Assembly (NCBI GenBank): GCA_016930635.1
Contig: JAFGGI010000024.1
Coordinates: forward strand, 1 to 47,819
DNA length: 47,819 bases
Direction of reading: 5' to 3'
From: Sedimentisphaerales bacterium
GTDB lineage: Bacteria; Planctomycetota; Phycisphaerae; Sedimentisphaerales; UBA12454
The notes under the pieces were generated by a model, which saw only the letters and a program-made list of their open reading frames with translations, was not told the DNA's origin and searched no databases. Position 1 is the stretch's first letter. Each line of letters opens with the position of its first letter. Made by a program: the position numbers and the translations under genes. This document shows, in pieces, positions 1-47,819 of the stretch.

Positions 1-765
1 CGCCGCAGTTCGATACACATTATTGATGTTCGCCAGACTCTCAAAGGAATTATCCTCGCCAAAAAACTGATTTCCGATGTAGTCTCGAAAGGCAAGGATG
101 TTGTCTTTGTCGGCACTAAGCGCCAGGCGCACAAGCCGGTAAAAGCAGCGGCCGAAGCAGCAGGTATGCACTATATTACGACACGATGGCTCGGCGGTTC
201 ACTGACAAACTTCAGAACAATCCATTCACGTATTCAGAGACTTGAAGAGCTCGAATCAATGTTAGAGGACGGCTCTATAGAATCGGAGAGCAAGAAAAGG
301 GCTTCAACGCTCAAGCGTGAGCTTCGCAAAATCAAGGCAAATCTCGAGGGTATCCGAAATCTGAAGAATATCCCGGGAGTGATAGTTGCTGTTGATGCTC
401 GCAAAGAGTCGCTTGCACTGCGGGAGGCCAGAAAAATGGGAGTCCCTACCATAGCGATTATAGATACCGACTCCGACCCTGACCTTGTTGACCTTGCGAT
501 ACCTGCAAATGACGATTCGGTCAAGGCGATAGAGCTGATAACCAATGAGCTGGTCGCTGCAGTAGTCGAAGGCAAAACTATGTATAAGGCCATTGCGAAA
601 GAGGCTGAGCCTGTTCGAAAGCCGCGCCTCAAACGGCGTTCGATCGCCAGGGCAACGGGAAATGACGACAGGGATTCTCAATCCGCTGCTACCAGTCAGG
701 CTGTTGCCCAGGCAGAACCGCCGGCACAGACCGAATCGGATCAGGCACCGCAGGCTGCTAATTAA
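1..765 (+). CDS. rpsB: 30S ribosomal protein S2 (5' end cut by window edge)
   Basis: Structural protein of the small ribosomal subunit. The frame is open from base 1, so the true start lies upstream; an internal ATG at 166 is not the start. The translation carries S2 landmarks in order: VHII-like IHIIDVRQT, VFVGTKRQA, the HYITTRWLGGSLTNF block, the GVIVAVDARKESLALREA strand, and IAIIDTDSDPDLVDLAIPANDDS. The last ~50 residues are an Ala/Gln/Pro-rich tail beyond the conserved S2 core, which is lineage-variable. It is followed at 864 by tsf, the classical rpsB-tsf pairing, so the two are probably co-transcribed from a promoter outside the window. Confidence 0.96.
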   Translation, partial: RRSSIHIIDVRQTLKGIILAKKLISDVVSKGKDVVFVGTKRQAHKPVKAAAEAAGMHYITTRWLGGSLTNFRTIHSRIQRLEELESMLEDGSIESESKKRASTLKRELRKIKANLEGIRNLKNIPGVIVAVDARKESLALREARKMGVPTIAIIDTDSDPDLVDLAIPANDDSVKAIELITNELVAAVVEGKTMYKAIAKEAEPVRKPRLKRRSIARATGNDDRDSQSAATSQAVAQAEPPAQTESDQAPQAAN

Positions 766-863
766 GACAAACATATCGGCTGTACCTTGAAAATAAGAAC
801 AGCCGGTTTCTATACATTTGGAAATTAATTTCTATTAAGAATAAGTAATCAGGAGATAACAAG

Positions 864-1730
864 ATGGCAGAAATTTCATCAGCTTTAGTTATGAAGCTTC
901 GCAAAATGAGCGGTCAGGGAATGATGGACTGCAAAAAGGCGCTTGAGGAAAACGACGGAAATCTTGAAGAAGCTATGACAGCACTTCGCAAAAAAGGTCT
1001 GGCTACGCTTGCTAAAAGAGCCGATAGAGACACAACTGAAGGTACGGTTGTATGTGTTATAGCCCCTGACGGCAGAGAGGCTGCAATGGCTACACTTTGC
1101 TGCGAAACTGATTTCGTCGCAAAGAGTGACGACTTTATCAATACCACCAGGATTCTCAATGACTATCTGCTTTGCTGTGACAGCCCCGAAGGCGCTCAGG
1201 CATTGCTGGATACCGAAAAAGATTCGAAAAAGTTTTCAGAAGTTTTGACTGAATGTGTCAGCAAGACCGGCGAAAAAATGGAATTAGGAAATTATGCAAA
1301 GTTCAAACTCACCGGCCCAGGCCTTATTTCTACTTATGTCCATTTCAACGGGAAAATCGGCGTAATGATAGAAATTGAAACGGATACTCAACAAGTTGCC
1401 GACAATGAACAGTTCAAGCTTATCGCCAAGGACATAGCGATGCACATTACAGCGATTAATCCGCTTGCTCTGGATGAATCCGGCATTGATGCCGAAACAA
1501 TTGAAAAGGAAAGAGCCATAGCTGCTGAGCAGGTCAAGGGCAAACCTGAAAATATCATTGAAAAGATTATAGACGGCAAAATAAAGAAGTTTTTTGCCGA
1601 CAATTGTCTGCTGGAGCAGGGCTTTGTGAAGGACGAAAAGGTTCAGGTCAAGAAAGTTATCGCCGACGCTGCAAAGGCAGCCGGCGGAACAGCAACGATA
1701 AAAAGATTTGTACGATTCGCTATAGGATAA
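864..1730 (+). CDS. tsf: Elongation factor Ts
   Basis: Guanine nucleotide exchange factor that recharges EF-Tu during translation. The 288-aa length is typical. The N-terminal UBA-like part (ISSALVMKLRKMSGQGMMDCKKALEE, residues 4-29) is diagnostic, followed by the core motif ETDFVAKSDDF (about 78-88) and a dimerisation region containing MHITAINPLALDES. An AGGAG ribosome-binding site lies just upstream of ATG 864. It sits between rpsB and pyrH, a conserved bacterial order. A terminator-like hairpin follows at 1737-1782, so pyrH expression may be partly uncoupled. Confidence 0.96.
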   Translation: MAEISSALVMKLRKMSGQGMMDCKKALEENDGNLEEAMTALRKKGLATLAKRADRDTTEGTVVCVIAPDGREAAMATLCCETDFVAKSDDFINTTRILNDYLLCCDSPEGAQALLDTEKDSKKFSEVLTECVSKTGEKMELGNYAKFKLTGPGLISTYVHFNGKIGVMIEIETDTQQVADNEQFKLIAKDIAMHITAINPLALDESGIDAETIEKERAIAAEQVKGKPENIIEKIIDGKIKKFFADNCLLEQGFVKDEKVQVKKVIADAAKAAGGTATIKRFVRFAIG

Positions 1731-1736
1731 TATAAT

Positions 1737-1782
1737 AAGCGCCCCCGTTACTTGCCGCCGGGCAGGTCAGGGGTGCTTTTTT
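1737..1782 (+). terminator. Intrinsic terminator or attenuator between tsf and pyrH
   Basis: The arms AAGCGCCCC (1737-1745) and GGGGTGCTT (1770-1778) pair, with an inner TGCC/GGCA stem in the loop, and the 3' arm runs into six T. It lies 6 bases after the tsf stop, with pyrH starting 31 bases further on. It may end or attenuate rpsB-tsf transcription before pyrH. Confidence 0.75.
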
Positions 1783-1813
1783 ATGCTCGTGTTTTCAGAT
1801 TAAGGCGGCCAGG

Positions 1814-2530
1814 ATGAGCGAACTGAAATATAAAAGGATTCTTCTGAAACTAAGCGGCGAAAGTTTTTGTCAAAGCGGCGGCTTTGGCATCGAAGGCACC
1901 CAACTCGACTCTATTGCTGAACGCATCGTCCAGATACAAAAACTCGGCACACAAATTGCCATCGTTGTCGGAGGAGGCAATTTTCTCAGAGGCGAAACCT
2001 TCAGCCGGGCAAGTCATATCCCTCGCCATACCGCCGACTATATGGGAATGCTCGCAACGGTTATCAATGCCTGTGCACTGCAGGAAACCCTTGAAAAGCT
2101 CGGTCAGCCCACACGCGTCTTAAGTGCGATAGAGGTCTCTGCTATTTGTGAGCCTTTCATCCGCAGAAGGGCGATAAGACATCTCGAGCAGGACAGGGTC
2201 GCTATTCTTGCCGGAGGAACAGGAAACCCGTTTTTCTCTACCGACACCTGTGCAGCACTTCGCGCATCGGAGCTTGATGCTGATGTTATCATAAAAGCGA
2301 CAAAGGTTGACGGTGTTTACGATGACGACCCCGTTAAGAATCCGCAGGCAAAACTGTTTGATTCGCTCACATATCAGGATGTGCTGAATAAAAACCTGCG
2401 GATTATGGACCATACCGCGATAAGTATGTGCAGCGAAAATAAAATTCCTGTTGTCGTTCTGAATATTTTCCAGACCGGCAACATAACAAAAGCTATTTTA
2501 GGTGAAAAAATCGGTACGGTTATTTCTTAA
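1814..2530 (+). CDS. pyrH: UMP kinase
   Basis: Phosphorylates UMP to UDP in pyrimidine nucleotide synthesis; amino-acid-kinase fold and usually hexameric. At 238 aa the length is right for PyrH. Visible motifs: RILLKLSGESF near the N-terminus (phosphate-binding Lys), IVVGGGNFLRG (about 55-65), ILAGGTGNPFFSTDT (about 133-147), VIIKATKVDGVYDDDP (about 158-173), and a C-terminal INGVVS-equivalent GTVIS. Start ATG 1814 has only a weak purine stretch upstream. It precedes frr, giving the conserved rpsB-tsf-pyrH-frr order. Confidence 0.96.
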   Translation: MSELKYKRILLKLSGESFCQSGGFGIEGTQLDSIAERIVQIQKLGTQIAIVVGGGNFLRGETFSRASHIPRHTADYMGMLATVINACALQETLEKLGQPTRVLSAIEVSAICEPFIRRRAIRHLEQDRVAILAGGTGNPFFSTDTCAALRASELDADVIIKATKVDGVYDDDPVKNPQAKLFDSLTYQDVLNKNLRIMDHTAISMCSENKIPVVVLNIFQTGNITKAILGEKIGTVIS

Positions 2531-2548
2531 TTTTGTCAGGAGACAGCT

Positions 2549-3109
2549 ATGCCGCAACAAAAAACGATAAATGAACACAAAAATATGATGGAAAAGGCTC
2601 TTGAGTTTCTGCACGCCGAACTGAAATCCGTCAGAACAGGCAGGGCATCGACAGGACTTGTTGAAAATCTCAAGGTTGATTACTATGGAACACCGACGCC
2701 GTTAAAGCAGATTGCTGCACTGTCTGCACCGGAGGCAAGTATGATAGCTATAAAGCCTTTTGATATCAGTTCTATAAAGGAGATTGAAAAAGCAATTCGC
2801 AACAGCGACCTTAGCTTGGCGCCTATCTGTGATGGAAAAATAGTCAGGCTTAACATCCCGCCCCTTTCAGGAGAAAGACGACAGCAGCTTATCGCACAGG
2901 TTAAACAGCTCGGAGAACAATCGAAAGTCAGCATCCGTAATATACGCAGAGATGCCAACAAAAAACTCGAGTCTCTTGAAAAGGCTAAAACCATTACGGA
3001 AGATGATCGTGATAAGGGCAAAAAGATAATCGATGACCTGACCAAAGAATTTACTGATAAAATAGATGCCGTTATCAAAACAAAATCGGATGAGATAGTG
3101 CAGGATTAA
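2549..3109 (+). CDS. frr: Ribosome recycling factor
   Basis: Splits post-termination ribosomes together with EF-G. The 186-aa length is standard. Conserved features include LKSVRTGRAST (about 25-35), VDYYGTPTPLKQIA (about 44-57), the RLNIPPLSGERRQQL block (about 106-120) and KVSIRNIRRDANK (about 133-145), followed by the C-terminal coiled-coil arm. AGGAG lies ahead of ATG 2549. The gene starts 18 bases after pyrH, consistent with one transcript. Confidence 0.96.
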   Translation: MPQQKTINEHKNMMEKALEFLHAELKSVRTGRASTGLVENLKVDYYGTPTPLKQIAALSAPEASMIAIKPFDISSIKEIEKAIRNSDLSLAPICDGKIVRLNIPPLSGERRQQLIAQVKQLGEQSKVSIRNIRRDANKKLESLEKAKTITEDDRDKGKKIIDDLTKEFTDKIDAVIKTKSDEIVQD

Positions 3110-3166
3110 CAGCCGGCCTGACGGTCGACTTAATAAATCTCAAAAACATAATTTGGAGGGGACCAA

Positions 3167-6151
3167 ATGCGGCCTTACAACATTATTTTCAAAAGAAAGA
3201 ATCTTCTGGGCGTGCTGATTTTCATTGGAGTACTTTTCCTGATAATCTTCTTTGCTGTTCCGCTGTATCTTTCGAGTAACAGCGGGAAAAATCTGATCCT
3301 CGGCAAAATAAACAATTCGATTGACGGCAAAGTTGAGGTCGATTCTTTTTCGATGGGATGGTTTGCAGGCTTAAAGGCAGACAAGCTGAACTTTACAGAC
3401 AACAAAGGCCTGATGAAACTTACCGCCGAACAAATTGCCGCTCAGCTTAAATACCTTTCACTGCTTGGCGGAAAGGTGATGATTGACCAGGCTGTGATAG
3501 ACAAACCTTTCCTTACGGTAACGATTGACCACAGCAAACCGATTCAGACAGAACAAAGTACCAAATCTGTCCACTCAGGCAAAAAAGCATCAGTTCCGCC
3601 TTTGCCGCTGGACCAGATGGACCTGACGATAAACGACGGCAATATCAGAGTCAGTTCACTAAATGCAGACCAGACAGTGGAGACTTTGGAAATTAAGGAT
3701 ATAAACAGCAAAATTGCCGTCAACCCACCGCCCGGCAAAAGCAGTTTCGATGTTTCTATGACCGTAGCAGGTGCGAACGAAGTCTCTGACATCACGGCAG
3801 TCGGCGAAATAAAAACTGCCAAAAAACAATGGTCCCTGGCAGGTGCCACAGGAAATCTTAAAATAAAAGTCAACGACCTTGAACTTGCTGCTTTGGCGCC
3901 GCTGTTCGAAATATTCGATGTGAACGCAACCGCCAAAGGAAGGGTAGAGGCCGATATAAATGCTCAAATGAAAAACGGGCTGTTCGAAAATCTCCAGGGC
4001 ACAGTCAATGCAAGTGATCTCGATGTGTCAGGCTCATTTCTAAAAGGTGACAGACTGCAGACTTCTAAATTAGAGGCAGATGCGAAACTCAGCACTACCG
4101 AAACATCAATAAATATTGATCATTTAAAAATAGAAACGGACGGCTTAACTGCTGACGTAAAAGGTACCGTACCGAAAACGCTAAAGAGTCTTGAAGATTT
4201 CTTAAAAGCCGATTCCCCCGATACGCTCCAGGGAGAATTTGACTGCGACCTTGCCAAAAGCTTAAAGCAGATTAAGACCATTTCAAATTTCAAGGAAGAC
4301 TTCGACATAAGATACGGCAGGGTGAGCGGAACCGTAAATACCGAAGCTAAAAACGGAACGAGAATTGTTGAGACAAAGGTAAAGTTCTGGGCCCTGGAAG
4401 GAAAATTTCCTGTAAAACAAATTATTCTTTCAGAGCCCATCGACTTCGAAGCAAAGATCGTATCGAGACAGGAAACGATAACGATAGAAAAACTTATTAT
4501 GGATTCGTCCTTTGTCCAGGCCGCCCTTAATGGCACGACGGATAATATGAATTATACCGCCGATGTGGACCTCGTCAGGTTCCAGGCCGATGTGGGCCAG
4601 TTCTTTGAAATAAAACCGAAGCTTCAGGGAACTGCTAAACTCAACGGCAAAGCTTCTCTTGTAAACAGAATACTTACCAGCTCAGGCAATGCTTCCGTCA
4701 GTAATATAATAATAACTATGCCCGACGGCGCAGTGCTTTCAGAACCGACAGCAAGTGTTGGTTATAATTTTAATATTGATGTAGATAACAAAATGGTCAA
4801 TGCAAAAAAACTTGACATCTCCGCTGGGCCCGGGAAAGTTAATATCGACAGTTTCACGATACCGTTAGATAAAAAAACAACGGCCCCGACACAGTTCAAC
4901 ACAACTTTTGCCGTGGACCTCGATAAGTTCGATCCTTGGATAAAAACTTTCGGAAAAACAAACCCAAAAGCACAATTTGCCGGTTTTGCCAAAGGCGACC
5001 TGTCCTTCAAAAAATCGGGAGACATCATCGAAGCATCTACAAAGAAAACTGATATCCAGAATCTAAAGATCACCTCGCCCGGCCAGGAACCATTTAATCA
5101 GTCAACTATGGCAATCTCGTTCGCAGGAAAATTTGACACTAAAAATAAGATATATGACCTTAAAAATCTTATGATAAACAGTCCTCAGATAAATATCTCA
5201 GGTGATATTACTAATGAAGACCTGGGCACAAAAACCAAAACAACCGGCTCGCTAAAAGCAAATTATGACCTCGCAGCAGCAAGCTCGATTATTTCACCTT
5301 TTACACCGAGCGGTTTTAAAGCCACCGGAAAAAGAAATGATTCTCTGTGGTTTTCAAGTACATATCCTAAAAACAATCCGGAACAATTGAGAACGAATCT
5401 TAATGCACAAACAACTTTCGGTTTTGATACCGCTCAGTATATGGGCCTGGATATCGGCAAAAGCGACTTTGACGTAAAGATCAAAGACGGGATTATGACG
5501 ATTGCGCCGTTCAGCACAACCGTCAACAAAGGCAAGCTCAATTTCGCCGCGACAGCAGACCTTACAACCAATCCTCCGATGCTTAAAACTACTAACCAGA
5601 TGAAAATTTTCGATGCTATTCAGATTAATCAGCAAACAACCGATGCGCTCCTCAAATATGTCAATCCGCTCTTTGCCGATGCCGTTGATATCTCAGGCAT
5701 ATTGAATTTCGATTGCCAGACACTCGCCTTCCCCCTTAAAAAAGGATATAGAAACAGCATCGAAACCACCGGCATACTTGCGATAGACAATATGCGGCTG
5801 GGACAGTCATCTCTGCTGGGACAGATTATTCAACTGACCGGCGCCTCACAGGACCCGGTCTTAACCGTTCAGCCTACAAAACTCGTACTGGCCAACGGCA
5901 TCCTCAGATACGACAATATGCAAATGGACTTTGAAGATAAAAGTATCAACTTCACCGGCCAGATAGGACTGGACAAATCAATGCAAATGACGGTTACACT
6001 GCCCTGGACACATAACGGCCAAAGGATCACTCTGCCGCTGAAAGGTTCTGTTGACAAGCCTGAAATTGATACCGCTAAACTTGCAGAACAAATATTACAG
6101 AAGGAACTTGAAAGACAGGCAGAAAAAATCCTGGAAGATATATTTAAGTAA
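3167..6151 (+). CDS. AsmA-like large envelope protein
   Basis: Predicted inner-membrane-anchored periplasmic protein of 994 aa. One hydrophobic segment (about residues 13-35, LLGVLIFIGVLFLIIFFAVPLYL region with basic flank) is followed by a long beta-rich stretch with repeated patterns such as LxIKDINSKIAVN and LKATGxxxx, typical of AsmA/YhdP/TamB-type lipid-transfer bridge proteins. The C-terminal quarter (TGQIGLDKSMQMTVTLPW) resembles the AsmA C-terminal region, ending in a charged helix. A GGAGG site precedes ATG 3167. The next gene starts 8 bases later, suggesting co-expression. The role in outer-membrane lipid transport is inferred from family only. Confidence 0.7.
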   Translation: MRPYNIIFKRKNLLGVLIFIGVLFLIIFFAVPLYLSSNSGKNLILGKINNSIDGKVEVDSFSMGWFAGLKADKLNFTDNKGLMKLTAEQIAAQLKYLSLLGGKVMIDQAVIDKPFLTVTIDHSKPIQTEQSTKSVHSGKKASVPPLPLDQMDLTINDGNIRVSSLNADQTVETLEIKDINSKIAVNPPPGKSSFDVSMTVAGANEVSDITAVGEIKTAKKQWSLAGATGNLKIKVNDLELAALAPLFEIFDVNATAKGRVEADINAQMKNGLFENLQGTVNASDLDVSGSFLKGDRLQTSKLEADAKLSTTETSINIDHLKIETDGLTADVKGTVPKTLKSLEDFLKADSPDTLQGEFDCDLAKSLKQIKTISNFKEDFDIRYGRVSGTVNTEAKNGTRIVETKVKFWALEGKFPVKQIILSEPIDFEAKIVSRQETITIEKLIMDSSFVQAALNGTTDNMNYTADVDLVRFQADVGQFFEIKPKLQGTAKLNGKASLVNRILTSSGNASVSNIIITMPDGAVLSEPTASVGYNFNIDVDNKMVNAKKLDISAGPGKVNIDSFTIPLDKKTTAPTQFNTTFAVDLDKFDPWIKTFGKTNPKAQFAGFAKGDLSFKKSGDIIEASTKKTDIQNLKITSPGQEPFNQSTMAISFAGKFDTKNKIYDLKNLMINSPQINISGDITNEDLGTKTKTTGSLKANYDLAAASSIISPFTPSGFKATGKRNDSLWFSSTYPKNNPEQLRTNLNAQTTFGFDTAQYMGLDIGKSDFDVKIKDGIMTIAPFSTTVNKGKLNFAATADLTTNPPMLKTTNQMKIFDAIQINQQTTDALLKYVNPLFADAVDISGILNFDCQTLAFPLKKGYRNSIETTGILAIDNMRLGQSSLLGQIIQLTGASQDPVLTVQPTKLVLANGILRYDNMQMDFEDKSINFTGQIGLDKSMQMTVTLPWTHNGQRITLPLKGSVDKPEIDTAKLAEQILQKELERQAEKILEDIFK

Positions 6152-6159
6152 GGGAATAT

Positions 6160-7473
6160 ATGATGTTCGATAAACTGCTTTCTATGCCGAAAGATGTCGG
6201 TAAATTTACACGTTTCCTGTTTTTCCAGATAAGACTCTGGCCCCAGTGCGTCAAACTCTTAATTAAAAATCGCGCCGGCCAGCAGGCTGCAGCACTGGCA
6301 TATCATACTATCTTCGGCCTTGTACCCCTGACAATAGTAATGCTGCTTATCTTTCATTCTCTTCATGCTTTTGACGATATTGGCGTCCAGCTTCGGGAAT
6401 TTGCCTATGAACAAAGTTTTATAAAAAATATCCAGTACTCAGCGCAGCCAGACGACCCAAATGGCGCTGTTTCAATAGCACAGTCGATCGATGAATTCAC
6501 TACTAATTTTTATGAAAAGCTGAACAAAGGTTCAATAACAATAGCAGGCTGTGCAATTATTATATGGGCTGCATTGGCCCTGTTAAATACAATAGAAAAA
6601 TCCTTCAATAATATCTGGCATGTAAGTCGGGGTAGAAATTTTATTCACCGAATAACGAACTACTGGGCACTGCTGACGCTTGGCCCTCTGCTTTTCGGTT
6701 TAGCGGTCTATGTCAATGCTCGATATAGTATTACCAATGCAAATCTTCTGGCATACTTGGGCCCTGTAGTCCCGTTTACAATTGCCGTCATCAGCCTCTT
6801 TGCACTTTATATGCTTATGCCCAGTGCGAAAGTAAGTTCAAGGGCCGCTATATGGGGAGCAATTATTGCCGCTATTGTATGGACGGTTGCAAAGTGGGCT
6901 TTCGGACTGTACATAGTAAAGCTCATTCCGTACAGCAAAGTCTATGGCGTACTTGGTCTGATACCCCTTGGCGTGCTGTGGATATATATTACCTGGCTCA
7001 TAGTCCTCTTCGGCCTGCAGCTTACATTTACAACACAGCACTTAAAAACTTTAGAGGAAGCTGAACGTGCTGCCGCCAAAGCGCCCCAGGAACATTTCCT
7101 TGCAACCGAGCTGCATGTAATGAATATAGTCTCATTCGTCTTTAAGGAATTCGAAAAGAGAAATGCGCCTATCCATACCGAGCTTGTCAGCAGTCATTTG
7201 AATCTGCCTGCGGATTTGACTGAAAATATTTTAAATCATCTCACAAAATCGCAGATTCTTTTGAAAACTACTGAACCGGCCCCAGGCTTTACTCCTTCAA
7301 CTATAGCAGAAAATATTACTCTTGCTGATATCGCCGATGCTGTTGCTGCTGCCAGTTTCATCAAACCTTCCGACCAGTCTTCTGCACTGACACATCTTTG
7401 GCAGCAGCAAAGAGAAAAACTTTCTCAGGTTACCGTCAGACAGGCAATCGGAGAATTTATCCCGCAGGAATGA
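6160..7473 (+). CDS. YihY/BrkB-family integral membrane protein
   Basis: Polytopic membrane protein of 437 aa from the YihY/virulence-factor BrkB family (once misnamed RNase BN). The hallmark RAGQQAAALAYHTIFGLVPLTIVML lies near residue 38-62, followed by the family's NTIEKSFNNIWHVSRGR motif and GVLWIYITWLIVLFGLQL helix. About six membrane segments are visible up to residue ~290. The last ~140 residues are soluble and look helical, possibly a winged-helix-like tail as in some family members. Physiological function of the family is unsettled. It follows the AsmA-like gene by 8 bases and converges on the next gene with 3 bases between stops. Confidence 0.85.
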   Translation: MMFDKLLSMPKDVGKFTRFLFFQIRLWPQCVKLLIKNRAGQQAAALAYHTIFGLVPLTIVMLLIFHSLHAFDDIGVQLREFAYEQSFIKNIQYSAQPDDPNGAVSIAQSIDEFTTNFYEKLNKGSITIAGCAIIIWAALALLNTIEKSFNNIWHVSRGRNFIHRITNYWALLTLGPLLFGLAVYVNARYSITNANLLAYLGPVVPFTIAVISLFALYMLMPSAKVSSRAAIWGAIIAAIVWTVAKWAFGLYIVKLIPYSKVYGVLGLIPLGVLWIYITWLIVLFGLQLTFTTQHLKTLEEAERAAAKAPQEHFLATELHVMNIVSFVFKEFEKRNAPIHTELVSSHLNLPADLTENILNHLTKSQILLKTTEPAPGFTPSTIAENITLADIADAVAAASFIKPSDQSSALTHLWQQQREKLSQVTVRQAIGEFIPQE

Positions 7474-7476
7474 TCC

Positions 7477-8442
7477 CTAATTTTCCTTGGCACGCTCTTC
7501 CAGGATGGACAGCTTGCCTCTGATTTCATCCGCTATTCTGCTGTTTGGGAAATCTCTGATGATCTCCTTTCCCGTCTCCAGGGCCTTGCTCCATTGTTTA
7601 TCGCTGACAACCAGCGCAAATTGAACACCGAGATTGTGAAGTTTGTTCTTGAAGACCTCACTTGCTGCCTCCTGAAGAGCCAGCCCCTCACTTGCTGTCA
7701 GATATTTATCCAGTTCTTTTAATATTCTCAGGCTGTAGTCGGTATCTGCTTTTTTAACCGCCTCGTCCCATGTGGTCAGAAGCTCACGTTTCCGCTCTTC
7801 ACGCTTCTCGACGAGTCGGCCCTTCATCGATTTTGCACTTTCCGAATCAGGATATTTCTGCACCAGTCTTTCGATCTGCACACTCGCGGTACTCCACTGA
7901 TGCTGTTCGAGAAGTTTTTCTATATAACTGATAACATGATTAATTCTTTCCTGTTCAGTTGCATCACGGTATCTGTTGGCGGTTACTTTCAGCTCCTCTG
8001 CAAGCTCTTTATATTCACTCTTTTCAGCAATATCATCTATCATTGCAAAAGTGCCGTCAAAATCCTGCTGATGCAGTTTTTCCAGAACACTTGCCTTCAG
8101 CTGCTGCCTGTCCATATCGCGGTATAAAATCTCCTTTGCAGCCTCGCTCAGTCTGACACCCTGACCGATTTGTTCGAGCAGACTTTTATTTGCGATAATA
8201 GATTCACCGACCTCCTCGGTTTTCTCCTGCTGATACTTGATGATTCTGACCGCTTCGGACAAAAGGAAAATGATCGAAAAAACAGCAACTGTCCCCGCCA
8301 TATAAAGAAGTATAAGAAAGATCCACCGAAAAGCCGGCACCGGACCCGCCAGAACCCCAAAAAGTAAAGCCGCTAAAGACAGTCCCGCAAAAAGGATATA
8401 CCATTGCAGTTGCCAAAATTCTTCAGGCAGTTTCATCTTCAT
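7477..8442 (-). CDS. Membrane protein with TPR-like helical domain
   Basis: Unassigned 321-aa protein. Two hydrophobic segments near the N-terminus (about residues 13-33 and 38-62) form a hairpin anchor. The rest is long amphipathic helices with repeat-like phrases (VLEKLHQQDFDGTFAMIDDIAEKSEYKE; SASVQIERLVQKYPDSESAKSMKGRL; ALETGKEIIRDFPNSRIADEIRGKL) that look like degenerate tetratricopeptide helices, suggesting a protein-interaction scaffold in the cytoplasm. An AAGGAG site lies 8 bases before the ATG, and a plausible promoter is at 8482-8510. I do not recognise a named family. Confidence 0.75.
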   Translation of the reverse strand: MKMKLPEEFWQLQWYILFAGLSLAALLFGVLAGPVPAFRWIFLILLYMAGTVAVFSIIFLLSEAVRIIKYQQEKTEEVGESIIANKSLLEQIGQGVRLSEAAKEILYRDMDRQQLKASVLEKLHQQDFDGTFAMIDDIAEKSEYKELAEELKVTANRYRDATEQERINHVISYIEKLLEQHQWSTASVQIERLVQKYPDSESAKSMKGRLVEKREERKRELLTTWDEAVKKADTDYSLRILKELDKYLTASEGLALQEAASEVFKNKLHNLGVQFALVVSDKQWSKALETGKEIIRDFPNSRIADEIRGKLSILEERAKEN

Positions 8443-8481
8443 AGCACTTTCTCCTTAAACTCTCACAGCAACTATAAACTA

Positions 8482-8510
8482 ATGATAATATCATTTTCCT
8501 TTTTTTGCAA
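8482..8510 (-). promoter_or_regulatory. Putative sigma-70-type promoter for the TPR-like membrane gene
   Basis: Read on the minus strand, TTGCAA (8505-8510) and TATCAT (8482-8487) are separated by exactly 17 bases. Transcription would start near 8475, about 33 bases before the start codon at 8442. The -35 match is imperfect. Confidence 0.45.
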
Positions 8511-8547
8511 GCATAACCTGTTTTAAGCCGTGAGAATTCTCATTATC

Positions 8548-9276
8548 TTATCGGTTTTTCTTCAAATGCTTATTTAATAAAGGCACTTTTTTACCTATTT
8601 CTTCAACAACAAGCCGTGTTATCGTTCTCGCACCTTCTTCGGTAAAATGCGTCCGGTCGTCCCGGTTCATATAGTTACTCTTTTCTTCGCCGAGAGTTTC
8701 ATACAGCTCAACGCTTCTGGCGTGCAGGTCGAGCACCGCGACTTTTTCTTCTTTGCCTACCTCTTTCATCGCGTTAGCGTACTTTTCCAGGCTCAATTCT
8801 ATCTTTCCATCCTTTGTAAAGTTTCTTCGCTCAACTGAAGTCACCAATATCGGCTCAGCACCCGCCTTTCGGCTGTCATCTATATATTTGCGTAAATATT
8901 CCCTATAATCCCCATCAGGATCAGTCGTCCTCTCTTCTTTCCCGGGACAGTCGTTATGCCCGAACTGTATAATCACGAAATCTGCCTTTTCAGCTATAGC
9001 CTCGGCCCACAGTCCTTCTTTTATAAAGCTTTTGGAGCTCCTGCCGTTCTTCGCGAAGTTCTTTATCACAACATCTTTATCGAAAAATTCAGGTATGATT
9101 TGTCCCCAACCCCGCAGCTTATCCTCGCTTTGGTAATCCGCCACGGTCGAATCGCCCACCAATACTATCGTGACAGGCTTTGATAAAACTTCTGACATTT
9201 TGGTATTCTCCGAAACACAGCCGTTAAAATAAAGCAACAATGAGCACAACAGAACAAAAAGTACGAACCTACCCAT
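8548..9276 (-). CDS. SGNH-hydrolase esterase, rhamnogalacturonan acetylesterase-like, probable lipoprotein
   Basis: Likely removes acetyl or other acyl groups from polysaccharides outside the cytoplasm. SGNH blocks are visible: VLVGDSTVADY with nucleophile Ser43, QFGHND with Asn108, and DRTHF with Asp207 and His210 as the acid/base pair. The spacing and the DST/HND wording fit the rhamnogalacturonan acetylesterase subgroup. The N-terminus is a hydrophobic signal ending in FNGC (Cys20), suggesting lipid attachment, although the lipobox is not ideal. At 242 aa it is a normal length for a single-domain SGNH enzyme. It stands alone between the TPR-like gene and a 354-base spacer. The substrate is inferred, not shown. 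Confidence 0.82.
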   Translation of the reverse strand: MGRFVLFVLLCSLLLYFNGCVSENTKMSEVLSKPVTIVLVGDSTVADYQSEDKLRGWGQIIPEFFDKDVVIKNFAKNGRSSKSFIKEGLWAEAIAEKADFVIIQFGHNDCPGKEERTTDPDGDYREYLRKYIDDSRKAGAEPILVTSVERRNFTKDGKIELSLEKYANAMKEVGKEEKVAVLDLHARSVELYETLGEEKSNYMNRDDRTHFTEEGARTITRLVVEEIGKKVPLLNKHLKKNR

Positions 9277-9540
9277 ATTAGTACGTCTTTCACATCAAGC
9301 ATAACGTCATAAGCTTAATATACTAATGATACCATATTCGCTCCCATTTGTCATCTGTTACTTGACAAATTTGTCATTGCTCGGCAAATTGACTGTCTGT
9401 TTCGTGTATATTTTATGCAACATCGCATCAAAGCTTGCAAATCTTGCAATTTCTTCCTGCGCCGAAAAGTTACTACCTAAATCAGCCTTTACGCCCCGTT
9501 TTTCAATCCCCGTTTCCTCCCGACATTGCTAAAAATCTGC
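9277..9540. other. Intergenic spacer with a 12-bp palindrome
   Basis: No convincing gene is seen. A perfect palindrome GACAAATTTGTC lies at 9364-9375, roughly 90 bases upstream of the esterase start (minus strand) and about 180 bases upstream of the sigma-54 site. It could be an operator for either direction, but nothing identifies a regulator. Confidence 0.3.
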
Positions 9541-9557
9541 TGGCACAGTCTTTGCAC
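9541..9557 (+). promoter_or_regulatory. Sigma-54 (RpoN) -24/-12 promoter
   Basis: TGGCAC at 9541-9546 and TTGCA at 9552-9556 place GG and GC exactly 10 bases apart, the strict RpoN geometry. The predicted start is near 9567, giving a leader of about 64 bases before the ATG at 9631. No enhancer-binding activator gene is visible in the window. Confidence 0.68.
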
Positions 9558-9630
9558 ATAATCCCCTCCAAGGACACGCTCTAACTGGCACGAGGCCGCG
9601 AGAAGAAGACTCTATGAGGATGACAACAAA

Positions 9631-9891
9631 ATGGATATCTCTGCTTTGGAAAGGAAGCTCGCCGAGCTTCTCGATGAAATCAACGAACCTCCCTCACACA
9701 AAGACAAGAAAATCCTTTCTCCCGCTCGCCGGACAAAGGTTTCCAACAAGCATTTGCGTCAGAATCTCGACGCACTTCATCAGTCGCTCGACCATCTGAG
9801 CCTGACGATAAAGTACGTGCTTTTCGACCTGGAAGCCACACGCAGGGAGAACAACTATCTCCGCAAGATACTCGAGGGAAGCGAAGAGTAG
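9631..9891 (+). CDS. Small coiled-coil protein of unknown function
   Basis: Unrecognised 86-aa soluble protein. Heptad-like helices occur at both ends (LERKLAELLDEI, residues 5-16, and LEATRRENNYLRKIL, about 68-82), with a basic linker (KKILSPARRTKVSNKHLRQNL) between, so oligomerisation or binding to a larger partner is plausible. GAGGA lies about 9-13 bases before ATG 9631. An overlapping frame starting at 9614 is less protein-like. It is the first gene after the sigma-54 promoter at 9541, which suggests control by an RpoN activator. Function is unknown. Confidence 0.6.
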   Translation: MDISALERKLAELLDEINEPPSHKDKKILSPARRTKVSNKHLRQNLDALHQSLDHLSLTIKYVLFDLEATRRENNYLRKILEGSEE

Positions 9892-9968
9892 CTCAAGTTT
9901 TCGTGATATAAGGAGGCAGGGCCGAGCCCAGAGACCCGACCCTGTTTCGGAGGGGGTAATGTGCAATT

Positions 9969-10211
9969 TTATTTCTTCAAAATGCCCGGCAAGAACGGCG
10001 AGATGAAACTTGTCGGATTCCTGTCATTCACCCACCAATAATCGTTCAAAATTGAAAATCCCGCCGCCTCGCCGGACAACTGTGCGTATACTGCCAGAGG
10101 GTCGCCTCTGTATACAGGTGGATTCAGGCCATCCGTCAAAACTCTGTATGGTAAAACTAAAGCAGCTAAAGCCGCGAAAACTATCAATAAATTCATCTGT
10201 TCCTTCAACAT
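9969..10211 (-). CDS. Small membrane-anchored or secreted protein, unknown
   Basis: An 80-aa frame with a hydrophobic N-terminus (MNLLIVFAALAALVLPYRVL) followed by a polar, aromatic-rich segment (NDYWWVNDRNPTSFISPF). The look is that of a short exported or tail-exposed protein. Start could be the first Met or the Met six residues in; a purine-rich AAAGGGA lies upstream. A perfect 19-bp palindrome at 10273-10291 sits about 60 bases upstream and could control it. An overlapping alternative frame at 10024-10260 has no such features. No family recognised. Confidence 0.45.
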   Translation of the reverse strand: MLKEQMNLLIVFAALAALVLPYRVLTDGLNPPVYRGDPLAVYAQLSGEAAGFSILNDYWWVNDRNPTSFISPFLPGILKK

Positions 10212-10272
10212 CTCTCGTTCCCTTTCTCTGACCTTTTAAAATTCCCCTGATTCTTTCCATGATTTATCTATA

Positions 10273-10291
10273 TAGGACTAATTCAGTCCTA
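10273..10291. promoter_or_regulatory. Candidate operator palindrome
   Basis: TAGGACT (10273-10279), spacer AATTC, AGTCCTA (10285-10291): a perfect 7-bp inverted repeat with 12-base centre spacing, the shape of a dimeric helix-turn-helix (for example Rrf2-like) site. It lies between the start of the 80-aa minus-strand gene and the csp promoter. Regulator unknown. Confidence 0.4.
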
Positions 10292-10553
10292 ATTATGGTC
10301 AAAAATAAAAACCTGTAACCCTGCTGAAAACTTTCCGATTGCCACGACCCATTACAGGCCGCGGCAATCTAAATAGATTCGTTTATCTTACAAATCCCTT
10401 TGTTTTATTAACTTTTTAATTATTCCTACTGTTCCTATGGGAAATATACGGCGTAAAATCCCCCCGGTTCGAAGAAAAATGAAGAAATTTTAAAATATTA
10501 TAAATCCTGCCCCTTCCTCGAACAGGATACTTAGAAAGTACCTGATATTTTTA

Positions 10554-10581
10554 TTGACTTTTTAAATCCATTTTGTATAAT
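10554..10581 (+). promoter_or_regulatory. Strong sigma-70 promoter of the first cold-shock gene
   Basis: TTGACT (10554-10559) and a perfect TATAAT (10576-10581) with a 16-base spacer. A start near 10588 gives a leader of about 100 bases before the ATG at 10691. Long leaders are usual for cold-inducible csp genes. Confidence 0.75.
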
Positions 10582-10596
10582 ATGATTGTTTGTGGT

Positions 10597-10690
10597 GTAT
10601 ATCCCTTCATCTCTCAGGCCTATACTTCCAATAAATTAATTCGAGAGATATTATGCGAACGGTCTATAGATGGGCCGAGGAGCAGAAAAT
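10597..10690 (+). promoter_or_regulatory. Structured 5' leader of csp copy 1
   Basis: Elements in order: GTATA (10597-10601), ATCTCTC (10609-10615), TATAC (10621-10625), GAGAGAT (10643-10649), then a weak GGTC/GGCC hairpin (10661-10676) directly before the GAGGAG ribosome-binding site (10677-10682). The two complementary pairs interleave, so they form either a pseudoknot or alternative folds. The same set recurs before csp copy 2. Confidence 0.6.
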
Positions 10691-10900
10691 ATGAATACAG
10701 GGACAGTAAAGTGGTTTGATTCAGACAAAGGTTATGGTGTTATAGCTCAGGACGACGGCAGCGAAGATTTGTTCGTCTCCCGCTCGGAAATTAAAATGAT
10801 AGATTGCATATCACTCAGTGAAGACCAGAAAGTTCAGTTCGAAGTCGGCGAGAACCAAAACGGCCCTTGTGCCAATAATGTAGTACCAATAACCAGATAA
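10691..10900 (+). CDS. Cold-shock domain protein, divergent copy
   Basis: Single cold-shock (OB-fold) domain, 69 aa, binding single-stranded RNA or DNA. Start ATG 10691 is chosen because GAGGAG lies 8 bases upstream and the protein then begins MNTGTVKWF like its paralogue; a longer frame from 10670 would include the ribosome-binding site. RNP1 reads KGYGVI and RNP2 reads LFVSRS, so the usual aromatic and His positions (KGFGFI, LFVHHS in copy 2) are changed, which may alter nucleic-acid affinity. It is followed 134 bases later by a second csp gene with a similar leader. Confidence 0.9.
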   Translation: MNTGTVKWFDSDKGYGVIAQDDGSEDLFVSRSEIKMIDCISLSEDQKVQFEVGENQNGPCANNVVPITR

Positions 10901-10942
10901 CCCCGTTGGAAATTGAATTTATACAGTATAGTTGTTAAAGGC

Positions 10943-11034
10943 GTATATCCCCCATCTCTCAGGCATATACTTCCATAAATTGAAATAGAGAGATATTATT
11001 TTAAACGGCCTGACAACAGGCCAAGGAGTAAAAA
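10943..11034 (+). promoter_or_regulatory. Structured 5' leader of csp copy 2
   Basis: It repeats the copy 1 leader: GTATAT (10943-10948), ATCTCTC (10954-10960), ATATAC (10965-10970), GAGAGAT (10988-10994), then a perfect GGCCTG/CAGGCC hairpin (11007-11022) abutting AAGGAG (11023-11028). A weak TATAGT at 10927-10932 may be the -10 box. Conserved spacing and pairing between copies support a functional RNA element. Confidence 0.6.
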
Positions 11035-11238
11035 GTGAATACAGGAACAGTAAAATGGTTTGATGAAAGAAAAGGTTTTGGTTTTATATCTCCCGATGAC
11101 GGCAGCAAAGATTTGTTCGTCCATCACTCGGAAGTTATGACCACAGGCTACGCGACACTCGCAGACAACCAAAAGGTGCAGTTCGAAGTAGGCGAAGGCA
11201 AAAAAGGCCCATGTGCCAACAAAGTAACACCTTTATAA
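11035..11238 (+). CDS. Cold-shock domain protein (canonical copy)
   Basis: 67-aa CspA-family RNA chaperone. RNP1 is KGFGFI (residues 13-18) and RNP2 is LFVHH (27-31), with the usual TVKWF start and QKVQFEVGEGKKGPCANKV end. The start codon is GTG, with AAGGAG 6 bases upstream. The leader is homologous to that of the upstream csp gene, so the pair arose by duplication including the regulatory region. A rho-independent terminator follows at 11261-11291. Confidence 0.93.
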   Translation: MNTGTVKWFDERKGFGFISPDDGSKDLFVHHSEVMTTGYATLADNQKVQFEVGEGKKGPCANKVTPL

Positions 11239-11260
11239 TCTGAAAGAACATGCAAACCGA

Positions 11261-11291
11261 AAAGGCTGTCCAAACCGGAGGGCCTTTTTTT
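11261..11291 (+). terminator. Intrinsic terminator after csp copy 2
   Basis: AAGGC…GTCC pairs with GGA…GGCCTT around a short A/C loop, and the 3' arm runs into seven T. It lies 22 bases after the csp stop codon. Confidence 0.75.
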
Positions 11292-11448
11292 ACGCGCAAA
11301 TCGCTGAAATTGTTCCTTTGACAATGCCCAGCCGTATGGTACTATCAATAAATCATAAAAGATCAATAGATCTTTAAGCCGCAGAGAAAGACTCAGCAAA
11401 CCTTCCTTTACAGCTTTTTCATTTGGTGATTTGCCGAAAGGAGCCGCA

Positions 11449-11616
11449 ATGGCAAAAACTTTAAAAACCTCGCCCGCGAACAGGAAATGCGCATTTCCGA
11501 ACTGCAAACACACCTTAAGCATCTACAACCACTATGAGTACTGTCATATACATCTCGACAATATGCCCAGGGATAAAAAGAATAGGATTATAAAGCACCC
11601 CGCAGGCGTTAAATAA
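11449..11616 (+). CDS. Mini zinc-finger-like protein, unknown
   Basis: A 55-aa basic protein. Start ATG 11449 is chosen because AAGGAG (11438-11443) sits 5 bases upstream; a longer frame would begin at TTG 11431, inside the ribosome-binding region. It contains CAFPNC, then CHIH about 14 residues later (C-x4-C…C-x-H-x-H order with nearby His), a plausible single zinc site, flanked by Lys/Arg-rich ends (PRDKKNRIIKHP). Nucleic-acid binding is a reasonable guess only. Confidence 0.6.
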   Translation: MAKTLKTSPANRKCAFPNCKHTLSIYNHYEYCHIHLDNMPRDKKNRIIKHPAGVK

Positions 11617-11689
11617 TACCGTTTTTGAACATTGTCAAATTTAACCACAGATACGATGGATTTGGCGGATAATTACTAACCACGAATGA

Positions 11690-11731
11690 ATCCCGTTAGA
11701 AATTACTCGAAAAGAAGGTTTCTAACGGGAT
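11690..11731. repeat. Palindromic insert with 13-bp arms
   Basis: ATCCCGTTAGAAA (11690-11702) and TTTCTAACGGGAT (11719-11731) are perfect inverted arms. The element interrupts a CCACGAATGAACACGAAT-type spacer repeat, and TGAA occurs on both sides of the interruption. The same arms recur around 39636-39723. Confidence 0.7.
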
Positions 11732-11766
11732 GAACACGAATAAAGATAAATAATGTAATCCAAAAG

Positions 11767-11949
11767 CCCCCAACTTTACGTTGGGGGTTTATTCGTTTGG
11801 TTAGCCCCCACCCCTGTGGTGGGGGGATATTTAGCCCCACGACGTGTCGTGGGGTTGCTTTTATATTTAGCCCTGCCAATACTTTGGCAGGGTTGGTTAG
11901 CCCCGTTGCTCGCGACGGGGGATATTTAGCCCCTCGGCCTGCCGAGGGG
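11767..11949. repeat. Array of six GC-rich palindromes in a TTAGCCCC…GGGG frame
   Basis: Six short hairpins follow one another, each of C/G-rich 8-9 bp arms with a 2-5 base loop. All but the first are preceded by GGTTAG or ATTTAG, and each ends in GGGG. The stem interior differs between units (for example CCCCACGAC/GTCGTGGGG, CCCTGCCAA/TTGGCAGGG, CCCCTCGG/CCGAGGGG). The unit at 11827-11862 has a perfect 36-bp inverted copy at 26176-26211. A translated frame across it (11797-12114) is not a gene. The remaining 11617-12147 spacer holds only repeats. Confidence 0.8.
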
Positions 11950-12020
11950 TTTGGTTATTGGTCATTTATTGATAATTGTACCTTGCTTATTGATTATTAC
12001 TTCCCCCTTGCTTTTCCCAC

Positions 12021-12074
12021 GCACCGATGTCATTCTGAACAACGTGAAGAATCTTCTTCACTTTTCCTCGGTGC
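12021..12074 (+). repeat. 54-bp element, copy 1, bounded by GCACCG/CGGTGC
   Basis: It starts GCACCG and ends CGGTGC; its centre contains the common TGTCATTCTGAAC…GTGAAGAATCTTC repeat. The copy at 13393-13446 has identical length and differs at five positions. A promoter-like TTCACT (12057-12062), 17 bases, TAATAT (12080-12085) overlaps its right half, upstream of the gene at 12148. Confidence 0.75.
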
Positions 12075-12147
12075 GAGGGTAATATTAATGAGGACGAGAA
12101 CAGAGGGTGGTTAAAGGGAGAATAGTAATAAGACAAGGAGGTACGAT

Positions 12148-12822
12148 ATGTATACTATACCAACAGGAACGATAGCTGAGGTTATTTTTAATCTGGAAAA
12201 ATGGTTCTCAAGAACCGAAGGCTCTACCGTCAGGCTTATAGGTTTATTATTTGCCCGACCGCAAACACATCTCTGCAACTCTGAGATTCTGCCAAACCTC
12301 GAATACTTTCACCATAGGTCTGCAGAACATATTAATTTTTTCTGTGCCGGCTATTCCAGGAATCCTGACGAAGAATTTAATGACTGGGAACCCTTAACAA
12401 CAAGCATTGAAGGAATCTGGTACTACAGCCCTACTTCTTTCAATCGTTTTCGCGAGGATGTAGCATCACAAACTAAATGGCAGTACAGCGGTGAGGTCGA
12501 TCTGATTCTTTTAAATGCAGAACGCGATAAAAAGGATAACTTCTGCAGCTTGAAGTTTGAATCGTCGATAGTATGTCAACTTGACCAGATGATACACGAC
12601 CAGGCCATCTCTTCGGTCTCATCGTTCATCGAAAAAATAGTATCCTTCACGGAAAACTTCGATGGTACCGACCCCGCCTGGGGCTTCAGTGATTCAATGG
12701 GCGCCGAAACAGCAGGCTCAGCGCTCAAAAGAGTCATCCTGTCTCTGTTGCCCAAAGACCTGGGCAAAGAAGCGGCTAAAGCGTATCATTTTGCAGTCCG
12801 AGATATTCGTCCTGCTACCTGA
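12148..12822 (+). CDS. Hypothetical protein
   Basis: Unrecognised 224-aa soluble protein with mixed composition, rich in aromatic residues (WFSRTEG, NFFCAGYSRN, GIWYYSPTSFNRF). No signal peptide, membrane segment or catalytic motif is evident to me. AAGGAGG lies just ahead of ATG 12148, a strong ribosome-binding site. The gene lies downstream of a 54-bp inverted-end repeat that may supply its promoter, in a repeat-rich accessory stretch. It may be a lineage-specific accessory gene; function unknown. Confidence 0.7.
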   Translation: MYTIPTGTIAEVIFNLEKWFSRTEGSTVRLIGLLFARPQTHLCNSEILPNLEYFHHRSAEHINFFCAGYSRNPDEEFNDWEPLTTSIEGIWYYSPTSFNRFREDVASQTKWQYSGEVDLILLNAERDKKDNFCSLKFESSIVCQLDQMIHDQAISSVSSFIEKIVSFTENFDGTDPAWGFSDSMGAETAGSALKRVILSLLPKDLGKEAAKAYHFAVRDIRPAT

Positions 12823-12844
12823 CCGAAAATATATTATCTCTATG

Positions 12845-12942
12845 CTAAACGCTGTTTTTACTGTTAGCCACAAAGGCGCAAAGACCCTAAGAAAAAAACC
12901 TTAATAATACTTTGTGACTTAGTGTCTTGGTGGCTCTTTTTT
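12845..12942. repeat. Imperfect long palindrome of the GCCACAAAGG class, copy 1
   Basis: It starts CTAAACGCTG (12845-12854); the palindrome runs from GCCACAAAGGCGC (12867) to GTCTTGGTGGC (ending 12934) and then a run of T. The left arm and the reverse complement of the right arm agree imperfectly over about 25 bases. It could work as a terminator for the gene ending at 12822. A second copy lies at 13220-13345. Confidence 0.65.
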
Positions 12943-13001
12943 CCGCCCTTGCTTTTTCCCCGCCCCGGCCGTAAAATTGAGAGAGACAATAAGGAGAAAA
13001 G

Positions 13002-13223
13002 ATGAAATTTTCAAGACGAAAGAAATTTATAATACGTTTCATTGTCGCTTTTATAGTAATTCGGGTGCTTGCTCCTATATCCGACAATAATATAATTTCT
13101 GACAATAATATCATCAACTTTATTGCATTTATTATAATTTTAACTATCCCGCTCTACATTGTAGAATTGATTATAAGACGGCTTGAGAAAAAACCGGAAA
13201 AACCTGAAAAACCTGAACCCTAA
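13002..13223 (+). CDS. Small two-helix membrane protein
   Basis: A 73-aa protein with two hydrophobic segments (IIRFIVAFIVIRVLA, about 9-23, and FIAFIIILTIPLYIVELII, about 40-58), an internal SDNNIISDNNII tandem repeat between them, and a C-terminal KPEKPEKPEP tail also built of short repeats. AAGGAG lies ahead of ATG 13002. The gene is bracketed by two direct copies of the GCCACAAAGG palindrome, and its stop codon is shared with the CTAAACG start of the second copy. No function assigned. Confidence 0.6.
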   Translation: MKFSRRKKFIIRFIVAFIVIRVLAPISDNNIISDNNIINFIAFIIILTIPLYIVELIIRRLEKKPEKPEKPEP

Positions 13224-13345
13224 ACGCTGATTTTTTAGCCACAAAGGCACCCGTCCTTCGCTAAAGCTACGGAGGACAGGCAAAGGCTCTAAGAAAAAAA
13301 CCTTAATAATACTTTATGACTTAGTGTCTTGGTGGCTATTTTTTG
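13220..13345. repeat. GCCACAAAGG palindrome, copy 2, carrying a nested 31-bp insert
   Basis: Same element as 12845-12942, but 31 bases (13250-13280, CCCGTCCTTCG…CGGAGGACAGG) interrupt GGCA|CAAAGG. Removing them restores a GCCACAAAGGCACAAAGG sequence matching copy 1. The insert is itself palindromic (arms 9 of 11 matching). Confidence 0.75.
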
Positions 13346-13346
13346 A

Positions 13347-13390
13347 TAACCGAATACTGATAACTGTATAATAACTGAATACCGATAACT
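13347..13390. repeat. Degenerate GATAACTG/GAATAC tandem repeat
   Basis: Alternating ACTGATAACTG, AATAACTGAATACCG motifs. The reverse complement of the same series occurs at about 25692-25761, with two extra GGTTAT-type units there. It is a low-complexity spacer repeat with no coding role seen. Confidence 0.6.
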
Positions 13391-13392
13391 CC

Positions 13393-13446
13393 GCACCATT
13401 GTCATTCTGAACAACGTGAAGAATCTTCTTCCATTTTCCCCGGTGC
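13393..13446 (+). repeat. 54-bp element, copy 2
   Basis: Direct copy of 12021-12074, 49 of 54 bases identical and the same length, again starting GCACC and ending GGTGC. A promoter-like TTCCAT (13429-13434), 17 bases, TATAAT (13452-13457) overlaps its end and would serve the gene at 13487. Confidence 0.75.
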
Positions 13447-13486
13447 GGTAGTATAATTAAATAGGATAAATCGCAGAGGAAAAAAC

Positions 13487-15004
13487 TTGGAATATTCGCA
13501 GGTAGAGCAAAAAGTTAAACTTCAGGTAATGAAATTTTATGATGCCTTAGAAAAAAGGATTAAAAGGCATCCACCTCAAAAATATATCTCTTATTGTGCT
13601 AAACGTTTTACACAATGCAGAAACGATATTAAAAAATTTGTGCAATCTCCTCCCCACAATTTATTGCATAGTATTGAAGCCAATTGTGCTTATTACAAAG
13701 AGGGCTACACGGAGCCAGTAAGCTGGAATAAATTTGCTAGAATTATGAATGTGTATCATGATTATGGAGACAACCTGTTTTTGAATTACACAATAGAAGA
13801 AAATTCTGATCGTTTCTTCCTAATGATGGCAAAACAACAATTCGAATTACAAGATACTCCTTCTAAGGGTTATATGGCAAGAGTATGGTCTCTATTTGTA
13901 GATAATCTATACACTGTTAAATTAGCCAAAGAATTTCAGCAAAAGTATAAAATGTCCATGGAACAATGGTTTCATTTAATGTTTTTATTGTGGGTAGCAG
14001 CAAATCAAAGGGCAGATTGTATATTTAAAAAGGACATATTACTTAATTGTGATTTTTATATGGTATCTCAAGATGTAATTGACTCCCTTTACAGTTATAT
14101 TTCCTACACAATCAGAGAGATAAAGGAAAATTATTTAAGTATAAGAAAACAAGAAAATATCGTATTTCATTTTTTAATTCGGTCAGTATTTTTGGAAAGA
14201 CCTATAATCGATTTTAATGATGGCAATATGATTGCTCCTCATCCTGATTTGATATTTTTACATTCTGGAGAAGGATTACTGAAGTTAATAAGTTCTATAG
14301 ATGGTTACGAAAGTTGTATTTCAAAAAGCTTTGAAAATTACACCAAGGACTTGCTAAATTGTTTAGAAAATAAAGCGCAGATACTCTCATGTAATGAACT
14401 AGAGAAGATTGTGAAAAATACTACGGGAGGGAAAAGTTGTGATTATCTTATAGAGACAGATTCAGAGATAGTGCTTGTTGAATGTAAAGCGACATCATTT
14501 ACAGCAAAAATGTTTACTGATAATGCTATATTAAACAACAATTCTACTGGTCAGATCGCAGCGGCATTAATACAATTTTATACAACCGCATATGATTTAC
14601 ATAATGGTGTTTTTGATGCTTTTTCTATAGACAAAGAAAAACCTGTCATAGGTTTTGTAGTAACATTGGGAAAGTTGCCCCTTGTAAACTCTAACTGGTA
14701 TTTTGACAAATTTATTATAGGAAGAGCAGATAAAAAACTAAAGCCACCTATATTCCCAAGTAATTCTATGAAATTTTATCCTATAGTAATGTCTATAGAA
14801 ACTTTTGAGCATCTAATAGTCATACTGAATAATGTAAAAACAAGTGTTATGGAGTTACATAATCAAAAAGAAAATGAGAAATATGCAATAGTTGGTGATT
14901 GGGATGCTTATCTAAGATCAAAATTACAACCCGACTATAACACACTTTCGATAGTAGAGAGTAATAATAATAAATTTTTTGAAAGTATGGGTGTTGGAGT
15001 TTGA
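13487..15004 (+). CDS. AT-rich hypothetical protein with PD-(D/E)XK-like nuclease motif
   Basis: 505-aa soluble protein, clearly AT-richer than its surroundings, suggesting transfer. Start is taken as TTG 13487 with GAGGA 6 bases upstream; the next Met in frame is 14 codons in. The N-terminal ~280 residues are helical and unrecognised. The C-terminal part has the order expected for a restriction-endonuclease-like fold: helix with Glu283 (SFENYTKDLL), Asp319 in GKSCDYLIE, then Glu332-Cys-Lys334 in IVLVECKATS, followed by a Gln-bearing helix (TGQIAAALIQFY). Catalysis is inferred from these residues. It may be a defence or DNA-processing nuclease; no restriction, helicase or methylase partner is adjacent. 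Confidence 0.72.
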   Translation: MEYSQVEQKVKLQVMKFYDALEKRIKRHPPQKYISYCAKRFTQCRNDIKKFVQSPPHNLLHSIEANCAYYKEGYTEPVSWNKFARIMNVYHDYGDNLFLNYTIEENSDRFFLMMAKQQFELQDTPSKGYMARVWSLFVDNLYTVKLAKEFQQKYKMSMEQWFHLMFLLWVAANQRADCIFKKDILLNCDFYMVSQDVIDSLYSYISYTIREIKENYLSIRKQENIVFHFLIRSVFLERPIIDFNDGNMIAPHPDLIFLHSGEGLLKLISSIDGYESCISKSFENYTKDLLNCLENKAQILSCNELEKIVKNTTGGKSCDYLIETDSEIVLVECKATSFTAKMFTDNAILNNNSTGQIAAALIQFYTTAYDLHNGVFDAFSIDKEKPVIGFVVTLGKLPLVNSNWYFDKFIIGRADKKLKPPIFPSNSMKFYPIVMSIETFEHLIVILNNVKTSVMELHNQKENEKYAIVGDWDAYLRSKLQPDYNTLSIVESNNNKFFESMGVGV

Positions 15005-15040
15005 TATTATTAACCGATATGATTTAAGAAAAAAATAAAA

Positions 15041-15071
15041 CAAGGAGAAAAAAATGGTTAAAGAGGTTTAA
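15041..15071 (+). other. Orphan ribosome-binding site and five-codon frame
   Basis: AAGGAG (15042-15047) is followed by ATG 15054 and only five codons before TAA (15069-15071). It lies directly behind the nuclease-like gene and overlaps the 3' end of the convergent DUF5677-like gene. It may mark a truncated downstream partner. Confidence 0.35.
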
Positions 15072-15768
15072 AATCTATAGGAGACCCACACCATTTGTTG
15101 ATTTCTTGGAGAACGGATTGACCAGCTACACAAATTACTTCACAAATCATTTTAAATTGAGATTCATTATATTCCTCGCTATCTTGTTTTGTTTCCAAGA
15201 ACTGTGTAAGGGATTCATTTGCATCTGCAACATGAATGTTTCTTGAATAAAAGCGATATGCCAAATTATATAAACGCATATTACCCGTGCTGTCTGCTAA
15301 ATCCCTAATACTCCTTCCTGTAAACCCAAACCGCCGAAGTTGTTTCAAGTTTTCTGTGGAATATCGGGATTTGATATCTTCCTCAGTTTTTAAATAGGAT
15401 TCTTTTACATCTTTGTCAGGACAAATTTCATAATTGGTTACCTTTATCTGTTTTAATTTATCTAACATTAACGAGTCAATAAAGTTTTGGAATACTTCAT
15501 CATAGTTTTTCTTGTTTTGCACAACATAATCAAATGCAAATTTTGTTTCCAATAACGTCCGAGCCAATATTTGTGCTTCTTGAATGTAATCTTCTTCAAT
15601 GAGCAAGCATAAAGCTTCAATAAGACGTGTAGCTTTTTTTGCGAACACAAGAATTAGAATGTCTTTACTCTCGTTCACTTTTTGTTGTAATAGTATATTA
15701 ATTAACTCATTACCAACTTTAGGCATCTCGTTTATTGCATTAATATAAGATAAAAGTTTTTCTTCCAT
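15058..15768 (-). CDS. DUF5677-like protein
   Basis: 236-aa helical protein, AT-rich like the convergent neighbour. The pattern ATRLIEALCLLIEEDY…EAQILARTLLETKFAFDYV (about residues 45-82), a charged middle helix (FIDSLMLDKLKQIK) and YRFYSRNIHVADAN (about 173-186) fit the DUF5677 layout: two packed helices with an R-x2-x-E motif and a later S-x-x-H. The family's function is not established, and it often sits in accessory regions. The assignment is by eye. Its 3' end covers the orphan start at 15054. Transcribed toward the nuclease-like gene. Confidence 0.6.
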   Translation of the reverse strand: MEEKLLSYINAINEMPKVGNELINILLQQKVNESKDILILVFAKKATRLIEALCLLIEEDYIQEAQILARTLLETKFAFDYVVQNKKNYDEVFQNFIDSLMLDKLKQIKVTNYEICPDKDVKESYLKTEEDIKSRYSTENLKQLRRFGFTGRSIRDLADSTGNMRLYNLAYRFYSRNIHVADANESLTQFLETKQDSEEYNESQFKMICEVICVAGQSVLQEINKWCGSPIDFKPL

Positions 15769-15781
15769 ATCTGTACCGTGG

Positions 15782-16963
15782 TTATAATTTAGAAAACTTC
15801 TCTAGTTCTTCCTTATTAAAATCCTCCGCCTTTACCCACAGCCCGCTTGCTTTGCTGCGATAGAGAAAATATGAGACAATTGAGAATTGTTCAATGAGAT
15901 TCTTCGGCGCTGCCTCAGAATGACTAGATATGGACCCTGCCATTCCCCCCGGCACAGGTCCGGGGGCTAACCGAGATTGCTTTGCTTCGCTCGCAATGAC
16001 ATTAACAATTTCGTCTGTTTCTAAAAAATCCCCCAAATCAATTACCTTGTCGAAACTAATTACAAACACGCCATACGTTTGCACTTTAGATTTTCTACCT
16101 TTTTTCTTTGTGTCTTTGTGACTTTGTGGCTCAGTATCTTCGACTTTGACCTTGCCGGCCTTGTCTATATGAATAATTTTCAACTTTTCCAAATCAGTCG
16201 TCCATCTGTACGTCTGTTTGGTCAGTACAGATAACTTTTCAATTTTTTTCTTCAACCTCGCAGCCTCTTCGAAACTTAAACCGATAGATGCGGCTTGCAT
16301 CTTCCCGGCCAACTGCTCAATTACCCCGGCCGGGCTCGCCCCTGCCGAAAAGGCATCAGCAACAATCTCCTTATACTCTGCTAAACTGACCTTGCCCGCA
16401 CAAACGCCGCAGCACGCATCCATCTGGATATAAGGACAGCTTTTAGCCGCCTCGACGTCACTGACAATATCATTCCTCTTACATAACCTGAACGCATCTT
16501 CCAAGGCCTTTAAAAAAACGCCTGCCTGTCTTTGGCCGGGGAGGGGGCCGAGTATTTTTGTCCCTTTGGCCAATGCTGGTTTTTTCGTAATGGAAAACGA
16601 AGGGATTTTGTCGTTGAGATTTACCGTAATGTAGGCAGGCCAAACGAAGGTTATATAATCTTTATAGTTTTTAGCGAAGATCTGTTTAACTGCCTGGTAA
16701 TGTGCAATTGCCAGGCGGAACTTACACGGATAAGTTTTATAATATATCTTAGCTGTAATACTTTTTAAGTCAGCTTTTTTGGTAGGTTCGATTTGTTCTG
16801 CTAATTTGTTTTTGGCGTTACGTCTTATATTCGCACAGGCTAATAATAGGATAGGCCTGTCCTGAGAATCAGCGAACAGGATGAGTCCAGCCGAGGTTGG
16901 CAGGTCGGATAAATTATCATCGAAGGGGATATGGTTATCGAATATCTGGTCTATCTTTTCCAC
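15782..16963 (-). CDS. UvrC-like protein with degenerate GIY-YIG region and repeat-derived C-terminal insert
   Basis: 393 aa. The order resembles the N-terminal half of excinuclease UvrC: LPTSAGLILFADS in place of LP..PGVY, GPLPGQRQAGVFLKALEDAF like GPYPS…L, a Cys-rich CPYIQMDACCGVCAGKVSLAEY (about 164-187), and a UVR-type helix KMQAASIGLSFEEAARLKKKIEKL (about 219-242). GIY and YIG are not preserved, and the RNase H-like/HhH C-terminal half is absent, so nuclease activity is doubtful. Residues 277-295 and 320-360 are translations of intergenic repeats (SHKDTKKKG; VIASEAKQS; SHSEAAPKNLI). Start is GTG 16963 without a strong ribosome-binding site. Confidence 0.7.
   Translation of the reverse strand: MEKIDQIFDNHIPFDDNLSDLPTSAGLILFADSQDRPILLLACANIRRNAKNKLAEQIEPTKKADLKSITAKIYYKTYPCKFRLAIAHYQAVKQIFAKNYKDYITFVWPAYITVNLNDKIPSFSITKKPALAKGTKILGPLPGQRQAGVFLKALEDAFRLCKRNDIVSDVEAAKSCPYIQMDACCGVCAGKVSLAEYKEIVADAFSAGASPAGVIEQLAGKMQAASIGLSFEEAARLKKKIEKLSVLTKQTYRWTTDLEKLKIIHIDKAGKVKVEDTEPQSHKDTKKKGRKSKVQTYGVFVISFDKVIDLGDFLETDEIVNVIASEAKQSRLAPGPVPGGMAGSISSHSEAAPKNLIEQFSIVSYFLYRSKASGLWVKAEDFNKEELEKFSKL
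15896..16001. repeat. Three-repeat cassette inside a coding region
   Basis: Consecutive GAGATTCTTC…TCAGAATGAC (15896-15924), the GGCACAGGTCC-centred GC palindrome (15945-15970, identical over 26 bases to 26288-26313), and GAGATTGC…GCAATGACA (15973-16001). All lie in frame within the UvrC-like gene. Confidence 0.85.
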
Positions 16964-17441
16964 AAGAGTATCTTAATCGCAGATTACGCAAATTTCACGT
17001 TCTTTTTATAGCCACGAAGACACGAAGACACAAAAACTTTAGACACTGATTAACACGGATTTACACTGTATTTGTTTTTCACCACAGAGAACACAGAGGC
17101 CATAGAGGGTCTTCATTTCAGCAAATTATTTTCCAAATAATTCTATGTTCAAAGCAAAGACTGGGCTTGAAATAAATTTCGCCCCAGCCGGTTTGCTTTG
17201 TCCATAGTCTGACAAGGTCAGCCTTTGCTGAAATAAAGACTGCCAAATCATATCAATTCCCGCCATCTTGTCTTGTCGTAGCCTTGGCGAAGACAGAAGC
17301 CTTTGGCGTCGGCGGATGTCCTCTGTAGTTAATAGTTTTGAATATGTGTAATCCGCGTCCTCTGTGGCCAAATTAAAATCAATATAATCAGCGTAATCAG
17401 TGATTAAAGAAAAACTTAGTGTCTTAGAGTCTTGGTGGCTA
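16964..17441. repeat. Spacer made of degenerate CACAGAG/CACGAAG-type repeats
   Basis: Contains ACCACAGAGAACACAGAG (17077-17094), GCCACGAAGACACGAAG (about 17012), a CCGCCGACGCCAAAGGC-type palindrome in reverse orientation (about 17270-17320) and a terminal TTAGTGTCTTAGAGTCTTGG (about 17417). An 81-codon frame at 17126-17371 (minus) crosses these repeats and is not supported as a gene. Confidence 0.65.
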
Positions 17442-17915
17442 CTAAACGTTAAGGCCTGAAACTACTGTATCAAATACCATTACATCATCGACTAAGCCTT
17501 GCACAATGCAGGTATATTTTCGTCTTTTGAACACGGTGATATGTCCGAGCAGGTAGAGCCGGCAGCCCGGCGAGACGGGTTTGCGGAATTTTGCTTCGTC
17601 GATACTTGCAAAGCCGATAAAGCCGGGCAGTTCGTAAACATGTTTTACGAACACGCTGGAAAGTTGTGCTGCAGCTTCGACCATCATCACGGCCGGCATT
17701 AGTGGTCTGCCGGGTATATGGCCGCGAATCCAGAATTCATTTTCGGTCAGGTCTTTATAGCCGAGAATGAGAAATTTTTCTTTATCGTACCAGATGATGT
17801 TATCGAGCTGCTGAAATTCGTATCGTTGCGGATTGACGGCTTCGATTTGTTCTTTGGTTATGACGACCTTATCGAGGTCGATCTTTGACATGTCGAACAG
17901 TAGTTGTGGAGGCAT
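17442..17915 (-). CDS. FabZ-like hotdog dehydratase
   Basis: 157-aa hotdog-fold protein related to (3R)-hydroxyacyl-ACP dehydratases, which dehydrate beta-hydroxyacyl-ACP in fatty-acid or lipid A synthesis. The catalytic stretch FWIRGHIPGRPLMPAVMMVEAAAQL places His66 and Glu80 14 residues apart, as in FabZ, and IDEAKFRKPVSPGCRL matches the substrate-tunnel region. Length is close to FabZ (about 150). It stands alone rather than beside lpx or fab genes, so it may be a secondary paralogue. AAAGAGAG precedes the ATG. Confidence 0.82.
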   Translation of the reverse strand: MPPQLLFDMSKIDLDKVVITKEQIEAVNPQRYEFQQLDNIIWYDKEKFLILGYKDLTENEFWIRGHIPGRPLMPAVMMVEAAAQLSSVFVKHVYELPGFIGFASIDEAKFRKPVSPGCRLYLLGHITVFKRRKYTCIVQGLVDDVMVFDTVVSGLNV

Positions 17916-18021
17916 ATTTACTCTCTTTAAGAAATCATAATGGTACTTTTGATTTCAGGCCGAAAAGCCCGTTATCGTCATTTGCGCCGATTTAGCAGCG
18001 GTTTTGTCAGCAGGTTTTGTT

Positions 18022-18195
18022 TTATTCTGAGCTTCGAAGCTCGAGAACCTTGTTTCTGACTGCCTGAGAGGCCTGCTTGATCTGCTGCATTTGTTTTCGA
18101 ACGCGTGTCCCTGCAGCTTTGTTACCGCCTTCAGCTTTTCTTATGTCGCTATCGGCTTCTTCCACTAACCTTTTTAGATCCTCATATTCTTGCAT
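18022..18195 (-). CDS. Histone H1-like (Hc1 N-terminal-like) protein
   Basis: 57-aa basic-acidic helical protein. MQEYEDLKRLVEEADSDI then RKAEGGNKAAGTRVRKQMQQIKQ closely follows the N-terminal domain of chlamydial histone-like Hc1 (KAEKGNKAAAQRVR in that family), with the Lys/Ala/Pro-rich DNA-binding tail absent. Start ATG 18195 is chosen because GGAGG (18203-18207) lies 7 bases upstream; a longer frame from 18225 would contain that site. A chromatin or assembly role is inferred from family only. Confidence 0.8.
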   Translation of the reverse strand: MQEYEDLKRLVEEADSDIRKAEGGNKAAGTRVRKQMQQIKQASQAVRNKVLELRSSE

Positions 18196-18312
18196 TATTA
18201 TGCCTCCATACAAAAAGTAACGCATAGAGTTTATCGGACAGAATTGTGGTTGTCAAAAAAAAATCGGCCTTTTCAACCAAAAAACCGCTATTTTTTCTAT
18301 GGCTGATGTCGC

Positions 18313-18600
18313 GTTAACTTAGGCAACAAAAACAAACCAGCTAAACCTCTCCCTATTCCTGACCGAATGGATTTTATGGCCAAGGAACTCGTAATATATT
18401 ATTCCAAAACCGGCAACACAAAGCAGATGGCCGAGGTCATTTCTGAATTTATGGACGTCTCTGGCGGATTTATGAAGTAATTTCCGTTAACTTGGGAAAT
18501 AAAGAGAAACTGGCTAAAACCTCTCCCCGTTCCTGGCCAGATGGCAATGTTAATTTAGGCAATGAAGTCCTATCTCTTATGCAGTTATTTACTGGTTGAG
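18313..18600 (+). pseudogene. Scrambled flavodoxin debris
   Basis: ATG 18376 opens MAKELVIYYSKTGNTKQMAE, nearly identical to the N-terminus of the intact flavodoxin gene on the other strand, but a stop follows after 34 codons (18478-18480). A related VNLGNK…AK phrase appears before (18313) and after (18487) this piece. At 18577-18597 LMQLFTG matches the middle of the flavodoxin (APPLMQLFTD). The pieces look like the remains of an inverted paralogue broken by deletions. No complete reading frame survives. Confidence 0.65.
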
Positions 18601-18634
18601 TAGTGAAATGAATCAACCGGGCAACGGAACCTCA

Positions 18635-18869
18635 TCAACCCAGCAGCTTTTTATGGCCTGTGTAACGAAACCACATCATCCAAACAGTTTCTTAGTAAGT
18701 TCAGCAAAAGGCCATGTTATCCAAACAATTTCTTAGTAAGTTGAGCGATGAATCGAATCAACCGAACAGTTTTTTGGTAAGTTCAGCAAGAAGCCATATC
18801 ATCCAAACAATTTCTTTGTGAGCTGAGCAGGGTGGCATATCATCCAAACAGTTTATTAGTAAGTTGAGC
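18635..18869 (-). repeat. 41-bp tandem array of flavodoxin 3' ends
   Basis: Stop-codon positions at 18635, 18676, 18717, 18758, 18799 and 18840 are spaced exactly 41 bases. Read on the minus strand, the five right-hand units encode AELTKKLFG, AQLTKKLFG, AELTKKLFG, AQLTKKLFG and AQLTNKLFG, each with a stop; the last is the real end of the flavodoxin gene. The sixth (18635) is degraded (HKKLLG-like). Differences between units are mostly third-base. Confidence 0.85.
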
Positions 18870-19316
18870 CACCTTTTGCCCCAGCTTTTGACACTGCCCA
18901 GTAACCCGCTCATCCGGCCGGCCAATCGATACACTTCCGTAATGATCTCCTTGGGCGTCGCCCTGGATGATCATGCCGTGGATTAGCATGGCTTCGAGGA
19001 TGCCCATTATTGTGGTTTCGTTGCCGCCGCCAATGTTTGCGGAACTGCTGAAAGCTGCGCCGACCTTGCCAGTGAGGCTGCCATGCCTGGATACGGAATC
19101 AGTAAAAAGCTGCATAAGCGGCGGCGCCATCTGGCCATAATATGTCGGTGAGCCAATTACAATCGCATCGACAGCCAACAGGTCAGCGACTTTGACCTTA
19201 TCGACAGGTTTGCAGTCGGTCGGCAGGCCGGAGGCGTTCATGGATTCTGAGATGATCTCGGCCATCTGCTTTGTGTTGCCAGTTTTGGAATAATAAATTA
19301 CTAACCCTTTTGCCAT
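18840..19316 (-). CDS. Flavodoxin-family protein
   Basis: 158-aa FMN-binding electron carrier or flavodoxin-like reductase. The phosphate loop YYSKTGNTKQMAE (about residues 8-20) is classic; IVIGSPTYYGQMAPPLMQLF (about 52-71) and AAFSSSANIGGGNETT (about 87-102) are the isoalloxazine-contacting loops, the latter WrbA-like. Length is between short flavodoxins and WrbA. AAAGGGA lies ahead of the ATG. The 3' end is the right-hand unit of a 41-bp tandem array, and an inverted broken copy lies just beyond, so the locus has a history of duplication. Confidence 0.9.
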   Translation of the reverse strand: MAKGLVIYYSKTGNTKQMAEIISESMNASGLPTDCKPVDKVKVADLLAVDAIVIGSPTYYGQMAPPLMQLFTDSVSRHGSLTGKVGAAFSSSANIGGGNETTIMGILEAMLIHGMIIQGDAQGDHYGSVSIGRPDERVTGQCQKLGQKVAQLTNKLFG

Positions 19317-19630
19317 AAATAATCCCTTTCAATTGAAAACCAGGGCTATTTTAAGAACATATGCAGTTATTGCACGTATTTTAAGTATAGATTGTGCGGA
19401 ATTTTCTGGACTTTTTTGTCTTTTTTGGTATAATGCCAGCCAAAGTGGTGTGAAAGGGTGTGAAAGGAAGCCGAAGCAAAGTCATCGGGGCGGAGGCTTG
19501 TGGGTGTTTTCCTGAAGTGGATTTTTAACCACAGATTTCATCCGCCGACGCCAAGGGCTATGGCGGGACAGGCAGAGAACGCAGAGAATTAAATATTTTT
19601 TTATTCGCATTTTTTAGAAGGAGCAGGGTA
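19317..19630. repeat. Spacer with a nested repeat
   Basis: ACCACAG (19528-19534) and CAGAGAACGCAGAG (19573-19586) are two halves of a common spacer repeat, separated by a 38-base insert (19535-19572) containing CCGCC/GGCGG arms. CAG appears on both sides. Otherwise nothing is seen, apart from an AAGGAG ahead of the gene at 19631. Confidence 0.6.
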
Positions 19631-22600
19631 ATGAAAAGACACACATTTCTTGCGCAAATCATTTTGTCAATTTTAGTTTTAATGTTTTCTGTTACATGTG
19701 CGATAGCAGATTCGCCGGCACCAATTGCTCATTGGAAGCTTGATGAGGGTGGAGGTACAGTTGCTTTAGATGATAGCGGCAACGGCTATAATGGGACATT
19801 AGAGCCTAATCCTCCTGGAGAAGGTGAATCTCTGCCTACCTGGGTCTCGGGCAAAATTGACGGTGCATTAGAGTTTACACAGGGAGGTCATAGTTATGTC
19901 GATTGTGGGACTGATCCTGCTCTTTGTCCTACATCAGAAATCACTGCTGCTGCCTGGGTATATGTCAGAGGTGAGTCACAAGGCAATGGAATAATTTTAA
20001 TTAAACAAGGTCCACAAGGATCATCAACCGCATCCTACAGTTTAATTTATGATGTCGATGGTGAAGAAGAAGAGAAGAGATTTGCTGTTGGTATTGAAAC
20101 AGAGTATAATACCTGGGCAGGCTATTACTCCAGTACGACCGCAGCATTGGAGAAATGGTACCACGTTGCTTTTACTTATACATCAGGCTCATTAAAGTTA
20201 TATATAAACGGCCAGTTGGACAAAGAATGGGTTGGTGAAGAGGCGCCTACGGGGGAAATAGATCTTAAAGATGGCCATTTTATGATAGGAAAAGAAGATT
20301 CGTGGCCTGTGGAGTATTTTTGGGGCATGATTGATGATGTGCGTCTCTATAATACTGTCTTATCAGCGGAAGAAATAAGCGATATTTGCGGCAGGGGTCC
20401 AATTGCTCATTGGAAGTTTGACGAGGGCTCAGGTACAGTTGCTGTGGATGTCACCGGCAACGGTTATGATGGAACATTAGGGCCTAATCCTCCTGGAGAA
20501 GGCGAATCTATGCCTACCTGGGTCCCGGGCAAAATTGGCGGTGCATTAGAGTTTACGCAGGGAGGTCATAGCTATGTCGATTGTGGAACTGAAGGTACTA
20601 ATGGTCTTTGCCCCACTTCTGCAATCACTGCCGCCGCCTGGGTATATGTCAGAGGCGAGTCAAAAGGCAATGGAATAATTTTAATTAAACAAGGCCAGGC
20701 ATCGGGAACACAGGAACTTGGGGAAGCATCCTATAGTTTAATTTATGATGTCGATGGTGAAGGAGAGGGGAAATTTGCTGTCGGTCTTCAGACAGAAGGC
20801 AATCCAGTCTGGGATGATTATCACTCTAAAACAACTGCAATATTAAATAGATGGCACCATGTCGCCTTTACATATACGTCTACGCCTACATCAGGATTAT
20901 TGAGGATTTATATTGATGGCGAATTCGACAAAGAATGGACTAATGTTACAGGGCCTATAAAAGAAACTGAGGAACTTGGTGCTTTTCTGATAGGAAAAGA
21001 AGATTCCTGGCCGGTTGAGTATTTTTGGGGCCTTATCGACGATGTTCGTCTCTATAACAGAGATTTATCAGAGCAGGAGATTTCTGAACTTTATGATTAC
21101 GAAAGTATATTTTATGTTAGTCCTTCAGGCGATGATTGTAGTGATCCTGATTGTGGAACTGCGGACAAACCTTTTAAAACTATTAATCATGCAGTTTCTA
21201 TGACAATTGATGATGATATGGTTGTGGTCATGCCGGGGACTTATGCAGAAAGTATCACAGTTTTCGGCAAGTCTATTACTATAACCGGCACTAATCCTGA
21301 TGATTGGGATATAATAGAAGATACGATTATTGATCCAACTGCTGATGGAGGTCCAGGCTCGGATTACCCAGGTATTAAAACATATACGTCTGATGCCGAT
21401 GTAACTATAGAGGGTTTGACAATACAGAATGCTGATGTTGGAATATTTGTTGTCGGTGGCAGTGAGGCCGATATTAGCAAATGTATCCTCAGCGAAAACG
21501 ATACTGGCATAATGGCATTTCTGACCGAGATATCAGTTTCAAGCTGTAAAGTATTGGGAAGCAAGATTGTTGGTATAAATTTATTGAGATCGCAGGTAGA
21601 GGCAGCAAAACAAGATGTAAAAAATAGTCTTATCAGCGGCAGTACATTCGATGGGATACTCATAAATGGGGCAGATCATAATATTACTATTCGAAACAAT
21701 ACTATAGGGGGTAATGCAAATGCCGGTATAAATGTTGCTTCTGGGGAGCGTACGAATCTCGCAATAACTAATTGTATTATCTATGGTAACGGCAGTGGAA
21801 CTCCACTTATTGGCATTGGAAGTAACGATCCAGCATACCCAACATACAGCTGCTTTGAAAATGCTACCGGTGAAACGAATACAGCAGTGGAGCCGATATT
21901 TGAGACTGATGGCTATCATTTAAGTGAAGATTCAGAATATTGTATAGATAAAGGCGATCCAGGATTTGATTATGATGATCCGCCGGGTGAGATTGATTTA
22001 GACGGTCAGATAAGAATTTTCAGAAAGCATAAAGAATTTGGACGAGTTGATATAGGCGCCGATGAATTCTGCCATGATCTATATGTCAAAACTACAGGAC
22101 ATGATGATGCTGACGGTAAGACATGGGATACGGCCCTTGCTACTATCCAAGAGGGCGTTAATTCAGCTGGCGGCAGTTTAAATGCTCCTCTGACAGTTTA
22201 TGTTAAAACGGGACATTATACGACGGGACCTATTGAGGTTGCCTATGATGGTACAAAGATAGCATTTGAGGGAGATGTTACGGTTGAAGCTGAGTCTGGC
22301 GCTTTTGCTGTCGATCCCGAAAAGAAGCATACTCTTTCAACCCAACCTTGCTTAGTGACAATACACGATTGCGAAAACATTATCATTGAAGGTTATGAGA
22401 CAACAGATGAAAATGAACGCACAGTATTCAAAATGCAAAAAGATGAATATGCACCGGCTCATGAATTCAACACCGATGATGTAGATACGATTAATAATAC
22501 AATAAGGATACCTGATCATAAATTTAAGGAAGGTGCTCAAGTACGATACTATTATGATAAAAACCCAATAAAGATCTGGGAAGTAGATAAAGAAGTGGCT

Positions 22601-25600
22601 CTTCCGCGGGCTTGGTATTATATAGTAAGCGCAAAGATAGATACTGTAAAACTGGCAAAAACTGAGGGAGGTAACCCGATTGATCTCTATTCTGCGCCAT
22701 CGGAAGAATACCATCTTCTATCTGGCGGAGAGGGACGTCATGTAATCAGGGTGACAAATTGTAAGGATATAGAAATAAGAAATGTTGAGCTGAAAGACTC
22801 CGGTGGTGACGGCATATGGCTTGGTCGAGATTATATATGGGAGGGAGAAAAGAAGGAAAACCAGGAGAAGTTCAGAAATTATAATGAAAATGTAACAATC
22901 AGTAATGTAATTTGTGATAATATTTACAGAAATGCAATCGCCGTAGCAAGTGTTGACGGATTGTTAATTGAAAATTGTAATCTGAACAATACCAGAGGTG
23001 TAGATCCGGAGAGCGGAATTGACTTCGAGCCGACCAGGGGACATCCTGACTGTAAGCTGAAGAATATAGTTGTGCGTAATATAGAGGCCACTAATAACAC
23101 AATAGGAATTCTTGTCTCGCTTCATGCACTTGATGGCACAAGCGATGATATAGATTTGGTGTTCGAAGATATTCTCATTAATAATGCATTTAATGGGTCT
23201 GATGTATATAATGCTACTAAGGGTTTTGGTATTGATGTTGCATATATTCATGATAATGAATATGGCGGCAGTGCGGATGGAACAATAAATTTTAATAATG
23301 TTACTATTGAGAATGCTTATAAAGGTATCCTTGCACGCAAATCAAGAGACAATGTAAATCTTACTTTTACAAATTGTGTTATAAGGGATTCCATTTTTAA
23401 AAATATAGAAATAGCCGAAGGAACAGGTATAGATGAGCCTGGAGGAGTAACTTTTAATGACTGCCAGGTAGTTGACAACCAGAACCGGCCGGTGATAGAA
23501 ACAGAATATTATTGCGGTACAAACTGCTATGGCATCGGGTATGGCGAATACGCAGATGATTTATATGAAATTTACGGCACTATATACTTATTAAACAATG
23601 ATTACGACCCATCTCCTTATTATGATTGGAATGGGTTAACTGAAAATGAGCTCCATGATGTTGAGATAGATGATGAAGGCCATATTATTACAGGTTTGGC
23701 GGATTTTTGCAAGGCTTTTAACAGGACGACATTTGCGTGGTATCCGTCAATTCAGGACGCTATTGATGCTGCAAGTGACGGAGATGTTATTGAAGTTATG
23801 CCGGACACTCATACTGAAAATATCACTTTCGACGGCAGCAAGACAATTACAGTTCGCGGTATGTCACCTGGGGTTACTGAGGATACTATAATAACAGCAA
23901 ATGATGATGTAGTTTCATTTTTGAATGGTGATGAGTCCATATTAAAATATATAACCGTTGAAGGTGGAACGACGGGGATATACTGCAAGGGTTCATCTCC
24001 TACTGTTAATGGTTGTATAATCCGGAATAATAGTTCAAGTGGCATCTGGTGCAACAGAATCTTACCAGAAGGCGAGAGCTCATCATCTATTATAACGAAT
24101 TGTATTATTTATGGGAATTCATTAGGAGGAATATGTATTAGTTGGTCTGAACCAGATATCCGTAATTGTACTATTGTTGACAATGGTACCGGCCATCCTG
24201 AGGCCGGTGGTATATATGGAGCTTTAAATGGTGAGTTGCCAACTATAACAAATTGTATATTATGGGATAATGATTCTCAGGATTTAGATGCTGGTTTTAC
24301 TGCAACATATAGCTGTATTGAGGATGGAGATGAAGGCCAGGGTAATATCGGGGGCTCAGAAAATAATCCTTTGTTTGTGAATCCGGCAGAAGGTGATTAT
24401 CATTTGCAGGTGGAATCACCTTGTATAAATGCTGGCGCCCCAGGTGACTATGAAGGCCAGATCGATATTGATGGCGACAGGCGTGTGTTCGGTGATGGTG
24501 TAGATATGGGTTCGGATGAATTTACTACTGCAAAATCAAATTTGTTTGTAGATGTTGACGCAGATGCCGGTGGAAGTGGATTGTCGTGGGGCACAGCTTA
24601 TAATGATCTGCAGGATGCACTTGCTGTAGCTCAGAGCGGCGATCAGATATGGGTAGCTGTGGGTACTTATAAGCCTGACGACACTGACAAGACAGTTTCC
24701 TTTGAATTGGTCGAAGATGTAGCAGTTTATGGCGGATTTGTTGGTAGCGAGACAAGTTTAAATGAGCGTAACTTGAGCAATCCTGCCAACGAGACTATTT
24801 TAAACGGTGATATTGATGATGATGGACTCGATCTGGGCAATAGTCAACATGTTGTAAAAGGTGCTGACGGAGCTGTTCTTGACGGTTTTACGGTTAAACA
24901 GGGATATGCGGATGATTCTTCTAATCCCTATCTTCCTGATGCCGGCGGCGGTATGTTTAATGCTGAGGTGTCGCCGATAGTAAGGAATTGCATATTTACC
25001 GAAAATAATGCTTTAGCGGGCGGAGGAGTTTGCAATGTGGATAGTTTAGCTGAGTTTATAAATTGTGTCTTTAAAGATAACTGTCCTGCGCCAATACCTG
25101 CGATGTACGGCAGCGGTATGTATTGCTCAAACAGTGCAAATTCAAATATTGGTCCGGCAGTAACCAATTGTCTGTTTACCAGGAACTACAGTGCTTTCGG
25201 TGGTGATGGGATATATATAAAAGACAGCTCTCCAAAGATTACTAATTGCACTATTAGTGGTAATGGCGGTGTTTTAACATCTGGCGGCGCACTTCATTTT
25301 GCAGGTTCCGGTGGGCCTGAAGTTACTAACTGTATTTTATGGGGCAATGACTATGGCAGTGAGATATACATAGAGGGTAGTAGTATAAATCCTGTTATTA
25401 ACTATTGTGATATTAAAGGCGGCTGGGCTACTGGAACAGGTAATATAGGTGAAGATCAAATAAATCATGATCCAGATTTTGCTACTGATGGTTACCATTT
25501 GACGTTGAATTCGCCATGTATTGATGCAGGCAGTCCGTATCTAAATTATGACGGCCAGGTTGATATTGATGGCCAAGAGCGTGTAAATGGTGATTATGTT

Positions 25601-25630
25601 GATATGGGCGCAGATGAATATCATCCTTAA
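19631..25630 (+). CDS. Giant secreted LamG and beta-helix protein with choice-of-anchor-Q-type repeats
   Basis: 1999-aa exoprotein. Signal peptide at residues 1-27 (…VTCAIADSPAP). Two LamG/concanavalin-like domains (about 30-250 and 256-485) share long near-identical stretches (NPPGEGES, ALEFTQGGHSYVDCGT, GKEDSWPVEYFWG). From ~494 (YVSPSGDD) three right-handed parallel beta-helix blocks follow, with repeats like ITNCIIYGN. The blocks end near 812, 1631 and 1999 with CIDxGxPxx…DIDGxxRxxGxxVDMGADE, the choice-of-anchor Q style. Likely binds or processes polysaccharide at the cell surface; no catalytic residues identified. No sortase or PEP-CTERM anchor at the C-terminus. AAGGAG before ATG; terminator at 25653. 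Confidence 0.85.
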   Translation: MKRHTFLAQIILSILVLMFSVTCAIADSPAPIAHWKLDEGGGTVALDDSGNGYNGTLEPNPPGEGESLPTWVSGKIDGALEFTQGGHSYVDCGTDPALCPTSEITAAAWVYVRGESQGNGIILIKQGPQGSSTASYSLIYDVDGEEEEKRFAVGIETEYNTWAGYYSSTTAALEKWYHVAFTYTSGSLKLYINGQLDKEWVGEEAPTGEIDLKDGHFMIGKEDSWPVEYFWGMIDDVRLYNTVLSAEEISDICGRGPIAHWKFDEGSGTVAVDVTGNGYDGTLGPNPPGEGESMPTWVPGKIGGALEFTQGGHSYVDCGTEGTNGLCPTSAITAAAWVYVRGESKGNGIILIKQGQASGTQELGEASYSLIYDVDGEGEGKFAVGLQTEGNPVWDDYHSKTTAILNRWHHVAFTYTSTPTSGLLRIYIDGEFDKEWTNVTGPIKETEELGAFLIGKEDSWPVEYFWGLIDDVRLYNRDLSEQEISELYDYESIFYVSPSGDDCSDPDCGTADKPFKTINHAVSMTIDDDMVVVMPGTYAESITVFGKSITITGTNPDDWDIIEDTIIDPTADGGPGSDYPGIKTYTSDADVTIEGLTIQNADVGIFVVGGSEADISKCILSENDTGIMAFLTEISVSSCKVLGSKIVGINLLRSQVEAAKQDVKNSLISGSTFDGILINGADHNITIRNNTIGGNANAGINVASGERTNLAITNCIIYGNGSGTPLIGIGSNDPAYPTYSCFENATGETNTAVEPIFETDGYHLSEDSEYCIDKGDPGFDYDDPPGEIDLDGQIRIFRKHKEFGRVDIGADEFCHDLYVKTTGHDDADGKTWDTALATIQEGVNSAGGSLNAPLTVYVKTGHYTTGPIEVAYDGTKIAFEGDVTVEAESGAFAVDPEKKHTLSTQPCLVTIHDCENIIIEGYETTDENERTVFKMQKDEYAPAHEFNTDDVDTINNTIRIPDHKFKEGAQVRYYYDKNPIKIWEVDKEVALPRAWYYIVSAKIDTVKLAKTEGGNPIDLYSAPSEEYHLLSGGEGRHVIRVTNCKDIEIRNVELKDSGGDGIWLGRDYIWEGEKKENQEKFRNYNENVTISNVICDNIYRNAIAVASVDGLLIENCNLNNTRGVDPESGIDFEPTRGHPDCKLKNIVVRNIEATNNTIGILVSLHALDGTSDDIDLVFEDILINNAFNGSDVYNATKGFGIDVAYIHDNEYGGSADGTINFNNVTIENAYKGILARKSRDNVNLTFTNCVIRDSIFKNIEIAEGTGIDEPGGVTFNDCQVVDNQNRPVIETEYYCGTNCYGIGYGEYADDLYEIYGTIYLLNNDYDPSPYYDWNGLTENELHDVEIDDEGHIITGLADFCKAFNRTTFAWYPSIQDAIDAASDGDVIEVMPDTHTENITFDGSKTITVRGMSPGVTEDTIITANDDVVSFLNGDESILKYITVEGGTTGIYCKGSSPTVNGCIIRNNSSSGIWCNRILPEGESSSSIITNCIIYGNSLGGICISWSEPDIRNCTIVDNGTGHPEAGGIYGALNGELPTITNCILWDNDSQDLDAGFTATYSCIEDGDEGQGNIGGSENNPLFVNPAEGDYHLQVESPCINAGAPGDYEGQIDIDGDRRVFGDGVDMGSDEFTTAKSNLFVDVDADAGGSGLSWGTAYNDLQDALAVAQSGDQIWVAVGTYKPDDTDKTVSFELVEDVAVYGGFVGSETSLNERNLSNPANETILNGDIDDDGLDLGNSQHVVKGADGAVLDGFTVKQGYADDSSNPYLPDAGGGMFNAEVSPIVRNCIFTENNALAGGGVCNVDSLAEFINCVFKDNCPAPIPAMYGSGMYCSNSANSNIGPAVTNCLFTRNYSAFGGDGIYIKDSSPKITNCTISGNGGVLTSGGALHFAGSGGPEVTNCILWGNDYGSEIYIEGSSINPVINYCDIKGGWATGTGNIGEDQINHDPDFATDGYHLTLNSPCIDAGSPYLNYDGQVDIDGQERVNGDYVDMGADEYHP

Positions 25631-25652
25631 TTTTTAAATTGGGTTAAAATTC

Positions 25653-25688
25653 AAGCCCCTGCGGTTTCGCAATCGCGGGGGCTTTTTT
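25653..25688 (+). terminator. Intrinsic terminator after the LamG/beta-helix gene
   Basis: AAGCCCC-TGCG pairs with CGCG-GGGGCTT around a short loop, followed by six T; it begins 22 bases after the stop codon. Confidence 0.85.
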
Positions 25689-25689
25689 A

Positions 25690-26400
25690 TTAGTCAGTTA
25701 TCGGTATTCAGTTATCGGTTATTATACAGTTATCAGTATTCGGTTATCGGTTATCAGATAGAGATTCTTCGGCGATGCCCCCTAAGGGGCAAGCTCAGAA
25801 TGACCCCACACCAATTTTGTTTTACCGTGGTGATAATGGAAGAACCGCCGCACCTGTTTTTTTTAATAAATTATGGAGATGAAGGAATGTTTAACATGTG
25901 CGGGGTAAATACCCAATTGGTGCGGGATGGAGATTGCCGCGGCCTTCGGCCTCGCAATGACAAAGAAAAGTTTGAAAGGTGGGAAGGTGAAAGGGTCATT
26001 GGTATTTAGTATATGGTATTTGGTAGGGGGCGGGAACTGTTTTTAACGTTCAACATTGAACATCTAACTTCGAACATCCAATGCGGAACCGCCTTCCGTC
26101 CTTCGTCCCTAAGGGACTACGGAGGACAGGTCGGCGGGGAATTTATTGCCCCCCGGTAAAACCAGGGGCTAACCGAAAAGCAACCCCACGACACGTCGTG
26201 GGGCTAAATATAAAACCCCGACTGTAGGGGTCGGGGCTAACCGAGATTTTTTAAACCCCCACTAAAAGTGGGGGCTAAATATTTAAACCCCCCGGCACAG
26301 GTCCGGGGGCTAAACGGGAGATTCTTCACTGCGTCCCTAAGGGGCAAGTTCAGAATGACATGGGGTGGGTAGAATAGGGTGGACAAAGGGTTAAAAAAAG
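25690..26400. repeat. Gene-free stretch of mixed palindromic repeats
   Basis: In order: AGTTATCGGTATTC repeats (25692-25761); GAGATTCTTC…TCAGAATGAC with a GCCCCCTAAGGGGC core (25761-25803); GAGATTGC…GCAATGACA with a GGCCTTCGGCC core (25931-25961); AACATTGAACATC-type repeat (26051-26080); CCGTCCTTCG…CGGAGGACAGG with a GTCCCTAAGGGAC core (26096-26130); five GC palindromes ending GGGGCTAA (26149-26313); and another GAGATTCTTC…TCAGAATGACA (26318-26360). The frame at 25800-26009 only translates repeats. Confidence 0.8.
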
Positions 26401-26415
26401 GGATAATGGTGGTGT

Positions 26416-27381
26416 ATGGGTGAAAACAGTAAGGAAAAATCAGTTAATTTGCTCTGGAAGATTCTTCCATTTGTTATCACTGCCTCGGCAGTATGCTATT
26501 TATTGACGTTTGAGACGACAGATAAGGTGTATTTCTATACCTTTGTGGCATTAGTGGCTGTGATTCTATGGCCTTTTTCGGTCGCAGTAATATGTATGAT
26601 ACGGGCGATAATCCTGGCAAAAATACTCGGGGTGTCATTGAACGCCAAGACGACCGAGCCGCGGTTGAGGAAATTTGGCCAGAGGGCTGAAAAATGGATG
26701 GCGATAACGTTATTCAACGCCCTGGCGGCTTTTCTGATCATATCTTTGATGGCGGTAAATTTTGTAAAAGCTGAGCGGAAAGAGCGGCCGCTGGAAATTA
26801 TTAAATCTAATCAGCCGATCCGTTTGAGTGAGGGTTCTGAGATTGACAAGGATTTGAATACTTTCGATAAGATCATGAGGCATTTGTGGAAGATATCTTT
26901 GACGGCGATCGCCATAGCAATAGTTCTTGTTCTGGTGTTAATTGTATTAAAAAAGGTTCCGCTGGAAAGGCCCGATACGGCTACTAAGGTAGTGATGTTT
27001 ATAGCGGGCAGTATGTTTGTAGTGCCCATAATCGCGGGATTCATGATAAGCGGTATAATGGAGAAGATGGTTCTGCGTGAGGTCAGGATTTTTTTGAATA
27101 ATGCTTCTGAGGCTGCCGAGGTGATTGTTGACGGCAAAGATGTCGAAGGAGATGAGCGGATAATCAAGGAGTTGGCTGCTATCGCTCCTATGAATGCGCA
27201 TAATTCCCGTGAGACGAAAAAGTTTCGCGTAGAGGTGAAAGATACTGACCAGAGCCTGACGATTTATCTGGCTCGGGATTCGGAATATATGCGTGAATAC
27301 TGGATTTTTTATCCCGGGTACAGGTACACTTCTGTTAATGAGATAGGCAGAATAAGAACAAACCTGTTCGATGACCACTGA
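26416..27381 (+). CDS. Four-helix membrane protein, unknown
   Basis: 321 aa with hydrophobic segments at about 13-30, 40-68, 98-116 and a long pair near 160-222 (ISLTAIAIAIVLVLVLIVL; VVMFIAGSMFVVPIIAGFMISGI). The C-terminal ~95 residues are soluble (VIVDGKDVEGDERIIKELAAI … YWIFYPGYRYTSVNEIGRIRTN) and look like a small alpha/beta domain that may sense or bind something. The ribosome-binding site is poor: AAAGGGA is 12 bases from ATG 26416. Followed 38 bases later by the methyltransferase gene, so co-transcription is possible. No family recognised. Confidence 0.65.
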   Translation: MGENSKEKSVNLLWKILPFVITASAVCYLLTFETTDKVYFYTFVALVAVILWPFSVAVICMIRAIILAKILGVSLNAKTTEPRLRKFGQRAEKWMAITLFNALAAFLIISLMAVNFVKAERKERPLEIIKSNQPIRLSEGSEIDKDLNTFDKIMRHLWKISLTAIAIAIVLVLVLIVLKKVPLERPDTATKVVMFIAGSMFVVPIIAGFMISGIMEKMVLREVRIFLNNASEAAEVIVDGKDVEGDERIIKELAAIAPMNAHNSRETKKFRVEVKDTDQSLTIYLARDSEYMREYWIFYPGYRYTSVNEIGRIRTNLFDDH

Positions 27382-27419
27382 GATTTTGAGTTCCGATTTT
27401 TAATGGCCACAGGAAGAGA

Positions 27420-29267
27420 ATGAAAGAGTTATTATCACAACGGGTCATAATCGGTGACGGAGCAATGGGCACCATGCTCTATGCTAAGGGTGTGTTTGTA
27501 AACACCTGCTTCGATGAGCTTTGCCTGACCAATTCAAATCTTATAAAAGACATTCACAGTCAATATGTTGCGGCTGGCGCTGATTTTATTGAGACCAACA
27601 GTTTCGGTGCGAGCGAAATTAAACTCGCGAAGTTCGGTCTTGCAGATAAGGTTGAAGAGATAAATTGTGCGGCTGCTGAAATTGCGAAAAAATGTGCCGG
27701 GGACAAAGTTTTTGCTGCAGGAGCTGTCGGGCCCTTGGGTGTTGATATTGCGCAGGGCGGCAGGGTGAGTGAAAAAGAAGTAATACAGGTTTTTGCGAAT
27801 CAGATAAAAGCACTTGTCAAAGGCGGGGTTGATTTTCTTCTCTTCGAAACATTCAGTAATTTAAAAGAACTGCTTTTAGCGATCAAAGCTGGGGGCGAGG
27901 TTTGCCAGTTGCCGATAGTTGCGCAGATGACAGTAACTGAATATAAGGAGACGCTCTATGGCGATAAATTATCTCCGGCGATGGCGGCTCTTGGCGAGAT
28001 AGAACAGGTTATTGCGGTAGGTCTTAACTGTTCATTGGGTCCTGCGGCGATGCTTGAGAGCCTGGAGTTTATAAAGAAAGCGACGACAAAACCGGTTTCA
28101 CTTCAGCCTAACGCCGGTTTGCCGAGAAGTGTCGACGGCAGGACGCTTTATATGTGCACGCCTGAATATATGGCAGAGTATGCTAAGCGGTTTTACGAAA
28201 AAGGTGTGCGTATTATAGGCGGCTGCTGCGGTACGACACCTGAGCATATAAAACAGATCGCAAAGGCTGTAAAGGCACTTGATAAGGCGATGATGACCAG
28301 GCCGAGTGCGATTAAAATAAGTCCGGCTCCCAAAGAGGCTGTCAGGCAAAAGCCGGTATCTCTTAAGGCCAAGTCGAAGTTTGGTGCTAAGCTTGCTGCG
28401 GGCAAAAAAGTTATCACGGTAGAAATTACGCCGCCAAGGGGGTCGGTAATTCATGAGCTTATAGAGAAGGTCAGGTTCTGCCGAAAGGCCGGTATTGATG
28501 CGGTTAATATTCCTGACGGGCCGCGGGCAAGTTCACGTCTGAGTGCGATGATAACAGCGATAAAGATCGAGCAGGCCTGTAATATTGAGACTATTCTGCA
28601 TTTTTGCTGCCGGGACAGGAATATTATAGCGATGCAGTCCGATTTGCTTGGGATTCATACGGTAGGGCTTCGCAATATTCTTGTGATAACAGGTGACCCG
28701 CCGAAGGTAGGTGAATATCCGGATGCTACGGGAGTTTTTGATCTTGATTCGGTGGCCCTTACTTCGGTTATCCGTGATCTGAATTGCGGAATTGATATTG
28801 CCGGTAATGGTTTTGCGTCGCCTACATCTCTTGTTATTGGTGTTGGCGCAAATCCTGTTGCTTCTGATTTGGACAGGGAAATAGAAAGGTATAGGGCCAA
28901 AGTTGCGGCAGGTGCTGAGTATGCGATAACTCAGCCGGTATTTGACGCTGAAAGTTTTCTTAATTTTCTGGATAAAACGAAAGACTGTAAGATTCCTGTT
29001 ATTGCGGGGATTTGGCCGTTTACGAGTTATAAAAATGCTGAGTTTATGGCTAATGAGGTACCCGGCGTTGTTGTGCCGCAGGAATTTCTTAATAAGATGT
29101 CGCAGGCAAGGGACCGGGCGCAGAGCAGGAGGATGGGCGTTGAGATCGCAAGAGGATTAATAAAGCAGATAAACGACCATGTGGCGGGATTTGCGATAAG
29201 TGCGCCGTTCGGAGATGTGAAAATGGCACTTGCTGTTGCAGGGAAAATTGATGTAAGTCAGATTTAG
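27420..29267 (+). CDS. Bifunctional homocysteine S-methyltransferase / 5,10-methylene-THF reductase
   Basis: 615-aa fusion of the YitJ type. Residues ~1-290 form a zinc-dependent methyltransferase barrel with Cys204 (GLNCSLG) and Cys269-Cys270 (GGCCGTTPEH) as the metal ligands. Residues ~320-610 form a MetF-like flavin barrel (VITVEITPPRG, ITGDPPKVGEYP, YAITQPVFDAESF, VIAGIWPFTS). It would supply methyl groups for methionine synthesis by linking folate reduction to homocysteine methylation. There is no cobalamin-binding domain, so if it acts with MetH the partner is elsewhere. AGGAAGAGA precedes ATG. Confidence 0.92.
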   Translation: MKELLSQRVIIGDGAMGTMLYAKGVFVNTCFDELCLTNSNLIKDIHSQYVAAGADFIETNSFGASEIKLAKFGLADKVEEINCAAAEIAKKCAGDKVFAAGAVGPLGVDIAQGGRVSEKEVIQVFANQIKALVKGGVDFLLFETFSNLKELLLAIKAGGEVCQLPIVAQMTVTEYKETLYGDKLSPAMAALGEIEQVIAVGLNCSLGPAAMLESLEFIKKATTKPVSLQPNAGLPRSVDGRTLYMCTPEYMAEYAKRFYEKGVRIIGGCCGTTPEHIKQIAKAVKALDKAMMTRPSAIKISPAPKEAVRQKPVSLKAKSKFGAKLAAGKKVITVEITPPRGSVIHELIEKVRFCRKAGIDAVNIPDGPRASSRLSAMITAIKIEQACNIETILHFCCRDRNIIAMQSDLLGIHTVGLRNILVITGDPPKVGEYPDATGVFDLDSVALTSVIRDLNCGIDIAGNGFASPTSLVIGVGANPVASDLDREIERYRAKVAAGAEYAITQPVFDAESFLNFLDKTKDCKIPVIAGIWPFTSYKNAEFMANEVPGVVVPQEFLNKMSQARDRAQSRRMGVEIARGLIKQINDHVAGFAISAPFGDVKMALAVAGKIDVSQI

Positions 29268-29273
29268 AACCGC

Positions 29274-29672
29274 CTACGATTTAAATCCGCTATTTTTTGA
29301 CAGGAATTGAAATTCCTTTTCAAAAACTTTTTCGAAATCATAAACGTTTTTGAATTCTTCTATGGAATCTTCCGGGCGGGCATACATCCACTTGTGTTCG
29401 ACCATTAAATATACGATATGGCCGAAGTCGTATGTAGATTTTATGCTGAGCTGATTTAGAACAACCTTTGCCATTCGTCCCCATTTTTCAGCGGCTAACT
29501 CTGCCAGGCTCAGGCAAAGCTGTTTTCCGGATATATGGTGCGGGCCTTCGTTTTCGACTTCATCGCCATAGTGTTTTTTGACGGCCCGGCCCAGTCCTTC
29601 GTGTACAAATTCGAATGCCCGGACTGGATATCTGCCGTCGATTCTGGCAATTTCTTTTATGCTTTTTTTCAT
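29274..29672 (-). CDS. Minf_1886 family protein (planctomycete/verrucomicrobial conserved protein)
   Basis: 132-aa soluble protein. The string RYPVRAFEFVHEGLGRAV near the N-terminus, HISGKQLCLSLAELAAEKWGRMA in the middle, STYDFGHIVYLMVEH and YDFEKVFEKEF at the end match the conserved family I know from planctomycetes and verrucomicrobia (Minf_1886). Function unknown. Start ATG 29672 is chosen: it lies 7 bases after the metG stop and gives the family length. An upstream frame to 29759 would overlap metG by 80 bases; ATG 29711 is another option. Last gene of the tmk-holB-ricT-metG cluster. Confidence 0.8.
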   Translation of the reverse strand: MKKSIKEIARIDGRYPVRAFEFVHEGLGRAVKKHYGDEVENEGPHHISGKQLCLSLAELAAEKWGRMAKVVLNQLSIKSTYDFGHIVYLMVEHKWMYARPEDSIEEFKNVYDFEKVFEKEFQFLSKNSGFKS

Positions 29673-29679
29673 AATCTTT

Positions 29680-31683
29680 TCAATGCACTCTCTGTCCGGG
29701 TTCTGCACCATTGTCAACGCTGAGCATAAAGATATCGGAACCGCCTGGTCCTGCGGCAAGTATCATACCCTCTGATAATCCGAATTTCATTTTTCTCGGT
29801 TTTAAGTTCGCAACGCAGATGACTAATTTTCCGACCAGATCGGCCGGTTTATAAGCTTTTGCGATTCCCGCAAAGACATTTTTAGTAACGCCGCCTATAT
29901 CAAGTTCCAGATGCAGCAGCTTATCTGCGCCTTCGACCGCTTCGGCCCTGGTAACCTTTGCTATGCGCAGGTCAACTTTCATAAAATCGTCTATTGTACA
30001 TTCCGGCGCGATGGGTTCATCAAGAGTTGTCTGCGGTTTTTGCTCGGCCTGTTCATTTTTGGTTTCTTCTATCATGGCCTGTACCTTATCCTTATCTATT
30101 CTTTCAGCGAGTCTTATATATTCGTTTATTTTCTGATTTTCCAGAGCTTTCTCAACATCTGCAAACGACAAGTTTTCAATGCCGAGAATCTTTTCAATTT
30201 TTCCGGCAAATATCGGAAGTACTGGCTTTAGATATACAGCCAGGACTTTAACTGCGTTTACAATTACAGTCAGTGTGGTACGTGTTTTTTCGACATCGGT
30301 TTTTATCGTTGTCCAGGGTTGGTTCTGCTCGACGTATCGATTAGCTGTATCGGCGAGTGCAGCGATCTGACGGACAGCAGAAGCGTAGTTGAGATTTTCA
30401 TAGTCGTTTATTATCTGCTGCCTGGCAGAAGTAAGCTGGGCGAGTAATTCTTTGCCTTCTTTGTCAATAGTTCCGAGTTTTGAGTCAAGTTTTCCCGTCA
30501 GCATCGGCACAGACCTGCTTGCAAGGTTTGCAAGTTTTCCAACGAGGTCGGAATTTATCTTTGCGACAAAATCGTCGAGGCTCAGGTCGATATCATCTAC
30601 GCCATCGGTCAACTTACTTGCGTAATAGTATCTAAGGTGTTCCGGGTCAAGATGTTTAGCATAGGTGGCTGCTTTGATGAACGTGCCTTTCGACTTGCTC
30701 ATTTTCACGCCGTTGACAGTAAGGAATCCGTGTACGAAAAGTTTATTGGCGATCTTAAAACCTGCGCCGGTCAGCATTGCCGGCCAGAACAGGGCGTGGA
30801 AATACATAATGTCTTTGCCGATGAAATGGTAAAGCTCGTAATCTTCGCCGTTCCAGACTTTTTCGAAATCCAGTCCGTTCTTATCGCAGTAATTTTTACA
30901 GCTTGCCATATAACCTATCGGTGCATCGAGCCAGACGTAGAAAAATTTATTTTCTTCGCCCGGGATCTTGAATCCGAAATAAGGTCCATCTCGTGAAATA
31001 TCCCAGTCTTTAAGGCCTGCCGCGAACCATTCATCGAGTTTGTTGGCGACACTTTTGCCGGTGTGCCCCGATGCCATCAGTTCTTTTAGCTGTTGCTTAT
31101 AGTCTGCGAGCTTGAAAAAGTAATGGATACTTTTCTTTATAGTAGGTTTTGTTCCGCATGTTGCGCAAGCCGGTTTGATCAGTTCGGTCGGCTGATATGT
31201 TCCTCCGCAGGTGTCGCAGGAGTCGCCGTACTGGTCTTCGGCCTTGCATTTCGGGCAGGTACCTTTGATAAATCTGTCCGGCAAAAACATTTTGCAGTTA
31301 TCGCAAAATGCCTGCTCGATTTCCCTTTTTATAATCGAACCTCTTTTATTCAGATGTTCAAAGACCAGTTCGCTTAACTGTCTGTTTTCGTCAGAGTGCG
31401 TGGAATAGAAGTTATCGAATTCTATATGAAAGCTTTTGAAGTCTCTGACGTGTTCGGCGTACATTCTTTCTATGAGTTTTTCAGGCGGTAAACCCTGGGC
31501 CTTTGCACTGATCATTATAGGTGTACCATGGGTGTCATCTGCGCAAAAATACAGGCACTGATTACCGTTTGCTTTCTGGAATCTCACCCAGATATCTGTC
31601 TGTAAATATTCTACAAGATGGCCGATGTGTATCGGGCCGTTGGCATAAGGCAAGGCTGATGTTACAACGATTTTTCGATTCAT
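29680..31683 (-). CDS. metG: Methionyl-tRNA synthetase with C-terminal tRNA-binding domain
   Basis: Charges tRNA-Met. 667 aa. HIGH-type HIGH at residues 19-22 ([10 protein letters not shown]), KMSKS at 327-331, and a connective-peptide zinc region with four CxxC knuckles (CDNC…CPKC…CDTC…CATC), the two-zinc MetG type. The C-terminal ~105 residues ([16 protein letters not shown] … [26 protein letters not shown]) form the EMAPII/Trbp111-like dimerising tRNA-binding domain. ATG follows the ricT stop with no gap (TAA-ATG), indicating translational coupling. Confidence 0.97.
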
Positions 31684-32769
31684 TTACTGTTCCTCATTAT
31701 TTTGTTGTTCATTCAGGCTGTCTGAGATCTCGTCATCAATGTTTTCATCATCATTGTCATCATCATCTTCTTCATAGTCATTTTCTTCTTCAGGTTCCTG
31801 TTTTTTGTCGACAGGTTTTTTCCTGTACGAAGGATCTGGTTTTTTCTTTTGCTGCTGTTGTTTAGCGGGAAGTTCGAGAATGACTATTTCTTCCACCGGA
31901 ACAGCAAAAACCTTACCATCATCGGTTTTTACGGATACAAGCTGGGTTAAGACCTGGGTATCGACGACGAATCCTTCACCCTGCGAAGTTTTGACACGAG
32001 TTCTTTTTTTCGGCAGTCGTTTAACGAGGTCTTTATACGTATGGTCTTCATATCTGAGGCAGCATTTTAATCTTCCGCAATAACCGGAGATTTTCGACGG
32101 GTCTAAAGTAGCTTTTTGCAGTTTTGCCATTTTCATATTTACCGGCTGAAGTATTTTCAGGAATCTTGCACAGCAGCATTCCTGCCCGCAGACTTCGACA
32201 TCTGCAGCGACTTTGGCGGCGTCTCTCGAGCCGAGCTGTCTCATTTCAATTCTTGTTTGAAATTCTTTTGCAAGTTTTTTGACGAGTTCTCGAAAATCTA
32301 TTCTGCTGTCTGCGGTGAAGTAGAAAATGATTCTTTCGCCGCCGAAGACATGTTCGATATCGACCAGTTTCATGGGCAGTTTCATTTCTTTTACGAACTG
32401 GCGGCACTTATTGAGTTCGTTTTTTGCGCCGTCATTGATGTGTCTTTCTTCGCTGAGGTCCTGTTCTGTAGCATAACGTACGAATTTGCCTCCTGCTGTT
32501 ATGGGGCAGTTTTCGTGTCCCTGGCCGTAATAATCAACAACAGCCTGGGCGGATTTTTTGAAAACACCTGATTTATAACAGAATCTTCCGACCACCTCAC
32601 CGATTTCCAGTCCTCTGTCGGTTTTTATCATAACCTTGCTGTTAGCTTTAGGCATATGCTTTTCGTTGTGCGTAAACCATCCGACGATGCCGGTCATGCC
32701 GTATCGGACGAGCATTCTCTTTTCTGCAGGGTTATGCTTATGTTTTTGTTTTGTATCTGTATCGTTCAT
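31684..32769 (-). CDS. ricT: PSP1-domain protein, RicT/YaaT-like
   Basis: 361 aa. The core shows the RicT signature: VMIKTDRGLEIGEVVG, CRQFVKEMKLPMKLVDIEHVFGGERIIFYFTADSRIDFRELVK, then the cysteine cluster GQECCCARFL and SGYCGRLKCCLRYE. In Bacillus the homologue joins RicA and RicF in a complex with iron-sulfur clusters that promotes RNase Y processing; whether RicA/RicF homologues exist here is not visible. The last ~70 residues are a disordered Lys-then-Asp/Glu-rich tail (EEENDYEEDDDDNDDENIDD), longer than usual. It sits between holB and metG, as in many bacteria. Confidence 0.88.
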   Translation of the reverse strand: MNDTDTKQKHKHNPAEKRMLVRYGMTGIVGWFTHNEKHMPKANSKVMIKTDRGLEIGEVVGRFCYKSGVFKKSAQAVVDYYGQGHENCPITAGGKFVRYATEQDLSEERHINDGAKNELNKCRQFVKEMKLPMKLVDIEHVFGGERIIFYFTADSRIDFRELVKKLAKEFQTRIEMRQLGSRDAAKVAADVEVCGQECCCARFLKILQPVNMKMAKLQKATLDPSKISGYCGRLKCCLRYEDHTYKDLVKRLPKKRTRVKTSQGEGFVVDTQVLTQLVSVKTDDGKVFAVPVEEIVILELPAKQQQQKKKPDPSYRKKPVDKKQEPEEENDYEEDDDDNDDENIDDEISDSLNEQQNNEEQ

Positions 32770-32812
32770 ATATAAGATAAAATCCTGTTTTTTGGTTTAA
32801 TATCGGCAATAT

Positions 32813-33913
32813 TTAATTGGTTATCATAGCAGAATTTGCAAAGTTTATCAACAGGCGTTCAAAAACAAGTTTTTCGTTGACTGAGGCGTCGATAAACCGG
32901 CCGGCCGTGAAGCAATCTTCGATCAATTTGGCACAATTTTCGGCCCCTCGGTTTTGCTCAATAGCCTGTATCTGTCCGGCCTGGTCGAAGTTTATCATTT
33001 TTTCTGCTTTAAGCTGCTTCATAGCGTCATCGAGCGAGGATATGACCATCTGCACAAAAATCTTTTTAATCTGCCTGCCTATATCCGCTTTGCTTGTATC
33101 GTTTTTAATCTTCATCCAGCTCTCGGTCAATTTCGAAGCCGTTGAATTTATCCATTGTGCGATGTCGACGCTGTCGGCCAGTTGGCACCTGCAGATGCGT
33201 TTTAGAAACTCTTTTTTGATTTCATAGAAGGAAGGTTCAATGGCTGAAAGCATCTGTGCCTGTCCGATGCTTCCGCCGGTAAATCTTGCCCAGAACTTCG
33301 CTTCATTTTTATTAATCCCTGCCTGGACCAGATGGGCAATTATCTTTTCTTCGTCTAAAGGCCCGAACCGTACTATCTGGCATCGCGATCTTGTCGTAGG
33401 TAATAAATTATCAAGTTTCGTACATAGTAATATAATGAAGCTGGCGGCGGGTGGTTCTTCAAGGACTTTTAAGAGTGCATTTTGGCTGGCGGCATTTAGT
33501 TTTTCGGCTTCACTCACTATAAATACTTTCGCTGCCGACAGCGCGGGTTTTGTCTGGACCTTGTCAATCAGAAATTCTCTTATAACATCTATGGGCAGGT
33601 CCACAGGCTGTCTTTTTCTTTTCTGTGCGTCTTTTACAAATTTGATTAATTCCTTATAGATATGATGAAAGTCCGGATGGCTGTCACCTTCGAAACATCT
33701 GCAGGATTCACATTTTCCGCAGCTATCGGCAAAATTATCTTTAATTATTGGTGAATAGCACAGCAGGAGTTTGCTCCAGGTGCCGGCTGTGCAGAATTTA
33801 CCGACGCCATCGGCTCCTGCGAAGATATAGGCGTGCGGAAGTCTGCCGCAAGCGTATGCCCGCTGCAGAGAGTTGACGGCTTTATCCTGACAAAAAATTT
33901 CAGATAAGTTCAT
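32813..33913 (-). CDS. holB: DNA polymerase III delta' subunit
   Basis: Clamp-loader subunit, 366 aa. PHAYIFAGADGVGKF (about 26-40) is a P-loop-like segment with Lys followed by Phe instead of Ser/Thr, so ATP hydrolysis is unlikely, as is common for delta'. CGKCESCRCFEGDSHPDF supplies the zinc cysteines. ALLKVLEEPPAASFIILLCTK and PTTRSRCQIVRF (SRC motif) are diagnostic. Downstream of tmk and upstream of ricT; a 135-base spacer with a long palindrome separates it from tmk. Confidence 0.9.
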   Translation of the reverse strand: MNLSEIFCQDKAVNSLQRAYACGRLPHAYIFAGADGVGKFCTAGTWSKLLLCYSPIIKDNFADSCGKCESCRCFEGDSHPDFHHIYKELIKFVKDAQKRKRQPVDLPIDVIREFLIDKVQTKPALSAAKVFIVSEAEKLNAASQNALLKVLEEPPAASFIILLCTKLDNLLPTTRSRCQIVRFGPLDEEKIIAHLVQAGINKNEAKFWARFTGGSIGQAQMLSAIEPSFYEIKKEFLKRICRCQLADSVDIAQWINSTASKLTESWMKIKNDTSKADIGRQIKKIFVQMVISSLDDAMKQLKAEKMINFDQAGQIQAIEQNRGAENCAKLIEDCFTAGRFIDASVNEKLVFERLLINFANSAMITN

Positions 33914-33942
33914 TTGTTTCTTTGGTTACGTATTACGTTTAT

Positions 33943-34024
33943 CGGTTGCGATGCTCGTTTCGTTTTACGTTAACCGTGACGAGTTGCACAATACCGCAAG
34001 GCATCCCTAACGGGACCGCAACCG
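33943..34024. repeat. Inverted repeat between tmk and holB
   Basis: CGGTTGCG (33943-33950) and CGCAACCG (34017-34024) are perfect 8-bp arms enclosing further small complementary segments, including a CCCTAACGGG core near 34005. It may act as a transcript stabiliser or partial terminator within the tmk-holB operon, or be a mobile palindrome. Confidence 0.5.
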
Positions 34025-34048
34025 AAGAACATAATTTCAAGTTACAGT

Positions 34049-34669
34049 TTAATCAAAATAACTTTCTACTATCTCGATGATTTTCTTGTTCACAGTTTCA
34101 ATATTGGCTGATGCGTCAATCACAAGGATATTACCGCTGAATTTGGAAAGAGAAAGAAAACCTTGCCTAACTTTTTTATGATATTCATCATCTTTTTGTT
34201 CCATCCTGTCGAGGCTGCGGTCTATTCTTTTTTTAGCTGTTTCAGGGTCAATATCGAGAATAATCGTCAAATCAGGCCAAATCCTTTCCAGCGAATGGGC
34301 TGCGATATCTAATACTTTTTCAATTCCGATTCCACCTGCAAAACCCTGATACGCACAGGTGCTTGACAGCCATCTATCAACGAGTACACAATCACCATTT
34401 TCCAGTGCGTCTTTGATGCTTTCATTCCACAATTGTGCCCGGCTGGCCATATAGAGCAGCAGCTCTGTCCTGTCGCAGATATGATTTTGAGGGTCAAGCA
34501 GGATTTGTCTGATTTTCTCACCTGTTTTAGTGGAACCTGGGTCTCGAAATACTGATACAGAGCAGCCCTGACCGGTCAAATAATCACCGAGCAGGGTAGT
34601 TTGTGTACTTTTTCCGCAGCCGTCGGGGCCGTCAAGGGCTATAAAACGTGATTTTTGTTCTTTAATCAT
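34049..34669 (-). CDS. tmk: Thymidylate kinase
   Basis: Phosphorylates dTMP to dTDP. 206 aa from ATG 34669; a TTG seven codons earlier (34690) is an alternative, neither having a clear ribosome-binding site. P-loop GPDGCGKST (residues 14-22), DRW with the following SSTCAYQG (about 94-104), FRDPG near 43-47 in place of the usual TREPGGT, and the LID region RSLDRMEQKDDEYHKKV are visible. Length fits bacterial Tmk. First gene of the tmk-holB-ricT-metG cluster. Confidence 0.93.
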   Translation of the reverse strand: MIKEQKSRFIALDGPDGCGKSTQTTLLGDYLTGQGCSVSVFRDPGSTKTGEKIRQILLDPQNHICDRTELLLYMASRAQLWNESIKDALENGDCVLVDRWLSSTCAYQGFAGGIGIEKVLDIAAHSLERIWPDLTIILDIDPETAKKRIDRSLDRMEQKDDEYHKKVRQGFLSLSKFSGNILVIDASANIETVNKKIIEIVESYFD

Positions 34670-34770
34670 TATAAGCTTAGAATACAGCAATTGCTGCAGA
34701 TTATCAAGAGACTGTCACGACGGATTTTTGCGAATTCTCTTCTTTTACGATACTGTATTGATGAATTCTA

Positions 34771-35724
34771 TTATCTGCCGACTTTCCCGATGTGCCGATA
34801 TGTGTCATAGAAAAACTTTTGATAGACCACCTGGCCGATTTCGAAAGCCTCCCAGGATGAATGACTGAAAGCGTCCTGGTCCTTGCAGTAAATTGTATGG
34901 CCATCCTTAAAAAGGGCATTTACCGCGTAAACGCCCCCCATTCGATGGGAAAAAGGTTTTGGATATTTTCTCAATTCTTCTATTGGCGCGCTGACGGGCT
35001 CATCCCTTTTCCATATACGGTCTGTCAGGTATGGTATCCTCTCATCCAGCCCTTCAAACTTTCTTGGGGTATAAGCGGGTGCCTGGATTGCAAAATTGAA
35101 AGGAACTTTTGAACCTATAGGAAAATACGTATAACCTACACGCACCCACTGGTTGCCGAAGCCCGGCTCGCTGCTTAAAGAGGAGTTAATCCATTGCGGC
35201 AGGAATCCCCATTTTTTATTAGTATAAGGCGGCATGGGTTTGGTGTAAGATTCATATCTGTATCTTGGATGCTGTTCGGAAGGACAATAAAATATCCTGG
35301 CATCCGGTATAAGACCTGCTTCATATAAATGCGCCAGTTTCAGAGGCCTGAGATTGCCGTCATCATCTACTCCAAACCCGGTGTCCTGGTAGGCAACAAA
35401 TGGATAGCCTATCTTGTCTACGGGACAATTGCCATGTGGTTGATATGGCAAATCTATTGTACAACTGAAAGGCCACTTAAAAGCAGGGTCCCAGCCTCCA
35501 TACCAGGGCAGAAAGTCATCGCAACTGCTGGCGTAGAGTGCTGTTGCCATACCTATCTGCTTTACCTGATTGGCACAGACAATGCGTCTGGCGGTCTCTC
35601 TGACCTTTTGCATAGCCGGTATGAGCATTGCCAGTAAAAGAGCAATAATTGCGATTACTACCAGCAGCTCGACTAATGTAAATCCTGTTTTTCTATTATT
35701 TTGCAAAGTATTGATTCCTGTCAT
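34771..35724 (-). CDS. Pseudopilin-like protein (DUF1559-like / type II secretion G-type)
   Basis: 317 aa. Prepilin leader ending at Gly14 with [24 protein letters not shown] following: Phe at +1 and Glu at +5, the expected prepilin peptidase and assembly residues. The region after ([21 protein letters not shown]) is typical of planctomycete pseudopilins, and [17 protein letters not shown] near the C-terminus resembles the H-x9-DG tail class. Start ATG 35724 is chosen because AGAAG lies just upstream; a longer frame from 35769 is unlikely. Planctomycetes carry many such genes; role beyond pilus-like assembly unknown. Confidence 0.85.
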
Positions 35725-35826
35725 TCTTCTATTGTAACAGAAAAAGATATTGAAATCTATACGATTCAACTTAATATTGTATTTGTTAAAGGGGTAAAAG
35801 ACCTGGCTATTTTTAAGGAAGAAAAT

Positions 35827-37263
35827 ATGGCAAGAGACATATACACATTATCAATTTTTTTTATTGTAATCATGATAATATTTACATCTTTTGCTGTTGG
35901 CTCAAATGAAGACCCGCATCGCAGGGTTGAGCAGTCCTATTCGCCTGAGCCGACGAAGACACATCAGCATGGTATGGATGAATTTATTAACTGGTTCCAT
36001 AATCCGACTGACAGGCTGACTATGGGAGCAGATATCAGATGGCGATACGTTTACAGCTGGAATATAGATACGATACAGGATGACGCGGCAGGCAGAAGTA
36101 GTAAATGGCACTATACACGTAACAGGTTTCGATGGTGGACAAAGAGCAGGATTACCGATGATATAGATTTCAATCACAGATGGGTGTGGGAATTCAGGAC
36201 ATGGGATGATCCGTATCGCAAAGATAAAAGAATGAACTGGGATGAAATCGTATGGGACAGATTTAACATTACGATGAGAAATTTTGCTGATATGCCGTTG
36301 ACAGTGGTATTAGGCCGCCAGGATATAAAACTCGGCAATGCCTGGCTGGTACTTGATGCTACAAAGGACGACGGTTCACGAACAGCATATTTTGATGCGA
36401 TAAGACTCATTTATCAGGTGCCTGACAAAGAAACGACATTGGATTTAATCTACATAGATCAGCGGGCGGACTCGGCGGCCTGGCTGAAACCTATAGGAGA
36501 TAAAGACAGGCTGGTCGGACCTTATGATGAAAAAGGTGCCATCGCTTATGTGACAGATAAATCGCGAGAAAATCTTCAGCTTGAAGGATACTTTATATAC
36601 AAAAACGATAATCCTGTTAATTCCGGTACAAAATCTGAAATATATACTTTTGGCGGCGCTATGGAGGGGCCTATAGGGTCAAGCGAGAAGTGGAAATACA
36701 GGATTGAAGGAGCCGTACAGGGAGGTGATAAAGGGACCGAAGACCGTATCGCATACGGGACAGTAAATAAACTTGAGTATCATTTCAATGATGAAAAGAA
36801 AAATATGCTGCATGTGTCACTGGAGTATCTCAGCGGCGATGACCCGGAGACAAGCAAATATGAGCAATTCGATTTGCTTTGGGGAAAGTGGCCTCAGTGG
36901 GACAGTGAAATAGCTATTTATTCATATACACTTGAGACGGCACATTCAGATGTGACGAACGTACAGAGAATTGCTTTTGGTCATTCTTTCTGGCCGACAG
37001 ATAAGATTCAAATTTGTACGGACTATCATCTGCTCTGGGCCGATGAAAATACTAAGAAGGACAGTCCGCATTCCAGTGGGTTAGTATGGTCGGATGACGG
37101 GAAATTCAGAGGGCAGCTTGCCACGTTCTGGGTTAAATACGAGATCACAAAACAGCTGAAAGGGCATTTTATGGTTGAATATTTCTGTCCGGGCAATTAC
37201 TACGAACAGTCAAGCAGAGACGGGGCGTTTTTTACTCGCGTGAATATCGAATATACATTCTGA
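35827..37263 (+). CDS. Alginate-export-family outer-membrane porin
   Basis: 478-aa predicted beta-barrel. Start ATG 35827 has AAGGAAG upstream; a longer frame from 35701 lacks support. Signal-like N-terminus ([21 protein letters not shown]). Then [82 protein letters not shown] and a terminal aromatic [11 protein letters not shown], all typical of the alginate export (AlgE-like) family, probably for uptake or export of acidic sugars. Divergent from the pseudopilin gene; the ABC-type binding protein follows. Confidence 0.82.
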
Positions 37264-37518
37264 TTCGTCAAAAAAGACAGGCAAAAAATCTTTAGCGGGG
37301 GATTTTGGGGGGTTGTAAATTCAATGCCAAAAGAGGTCCTATAACAATTAAACTGAAATTGCAGACCATTATTTTATTACTGAAATCACTGTTTTCTTAA
37401 ACACTGCGGGTATATGAAGCGATTTTATTTACAGATGACGGTTATATATATATTAGACTTTAAGTATATGTACCCATTCCGCTTAAGGCGGAGAAATGAT
37501 TTGAAAGAAGGTGATATT

Positions 37519-38631
37519 ATGTCGAATCAGAAGAACGACAGATTCAGCAGACAATTGTCTATTGTTGTAATAGTGGCAACAGTCATTATTGTTTCAGTAT
37601 TTTTGTTTACGGAATTCAGAACTGTAGAGGTTCCTGTAAGCAGCATAGCAAGAAGGATTTCATCAAGACCGCAAAGTGCTGTTGCTGATCCTGTTAAGAG
37701 GCACTATAAAGTCTTTCATGTTATGAGCTATCATAGTCCCTGGGAATGGACAGACAAACAGCTGGAGGGATTCAAAGCTGTTCTGAGTAAAATGGATGTT
37801 GAATATGATGTTATGCAGATGGATACCAAGCGCAAAAGCGGTGAAGATTGGAAACGGGAAGTGTCCGAAGAGATACAAAAGGCTATTAATACATCCAATC
37901 CAGATCTTATTTTTGCAAATGACGATAACGCTCAGCAATATGTCACAAAGTATTATGTCAATTCGAGATTTCCAATTGTTTTCAGTGCGGTCAACGAAGA
38001 CCCGGCAAAATACGGTTTTACTGATGCGAAAAATGTTACCGGCGTGGTAGAAAAGCTTCACTATGTTCCTACTTTGAAATTGTTGCAGAAACTGATCCCA
38101 TCTGCCAGGAAAATCGCAATGATAAGTGATACCGGGGCTATGTGGACAGCACTTATCGAAGAGATGAAACAGCAGGAGAGCCAATTTTCCGGCATAAAAG
38201 TTGCCAGTTATGATGTAATACCAACATTTGAAGAGTTCAAACTCAAGATCGCAGACTATCAGGACAAGGTTGATGCAATAGGATTTTTCGGTGTATTTGA
38301 ATTTAAGGATGAAAGAGGGGATAATGTTCCGATGGAAGAAGTTATGAAATGGCTGCAGGCGAACAGTAAGCTTCCGGACTTTTCGTTCTGGGAAGACCGT
38401 GTATTTAAAGGGACACTGTGCAGCGTTTCTGTCTCTGCATATGAGCAGGGATATCTGGCAGGAGTTTATGCACGTGATATACTGTTCGGCAAGAGTCCTG
38501 CGGATCTTCCTATAATTGCAACAGAAAGAGGTTCGGCTCTTATTAATACGGCAACCGCAAAGAAATTAGGTATTGAACCGACCGAAGATACACTTCGCAT
38601 AGCCAAGACGGTAAAAGATATTTTACTGTAA
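37519..38631 (+). CDS. ABC transporter substrate-binding protein (ABC_sub_bind type)
   Basis: 370 aa from ATG 37519, which has an AGAAGGTGA ribosome-binding site; upstream in-frame codons to 37414 are not needed. N-terminal membrane anchor (about 15-37). The soluble part has the bilobed pattern of the ABC_sub_bind family: YKVFHVMSYHSPWEWTDKQLEGF, PDLIFANDDNAQQYV, VTGVVEKLHYVPTLKLLQKLIPSARKIAMISD, and GSALINTATAKKLGIEP at the end. No permease or ATPase gene is adjacent, so the ligand and transporter are unknown. A membrane gene converges on it with 9 bases between. Confidence 0.82.
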   Translation: MSNQKNDRFSRQLSIVVIVATVIIVSVFLFTEFRTVEVPVSSIARRISSRPQSAVADPVKRHYKVFHVMSYHSPWEWTDKQLEGFKAVLSKMDVEYDVMQMDTKRKSGEDWKREVSEEIQKAINTSNPDLIFANDDNAQQYVTKYYVNSRFPIVFSAVNEDPAKYGFTDAKNVTGVVEKLHYVPTLKLLQKLIPSARKIAMISDTGAMWTALIEEMKQQESQFSGIKVASYDVIPTFEEFKLKIADYQDKVDAIGFFGVFEFKDERGDNVPMEEVMKWLQANSKLPDFSFWEDRVFKGTLCSVSVSAYEQGYLAGVYARDILFGKSPADLPIIATERGSALINTATAKKLGIEPTEDTLRIAKTVKDILL

Positions 38632-38640
38632 TGGGTCCTG

Positions 38641-39639
38641 TTAGAAGATCATTTCAACAACGCTTCTTGTGACGATAATGATATCAATCGTAACGGCTGA
38701 ATATAAGACCAGCATTCTCGGGTAATGTGCAGCTATGCCTGCGCGGGCGATGAAAAAGATAAACAGAACGGAGATAAGGGAAAAGCCTGAGAGGATATTG
38801 GAAAGAAAGATATCGGGGTCTTTGCCTAAAACGGTATTAAAGATAGCCTGACAGAGCAAAACTGCGGCGGCGGGGAGCAGCCAGCTCGCATCGGACCGGC
38901 CGGCGAGTACGAGCGCTTCTAAACCTTCGGCGATCGTTATCGAACAAATCAGAACCGGCAGGCTCAGCCAGAAGGCAGGAGGGACATTTAAAAAAGGATC
39001 CTGAAATGCAAGGAACAGAGCGACTGCGAGTATAACCGTTATCCAGAATCTGCGTGTCCTGAAAAACAAAATCAAACCAACGACCAGTGCGCCAAGCGGG
39101 GCATGATAAAAACCGACTGAAAAGGTATCGGGTTTTATACCTGTCGGGCTGAACAGGCCTGTAAGTGTTTCTGCAGAAAGTGATGTTCCGAGTGGTATAG
39201 GAACGAAACGATATTTCGGCATAGCGGCAAGATAGAAACAGGCGATTATGAAGATGAAAGGTAAAAGAGAAAGGGCTGCTGAGAGTAAATCTACAGTTGT
39301 GTTTTCAGGGCGTATCCATTTATTCAGGAAAGCAGCAGGGACAAAGGTCCACGGCAGGCAGGCATAAACGAGACCGGCCGATGGATGATAGCAGAGAAAC
39401 GCGGAAGCAAAAGCTCCGAAGCCATAGATCAGGCCTGCGATAAAACAGGCGACAAAGGAATTAACATATCTGCCGCTGACGAGAAATGCTCCTGAGGCGG
39501 CAAGAACGATAGCGAAGAGAGAGAGCCTGTGAAATTCAGTAATTTTGTCCAGGTGATTCCAGAATAACCAGCCCGTAAAGGCGGTGTAGATTATCACAGC
39601 TAAAACGAACAGCGTAACTGGCGGACGTTTTTTAGTCAT
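38641..39639 (-). CDS. Polytopic membrane protein, unknown
   Basis: 332 aa with about nine hydrophobic segments and few charged residues; short polar loops such as KWIRPENTTVD and FRTRRF. No family recognised. The start codon lies inside a TTTCTAACGGGATGA sequence, the end of a palindromic repeat also found at 11719-11733, and AAAGGA sits just upstream, so translation initiation seems to use repeat sequence. Convergent with the ABC-type binding protein gene; purM is the next gene upstream on the same strand (104 bases). Confidence 0.7.
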   Translation of the reverse strand: MTKKRPPVTLFVLAVIIYTAFTGWLFWNHLDKITEFHRLSLFAIVLAASGAFLVSGRYVNSFVACFIAGLIYGFGAFASAFLCYHPSAGLVYACLPWTFVPAAFLNKWIRPENTTVDLLSAALSLLPFIFIIACFYLAAMPKYRFVPIPLGTSLSAETLTGLFSPTGIKPDTFSVGFYHAPLGALVVGLILFFRTRRFWITVILAVALFLAFQDPFLNVPPAFWLSLPVLICSITIAEGLEALVLAGRSDASWLLPAAAVLLCQAIFNTVLGKDPDIFLSNILSGFSLISVLFIFFIARAGIAAHYPRMLVLYSAVTIDIIIVTRSVVEMIF

Positions 39640-39723
39640 CCCGTTAGAAATCCTTTCTGCATTGTAACCCCGTTAGAAAAATTGATGGAATTAACTTCTG
39701 ATTCTCACGGTTTCTAACAGGAA
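39636..39723. repeat. CCCGTTAGAAA repeat cluster
   Basis: Two direct CCCGTTAGAAA copies (39640-39650 and 39669-39679) and an inverted TTTCTAACAGGAAT (39710-39723). The same arms form the palindrome at 11690-11731. The first copy overlaps the start codon of the membrane gene ending at 39639. Confidence 0.7.
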
Positions 39724-39742
39724 TCATAAACTCTGCCGAAAA

Positions 39743-40810
39743 TTATTTTATTATAACTTTTCTGCTGCCGCGGACGATAGTGCCGAGCCTGTAAACGGTT
39801 TGGCCGGTGCGGGACAGCTGTCTTTCTATAGAATCGGCAAAATCCGGCGCAACTATTAAAATAAAGCCGATTCCCATATTAAAGGCCCTGAACATTTCCT
39901 CTTCTTTGACGGGGCCGTTGTTCTGTAAAAAAGTGAAAATCGGCGGAATTTGCCACCCAGAGCGGTTTATGACGGCGTTACAGTTTTTTGGCAGGATGCG
40001 CGGAATATTTCCGCCCAGGCCGCCCCCGGTGATATGGGCCATTGCGTGTATGACCTGTTTTACCTTATAGTGTTTAAGCAGTTTGACGATGGGGCGGACA
40101 TATATCTTTGTCGGTTCGAGTAAACAATCGCCTATCGGCTTGTTGTCGAGTTCCGTGATTTTTTCATTGGGTTTCAGGCCGAGTTTTTTGAAGCAGATGT
40201 GTCTTGCCAGGGAGAATCCGTTGGAGTGCAGGCCTGAAGAGGCAAGGCCGAGGATGATGTCTCCGGGCTGAGCTTTTGAGCCGGTGATTATCCTTATTCT
40301 TTCGACAATTCCGACGGCAAAACCTGCCATGTCGAAGTCGTCCTTTTTATAGATATCCGGCATTTCAGCGGTTTCCCCGCCAATGAGTGAGCAGTCAGCG
40401 AGCCGGCAGGCGGCAGCAATACTTTCGACGAGCCGGGCGACTTTGGCCGGTTCGAGTTTATTTACTGCCAGGTAGTCGAGGAAGAAAAGCGGTTCTGCGC
40501 CGAGAACGAGCATGTCATTTACGCTCATAGCGACCAGGTCAAAACCGAGGGTGTCGAATTTTTTCATATCTCTTGCGATGAGCACCTTTGAGCCGACGCC
40601 ATCGGTGCAGGCGACAAGGACGGGATTTTTATAACTTTTTTTGAAGATCTTTTCGTCGTAGTCCAGGCGGAACAGTCCTGCAAAGCCGCCGGGCAGGTCG
40701 ATTACCCGCGGACCGAAGGTGCTTTGGACTGAGGCTCCAATCCGTTCGACCATTTCATCATTGGCGTCAATATCGACGCCGGACTGAGCATAGGTAAGAA
40801 AATCTGCCAT
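39743..40810 (-). CDS. purM: Phosphoribosylformylglycinamidine cyclo-ligase (AIR synthetase)
   Basis: Closes the imidazole ring in purine synthesis using ATP. 355 aa, standard length. Starts ADFLTYAQSGVDIDANDEMVERI and contains VACTDGVGSKVLIA, GFDLVAMSVNDMLVLGAEPLFFLDY, CSLIGGETAEMPDIY, GDIILGLASSGLHSNGFSLAR and AHITGGGLGGNIPRIL, all PurM signatures. It begins 9 bases after the purF stop, with no strong ribosome-binding site, so translational coupling is likely. Confidence 0.97.
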   Translation of the reverse strand: MADFLTYAQSGVDIDANDEMVERIGASVQSTFGPRVIDLPGGFAGLFRLDYDEKIFKKSYKNPVLVACTDGVGSKVLIARDMKKFDTLGFDLVAMSVNDMLVLGAEPLFFLDYLAVNKLEPAKVARLVESIAAACRLADCSLIGGETAEMPDIYKKDDFDMAGFAVGIVERIRIITGSKAQPGDIILGLASSGLHSNGFSLARHICFKKLGLKPNEKITELDNKPIGDCLLEPTKIYVRPIVKLLKHYKVKQVIHAMAHITGGGLGGNIPRILPKNCNAVINRSGWQIPPIFTFLQNNGPVKEEEMFRAFNMGIGFILIVAPDFADSIERQLSRTGQTVYRLGTIVRGSRKVIIK

Positions 40811-40819
40811 TTAAAACCA

Positions 40820-42259
40820 TTATAACTGTATAGGTTCGTCGTCGAAAAGCGGCATATGGTATCGCTCCATCGTGAATTTGTTGACAACCGTTTTAACCGG
40901 TATCGGATAGTTGCCCGTCCAGCAAGCGGTGCAGTAACATTCTTTGGGTTTTGAGGCGCAGGAAAGCATTCCCTCCAGTGAGATGTAGCCTATGCTGTCA
41001 ACGTCGAGGAATTTTTTAATCTGTTTCATATCTTTGTCGCTTGCCAGCAGCTCTTCTTTTGTCGGGAAATCAACGCCGTAGAAGCAGGGGAATCTTACCG
41101 GCGGGCAGCTTACCCGCATATGTATTTCCTTTGCACCGGCTTGTCTTAGTGCCTTGATCTTACCTTTTGTAGTTGTGCCGCGTACGATAGAGTCATCGAC
41201 TACGACAACTCTCTTACCTTGCACTACTTCTTTTACGACAGCAAGTTTCAATTTAACGGCAAGGTCTCTGGCGTCCTGCTGGGGCGAAATAAAGGTTCTA
41301 CCGACATAGTGGCTTCTGATAAACCCCATATCAAATGGTATTCCACTTTCCTGTGAATAACCTATTGCAGCAGAAGTGCCTGAGTCCGGGACAGGAGTTA
41401 CGACATCAGCTTCGACGGGGTGTTCTCTTGCGATTTGTGCACCGAATCTTTTTCTGATCTCATGGACATTTTCTTCGAAGACACGGCTGGACTGCTTTGC
41501 AAAATAGACGTGCTCAAAAATGCAGTGAGCGCCGGAGATATTTTTGGTGTTTGCGAATTTTCTGCTGGAAAGACCTTTTTTGTCCAGTGTGACTAATTCT
41601 CCGGGTTCGACATCGCGGATATATTCTGCTTCTATCGTATCAAAGGCACAGGTTTCACTTGCAACGCAGTAGGCACCGGCCTTTGTTTTACCTATACATA
41701 AAGGTCGGATGCCGTAAGGGTCGCGGGCAGCTTCTATCCTGTCGGGAAACAGAAAGAGCAGGCAATATGCTCCCTGCAAATGATTCAGTAAATGGGCAAG
41801 CGGGTCTGTCTTTGCGACATGTGTTGGTTTTGCCAGGAGATGGACTATAATTTCAGTGTCATTGGTTGATTTGAATATATGGCCATAGGCTTCATATTCA
41901 TCGCGAAGCAGCGGGGCGTTGATTAAATTACCATTGTGAGCTACGGCGACCTGGCCCATCGAGTACTCGGTCAGCAGAGGCTGGGCGTTTATCAGATTTC
42001 TCGAGCCGGCGGTAGAATATCTGACATGGCCGATTGCAATGGGGTTTTTGAGCATACTAAGTACGTTTCTTCCGCCCCGAAATACTCTGTTAGCGTGCCC
42101 CATACCGACATGACAGGCAATTGTGTTGCCATCGCTGGAGGCAATACCTGCTGATTCCTGTCCGCGGTGCTGCAAACTGTGGAGGGAGAAGAAGGTTTTT
42201 TCGACAGCCTCGTCATCACCAAAGATGCCAAAAAGGCCGCAGTTTTCCTTTTTGTCCAT
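40820..42259 (-). CDS. purF: Amidophosphoribosyltransferase
   Basis: First committed step of purine synthesis: transfers glutamine nitrogen to PRPP. 479 aa. Six residues precede Cys7 (ENCGLFGIFG), which after propeptide removal is the N-terminal nucleophile. SLHSLQHRGQESAGIAS and GHVRYSTAGSRN mark the glutaminase; VVVVDDSIVRGTTTKGKI is the PRPP loop. CASKPKECYCTACWTGNYP near the C-terminus suggests the iron-sulfur-bearing Bacillus-like type. Divergent from the ribokinase-like gene; purM follows. Confidence 0.97.
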   Translation of the reverse strand: MDKKENCGLFGIFGDDEAVEKTFFSLHSLQHRGQESAGIASSDGNTIACHVGMGHANRVFRGGRNVLSMLKNPIAIGHVRYSTAGSRNLINAQPLLTEYSMGQVAVAHNGNLINAPLLRDEYEAYGHIFKSTNDTEIIVHLLAKPTHVAKTDPLAHLLNHLQGAYCLLFLFPDRIEAARDPYGIRPLCIGKTKAGAYCVASETCAFDTIEAEYIRDVEPGELVTLDKKGLSSRKFANTKNISGAHCIFEHVYFAKQSSRVFEENVHEIRKRFGAQIAREHPVEADVVTPVPDSGTSAAIGYSQESGIPFDMGFIRSHYVGRTFISPQQDARDLAVKLKLAVVKEVVQGKRVVVVDDSIVRGTTTKGKIKALRQAGAKEIHMRVSCPPVRFPCFYGVDFPTKEELLASDKDMKQIKKFLDVDSIGYISLEGMLSCASKPKECYCTACWTGNYPIPVKTVVNKFTMERYHMPLFDDEPIQL

Positions 42260-42377
42260 AACCAGCTTTCCTGTAAAGATTTAGAGCAGCAATATCACCG
42301 AAAAAGTTGTCTTATTGAAGCGCACGATAGTCTATCGCAGAGGTAAGTTAAAGTCAACTGCTTTAAATGAGAAAAGA

Positions 42378-42406
42378 TTGCAAAATTATCTTTTTGCTTG
42401 TATTTT
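42378..42406 (+). promoter_or_regulatory. Putative promoter of the ribokinase-family gene
   Basis: TTGCAA (42378-42383), 17-base spacer, TATTTT (42401-42406). The predicted start is about 30 bases before ATG 42445. It lies in the purF/kinase divergent spacer; the purF promoter on the other strand was not clear. Confidence 0.4.
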
Positions 42407-42444
42407 ATAGGGCCAGAAGGAAATTATCTTAAAAAAGGATTTTG

Positions 42445-43404
42445 ATGGCATCAGGCAAACCCACGATAGTAGTGATAGGCAGTGTCTTTGTTGATATGGC
42501 AATCCGTTGTGTGGACTTCCCGGCTACCGGAGAGATAGCGCAGGGCAGCAGCTTTTCCTGTACGGTCAATGGGGCAGGGGCAAACCAGGCTGTCCAGGCG
42601 GCGTTTTGCGGCTGTGAGGTATATCTTGTCGGCAAGGTCGGTATGGACGAGTTCGGCCGGATGATAAAGGATAATCTTGCTGGTTTCGGGGTCAACTGTG
42701 ATTTTGTTTTCGAGGCGGAGGCGAAGAATACCGGCGTCAGCGTCTCATTAGTCAGCAGTTCCGGGGCAAATCGAACGGTAGTTTCCAAAGGAGCGAACCA
42801 GGCGCTGCAAAAGAGCGATATAAAAGGCGAGGATTTTGAAGAACTTCTGGGCCGGGCCGATATTTGCCTGATAGACGGCGGGCTTGAAAAAGATTTTATC
42901 TGCAGTGCGATAAGGGCGGCAAAACTTGCCAGGAAAAAAGTGATACTTGACCCTGCATTGAGCAGTGAGCAATTCGAGGACCAAAGCGGCCAGCTGCCTT
43001 TGGATTATTATACCGCTGATATACTCGTGCCGAATTTTGCAGAGGCGGCGGAACTGACCACTTCCCAAAGTCATAATATTCGTACCGTAAAGCTGATGGG
43101 CTCGGACCTTATCGCCCGGGGCGTAGGCTGTGTAGTTATCAAGCTCGGCAAGCGAGGCGCTCTTGTTGTCGATAAAACAGGGGCCAATCAGATAGCACCT
43201 TTCGAAGTAAATTTTGTTGACCACGCCGGCTGCGGCGATGCCTTCGACGGCGCACTTGCGGCGAGCTGTGCAGTTGGTGATAAGATTAGAGATGCGGTAA
43301 AATTTGCTTCAGCTGCGGGAGCGCTTGCCTGTACGAAATTCGGTTCGCAGGAATCGCTGCCGAAAAAAGAGGAAATCCTTGAACTGCTGCAGGAACTGCC
43401 GTAG
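42445..43404 (+). CDS. rbsK: Ribokinase (PfkB-family sugar kinase)
   Basis: 319 aa. Start ATG 42445 follows AGGAT; the preceding TTG is unlikely. VVIGSVFVDMAIRC, NGAGANQAVQAAFCGCEVYLVGKVGMDEFG and the C-terminal DHAGCGDAFDGALAAS are PfkB signatures; the last usually reads GAGDxF, here GCGDAF, keeping the catalytic Asp. NRTVVSKGANQAL fits ribokinase better than fructokinase or adenosine kinase. Expected to make ribose-5-phosphate, which would feed PRPP for the neighbouring purF. No ribose transporter is adjacent, so the sugar is not certain. Confidence 0.85.
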   Translation: MASGKPTIVVIGSVFVDMAIRCVDFPATGEIAQGSSFSCTVNGAGANQAVQAAFCGCEVYLVGKVGMDEFGRMIKDNLAGFGVNCDFVFEAEAKNTGVSVSLVSSSGANRTVVSKGANQALQKSDIKGEDFEELLGRADICLIDGGLEKDFICSAIRAAKLARKKVILDPALSSEQFEDQSGQLPLDYYTADILVPNFAEAAELTTSQSHNIRTVKLMGSDLIARGVGCVVIKLGKRGALVVDKTGANQIAPFEVNFVDHAGCGDAFDGALAASCAVGDKIRDAVKFASAAGALACTKFGSQESLPKKEEILELLQELP

Positions 43405-43427
43405 AAAATTGCAACAAGATGCTTTTT

Positions 43428-43802
43428 CTATTTCAATTTTGCTTTAATTACGCCCAGGAGGCGTTCGTTTTTGACCGGTTTCTGGAAGACGCCTGCAAAA
43501 CCGAGCTGGGTGTAATCGATATTATCTGTCATTCCATTGCCTGCACCACTTAAAAGGAAAATAGGGGACTGGTTGCCGAGGAGTTTCAGCTCCTTGACGA
43601 AAGTGGCGCCGGCGTCGATCTCTTCCATCATCAAATCGACAAGGATAAGGTCGGGTGAGTTTTCCTTATAGACGCCCAGTCCCTGCTCGGCACTTTTCGC
43701 TTCGACCATTATATAGCCGTTGGCTTCGAGAAACAGGCGCATAGCGTCGAGAAAATCGGGGTCGTCATCAATAGCCAGGATTACGTATTTGCCGTCTCGC
43801 AT
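43428..43802 (-). CDS. Single-domain response regulator
   Basis: 124-aa CheY-like receiver without an output domain. Acidic pocket Asp13-Asp14 (ILAIDDDPDF), phosphoacceptor Asp56 (LILVDLMMEE), Ser85 (FLLSGAG) and Lys108 (VFQKPVK) are all present, so it should be phosphorylatable. It starts 11 bases after the hydrogenase protease stop codon and may be part of that transcript. No histidine kinase is in the window; its target is unknown. Confidence 0.9.
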   Translation of the reverse strand: MRDGKYVILAIDDDPDFLDAMRLFLEANGYIMVEAKSAEQGLGVYKENSPDLILVDLMMEEIDAGATFVKELKLLGNQSPIFLLSGAGNGMTDNIDYTQLGFAGVFQKPVKNERLLGVIKAKLK

Positions 43803-43813
43803 ATCGGTCTCCT

Positions 43814-44290
43814 TTAAAAACAGGCAGCTTCCTTATTAAAATTCTTTGTCTTTATTAAGTCCACAATAAAATCTATGGCTTTTTCCATATTAGTTTTCGC
43901 TTTTTCGCTCAGAGAGGCGCCGAACTGGTCAAATTCATAGCCCCGGATGCCGAGCATAAAGGCCTTTGCCTTTGAGCCGAATAGTTTCTCAGCTAATGTC
44001 ATTACCTGTGCAGGTTCTACGCTGTGGGAGGAAAAACTCCCTTCCTGCCTGTCGTTTAGCGGTTCAAAGCTGAAGGGCTCGGCGCAATTTTGGGAGGCGT
44101 CGGCGAAAATGACGATATCGTATTCAGCAACCTGAGCAGAGTCTTCAACGGTCAATTGGTAATCGGAATCTACGGTAACGTTCGGCAGGTTTTGAGCTTC
44201 GATTTTTTCAGCGACAGAAGGTCCCAGTCCGTCATCTGCTCTTGCAGGGTTGCCGAATCCTATCAATAAGATTTTCTGATTATCTGTCAT
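43814..44290 (-). CDS. hoxW: [NiFe]-hydrogenase maturation protease
   Basis: 158-aa peptidase that trims the C-terminus of the large subunit after nickel insertion. LLIGFGNPARADDGLGPSVAEKIE (about 8-31) is the family motif with the nickel-sensing Asp, and VIFADASQNCAEPFSFEPL (about 75-93) the second acidic site; the later HSVEPAQVMTLAEKLFG supplies the conserved His. Its start overlaps the large-subunit stop by 4 bases (ATGA), tying it to this hydrogenase. The symbol reflects the Hox context. Confidence 0.88.
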   Translation of the reverse strand: MTDNQKILLIGFGNPARADDGLGPSVAEKIEAQNLPNVTVDSDYQLTVEDSAQVAEYDIVIFADASQNCAEPFSFEPLNDRQEGSFSSHSVEPAQVMTLAEKLFGSKAKAFMLGIRGYEFDQFGASLSEKAKTNMEKAIDFIVDLIKTKNFNKEAACF

Positions 44291-45717
44291 TCTTTTGTTT
44301 TAGTTTCTATCTCGTTACCCTGGTAATCGAAGAGCGTAACTTTCAAAGGCATTTTGCCCATCGCGTGTGTCGCGCAGCTAAGACAGGGGTCGTAAGCTCT
44401 TATCGCTACTTCGATGTGGTTAAGCAGGCCTTCGGTTATTTCCGGGGCGCCGCTGATATGGTCCGCTGCGACTTTCTGGACGGCACGGTTCATTGGTATA
44501 TTATTGTTCGTGGTTGATACTATGAGATTTGCCATTGTAACCTGGTCATCGTCATTTACTTTATAATGATGGAACAGTGTGCCTCTCGGCGCTTCGAGCA
44601 GGCCTATGCCTTCGTTTCTACGCTCGCCTTTTACTACAAGGTCATTGCCCTGCAGGTCAGGGTCGTTTAGAAGCTCGTTGATTTTTTCGACCGAATGCAG
44701 GACTTCTATCATTCTTGCCCAGTGATAGGCCATTGTAATATTGTTAGGCTTATTGTCGGTAACAGCCATGAATTCTTTGCGTGCTTCTTCGGCTTCTGGG
44801 GTGTCGATAAAGTCACAGGTATTTACTCTTGCCAGGGGGCCGACGCGGTACCAGCCTTTTTCCGGGCCGAGCGATTTTATGAACGGGAATTTCATATATG
44901 ACCAGGATTTTACTTCTTCAGCGATGTAGTCCAGATACTTCGAATAATCGACCTGGTCGAATATTTTATTTCCCTCGGCATCGATAGCTCTTAGGTTGCC
45001 GTGGTATAAGTCCATCGCGCCGTCAGAGCGGACAAGGCTTAGATGATTGGAATCGAATGAACCGAAAGGCTTGACCATCTCGAGATTTTCGACGGTGTAA
45101 TCTTTCGCGACTTTCAGAGCACCTCTTGCCCAGACGAGCATTTGTTTGATATCTTTGAGGAATACATCTCTTTCATTGGTAGAGAGGTTTTTATTTATTC
45201 CGCCTGGTATTGCGCCTGTGCCGTGGATTTTTTTGCCTGCGGTTGCTTTGATTATTTCCTGGCCGTACTTTCTGAGCATGACGCCCTGGACAGCGAGGTC
45301 TTTGTGTTTCAATGCAACGCCGATGACGTTTCTTATTTGCACATCGGCATCAAAACCGAAAAGCAGATCAGGCGAACATAGATGGAAAAAGTGCAGTGCG
45401 TGCGACTGGAGCGTTTGGCCGTAGTGCATCAGGCGGCGCATTTTTTCAGCGGTGGGGGTGAGCTTGTCGGCGCCGACTATCACATCCATTGCCTTTGCTG
45501 CAGCCAGGTGATGGCTGACAGGACAGATGCCGCAGAGTCTTTGGACGACGACGGGCATTTCCCAGTAAGGTCTGCCCTGAATGAATCGTTCAAAGCCGCG
45601 GAATTCAACGATGTGGAATCTTGCCTGGGTGACTTTATTGTTTTCATCGAGCAGAATCGAGACTTTGCCGTGGCCTTCGACTCTGGTTACCGGTTCTATT
45701 ATTACTCTTTTGCTCAT
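44287..45717 (-). CDS. hoxH: Group 3 [NiFe]-hydrogenase large subunit
   Basis: Holds the NiFe active site that splits or makes H2. 476 aa. Ligand pairs Cys62/Cys65 (RLCGICPVSH) and Cys445/Cys448 (DPCLSCATH). Maturation cleavage after His451 would release 25 residues; the adjacent protease gene is the likely enzyme. TRVEGHGKV near the N-terminus is standard. With HoxY, HoxU and HoxF encoded upstream, the enzyme is best placed in the NAD-linked bidirectional type (group 3d). Cytoplasmic, no Tat signal in the small subunit. GGAG before ATG. Confidence 0.93.
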   Translation of the reverse strand: MSKRVIIEPVTRVEGHGKVSILLDENNKVTQARFHIVEFRGFERFIQGRPYWEMPVVVQRLCGICPVSHHLAAAKAMDVIVGADKLTPTAEKMRRLMHYGQTLQSHALHFFHLCSPDLLFGFDADVQIRNVIGVALKHKDLAVQGVMLRKYGQEIIKATAGKKIHGTGAIPGGINKNLSTNERDVFLKDIKQMLVWARGALKVAKDYTVENLEMVKPFGSFDSNHLSLVRSDGAMDLYHGNLRAIDAEGNKIFDQVDYSKYLDYIAEEVKSWSYMKFPFIKSLGPEKGWYRVGPLARVNTCDFIDTPEAEEARKEFMAVTDNKPNNITMAYHWARMIEVLHSVEKINELLNDPDLQGNDLVVKGERRNEGIGLLEAPRGTLFHHYKVNDDDQVTMANLIVSTTNNNIPMNRAVQKVAADHISGAPEITEGLLNHIEVAIRAYDPCLSCATHAMGKMPLKVTLFDYQGNEIETKTKE

Positions 45718-45760
45718 TTATTGCTCCAGTACAGTTCGGCTTTGCTCACTATAGAGCGGT

Positions 45761-46306
45761 TCAATCGTATTTTATTATTTCGTAAGGCAGGTCAAGCGGT
45801 TTGTTGTTTAGAATCGCAACAAGTGCCTGCCAGATTATTTCAGCGTTAGGCGGACAGCCCGGCAGAGAATAGTCTATCTTCACTATCTCGCTGCAGGGAT
45901 AAACCCTGTCCAGGCAAAGAGGGATTTCTTTGTCGTTCGGTATTATTTTTTCCGGGTTGTGCACGGACGGGCCATTGAGATAGGCCTCGTCGAGACATTC
46001 TTTCAGAGGTATATTATTTCGCATAGCAGGGATGTCGCCCATTATCGCACAGTCGCCGAGAGCGATGAGGATATCGCAGTGTTTCCTGAATTCCTGAAGG
46101 ACGTGGACGTTTTCTTCGTTTCCGCAACCGCCTTCGATAAGGCCGATAGCACATTGGCCGGTGAATTTCTTTATGTCGTTAATGGGTGACTTGTCGAAAT
46201 CGATTATCTCGATAAGTTCGAGTATCCGCTCGTCGATATCAAGAACCGACATATGACAGCCGAAGCAGCTTGTCAGTGCCGCTGTTGCGATTTTTGGTTT
46301 TGCCAT
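45761..46306 (-). CDS. hoxY: [NiFe]-hydrogenase small subunit
   Basis: 181-aa subunit carrying the proximal iron-sulfur cluster. Cys14 and Cys17 (LTSCFGCHMS), a later Cys in IALGDCAIMGDIPAMRN and Cys in LPGCPPNAEIIW form the ligand set. The short length and lack of a Tat leader or medial/distal cluster domain match HoxY/MvhG-type soluble enzymes. Followed by hoxH after 43 bases; preceded by hoxU. Confidence 0.92.
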   Translation of the reverse strand: MAKPKIATAALTSCFGCHMSVLDIDERILELIEIIDFDKSPINDIKKFTGQCAIGLIEGGCGNEENVHVLQEFRKHCDILIALGDCAIMGDIPAMRNNIPLKECLDEAYLNGPSVHNPEKIIPNDKEIPLCLDRVYPCSEIVKIDYSLPGCPPNAEIIWQALVAILNNKPLDLPYEIIKYD

Positions 46307-46326
46307 TTTCGTATATCCTTGCTAAC

Positions 46327-47040
46327 TCAATCTTTTTTTCTTTTTTCTTCTATGTCCGAACCGATAGGCTTTTTATCGTATTTTCTTTTGCCGATAGGAG
46401 TAGTGAACGCGGTTCGTTTTTTGATTATTGCACCGACAGGACAGACGTCTGCGGCCTTATCGGTTATTTTGAGGTTGGTGTCTTTAAGAAACTGTTCAGC
46501 ATTGATTGCTATTTTTCTTTCAGGTCCTCTGCCGACGAATTCAAAAACACCTTTGCCGTCAACAGTCCTGGATGCCTCGACACATCTGCCACAGAGTATG
46601 CACCTGTTGCGGTCAATGAAAATGTCGGGATGAGTTGCGTCAATTTCTCTTTTTGGATAGAAGTAATCGTACTTTGGCGCCAGTATCCCGAATCTGTAGC
46701 CAAGGGCCTGGAGTTCGCAGTTCCCGCTTCTTTCGCAGAACATACAGAAGTGGTTGCCTTCGACGAAGAGCATATCGATAATATTGCGTCTGTTTTCGTT
46801 GAGCTCTTCGGTTTCACTTTCGACAATCATCCCTTCAGTAATAGGCTGAGTACAGGCGGCTTGCGGTCGGCCGTTGACCAGAACGGTGCATAGCCGGCAA
46901 CTGCCACGGGGTGTAAGTTCAGGATGTCTGCACAGGCGGGGGATATATATGCCGGCCTCATCACAGGCCTCGAGAATCGTCTGGCCTGGCTTGCCTGTTA
47001 CTTCGACGCCGTCGATTACAAAATTTATCTCATTGCTCAT
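46327..47040 (-). CDS. hoxU: Diaphorase iron-sulfur subunit (HoxU-like)
   Basis: 237 aa, the length of HoxU. N-terminal [2Fe-2S] ferredoxin domain with Cys in RLCRHPELTPRGSCRLC and a later AACTQP; then the NuoG-type His-Cys3 motif (NHFCMFCERSGNCELQ), and a [4Fe-4S] set CILCGRC…DVCPVGAI. Relays electrons between the flavin subunit (HoxF) and HoxY. Starts 2 bases after the hoxF stop with AAAGGAT inside the hoxF end. Confidence 0.92.
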   Translation of the reverse strand: MSNEINFVIDGVEVTGKPGQTILEACDEAGIYIPRLCRHPELTPRGSCRLCTVLVNGRPQAACTQPITEGMIVESETEELNENRRNIIDMLFVEGNHFCMFCERSGNCELQALGYRFGILAPKYDYFYPKREIDATHPDIFIDRNRCILCGRCVEASRTVDGKGVFEFVGRGPERKIAINAEQFLKDTNLKITDKAADVCPVGAIIKKRTAFTTPIGKRKYDKKPIGSDIEEKRKKD

Positions 47041-47042
47041 TT

Positions 47043-47819
47043 TTATCCTTTATCTGTAAAGATTACTGAATCTCTTTGCGCGATCTGCTCGGCATCGGCC
47101 AGGGCCTTTTTAATATCGAAGTCCGGCCGGAGTCCGTCAGGAGATTTTTTGACCAGTGCCTCGTAGTTTTTGCGGAAGTTTTTCAGGGTCGTCAGTATCG
47201 GATTGGGCGAGGTCTGCCCCAGGCCGCAGCGGCTGGTGGTTTTTACGCTTTCACCGAGCTGTTGGAGCATATCGAGGTCTTCAGGCTCGCCTTTGCCGGC
47301 GAGGATCTTATCAAGATATTTTTTCAGCAGTACATTACCAACCCTGCAGGGGGTGCAGTAGCCGCAGCTTTCTTCTATGAAGAAGTCCATATATTCAGAG
47401 GCGATCTCGAGCATATTTCTATCGGGGCCGAAGATGACTATAGCGCCGCCGGTTGCCAAATCGTCATAACAGATTCTTCTGTTATAATCATTTGGACCGA
47501 TTATTTGTCCGCTTGGTCCGCCGATAAGAACTGCCTGTGCATCTTGTCCCTGTGCTTCTTTGAGCAGGTCGTTTACGGTTATGCCGAGTGATAATTCATA
47601 GACACCCGGCAGTTTGCAATCACCTGAAATGCTCAAAAGTTTTGTGCCCGGGCTGCTTTTAGAACCTTTCTGAACGAACCAGCCGGCTCCCATTTCAAGT
47701 ATCCTGACTACGCAGCAGAGGGTCTCGACATTATTTACCGATGTCGGGTTGCCCAGATAGCCTTTTTGTGCTGGGAAGGGCGGTCTGGTTTTCGGGTCGC
47801 CTCGCAGGCCTTCGCAGGA
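47043..47819 (-). CDS. hoxF: NADH-binding diaphorase subunit (HoxF/NuoF-like), start beyond window
   Basis: The frame stays open to the last base, so only the C-terminal ~258 residues are seen. The segment begins CEGLRGDPKTRPPFPAQKGYLGNPTSVNNVETL, the NuoF/HoxF hinge after the FMN/NAD domain, continues through an SLBB-like part (LLSISGDCKLPGVYELSLGITVNDLL) and ends with the [4Fe-4S] motif ESCGYCTPCRVGN and CGLGQTSPNP. It would oxidise or reduce NAD(H) for the hydrogenase. hoxE, if present, lies outside. Confidence 0.93.
   Translation of the reverse strand, partial: SCEGLRGDPKTRPPFPAQKGYLGNPTSVNNVETLCCVVRILEMGAGWFVQKGSKSSPGTKLLSISGDCKLPGVYELSLGITVNDLLKEAQGQDAQAVLIGGPSGQIIGPNDYNRRICYDDLATGGAIVIFGPDRNMLEIASEYMDFFIEESCGYCTPCRVGNVLLKKYLDKILAGKGEPEDLDMLQQLGESVKTTSRCGLGQTSPNPILTTLKNFRKNYEALVKKSPDGLRPDFDIKKALADAEQIAQRDSVIFTDKG

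What the first reader, a model, noticed from the sequence alone, without database searches (positions are those of the whole stretch)
10597..11034. Twin csp leaders conserve two interleaved base-pairings: candidate pseudoknot or two-state thermosensor
Both leaders have, in the same order, GTATA, ATCTCTC, TATAC, GAGAGAT. The first pairs with the third and the second with the fourth, so the stems cross. Copy 1 has them at 10597, 10609, 10621 and 10643; copy 2 at 10943, 10954, 10966 and 10988. Offsets differ by only one to a few bases, while sequence between the elements has drifted. A third hairpin sits against each ribosome-binding site (GGTC/GGCC in copy 1, GGCCTG/CAGGCC in copy 2), with different bases but the same position. 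In E. coli the cspA leader is known to refold with temperature; this sequence is unrelated by eye and could be a separate solution.
Basis: partly seen in the sequence, partly recalled or inferred. Interest (0 to 1): 0.7.

Follow-up and report, generated by a model that had tools for sequence, protein, structure and literature searches.

The report
Pseudoknot leader on cold-shock genes
The start of these cold-shock messenger RNAs carries a compact knotted RNA fold that is kept, by matched base changes, in front of cold-shock genes throughout one group of planctomycete bacteria, and it appears to be an undescribed RNA control element.

Summary
Covariance searches found it in 52 of 298 genomes of the class, all in the window's own order. 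All 116 matches precede a cold-shock-domain gene. S2, never modelled as pairs, is 92.7% paired with 54 double-change cells against 14.7 in shuffles; 35 held-out leaders agree. G-U outnumbers A-C 212 to 46 in S1, so the fold is sense-strand RNA. No Rfam family matches the window at gathering, and cspA RF01766 stays below threshold where tested. The stems share no bases and computed folds show no clear ribosome-site masking: pseudoknot supported, two-state thermosensor unproven. I favour Csp feedback through the pseudoknot; the mechanism is inferred.

The parts
10554..10581 (+). copy 1 promoter-like site, TTGACT-16-TATAAT
   Evidence: 11 of 12 matches; consensus only
10593..10606 (+). copy 1 S1 5' strand (TGGTGTATATCCCT)
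   Evidence: S1 covaries
10607..10608 (+). copy 1 loop L1 (TC)
10609..10615 (+). copy 1 S2 5' strand (ATCTCTC)
10616..10630 (+). copy 1 S1 3' strand (AGGCCTATACTTCCA)
10631..10642 (+). copy 1 loop L3 (ATAAATTAATTC)
10643..10649 (+). copy 1 S2 3' strand (GAGAGAT)
10661..10676 (+). copy 1 P3 hairpin, GGTCTA/TGGGCC
   Evidence: P3 covaries
10677..10682 (+). copy 1 Shine-Dalgarno GAGGAG
10691..10900 (+). copy 1 cold-shock protein gene (69 aa, ATG)
   Evidence: Pfam CSD E 1.8e-21
10927..10932 (+). copy 2 possible -10 hexamer TATAGT
   Evidence: consensus only
10940..10951 (+). copy 2 S1 5' strand (GGCGTATATCCC)
10952..10953 (+). copy 2 loop L1 (CC)
10954..10960 (+). copy 2 S2 5' strand (ATCTCTC)
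10962..10974 (+). copy 2 S1 3' strand (GGCATATACTTCC)
10975..10987 (+). copy 2 loop L3 (ATAAATTGAAATA)
10988..10994 (+). copy 2 S2 3' strand (GAGAGAT)
11007..11022 (+). copy 2 P3 hairpin, GGCCTG/CAGGCC
11023..11028 (+). copy 2 Shine-Dalgarno AAGGAG
11035..11238 (+). copy 2 cold-shock protein gene (67 aa, GTG)
   Evidence: Pfam CSD E 3e-27

Best explanation
Each leader is a cis-acting RNA element at, or a few bases from, the 5' end of a csp mRNA: an H-type pseudoknot (S1 about 12 bp, S2 mostly 6-8 bp, loops L1 of 1-6 nt, L2 mostly 0, L3 about 8-16 nt) followed by hairpin P3 abutting the Shine-Dalgarno. Shown by comparison: the structure, its sense strand, its restriction to csp genes and to one order. 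Inferred: it acts after transcription, and most likely the Csp protein, an OB-fold binder of pyrimidine-rich single-stranded RNA (recalled), binds the pyrimidine strand (L1 plus the 5' strand of S2) when S2 opens. The balance of knotted and Csp-bound leader would then set translation or lifetime of the csp mRNA as feedback, with cold favouring the knot. My layered confidence: structure 0.95; post-transcriptional control of csp 0.85; Csp feedback as the specific mechanism 0.35. The confidence figure is for the whole statement.
For: S1, S2 and P3 covary: 87.3% of cells paired, 24 of 25 pairs with double changes, score 0.457 against 0.227 shuffled and at most 0.131 when slid. S2 alone, not modelled as pairs: 92.7% against 84.4%, 54 double-change cells against 14.7; 23 double changes on a tree against a shuffled mean of 6.1 and maximum of 12 in 100. 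Held-out leaders: S2 93.1%, 24 double-change cells against 7.0. An alignment not fitted to any structure also shows it. G-U 212 against A-C 46 in S1. Csp only: 69 of 69 matches and 116 of 116 lie before a CSD gene. S2's 5' strand is pyrimidine-rich in 100 of 100 leaders. A -10-like hexamer of at least 5/6 lies within 50 nt upstream of S1 in 59 of 100, most often 5-14 nt away. Precedents: T4 gp32 represses its own mRNA through a 5' pseudoknot (PMC535899, passages); E. coli CspA acts on its own mRNA (PMC9947658, passages).
Against: No expression, probing or binding data exist for these organisms here. Purine/pyrimidine polarity of S2 can equally reflect shared ancestry or a triple helix with L1. 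P3 is absent in 6 of 100 leaders. Two paralogous leaders (L077, L084) have a decayed S1/S2 and two in one genome (L027, L047) look different. RNAalifold without a given structure found only a weak nested consensus on A1 (-1.13 kcal/mol). In one search, 14 of 103 leaders did not beat all 15 of their own shuffles. Copy 1's Csp has unusual RNP1/RNP2 residues, which sits badly with that protein binding its own leader.
Confidence: 0.4

Rival explanations
1. Intrinsic cold thermosensor: formation of S2 inside the preformed S1 hairpin is the temperature-sensitive step, and the knotted form is the translated one, as a separate invention of what E. coli cspA does.
For: Estimated free energy of the knotted form relative to the unknotted ensemble, before any pseudoknot penalty, averages -9.1 kcal/mol at 5 C, -6.2 at 37 C and -5.2 at 45 C over 94 leaders, so with a penalty of about 7-10 kcal/mol (recalled) it could melt in a biological range. 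Csp genes are the classic cold-induced genes.
Against: Mean SD unpaired probability differs little with and without the knot (0.49 and 0.41 at 5 C; 0.54 and 0.46 at 37 C) and no conserved SD-masking partner appears. No other gene class carries the element.
Confidence: 0.25
2. Constitutive 5' cap: the pseudoknot protects the mRNA 5' end from decay and keeps pyrimidine and purine tracts from pairing with the Shine-Dalgarno, without sensing anything.
For: -10-like hexamers peak 5-14 nt before S1, so the knot would begin near +1. A 5' terminal hairpin stabilises S. aureus cspA mRNA (PMC3386247, passages).
Against: A plain hairpin would do the same; conservation of a crossing S2 with constrained sequence suggests more. 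The start site is predicted, not mapped.
Confidence: 0.2
3. Two mutually exclusive folds (S1 or S2), not a pseudoknot.
For: In nested-fold ensembles S1 and S2 do compete (mean S1 probability 0.24 and S2 0.40 at 37 C).
Against: The stems share no bases, L2 is 0 in 83 of 100 and L1 is 1-3 nt in 74 of 100 (the finder allowed L1 1-7 and L2 0-2 and demanded non-overlap), which is H-type geometry; a switch needs no such spacing.
Confidence: 0.06
4. Interleaved inverted repeats are DNA operator sites for a regulator.
For: The repeats lie close to a promoter-like site.
Against: S1 sequence is free to change while pairing is kept, and G-U cells are 4.6 times A-C cells in S1, which DNA symmetry would not give.
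Confidence: 0.02
5. Transcription attenuator: P3 or S1 acts as a terminator.
For: P3 is G+C-rich.
Against: No terminator-like site on the + strand lies in either leader; P3 is followed by the SD, not by a U-run.
Confidence: 0.02

Closest known systems
cspA thermoregulator of E. coli (Rfam RF01766; Giuliodori et al. 2010, cited through PMC9947658 and PMC4166951)
   Same: Structured leader of a csp mRNA; the cold form leaves the SD exposed (passages).
   Different: RF01766 stays below gathering in the sequences tested: 38.1 and 24.5 bits in the window, best 75.9 of 78 in L019 with the coding sequence included, 11.8 for that leader alone. Its switch uses long folds that reach into the coding region; this one is about 95 nt and ends at the SD.
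Bacteriophage T4/RB69 gene 32 translational operator
   Same: 5' pseudoknot upstream of the RBS of a gene for a single-strand nucleic-acid-binding protein (passages).
   Different: T4's knot is about 28 nt followed by unstructured UUAAA repeats; here the knot is about 55 nt and a hairpin (P3) fills the space before the SD in 94 of 100. Binding is untested.
S. aureus cspA 5' UTR hairpin processed by RNase III
   Same: 5' terminal structure on a csp mRNA (passages).
   Different: A long simple hairpin of about 32 bp; no pseudoknot in the passages read.
Triple-helix H-type pseudoknots (preQ1-II, telomerase; recalled)
   Same: Pyrimidine-rich L1 (76% C+U), A-rich L3 (48% A), purine strand of S2 on the 3' side.
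   Different: No ligand pocket or triple was tested.

Membership tests
Rfam RF01766 cspA thermoregulator | Covariance-model score at or above gathering (78 bits) | tested here: not met
   Window 38.1 and 24.5 bits; of 10 divergent loci scanned, best 75.9; leader alone 11.8. Aligned letters of the L019 match are mostly coding sequence.
Rfam RF01766 cspA thermoregulator | Two temperature-dependent folds, RBS masked when warm | tested here: inconclusive
   Computed SD exposure changes little with temperature or knot; nested-fold energies only.
H-type pseudoknot | Two crossing stems, each supported by covariation | tested here: met
H-type pseudoknot | Loop lengths that allow both stems at once | tested here: met
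   L1 1-3 nt in 74, L2 0 in 83, L3 10-14 nt in 76 of 100 leaders; the finder imposed non-overlap.
H-type pseudoknot | Both stems formed in one molecule | not testable with these tools
   Needs probing or structure determination.
RNA thermometer | Expression changes with temperature through the RNA | not testable with these tools
   No expression data.
Autogenous ssb-type operator (T4 gene 32 kind) | 5' pseudoknot upstream of the RBS of an ss-binding protein gene | tested here: met
Autogenous ssb-type operator (T4 gene 32 kind) | Unstructured repeats between knot and RBS | tested here: not met
   P3 hairpin there in 94 of 100 leaders.
Autogenous ssb-type operator (T4 gene 32 kind) | The encoded protein binds the leader | not testable with these tools
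   Needs a binding assay.
Known riboswitch or leader family in Rfam 15 | Any family at gathering score | tested here: not met
   Window: 0 matches. Ten divergent loci at E up to 1: none reached its gathering score.
Intrinsic-terminator attenuator | G+C stem followed by a T run in the leader | tested here: not met
   One search lists none in either leader on the + strand.

The most novel reading that the evidence does not exclude
A previously undescribed regulatory RNA class, invented independently of enterobacterial cspA in one planctomycete order, in which a 5' pseudoknot itself (formation of S2 in a preformed S1 hairpin, perhaps locked by an L1 triple) is the sensor of cold or of free Csp, and acts without hiding the Shine-Dalgarno.
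Probability: 0.35. Interest if true: 0.85.

Novelty: new variant of a known kind. Interest (0 to 1): 0.7.

Why it matters
How csp mRNAs stay translatable in the cold has been worked out mainly in E. coli (recalled). A compact (about 95 nt), csp-only pseudoknot found on several csp paralogues per genome across an order gives an independent, easily synthesised system to ask whether cold, or the Csp protein, is what the leader senses. It is also a strong candidate for a new Rfam family.

Tried and rejected
Free pseudoknot search by constrained folding: its S2 energies were invalid (the evaluator returned 100000 for two-strand input) and S1 over-extended; replaced by a stacking-energy finder (output partly cut). 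RNAalifold without a given structure gave only four S2 pairs and three P3 pairs, because S1 slips in register in the MAFFT alignment. DNA operator and attenuator readings were considered and disfavoured. SD-masking switch: looked for in folds of 94 leaders at five temperatures; no conserved masking partner. Sub-threshold cspA hits were followed and traced to coding sequence in the case examined, L019. Distribution outside the order: class 52 of 298, phylum 7 of 392, all hits in the order (stricter filters, weak matches may be lost); 76 of the 78 csp loci that I scanned, mostly gammaproteobacterial, had no match and the two that did are Phycisphaerae (the two loci left out, L114 and L116, duplicate contigs of G012 and G017); 20 sister-order csp loci had none. 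Rows dropped: one search tested 100 of 113 csp leaders fetched in the order (cap on sources), 95 matches being 93 distinct leaders; of the 13 others, 4 gave weak matches at the right place (E 0.002 to 0.82) and 9 none. One search left out 13 of 113 leaders judged non-members or undecomposable (L004, L063, L077, L079, L084, L102, L103, L107, L108, L110-L113); one search left out L100 and L101 and set 8 non-members apart. In one search the tree was built from leader columns without S2 and is rough.

No paper describing this element was found in eight searches of the held library; most subscription papers are not held, so this does not prove absence from print.

Full report
OBSERVATION. Both leaders were read directly. 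GTATA, ATCTCTC, TATAC and GAGAGAT stand at 10597, 10609, 10621, 10643 and at 10943, 10954, 10966, 10988. The genes behind them are cold-shock domain proteins (Pfam CSD). The leaders are 72 of 95 aligned bases identical. S2's 5' strand then lies flush with, or one base from, S1's 3' strand. With the same scoring, 0 of 215 shuffles of copy 1 and 1 of 215 of copy 2 score as well.

RELATIVES. A Csp protein search found matches in 52 of 59 genomes, the window's own among them. I read 113 csp leaders of the order: 33 came, and 80 more were fetched. Most show the same plan with quite different letters, for example S1 GGGGCUAUUCUU/AGGAAUGGCCCC with S2 GUCUCUC/GAGAGAC in L019, and S2 as AUCUCUG/CAGGGAU in L002, GCCUCU/AGAGGC in L021 and CCCUC/GAGGG in L090.

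COVARIATION. On a plain MAFFT alignment of 30 leaders (A1, not fitted to a structure) 85.8% of cells pair against 79.0% shuffled, 18 pairs show double changes against 11.0, and sliding the partners gives at most 56%. Model R1 was built with S1 and P3 only. On its alignment of 95 matches (93 distinct rows) S1, S2 and P3 together pair in 87.3% of cells, with double changes in 24 of 25 pairs; S1 and P3 counts lean to the model. S2, never modelled as pairs, pairs in 92.7% against 84.4% shuffled and 73% at best when slid, with 54 double-change cells against 14.7. On a rough tree built without S2 columns, S2 shows 23 double changes against a shuffled mean of 6.1 (maximum 12 of 100); it also shows 50 steps to or from an unpaired state. 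Thirty-five leaders not used in any model repeat the result: S2 93.1% against 86.0%, 24 double-change cells against 7.0, though two of the five measures were reached by 26 and 18 of 500 shuffles. G-U cells outnumber A-C cells 212 to 46 in S1 and 37 to 16 in S2, which places the structure in RNA of the csp sense strand.

WHERE IT OCCURS. R1 matched 36 of 59 genomes at E 0.01. R2, built's alignment, matched 52 of 298 genomes of the class and 7 of 392 of the phylum, every one being the window's genome or labelled as its family or order. Both runs used stricter filters, and most genomes without a match were not listed. Of 69 matches and 116 all lie directly upstream of a CSD gene on the same strand: 68 and 81 by coordinates, 34 by translation, and the one at a contig end, common to both, by the csp start still visible there. 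In the window's own genome the two window copies lead (E about 1e-12), the third csp (L002) follows at E 0.011, and two further places at E 2.3 and 8.3 have no CSD motif in their loci. Three of the four csp genes of this genome therefore carry it; the fourth, most divergent one (L004) does not. That the order is Sedimentisphaerales is recalled, not tested.

ANATOMY. In 100 decomposed leaders S1 averages 11.7 bp, S2 is 7-8 bp in 76, L1 is 1-3 nt in 74, L2 is 0 in 83, L3 is 10-14 nt in 76. L1 is 76% C+U and L3 48% A. S2's 5' strand is pyrimidine-rich in all 100. P3 is found in 94, ending within one base of the SD in 77 (22 overlapping by one, 38 flush, 17 one base away). Five of the six without P3 are leaders of a csp in the window's own family (L002, L044, L067, L068, L081). 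The finder required non-overlap and loop limits, so geometry is consistent rather than independent evidence. A -10-like hexamer of at least 5/6 occurs within 50 nt upstream of S1 in 59 of 100, mostly 5-14 nt away, so the transcript probably starts at or just before the knot.

HOW IT MAY WORK. Shown: a conserved sense-strand pseudoknot plus P3, only on csp mRNAs. Inferred: post-transcriptional control. Folding 94 leaders (those with P3) at 5 to 45 C gives little difference in SD exposure with or without the knot and no conserved SD-masking partner, so an RBS-hiding thermosensor gets no support, though nested-fold energies cannot exclude it. The knot's estimated advantage falls from -9.1 kcal/mol at 5 C to -5.2 at 45 C before any pseudoknot penalty. 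Because the element is found on csp genes alone, on several paralogues per genome, and keeps a pyrimidine strand of the kind Csp proteins favour (recalled), I rank feedback by Csp first (0.35), then an intrinsic cold sensor (0.25), then a passive 5' cap (0.2). T4 gp32 controls its own mRNA through a 5' pseudoknot (PMC535899, passages), E. coli CspA promotes translation of its own mRNA (PMC9947658, abstract and passages), and S. aureus cspA mRNA is stabilised by a 5' hairpin (PMC3386247, passages). PMC11648934 was searched for terms and its text does not hold the word pseudoknot.

KNOWN OR NEW. Rfam 15 gives no gathering match in the window. RF01766 scores 38.1 and 24.5 bits there. In ten divergent loci its best score is 75.9 against 78, in L019; that alignment matches mainly coding sequence and the leader alone scores 11.8 bits over 42 positions. 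Eight literature searches found no description. I call it a new variant of a known kind (structured csp leader).

Noticed in passing
window 10691-10897: The copy 1 Csp has altered RNA-binding motifs (KGYGVI where copy 2 has KGFGFI; LFVSRS where copy 2 has LFVHHS), so its protein may bind RNA differently or not at all, while its leader is fully kept.
   Followed up: no
window 11431-11616: A 61-aa ORF with a C-x4-C ... YCHIHL pattern follows the csp pair; a similar sequence lies beside the csp gene of G010 (L016, by eye). Possible zinc-ribbon neighbour.
   Followed up: no
window 11801-11960 and 26165-26313: Clusters of short palindromes that begin TTAGCCCC: 10 matches in the window against 1.4 expected; similar GGGGCTAA palindromes lie near csp genes, clearly in L013. 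REP-like elements.
   Followed up: partly
L002, L044, L067, L068, L081: A csp subgroup in the window's own family keeps S1/S2 but lacks P3; several have a U-rich stretch before the SD instead. L077 and L084 look like decayed members.
   Followed up: partly
G015, G019, G023: Three genomes at 98-99% completeness in the order, two of them single-contig, have no Csp match at E 0.001.
   Followed up: no

Follow-up and report, generated by a model that had tools for sequence, protein, structure and literature searches.

Directly behind the flavodoxin gene of an uncultured planctomycete lies a tandem array of 41-bp units, each made up of the last 30 bases of that gene, stop included, and an 11-bp spacer. 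The array, its uniqueness and the insertion that surrounds it are solidly established. The unit cores kept their peptide after the units separated while the spacers drifted freely, a statistical result drawn from few substitutions. Protein-level constraint on the copies is likely, with about ten changes behind the claim, and our leading explanation, which we put forward tentatively, is that the units may be translated in place by coupling to the stop upstream of them.

A gene-end array within a lineage-specific insertion

The source genome (2.45 Mb, 64 contigs) has Phycisphaerae and Planctomycetes MAGs as its nearest named relatives, and the window referred to below is the whole stretch of DNA that was analysed, 47,819 nucleotides. 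The flavodoxin gene (18840-19316, minus strand) is an ORF of 158 aa that matches Pfam flavodoxin families, and its relatives are present in 52 of 59 related genomes. Elsewhere in the window, 19631-25630 is predicted to encode a very large protein (1999 aa) in which two laminin-G-like domains are accompanied by several stretches of beta-helix. Short tandem repeats of the TGATAACTGAATAC / TCAGTTATCGGTAT type lie between genes in two places (13344-13390 and 25687-25758). A stretch at 15930-16060 (minus) contains NVIASEAKQSRLAPGPVPGGMAGSISSHSEA, apparently a dispersed repeat that is read in frame as part of the ORF 15782-16963, whose protein has no Pfam match.

Six minus-strand stops end at 18840, 18799, 18758, 18717, 18676 and 18635, so that the exact 41-base step of the original prediction is confirmed. 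Translation likewise bears out its claim that the five right-hand units encode A(Q/E)LT(K/N)KLFG-stop: on the minus strand, the cores read AQLTNKLFG in u1 (18840-18869), AQLTKKLFG in u2 (18799-18828), AELTKKLFG in u3 (18758-18787), AQLTKKLFG with a TAA stop in u4 (18717-18746) and AELTKKLFG in u5 (18676-18705), each followed by its stop. The core of u1 is the last 30 nt of the live gene. The derivation of the copies from the flavodoxin end is supported. The sixth unit, u6 (18635-18664, minus), reads YTGHKKLLG-stop; together with its spacer it agrees with the consensus unit, in register, at 21 of the 41 positions (P about 8e-4) and is therefore probably a decayed unit. A possible further decayed unit junction lies at 18595-18619 (minus; 80% identity to 18740-18764). 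The 11-bp spacers s1 to s6 (minus) occupy 18829-18839, 18788-18798, 18747-18757, 18706-18716, 18665-18675 and 18624-18634, and with cores u2-u6 they form the part of the array outside the gene (18624-18839, minus).

With head-to-tail copies, five to six in number, at a constant period of 41, the array is a tandem repeat of the minisatellite kind. TRF reports a period of 41 with 5.0 copies and 72% matches, and a higher-scoring row at period 82 with 80% matches. Units u2-u5 alternate Q, E, Q, E and TTG, CTG, TTG, CTG, and this alternation, with the higher-scoring 82-bp period, points to a two-unit duplication. Among planctomycete relatives, IAELTKKLF is the common C-terminal end, and the unit peptides are nearer to this family consensus than is the live gene's own AQLTNKLFG. 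At the same time, every unit is closer to the flavodoxin gene of the source genome than to any sampled relative.

In relatives, flavodoxin is followed downstream by a conserved neighbour, an Hc1 histone-like gene (here 18022-18195, minus; Pfam PF07432). Of the 12 relatives whose flavodoxin is most similar, 11 have 82-139 bp between the two genes, and the remaining one has 444 bp and no array. In the source genome this gap measures about 640 bp, so that, by comparison with the 82-139 bp of relatives, it has gained an insertion of about 545 bp immediately after the flavodoxin stop. This lineage-specific insertion, delimited by comparing the gap with that of relatives and not assigned to a strand (18300-18839, left end approximate), lies between the flavodoxin stop and the native stretch upstream of Hc1, which has been retained.

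Besides the array, the insertion holds an inverted copy of the flavodoxin 5' end (MAKELVIYYSKTGNTKQMAEVISEFMDVSG; 18376-18465, plus), with 83% identity over 93 nt (18373-18465) and a stop after 34 codons. When the differences are polarised with relatives, the live gene has about 4 changes, all synonymous, and the copy about 10, roughly half of them amino-acid changes; in our reading of these sequences, the inverted start is probably a mostly neutral relic of moderate age. Further flavodoxin pieces are scattered over 18534-18675 (plus), with 12 nt at 18534, 27 nt at 18576 and 12 nt at 18664, and the sequence between them is not alignable. For the 50-base stretch holding the 18576 piece, the alignment beats every one of 3000 shuffles; most of the other intervals cannot be aligned. 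Because only the start and small anchors align, we reject a full-length decayed inverted flavodoxin copy and take the insertion to be a mosaic. It also carries a second imperfect direct repeat (18312-18402 and 18485-18580, plus; 72% over 97 columns), which reads VNLGNK on the plus strand or PKLT on the minus strand. The differences between its two copies are third-base-heavy, which is not significant alone (P = 0.14), and searches for homologues of this repeat found none. The 93-nt inverted repeat 18373-18465 / 19227-19319 pairs the live flavodoxin start with the plus-strand copy, and recombination between its arms would flip the gene body and the array, giving a flavodoxin with a slightly different start.

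No second copy of the insertion sequence occurs in the source genome, and this uniqueness leads us to reject a mobile element or another genomic source. No further array turned up when 161 genomes of the order were searched at the DNA level; the weak matches were 24-26 bases long, and one of them was the flavodoxin end of the genome in which it lay. Among 325 gene ends covered by a 417-kb sample of the source genome there is no comparable array, so gene-end arrays are not a general habit of this genome, and there is none at 494 genes in the relatives' loci. Viral contigs yielded no relative. Several intact tandem flavodoxin genes in relatives, from which the array could have collapsed, had been named as the finding that would overturn the original prediction. 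We looked for them and saw none; with a single full gene here, a collapse of tandem flavodoxin genes to their ends is rejected. In two relatives' loci (L114 and L091), the flavodoxin-Hc1 gap has weak matches to that genome's own flavodoxin gene (28 nt at 79% and 31 nt at 74%, respectively), marginal after 11 tests, and these might hint that small flavodoxin pieces arise in the gap of other lineages too.

Codon pattern of the array units

Nine core columns vary across u1-u5: six third bases, the first base of a Leu codon (CTG/TTG), the second base of the stop (TGA/TAA) and the first base of the Q/E codon. Other than Q/E, u2-u5 show no amino-acid change. When the same changes are re-placed at random in the columns, as few amino-acid changes arise at P = 0.0008 for u1-u5 and P = 0.0003 for u2-u5. 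In a tree-independent test limited to singletons in the non-gene units u2, u3 and u4, 8 of 8 were synonymous, with TGA/TAA counted as synonymous (P = 9e-6 to 1.3e-4 across transition weights 1 to 8, with no correction for the way in which the case came to notice). At first and second codon positions of the cores, 3 of 20 columns are variable, as against 10 of 11 columns in the spacers (P = 6e-5); without the outlier spacer s3, variable spacer columns fall to 8 of 11 and the contrast to P = 0.004. Core third positions (6 of 10 variable) do not differ significantly from spacers. Third bases thus drifted about as much as the spacers, and the peptide did not.

These results support the original prediction's claim that the codon-level pattern is unexpected of neutral copies, as column re-placement, the singletons and the comparison of cores with spacers all agree. 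The numbers behind this departure from neutrality are small: the codon test is based on 8 to 12 changes only, and its effective significance is weaker than the nominal values because the pattern was spotted before testing. Coding on the plus strand is rejected, since it is only in the minus-strand reading that the exchanges in the Leu and stop codons are silent. Structure in the array RNA is likewise rejected, its stability not exceeding that of shuffles (z = 0.49), and an Rfam search returned nothing relevant.

Possible explanations for the codon pattern

A local rearrangement in this lineage placed the roughly 545 bp directly behind the flavodoxin gene, and this DNA holds an inverted partial gene start, small scrambled flavodoxin pieces and the tandem array of 41-bp units. 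The units outside the gene, translated where they stand now or recently, would have diverged in parallel under protein constraint, and it is this parallel divergence of several non-gene units from which we infer translation in situ. The likeliest route would be stop-start coupling, in which the NTG within an NTGA stop opens a 14-codon frame to the next KLFG-stop. The last Gly codon ends in A, and this A makes up ATGA with the TGA stop that follows; the ATG opens the -1 frame through the 11-bp spacer to the next KLFG-stop. A 14-codon ORF (15 codons with its stop), overlapping the preceding stop by four bases, is thereby possible in each unit and fits the period, as 41 = 45 - 4. The original prediction held that a period of 41 rules out a read-through protein; this stands, but it does not extend to translation by coupling of this kind.

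As candidate coupled ORFs on the minus strand, u2 would span 18799-18843 (MICHPAQLTKKLFG, then a stop), with its ATG overlapping the flavodoxin stop (ATGA); u3 would span 18758-18802 (MIWLLAELTKKLFG, then a stop; ATGA), in a frame that is also open from an ATG at 18838 (26 codons); and u4 would span 18717-18761 from a TTG start (TTGA). The ATG overlap with the u5 stop is retained at u6. The -4 nt NTGA arrangement is the commonest spacing of coupled bacterial ORFs, which supports coupling, and coupling is efficient at spacings between -4 and +3 (PMC12548453). An NTG overlapping the upstream stop and in frame with the next core occurs at 5 of 6 junctions (ATG, ATG, TTG, ATG and TTG, with ATA before u5), which is likely enough by chance: NTGA is near-automatic at any TGA, the needed frame has a chance of 1 in 3 and open spacers one of 0.52, so the coupling anatomy is not itself significant. 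Its value is rather that it suggests a route to peptide constraint on several units at once, where the fossil-series account taken up below and gene conversion give none.

Some observations weigh against translation in situ. The core of u5 is intact, yet its frame has no ATG, GTG or TTG start, the preceding junction being ATAA, and there is no sign of constraint on the five residues that each spacer contributes. A homologue search with the unit peptides found none. In the fully specified form of the proposal, 14-codon ORFs linked stop to start would each carry a copy of the flavodoxin C-terminus that is translated and selected as a peptide, with the period set by 15 codons minus a four-base overlap; this form is more doubtful. 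As to function we can only guess; the products might be extra copies of the flavodoxin C-terminal peptide, or coupling might simply stop ribosomes from leaving the mRNA on the way to Hc1.

That slippage merely duplicated the gene end in tandem, giving neutral copies whose changes look synonymous by chance, is a serious possibility, if not a probable one. Tandem gene-end copies require no function, the changes are few, the case was chosen for its pattern, and the neighbouring inverted copy decays mostly neutrally. It would, however, have to accommodate probabilities of about 1e-5 to 1e-3 before correction, as well as the contrast between cores and spacers, which persists when s3 is left out.

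We consider it rather unlikely that unequal recombination with homologous DNA lengthened an array that was short in the ancestor, each exchange adding the live gene end of a foreign related strain, so that the synonymous differences would have arisen in real genes elsewhere. Such imports would account for constraint on the flavodoxin part only, not on the spacer, and for unit peptides that match the family consensus. However, u2 and u3 have private synonymous changes and look like an 82-bp block paired with u4-u5, and only one unit of such a block could have been a live end. The account further needs repeated recent exchange between lineages substantially diverged at third positions, and several diverged donors sharing the same register, whereas all units resemble the gene of the source genome more than that of any sampled relative and no relative with the array was found.

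Indirect selection on the units as spare gene ends is very unlikely. Here, slipped-strand deletion would often make a downstream unit the real gene end, so that broken units are selected against, and any core-to-core deletion does leave an intact A(Q/E)LTKKLFG end, as read from the sequence. Selection of this kind would scale with the deletion rate and so need a very large population, we argue, and turnover fast enough for selection would also make the units alike. Least probable of all is the fossil series put forward in the original prediction, in which each unit was once the live gene end and then became a neutral relic, the oldest farthest away. Core distances from u1 are 5, 5, 3, 2 and 15 for u2-u6; the farthest clear unit, u6, is indeed the most decayed, but among the intact units the order is reversed, with gene-proximal u2 and u3 more diverged than u4 and u5. 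Relics, which decay at all positions, should also have gained amino-acid changes as fast as the spacers changed, and it speaks against relics that several units outside the gene changed in parallel and only synonymously. The other possibility raised there, small coding modules, fits better than the fossil series.

If the units are translated in place, the locus would exemplify an array in which the overlap of start and stop, and not a multiple of codons, fixes the repeat period, and which in-frame repeat scans would miss; the last residues of a gene would have been turned into separate short products. If the ends were instead imported from other strains, past exchange at a single gene could be read from the array. 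Should neither hold, it cautions how convincing a codon pattern of a dozen changes can look. The locus is an odd one, and would become interesting if relatives repeat the pattern.

Relation to known systems

Our search of the literature on gene-end tandem arrays and template-switch insertions found nothing that directly matches this locus. Like a bacterial minisatellite formed by replication slippage, the array has head-to-tail imperfect copies at a fixed period and adjoins a gene end, but here each copy keeps a reading frame and stop, with change that is almost only synonymous, beside a drifting spacer. Shufflon-type arrays provide alternative gene ends, with several copies of a 3' gene segment behind one gene. 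The present locus shares that layout, but its units are direct repeats, and the search for inverted repeats returned no pair of unit cores. Since the encoded end is the same throughout, shufflon-like switching would change nothing; a shufflon is rejected on these grounds. A CRISPR array is rejected because the 11-nt spacers are mutually related and the repeats differ at 2-8 of 30 positions. Integrase attachment-site scars are rejected because only 11 bp separate successive ends and the insertion has no integrase-length ORF, and a diversity-generating retroelement because the changed columns include C/G, T/C and G/A and track codon positions.

The surrounding insertion resembles a template-switch or inverted-duplication rearrangement in that an incomplete inverted copy of the gene and short rearranged pieces lie together in about 0.5 kb, although a tandem array with codon-level constraint is not expected from a single event of this type. 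The candidate ORFs themselves resemble NTGA-coupled ORFs with a -4 nt overlap (PMC12548453), in that stop and NTG overlap at five of the six junctions with the next core in frame. They would differ in being 14-codon repeats of the upstream gene's own end and not separate genes.
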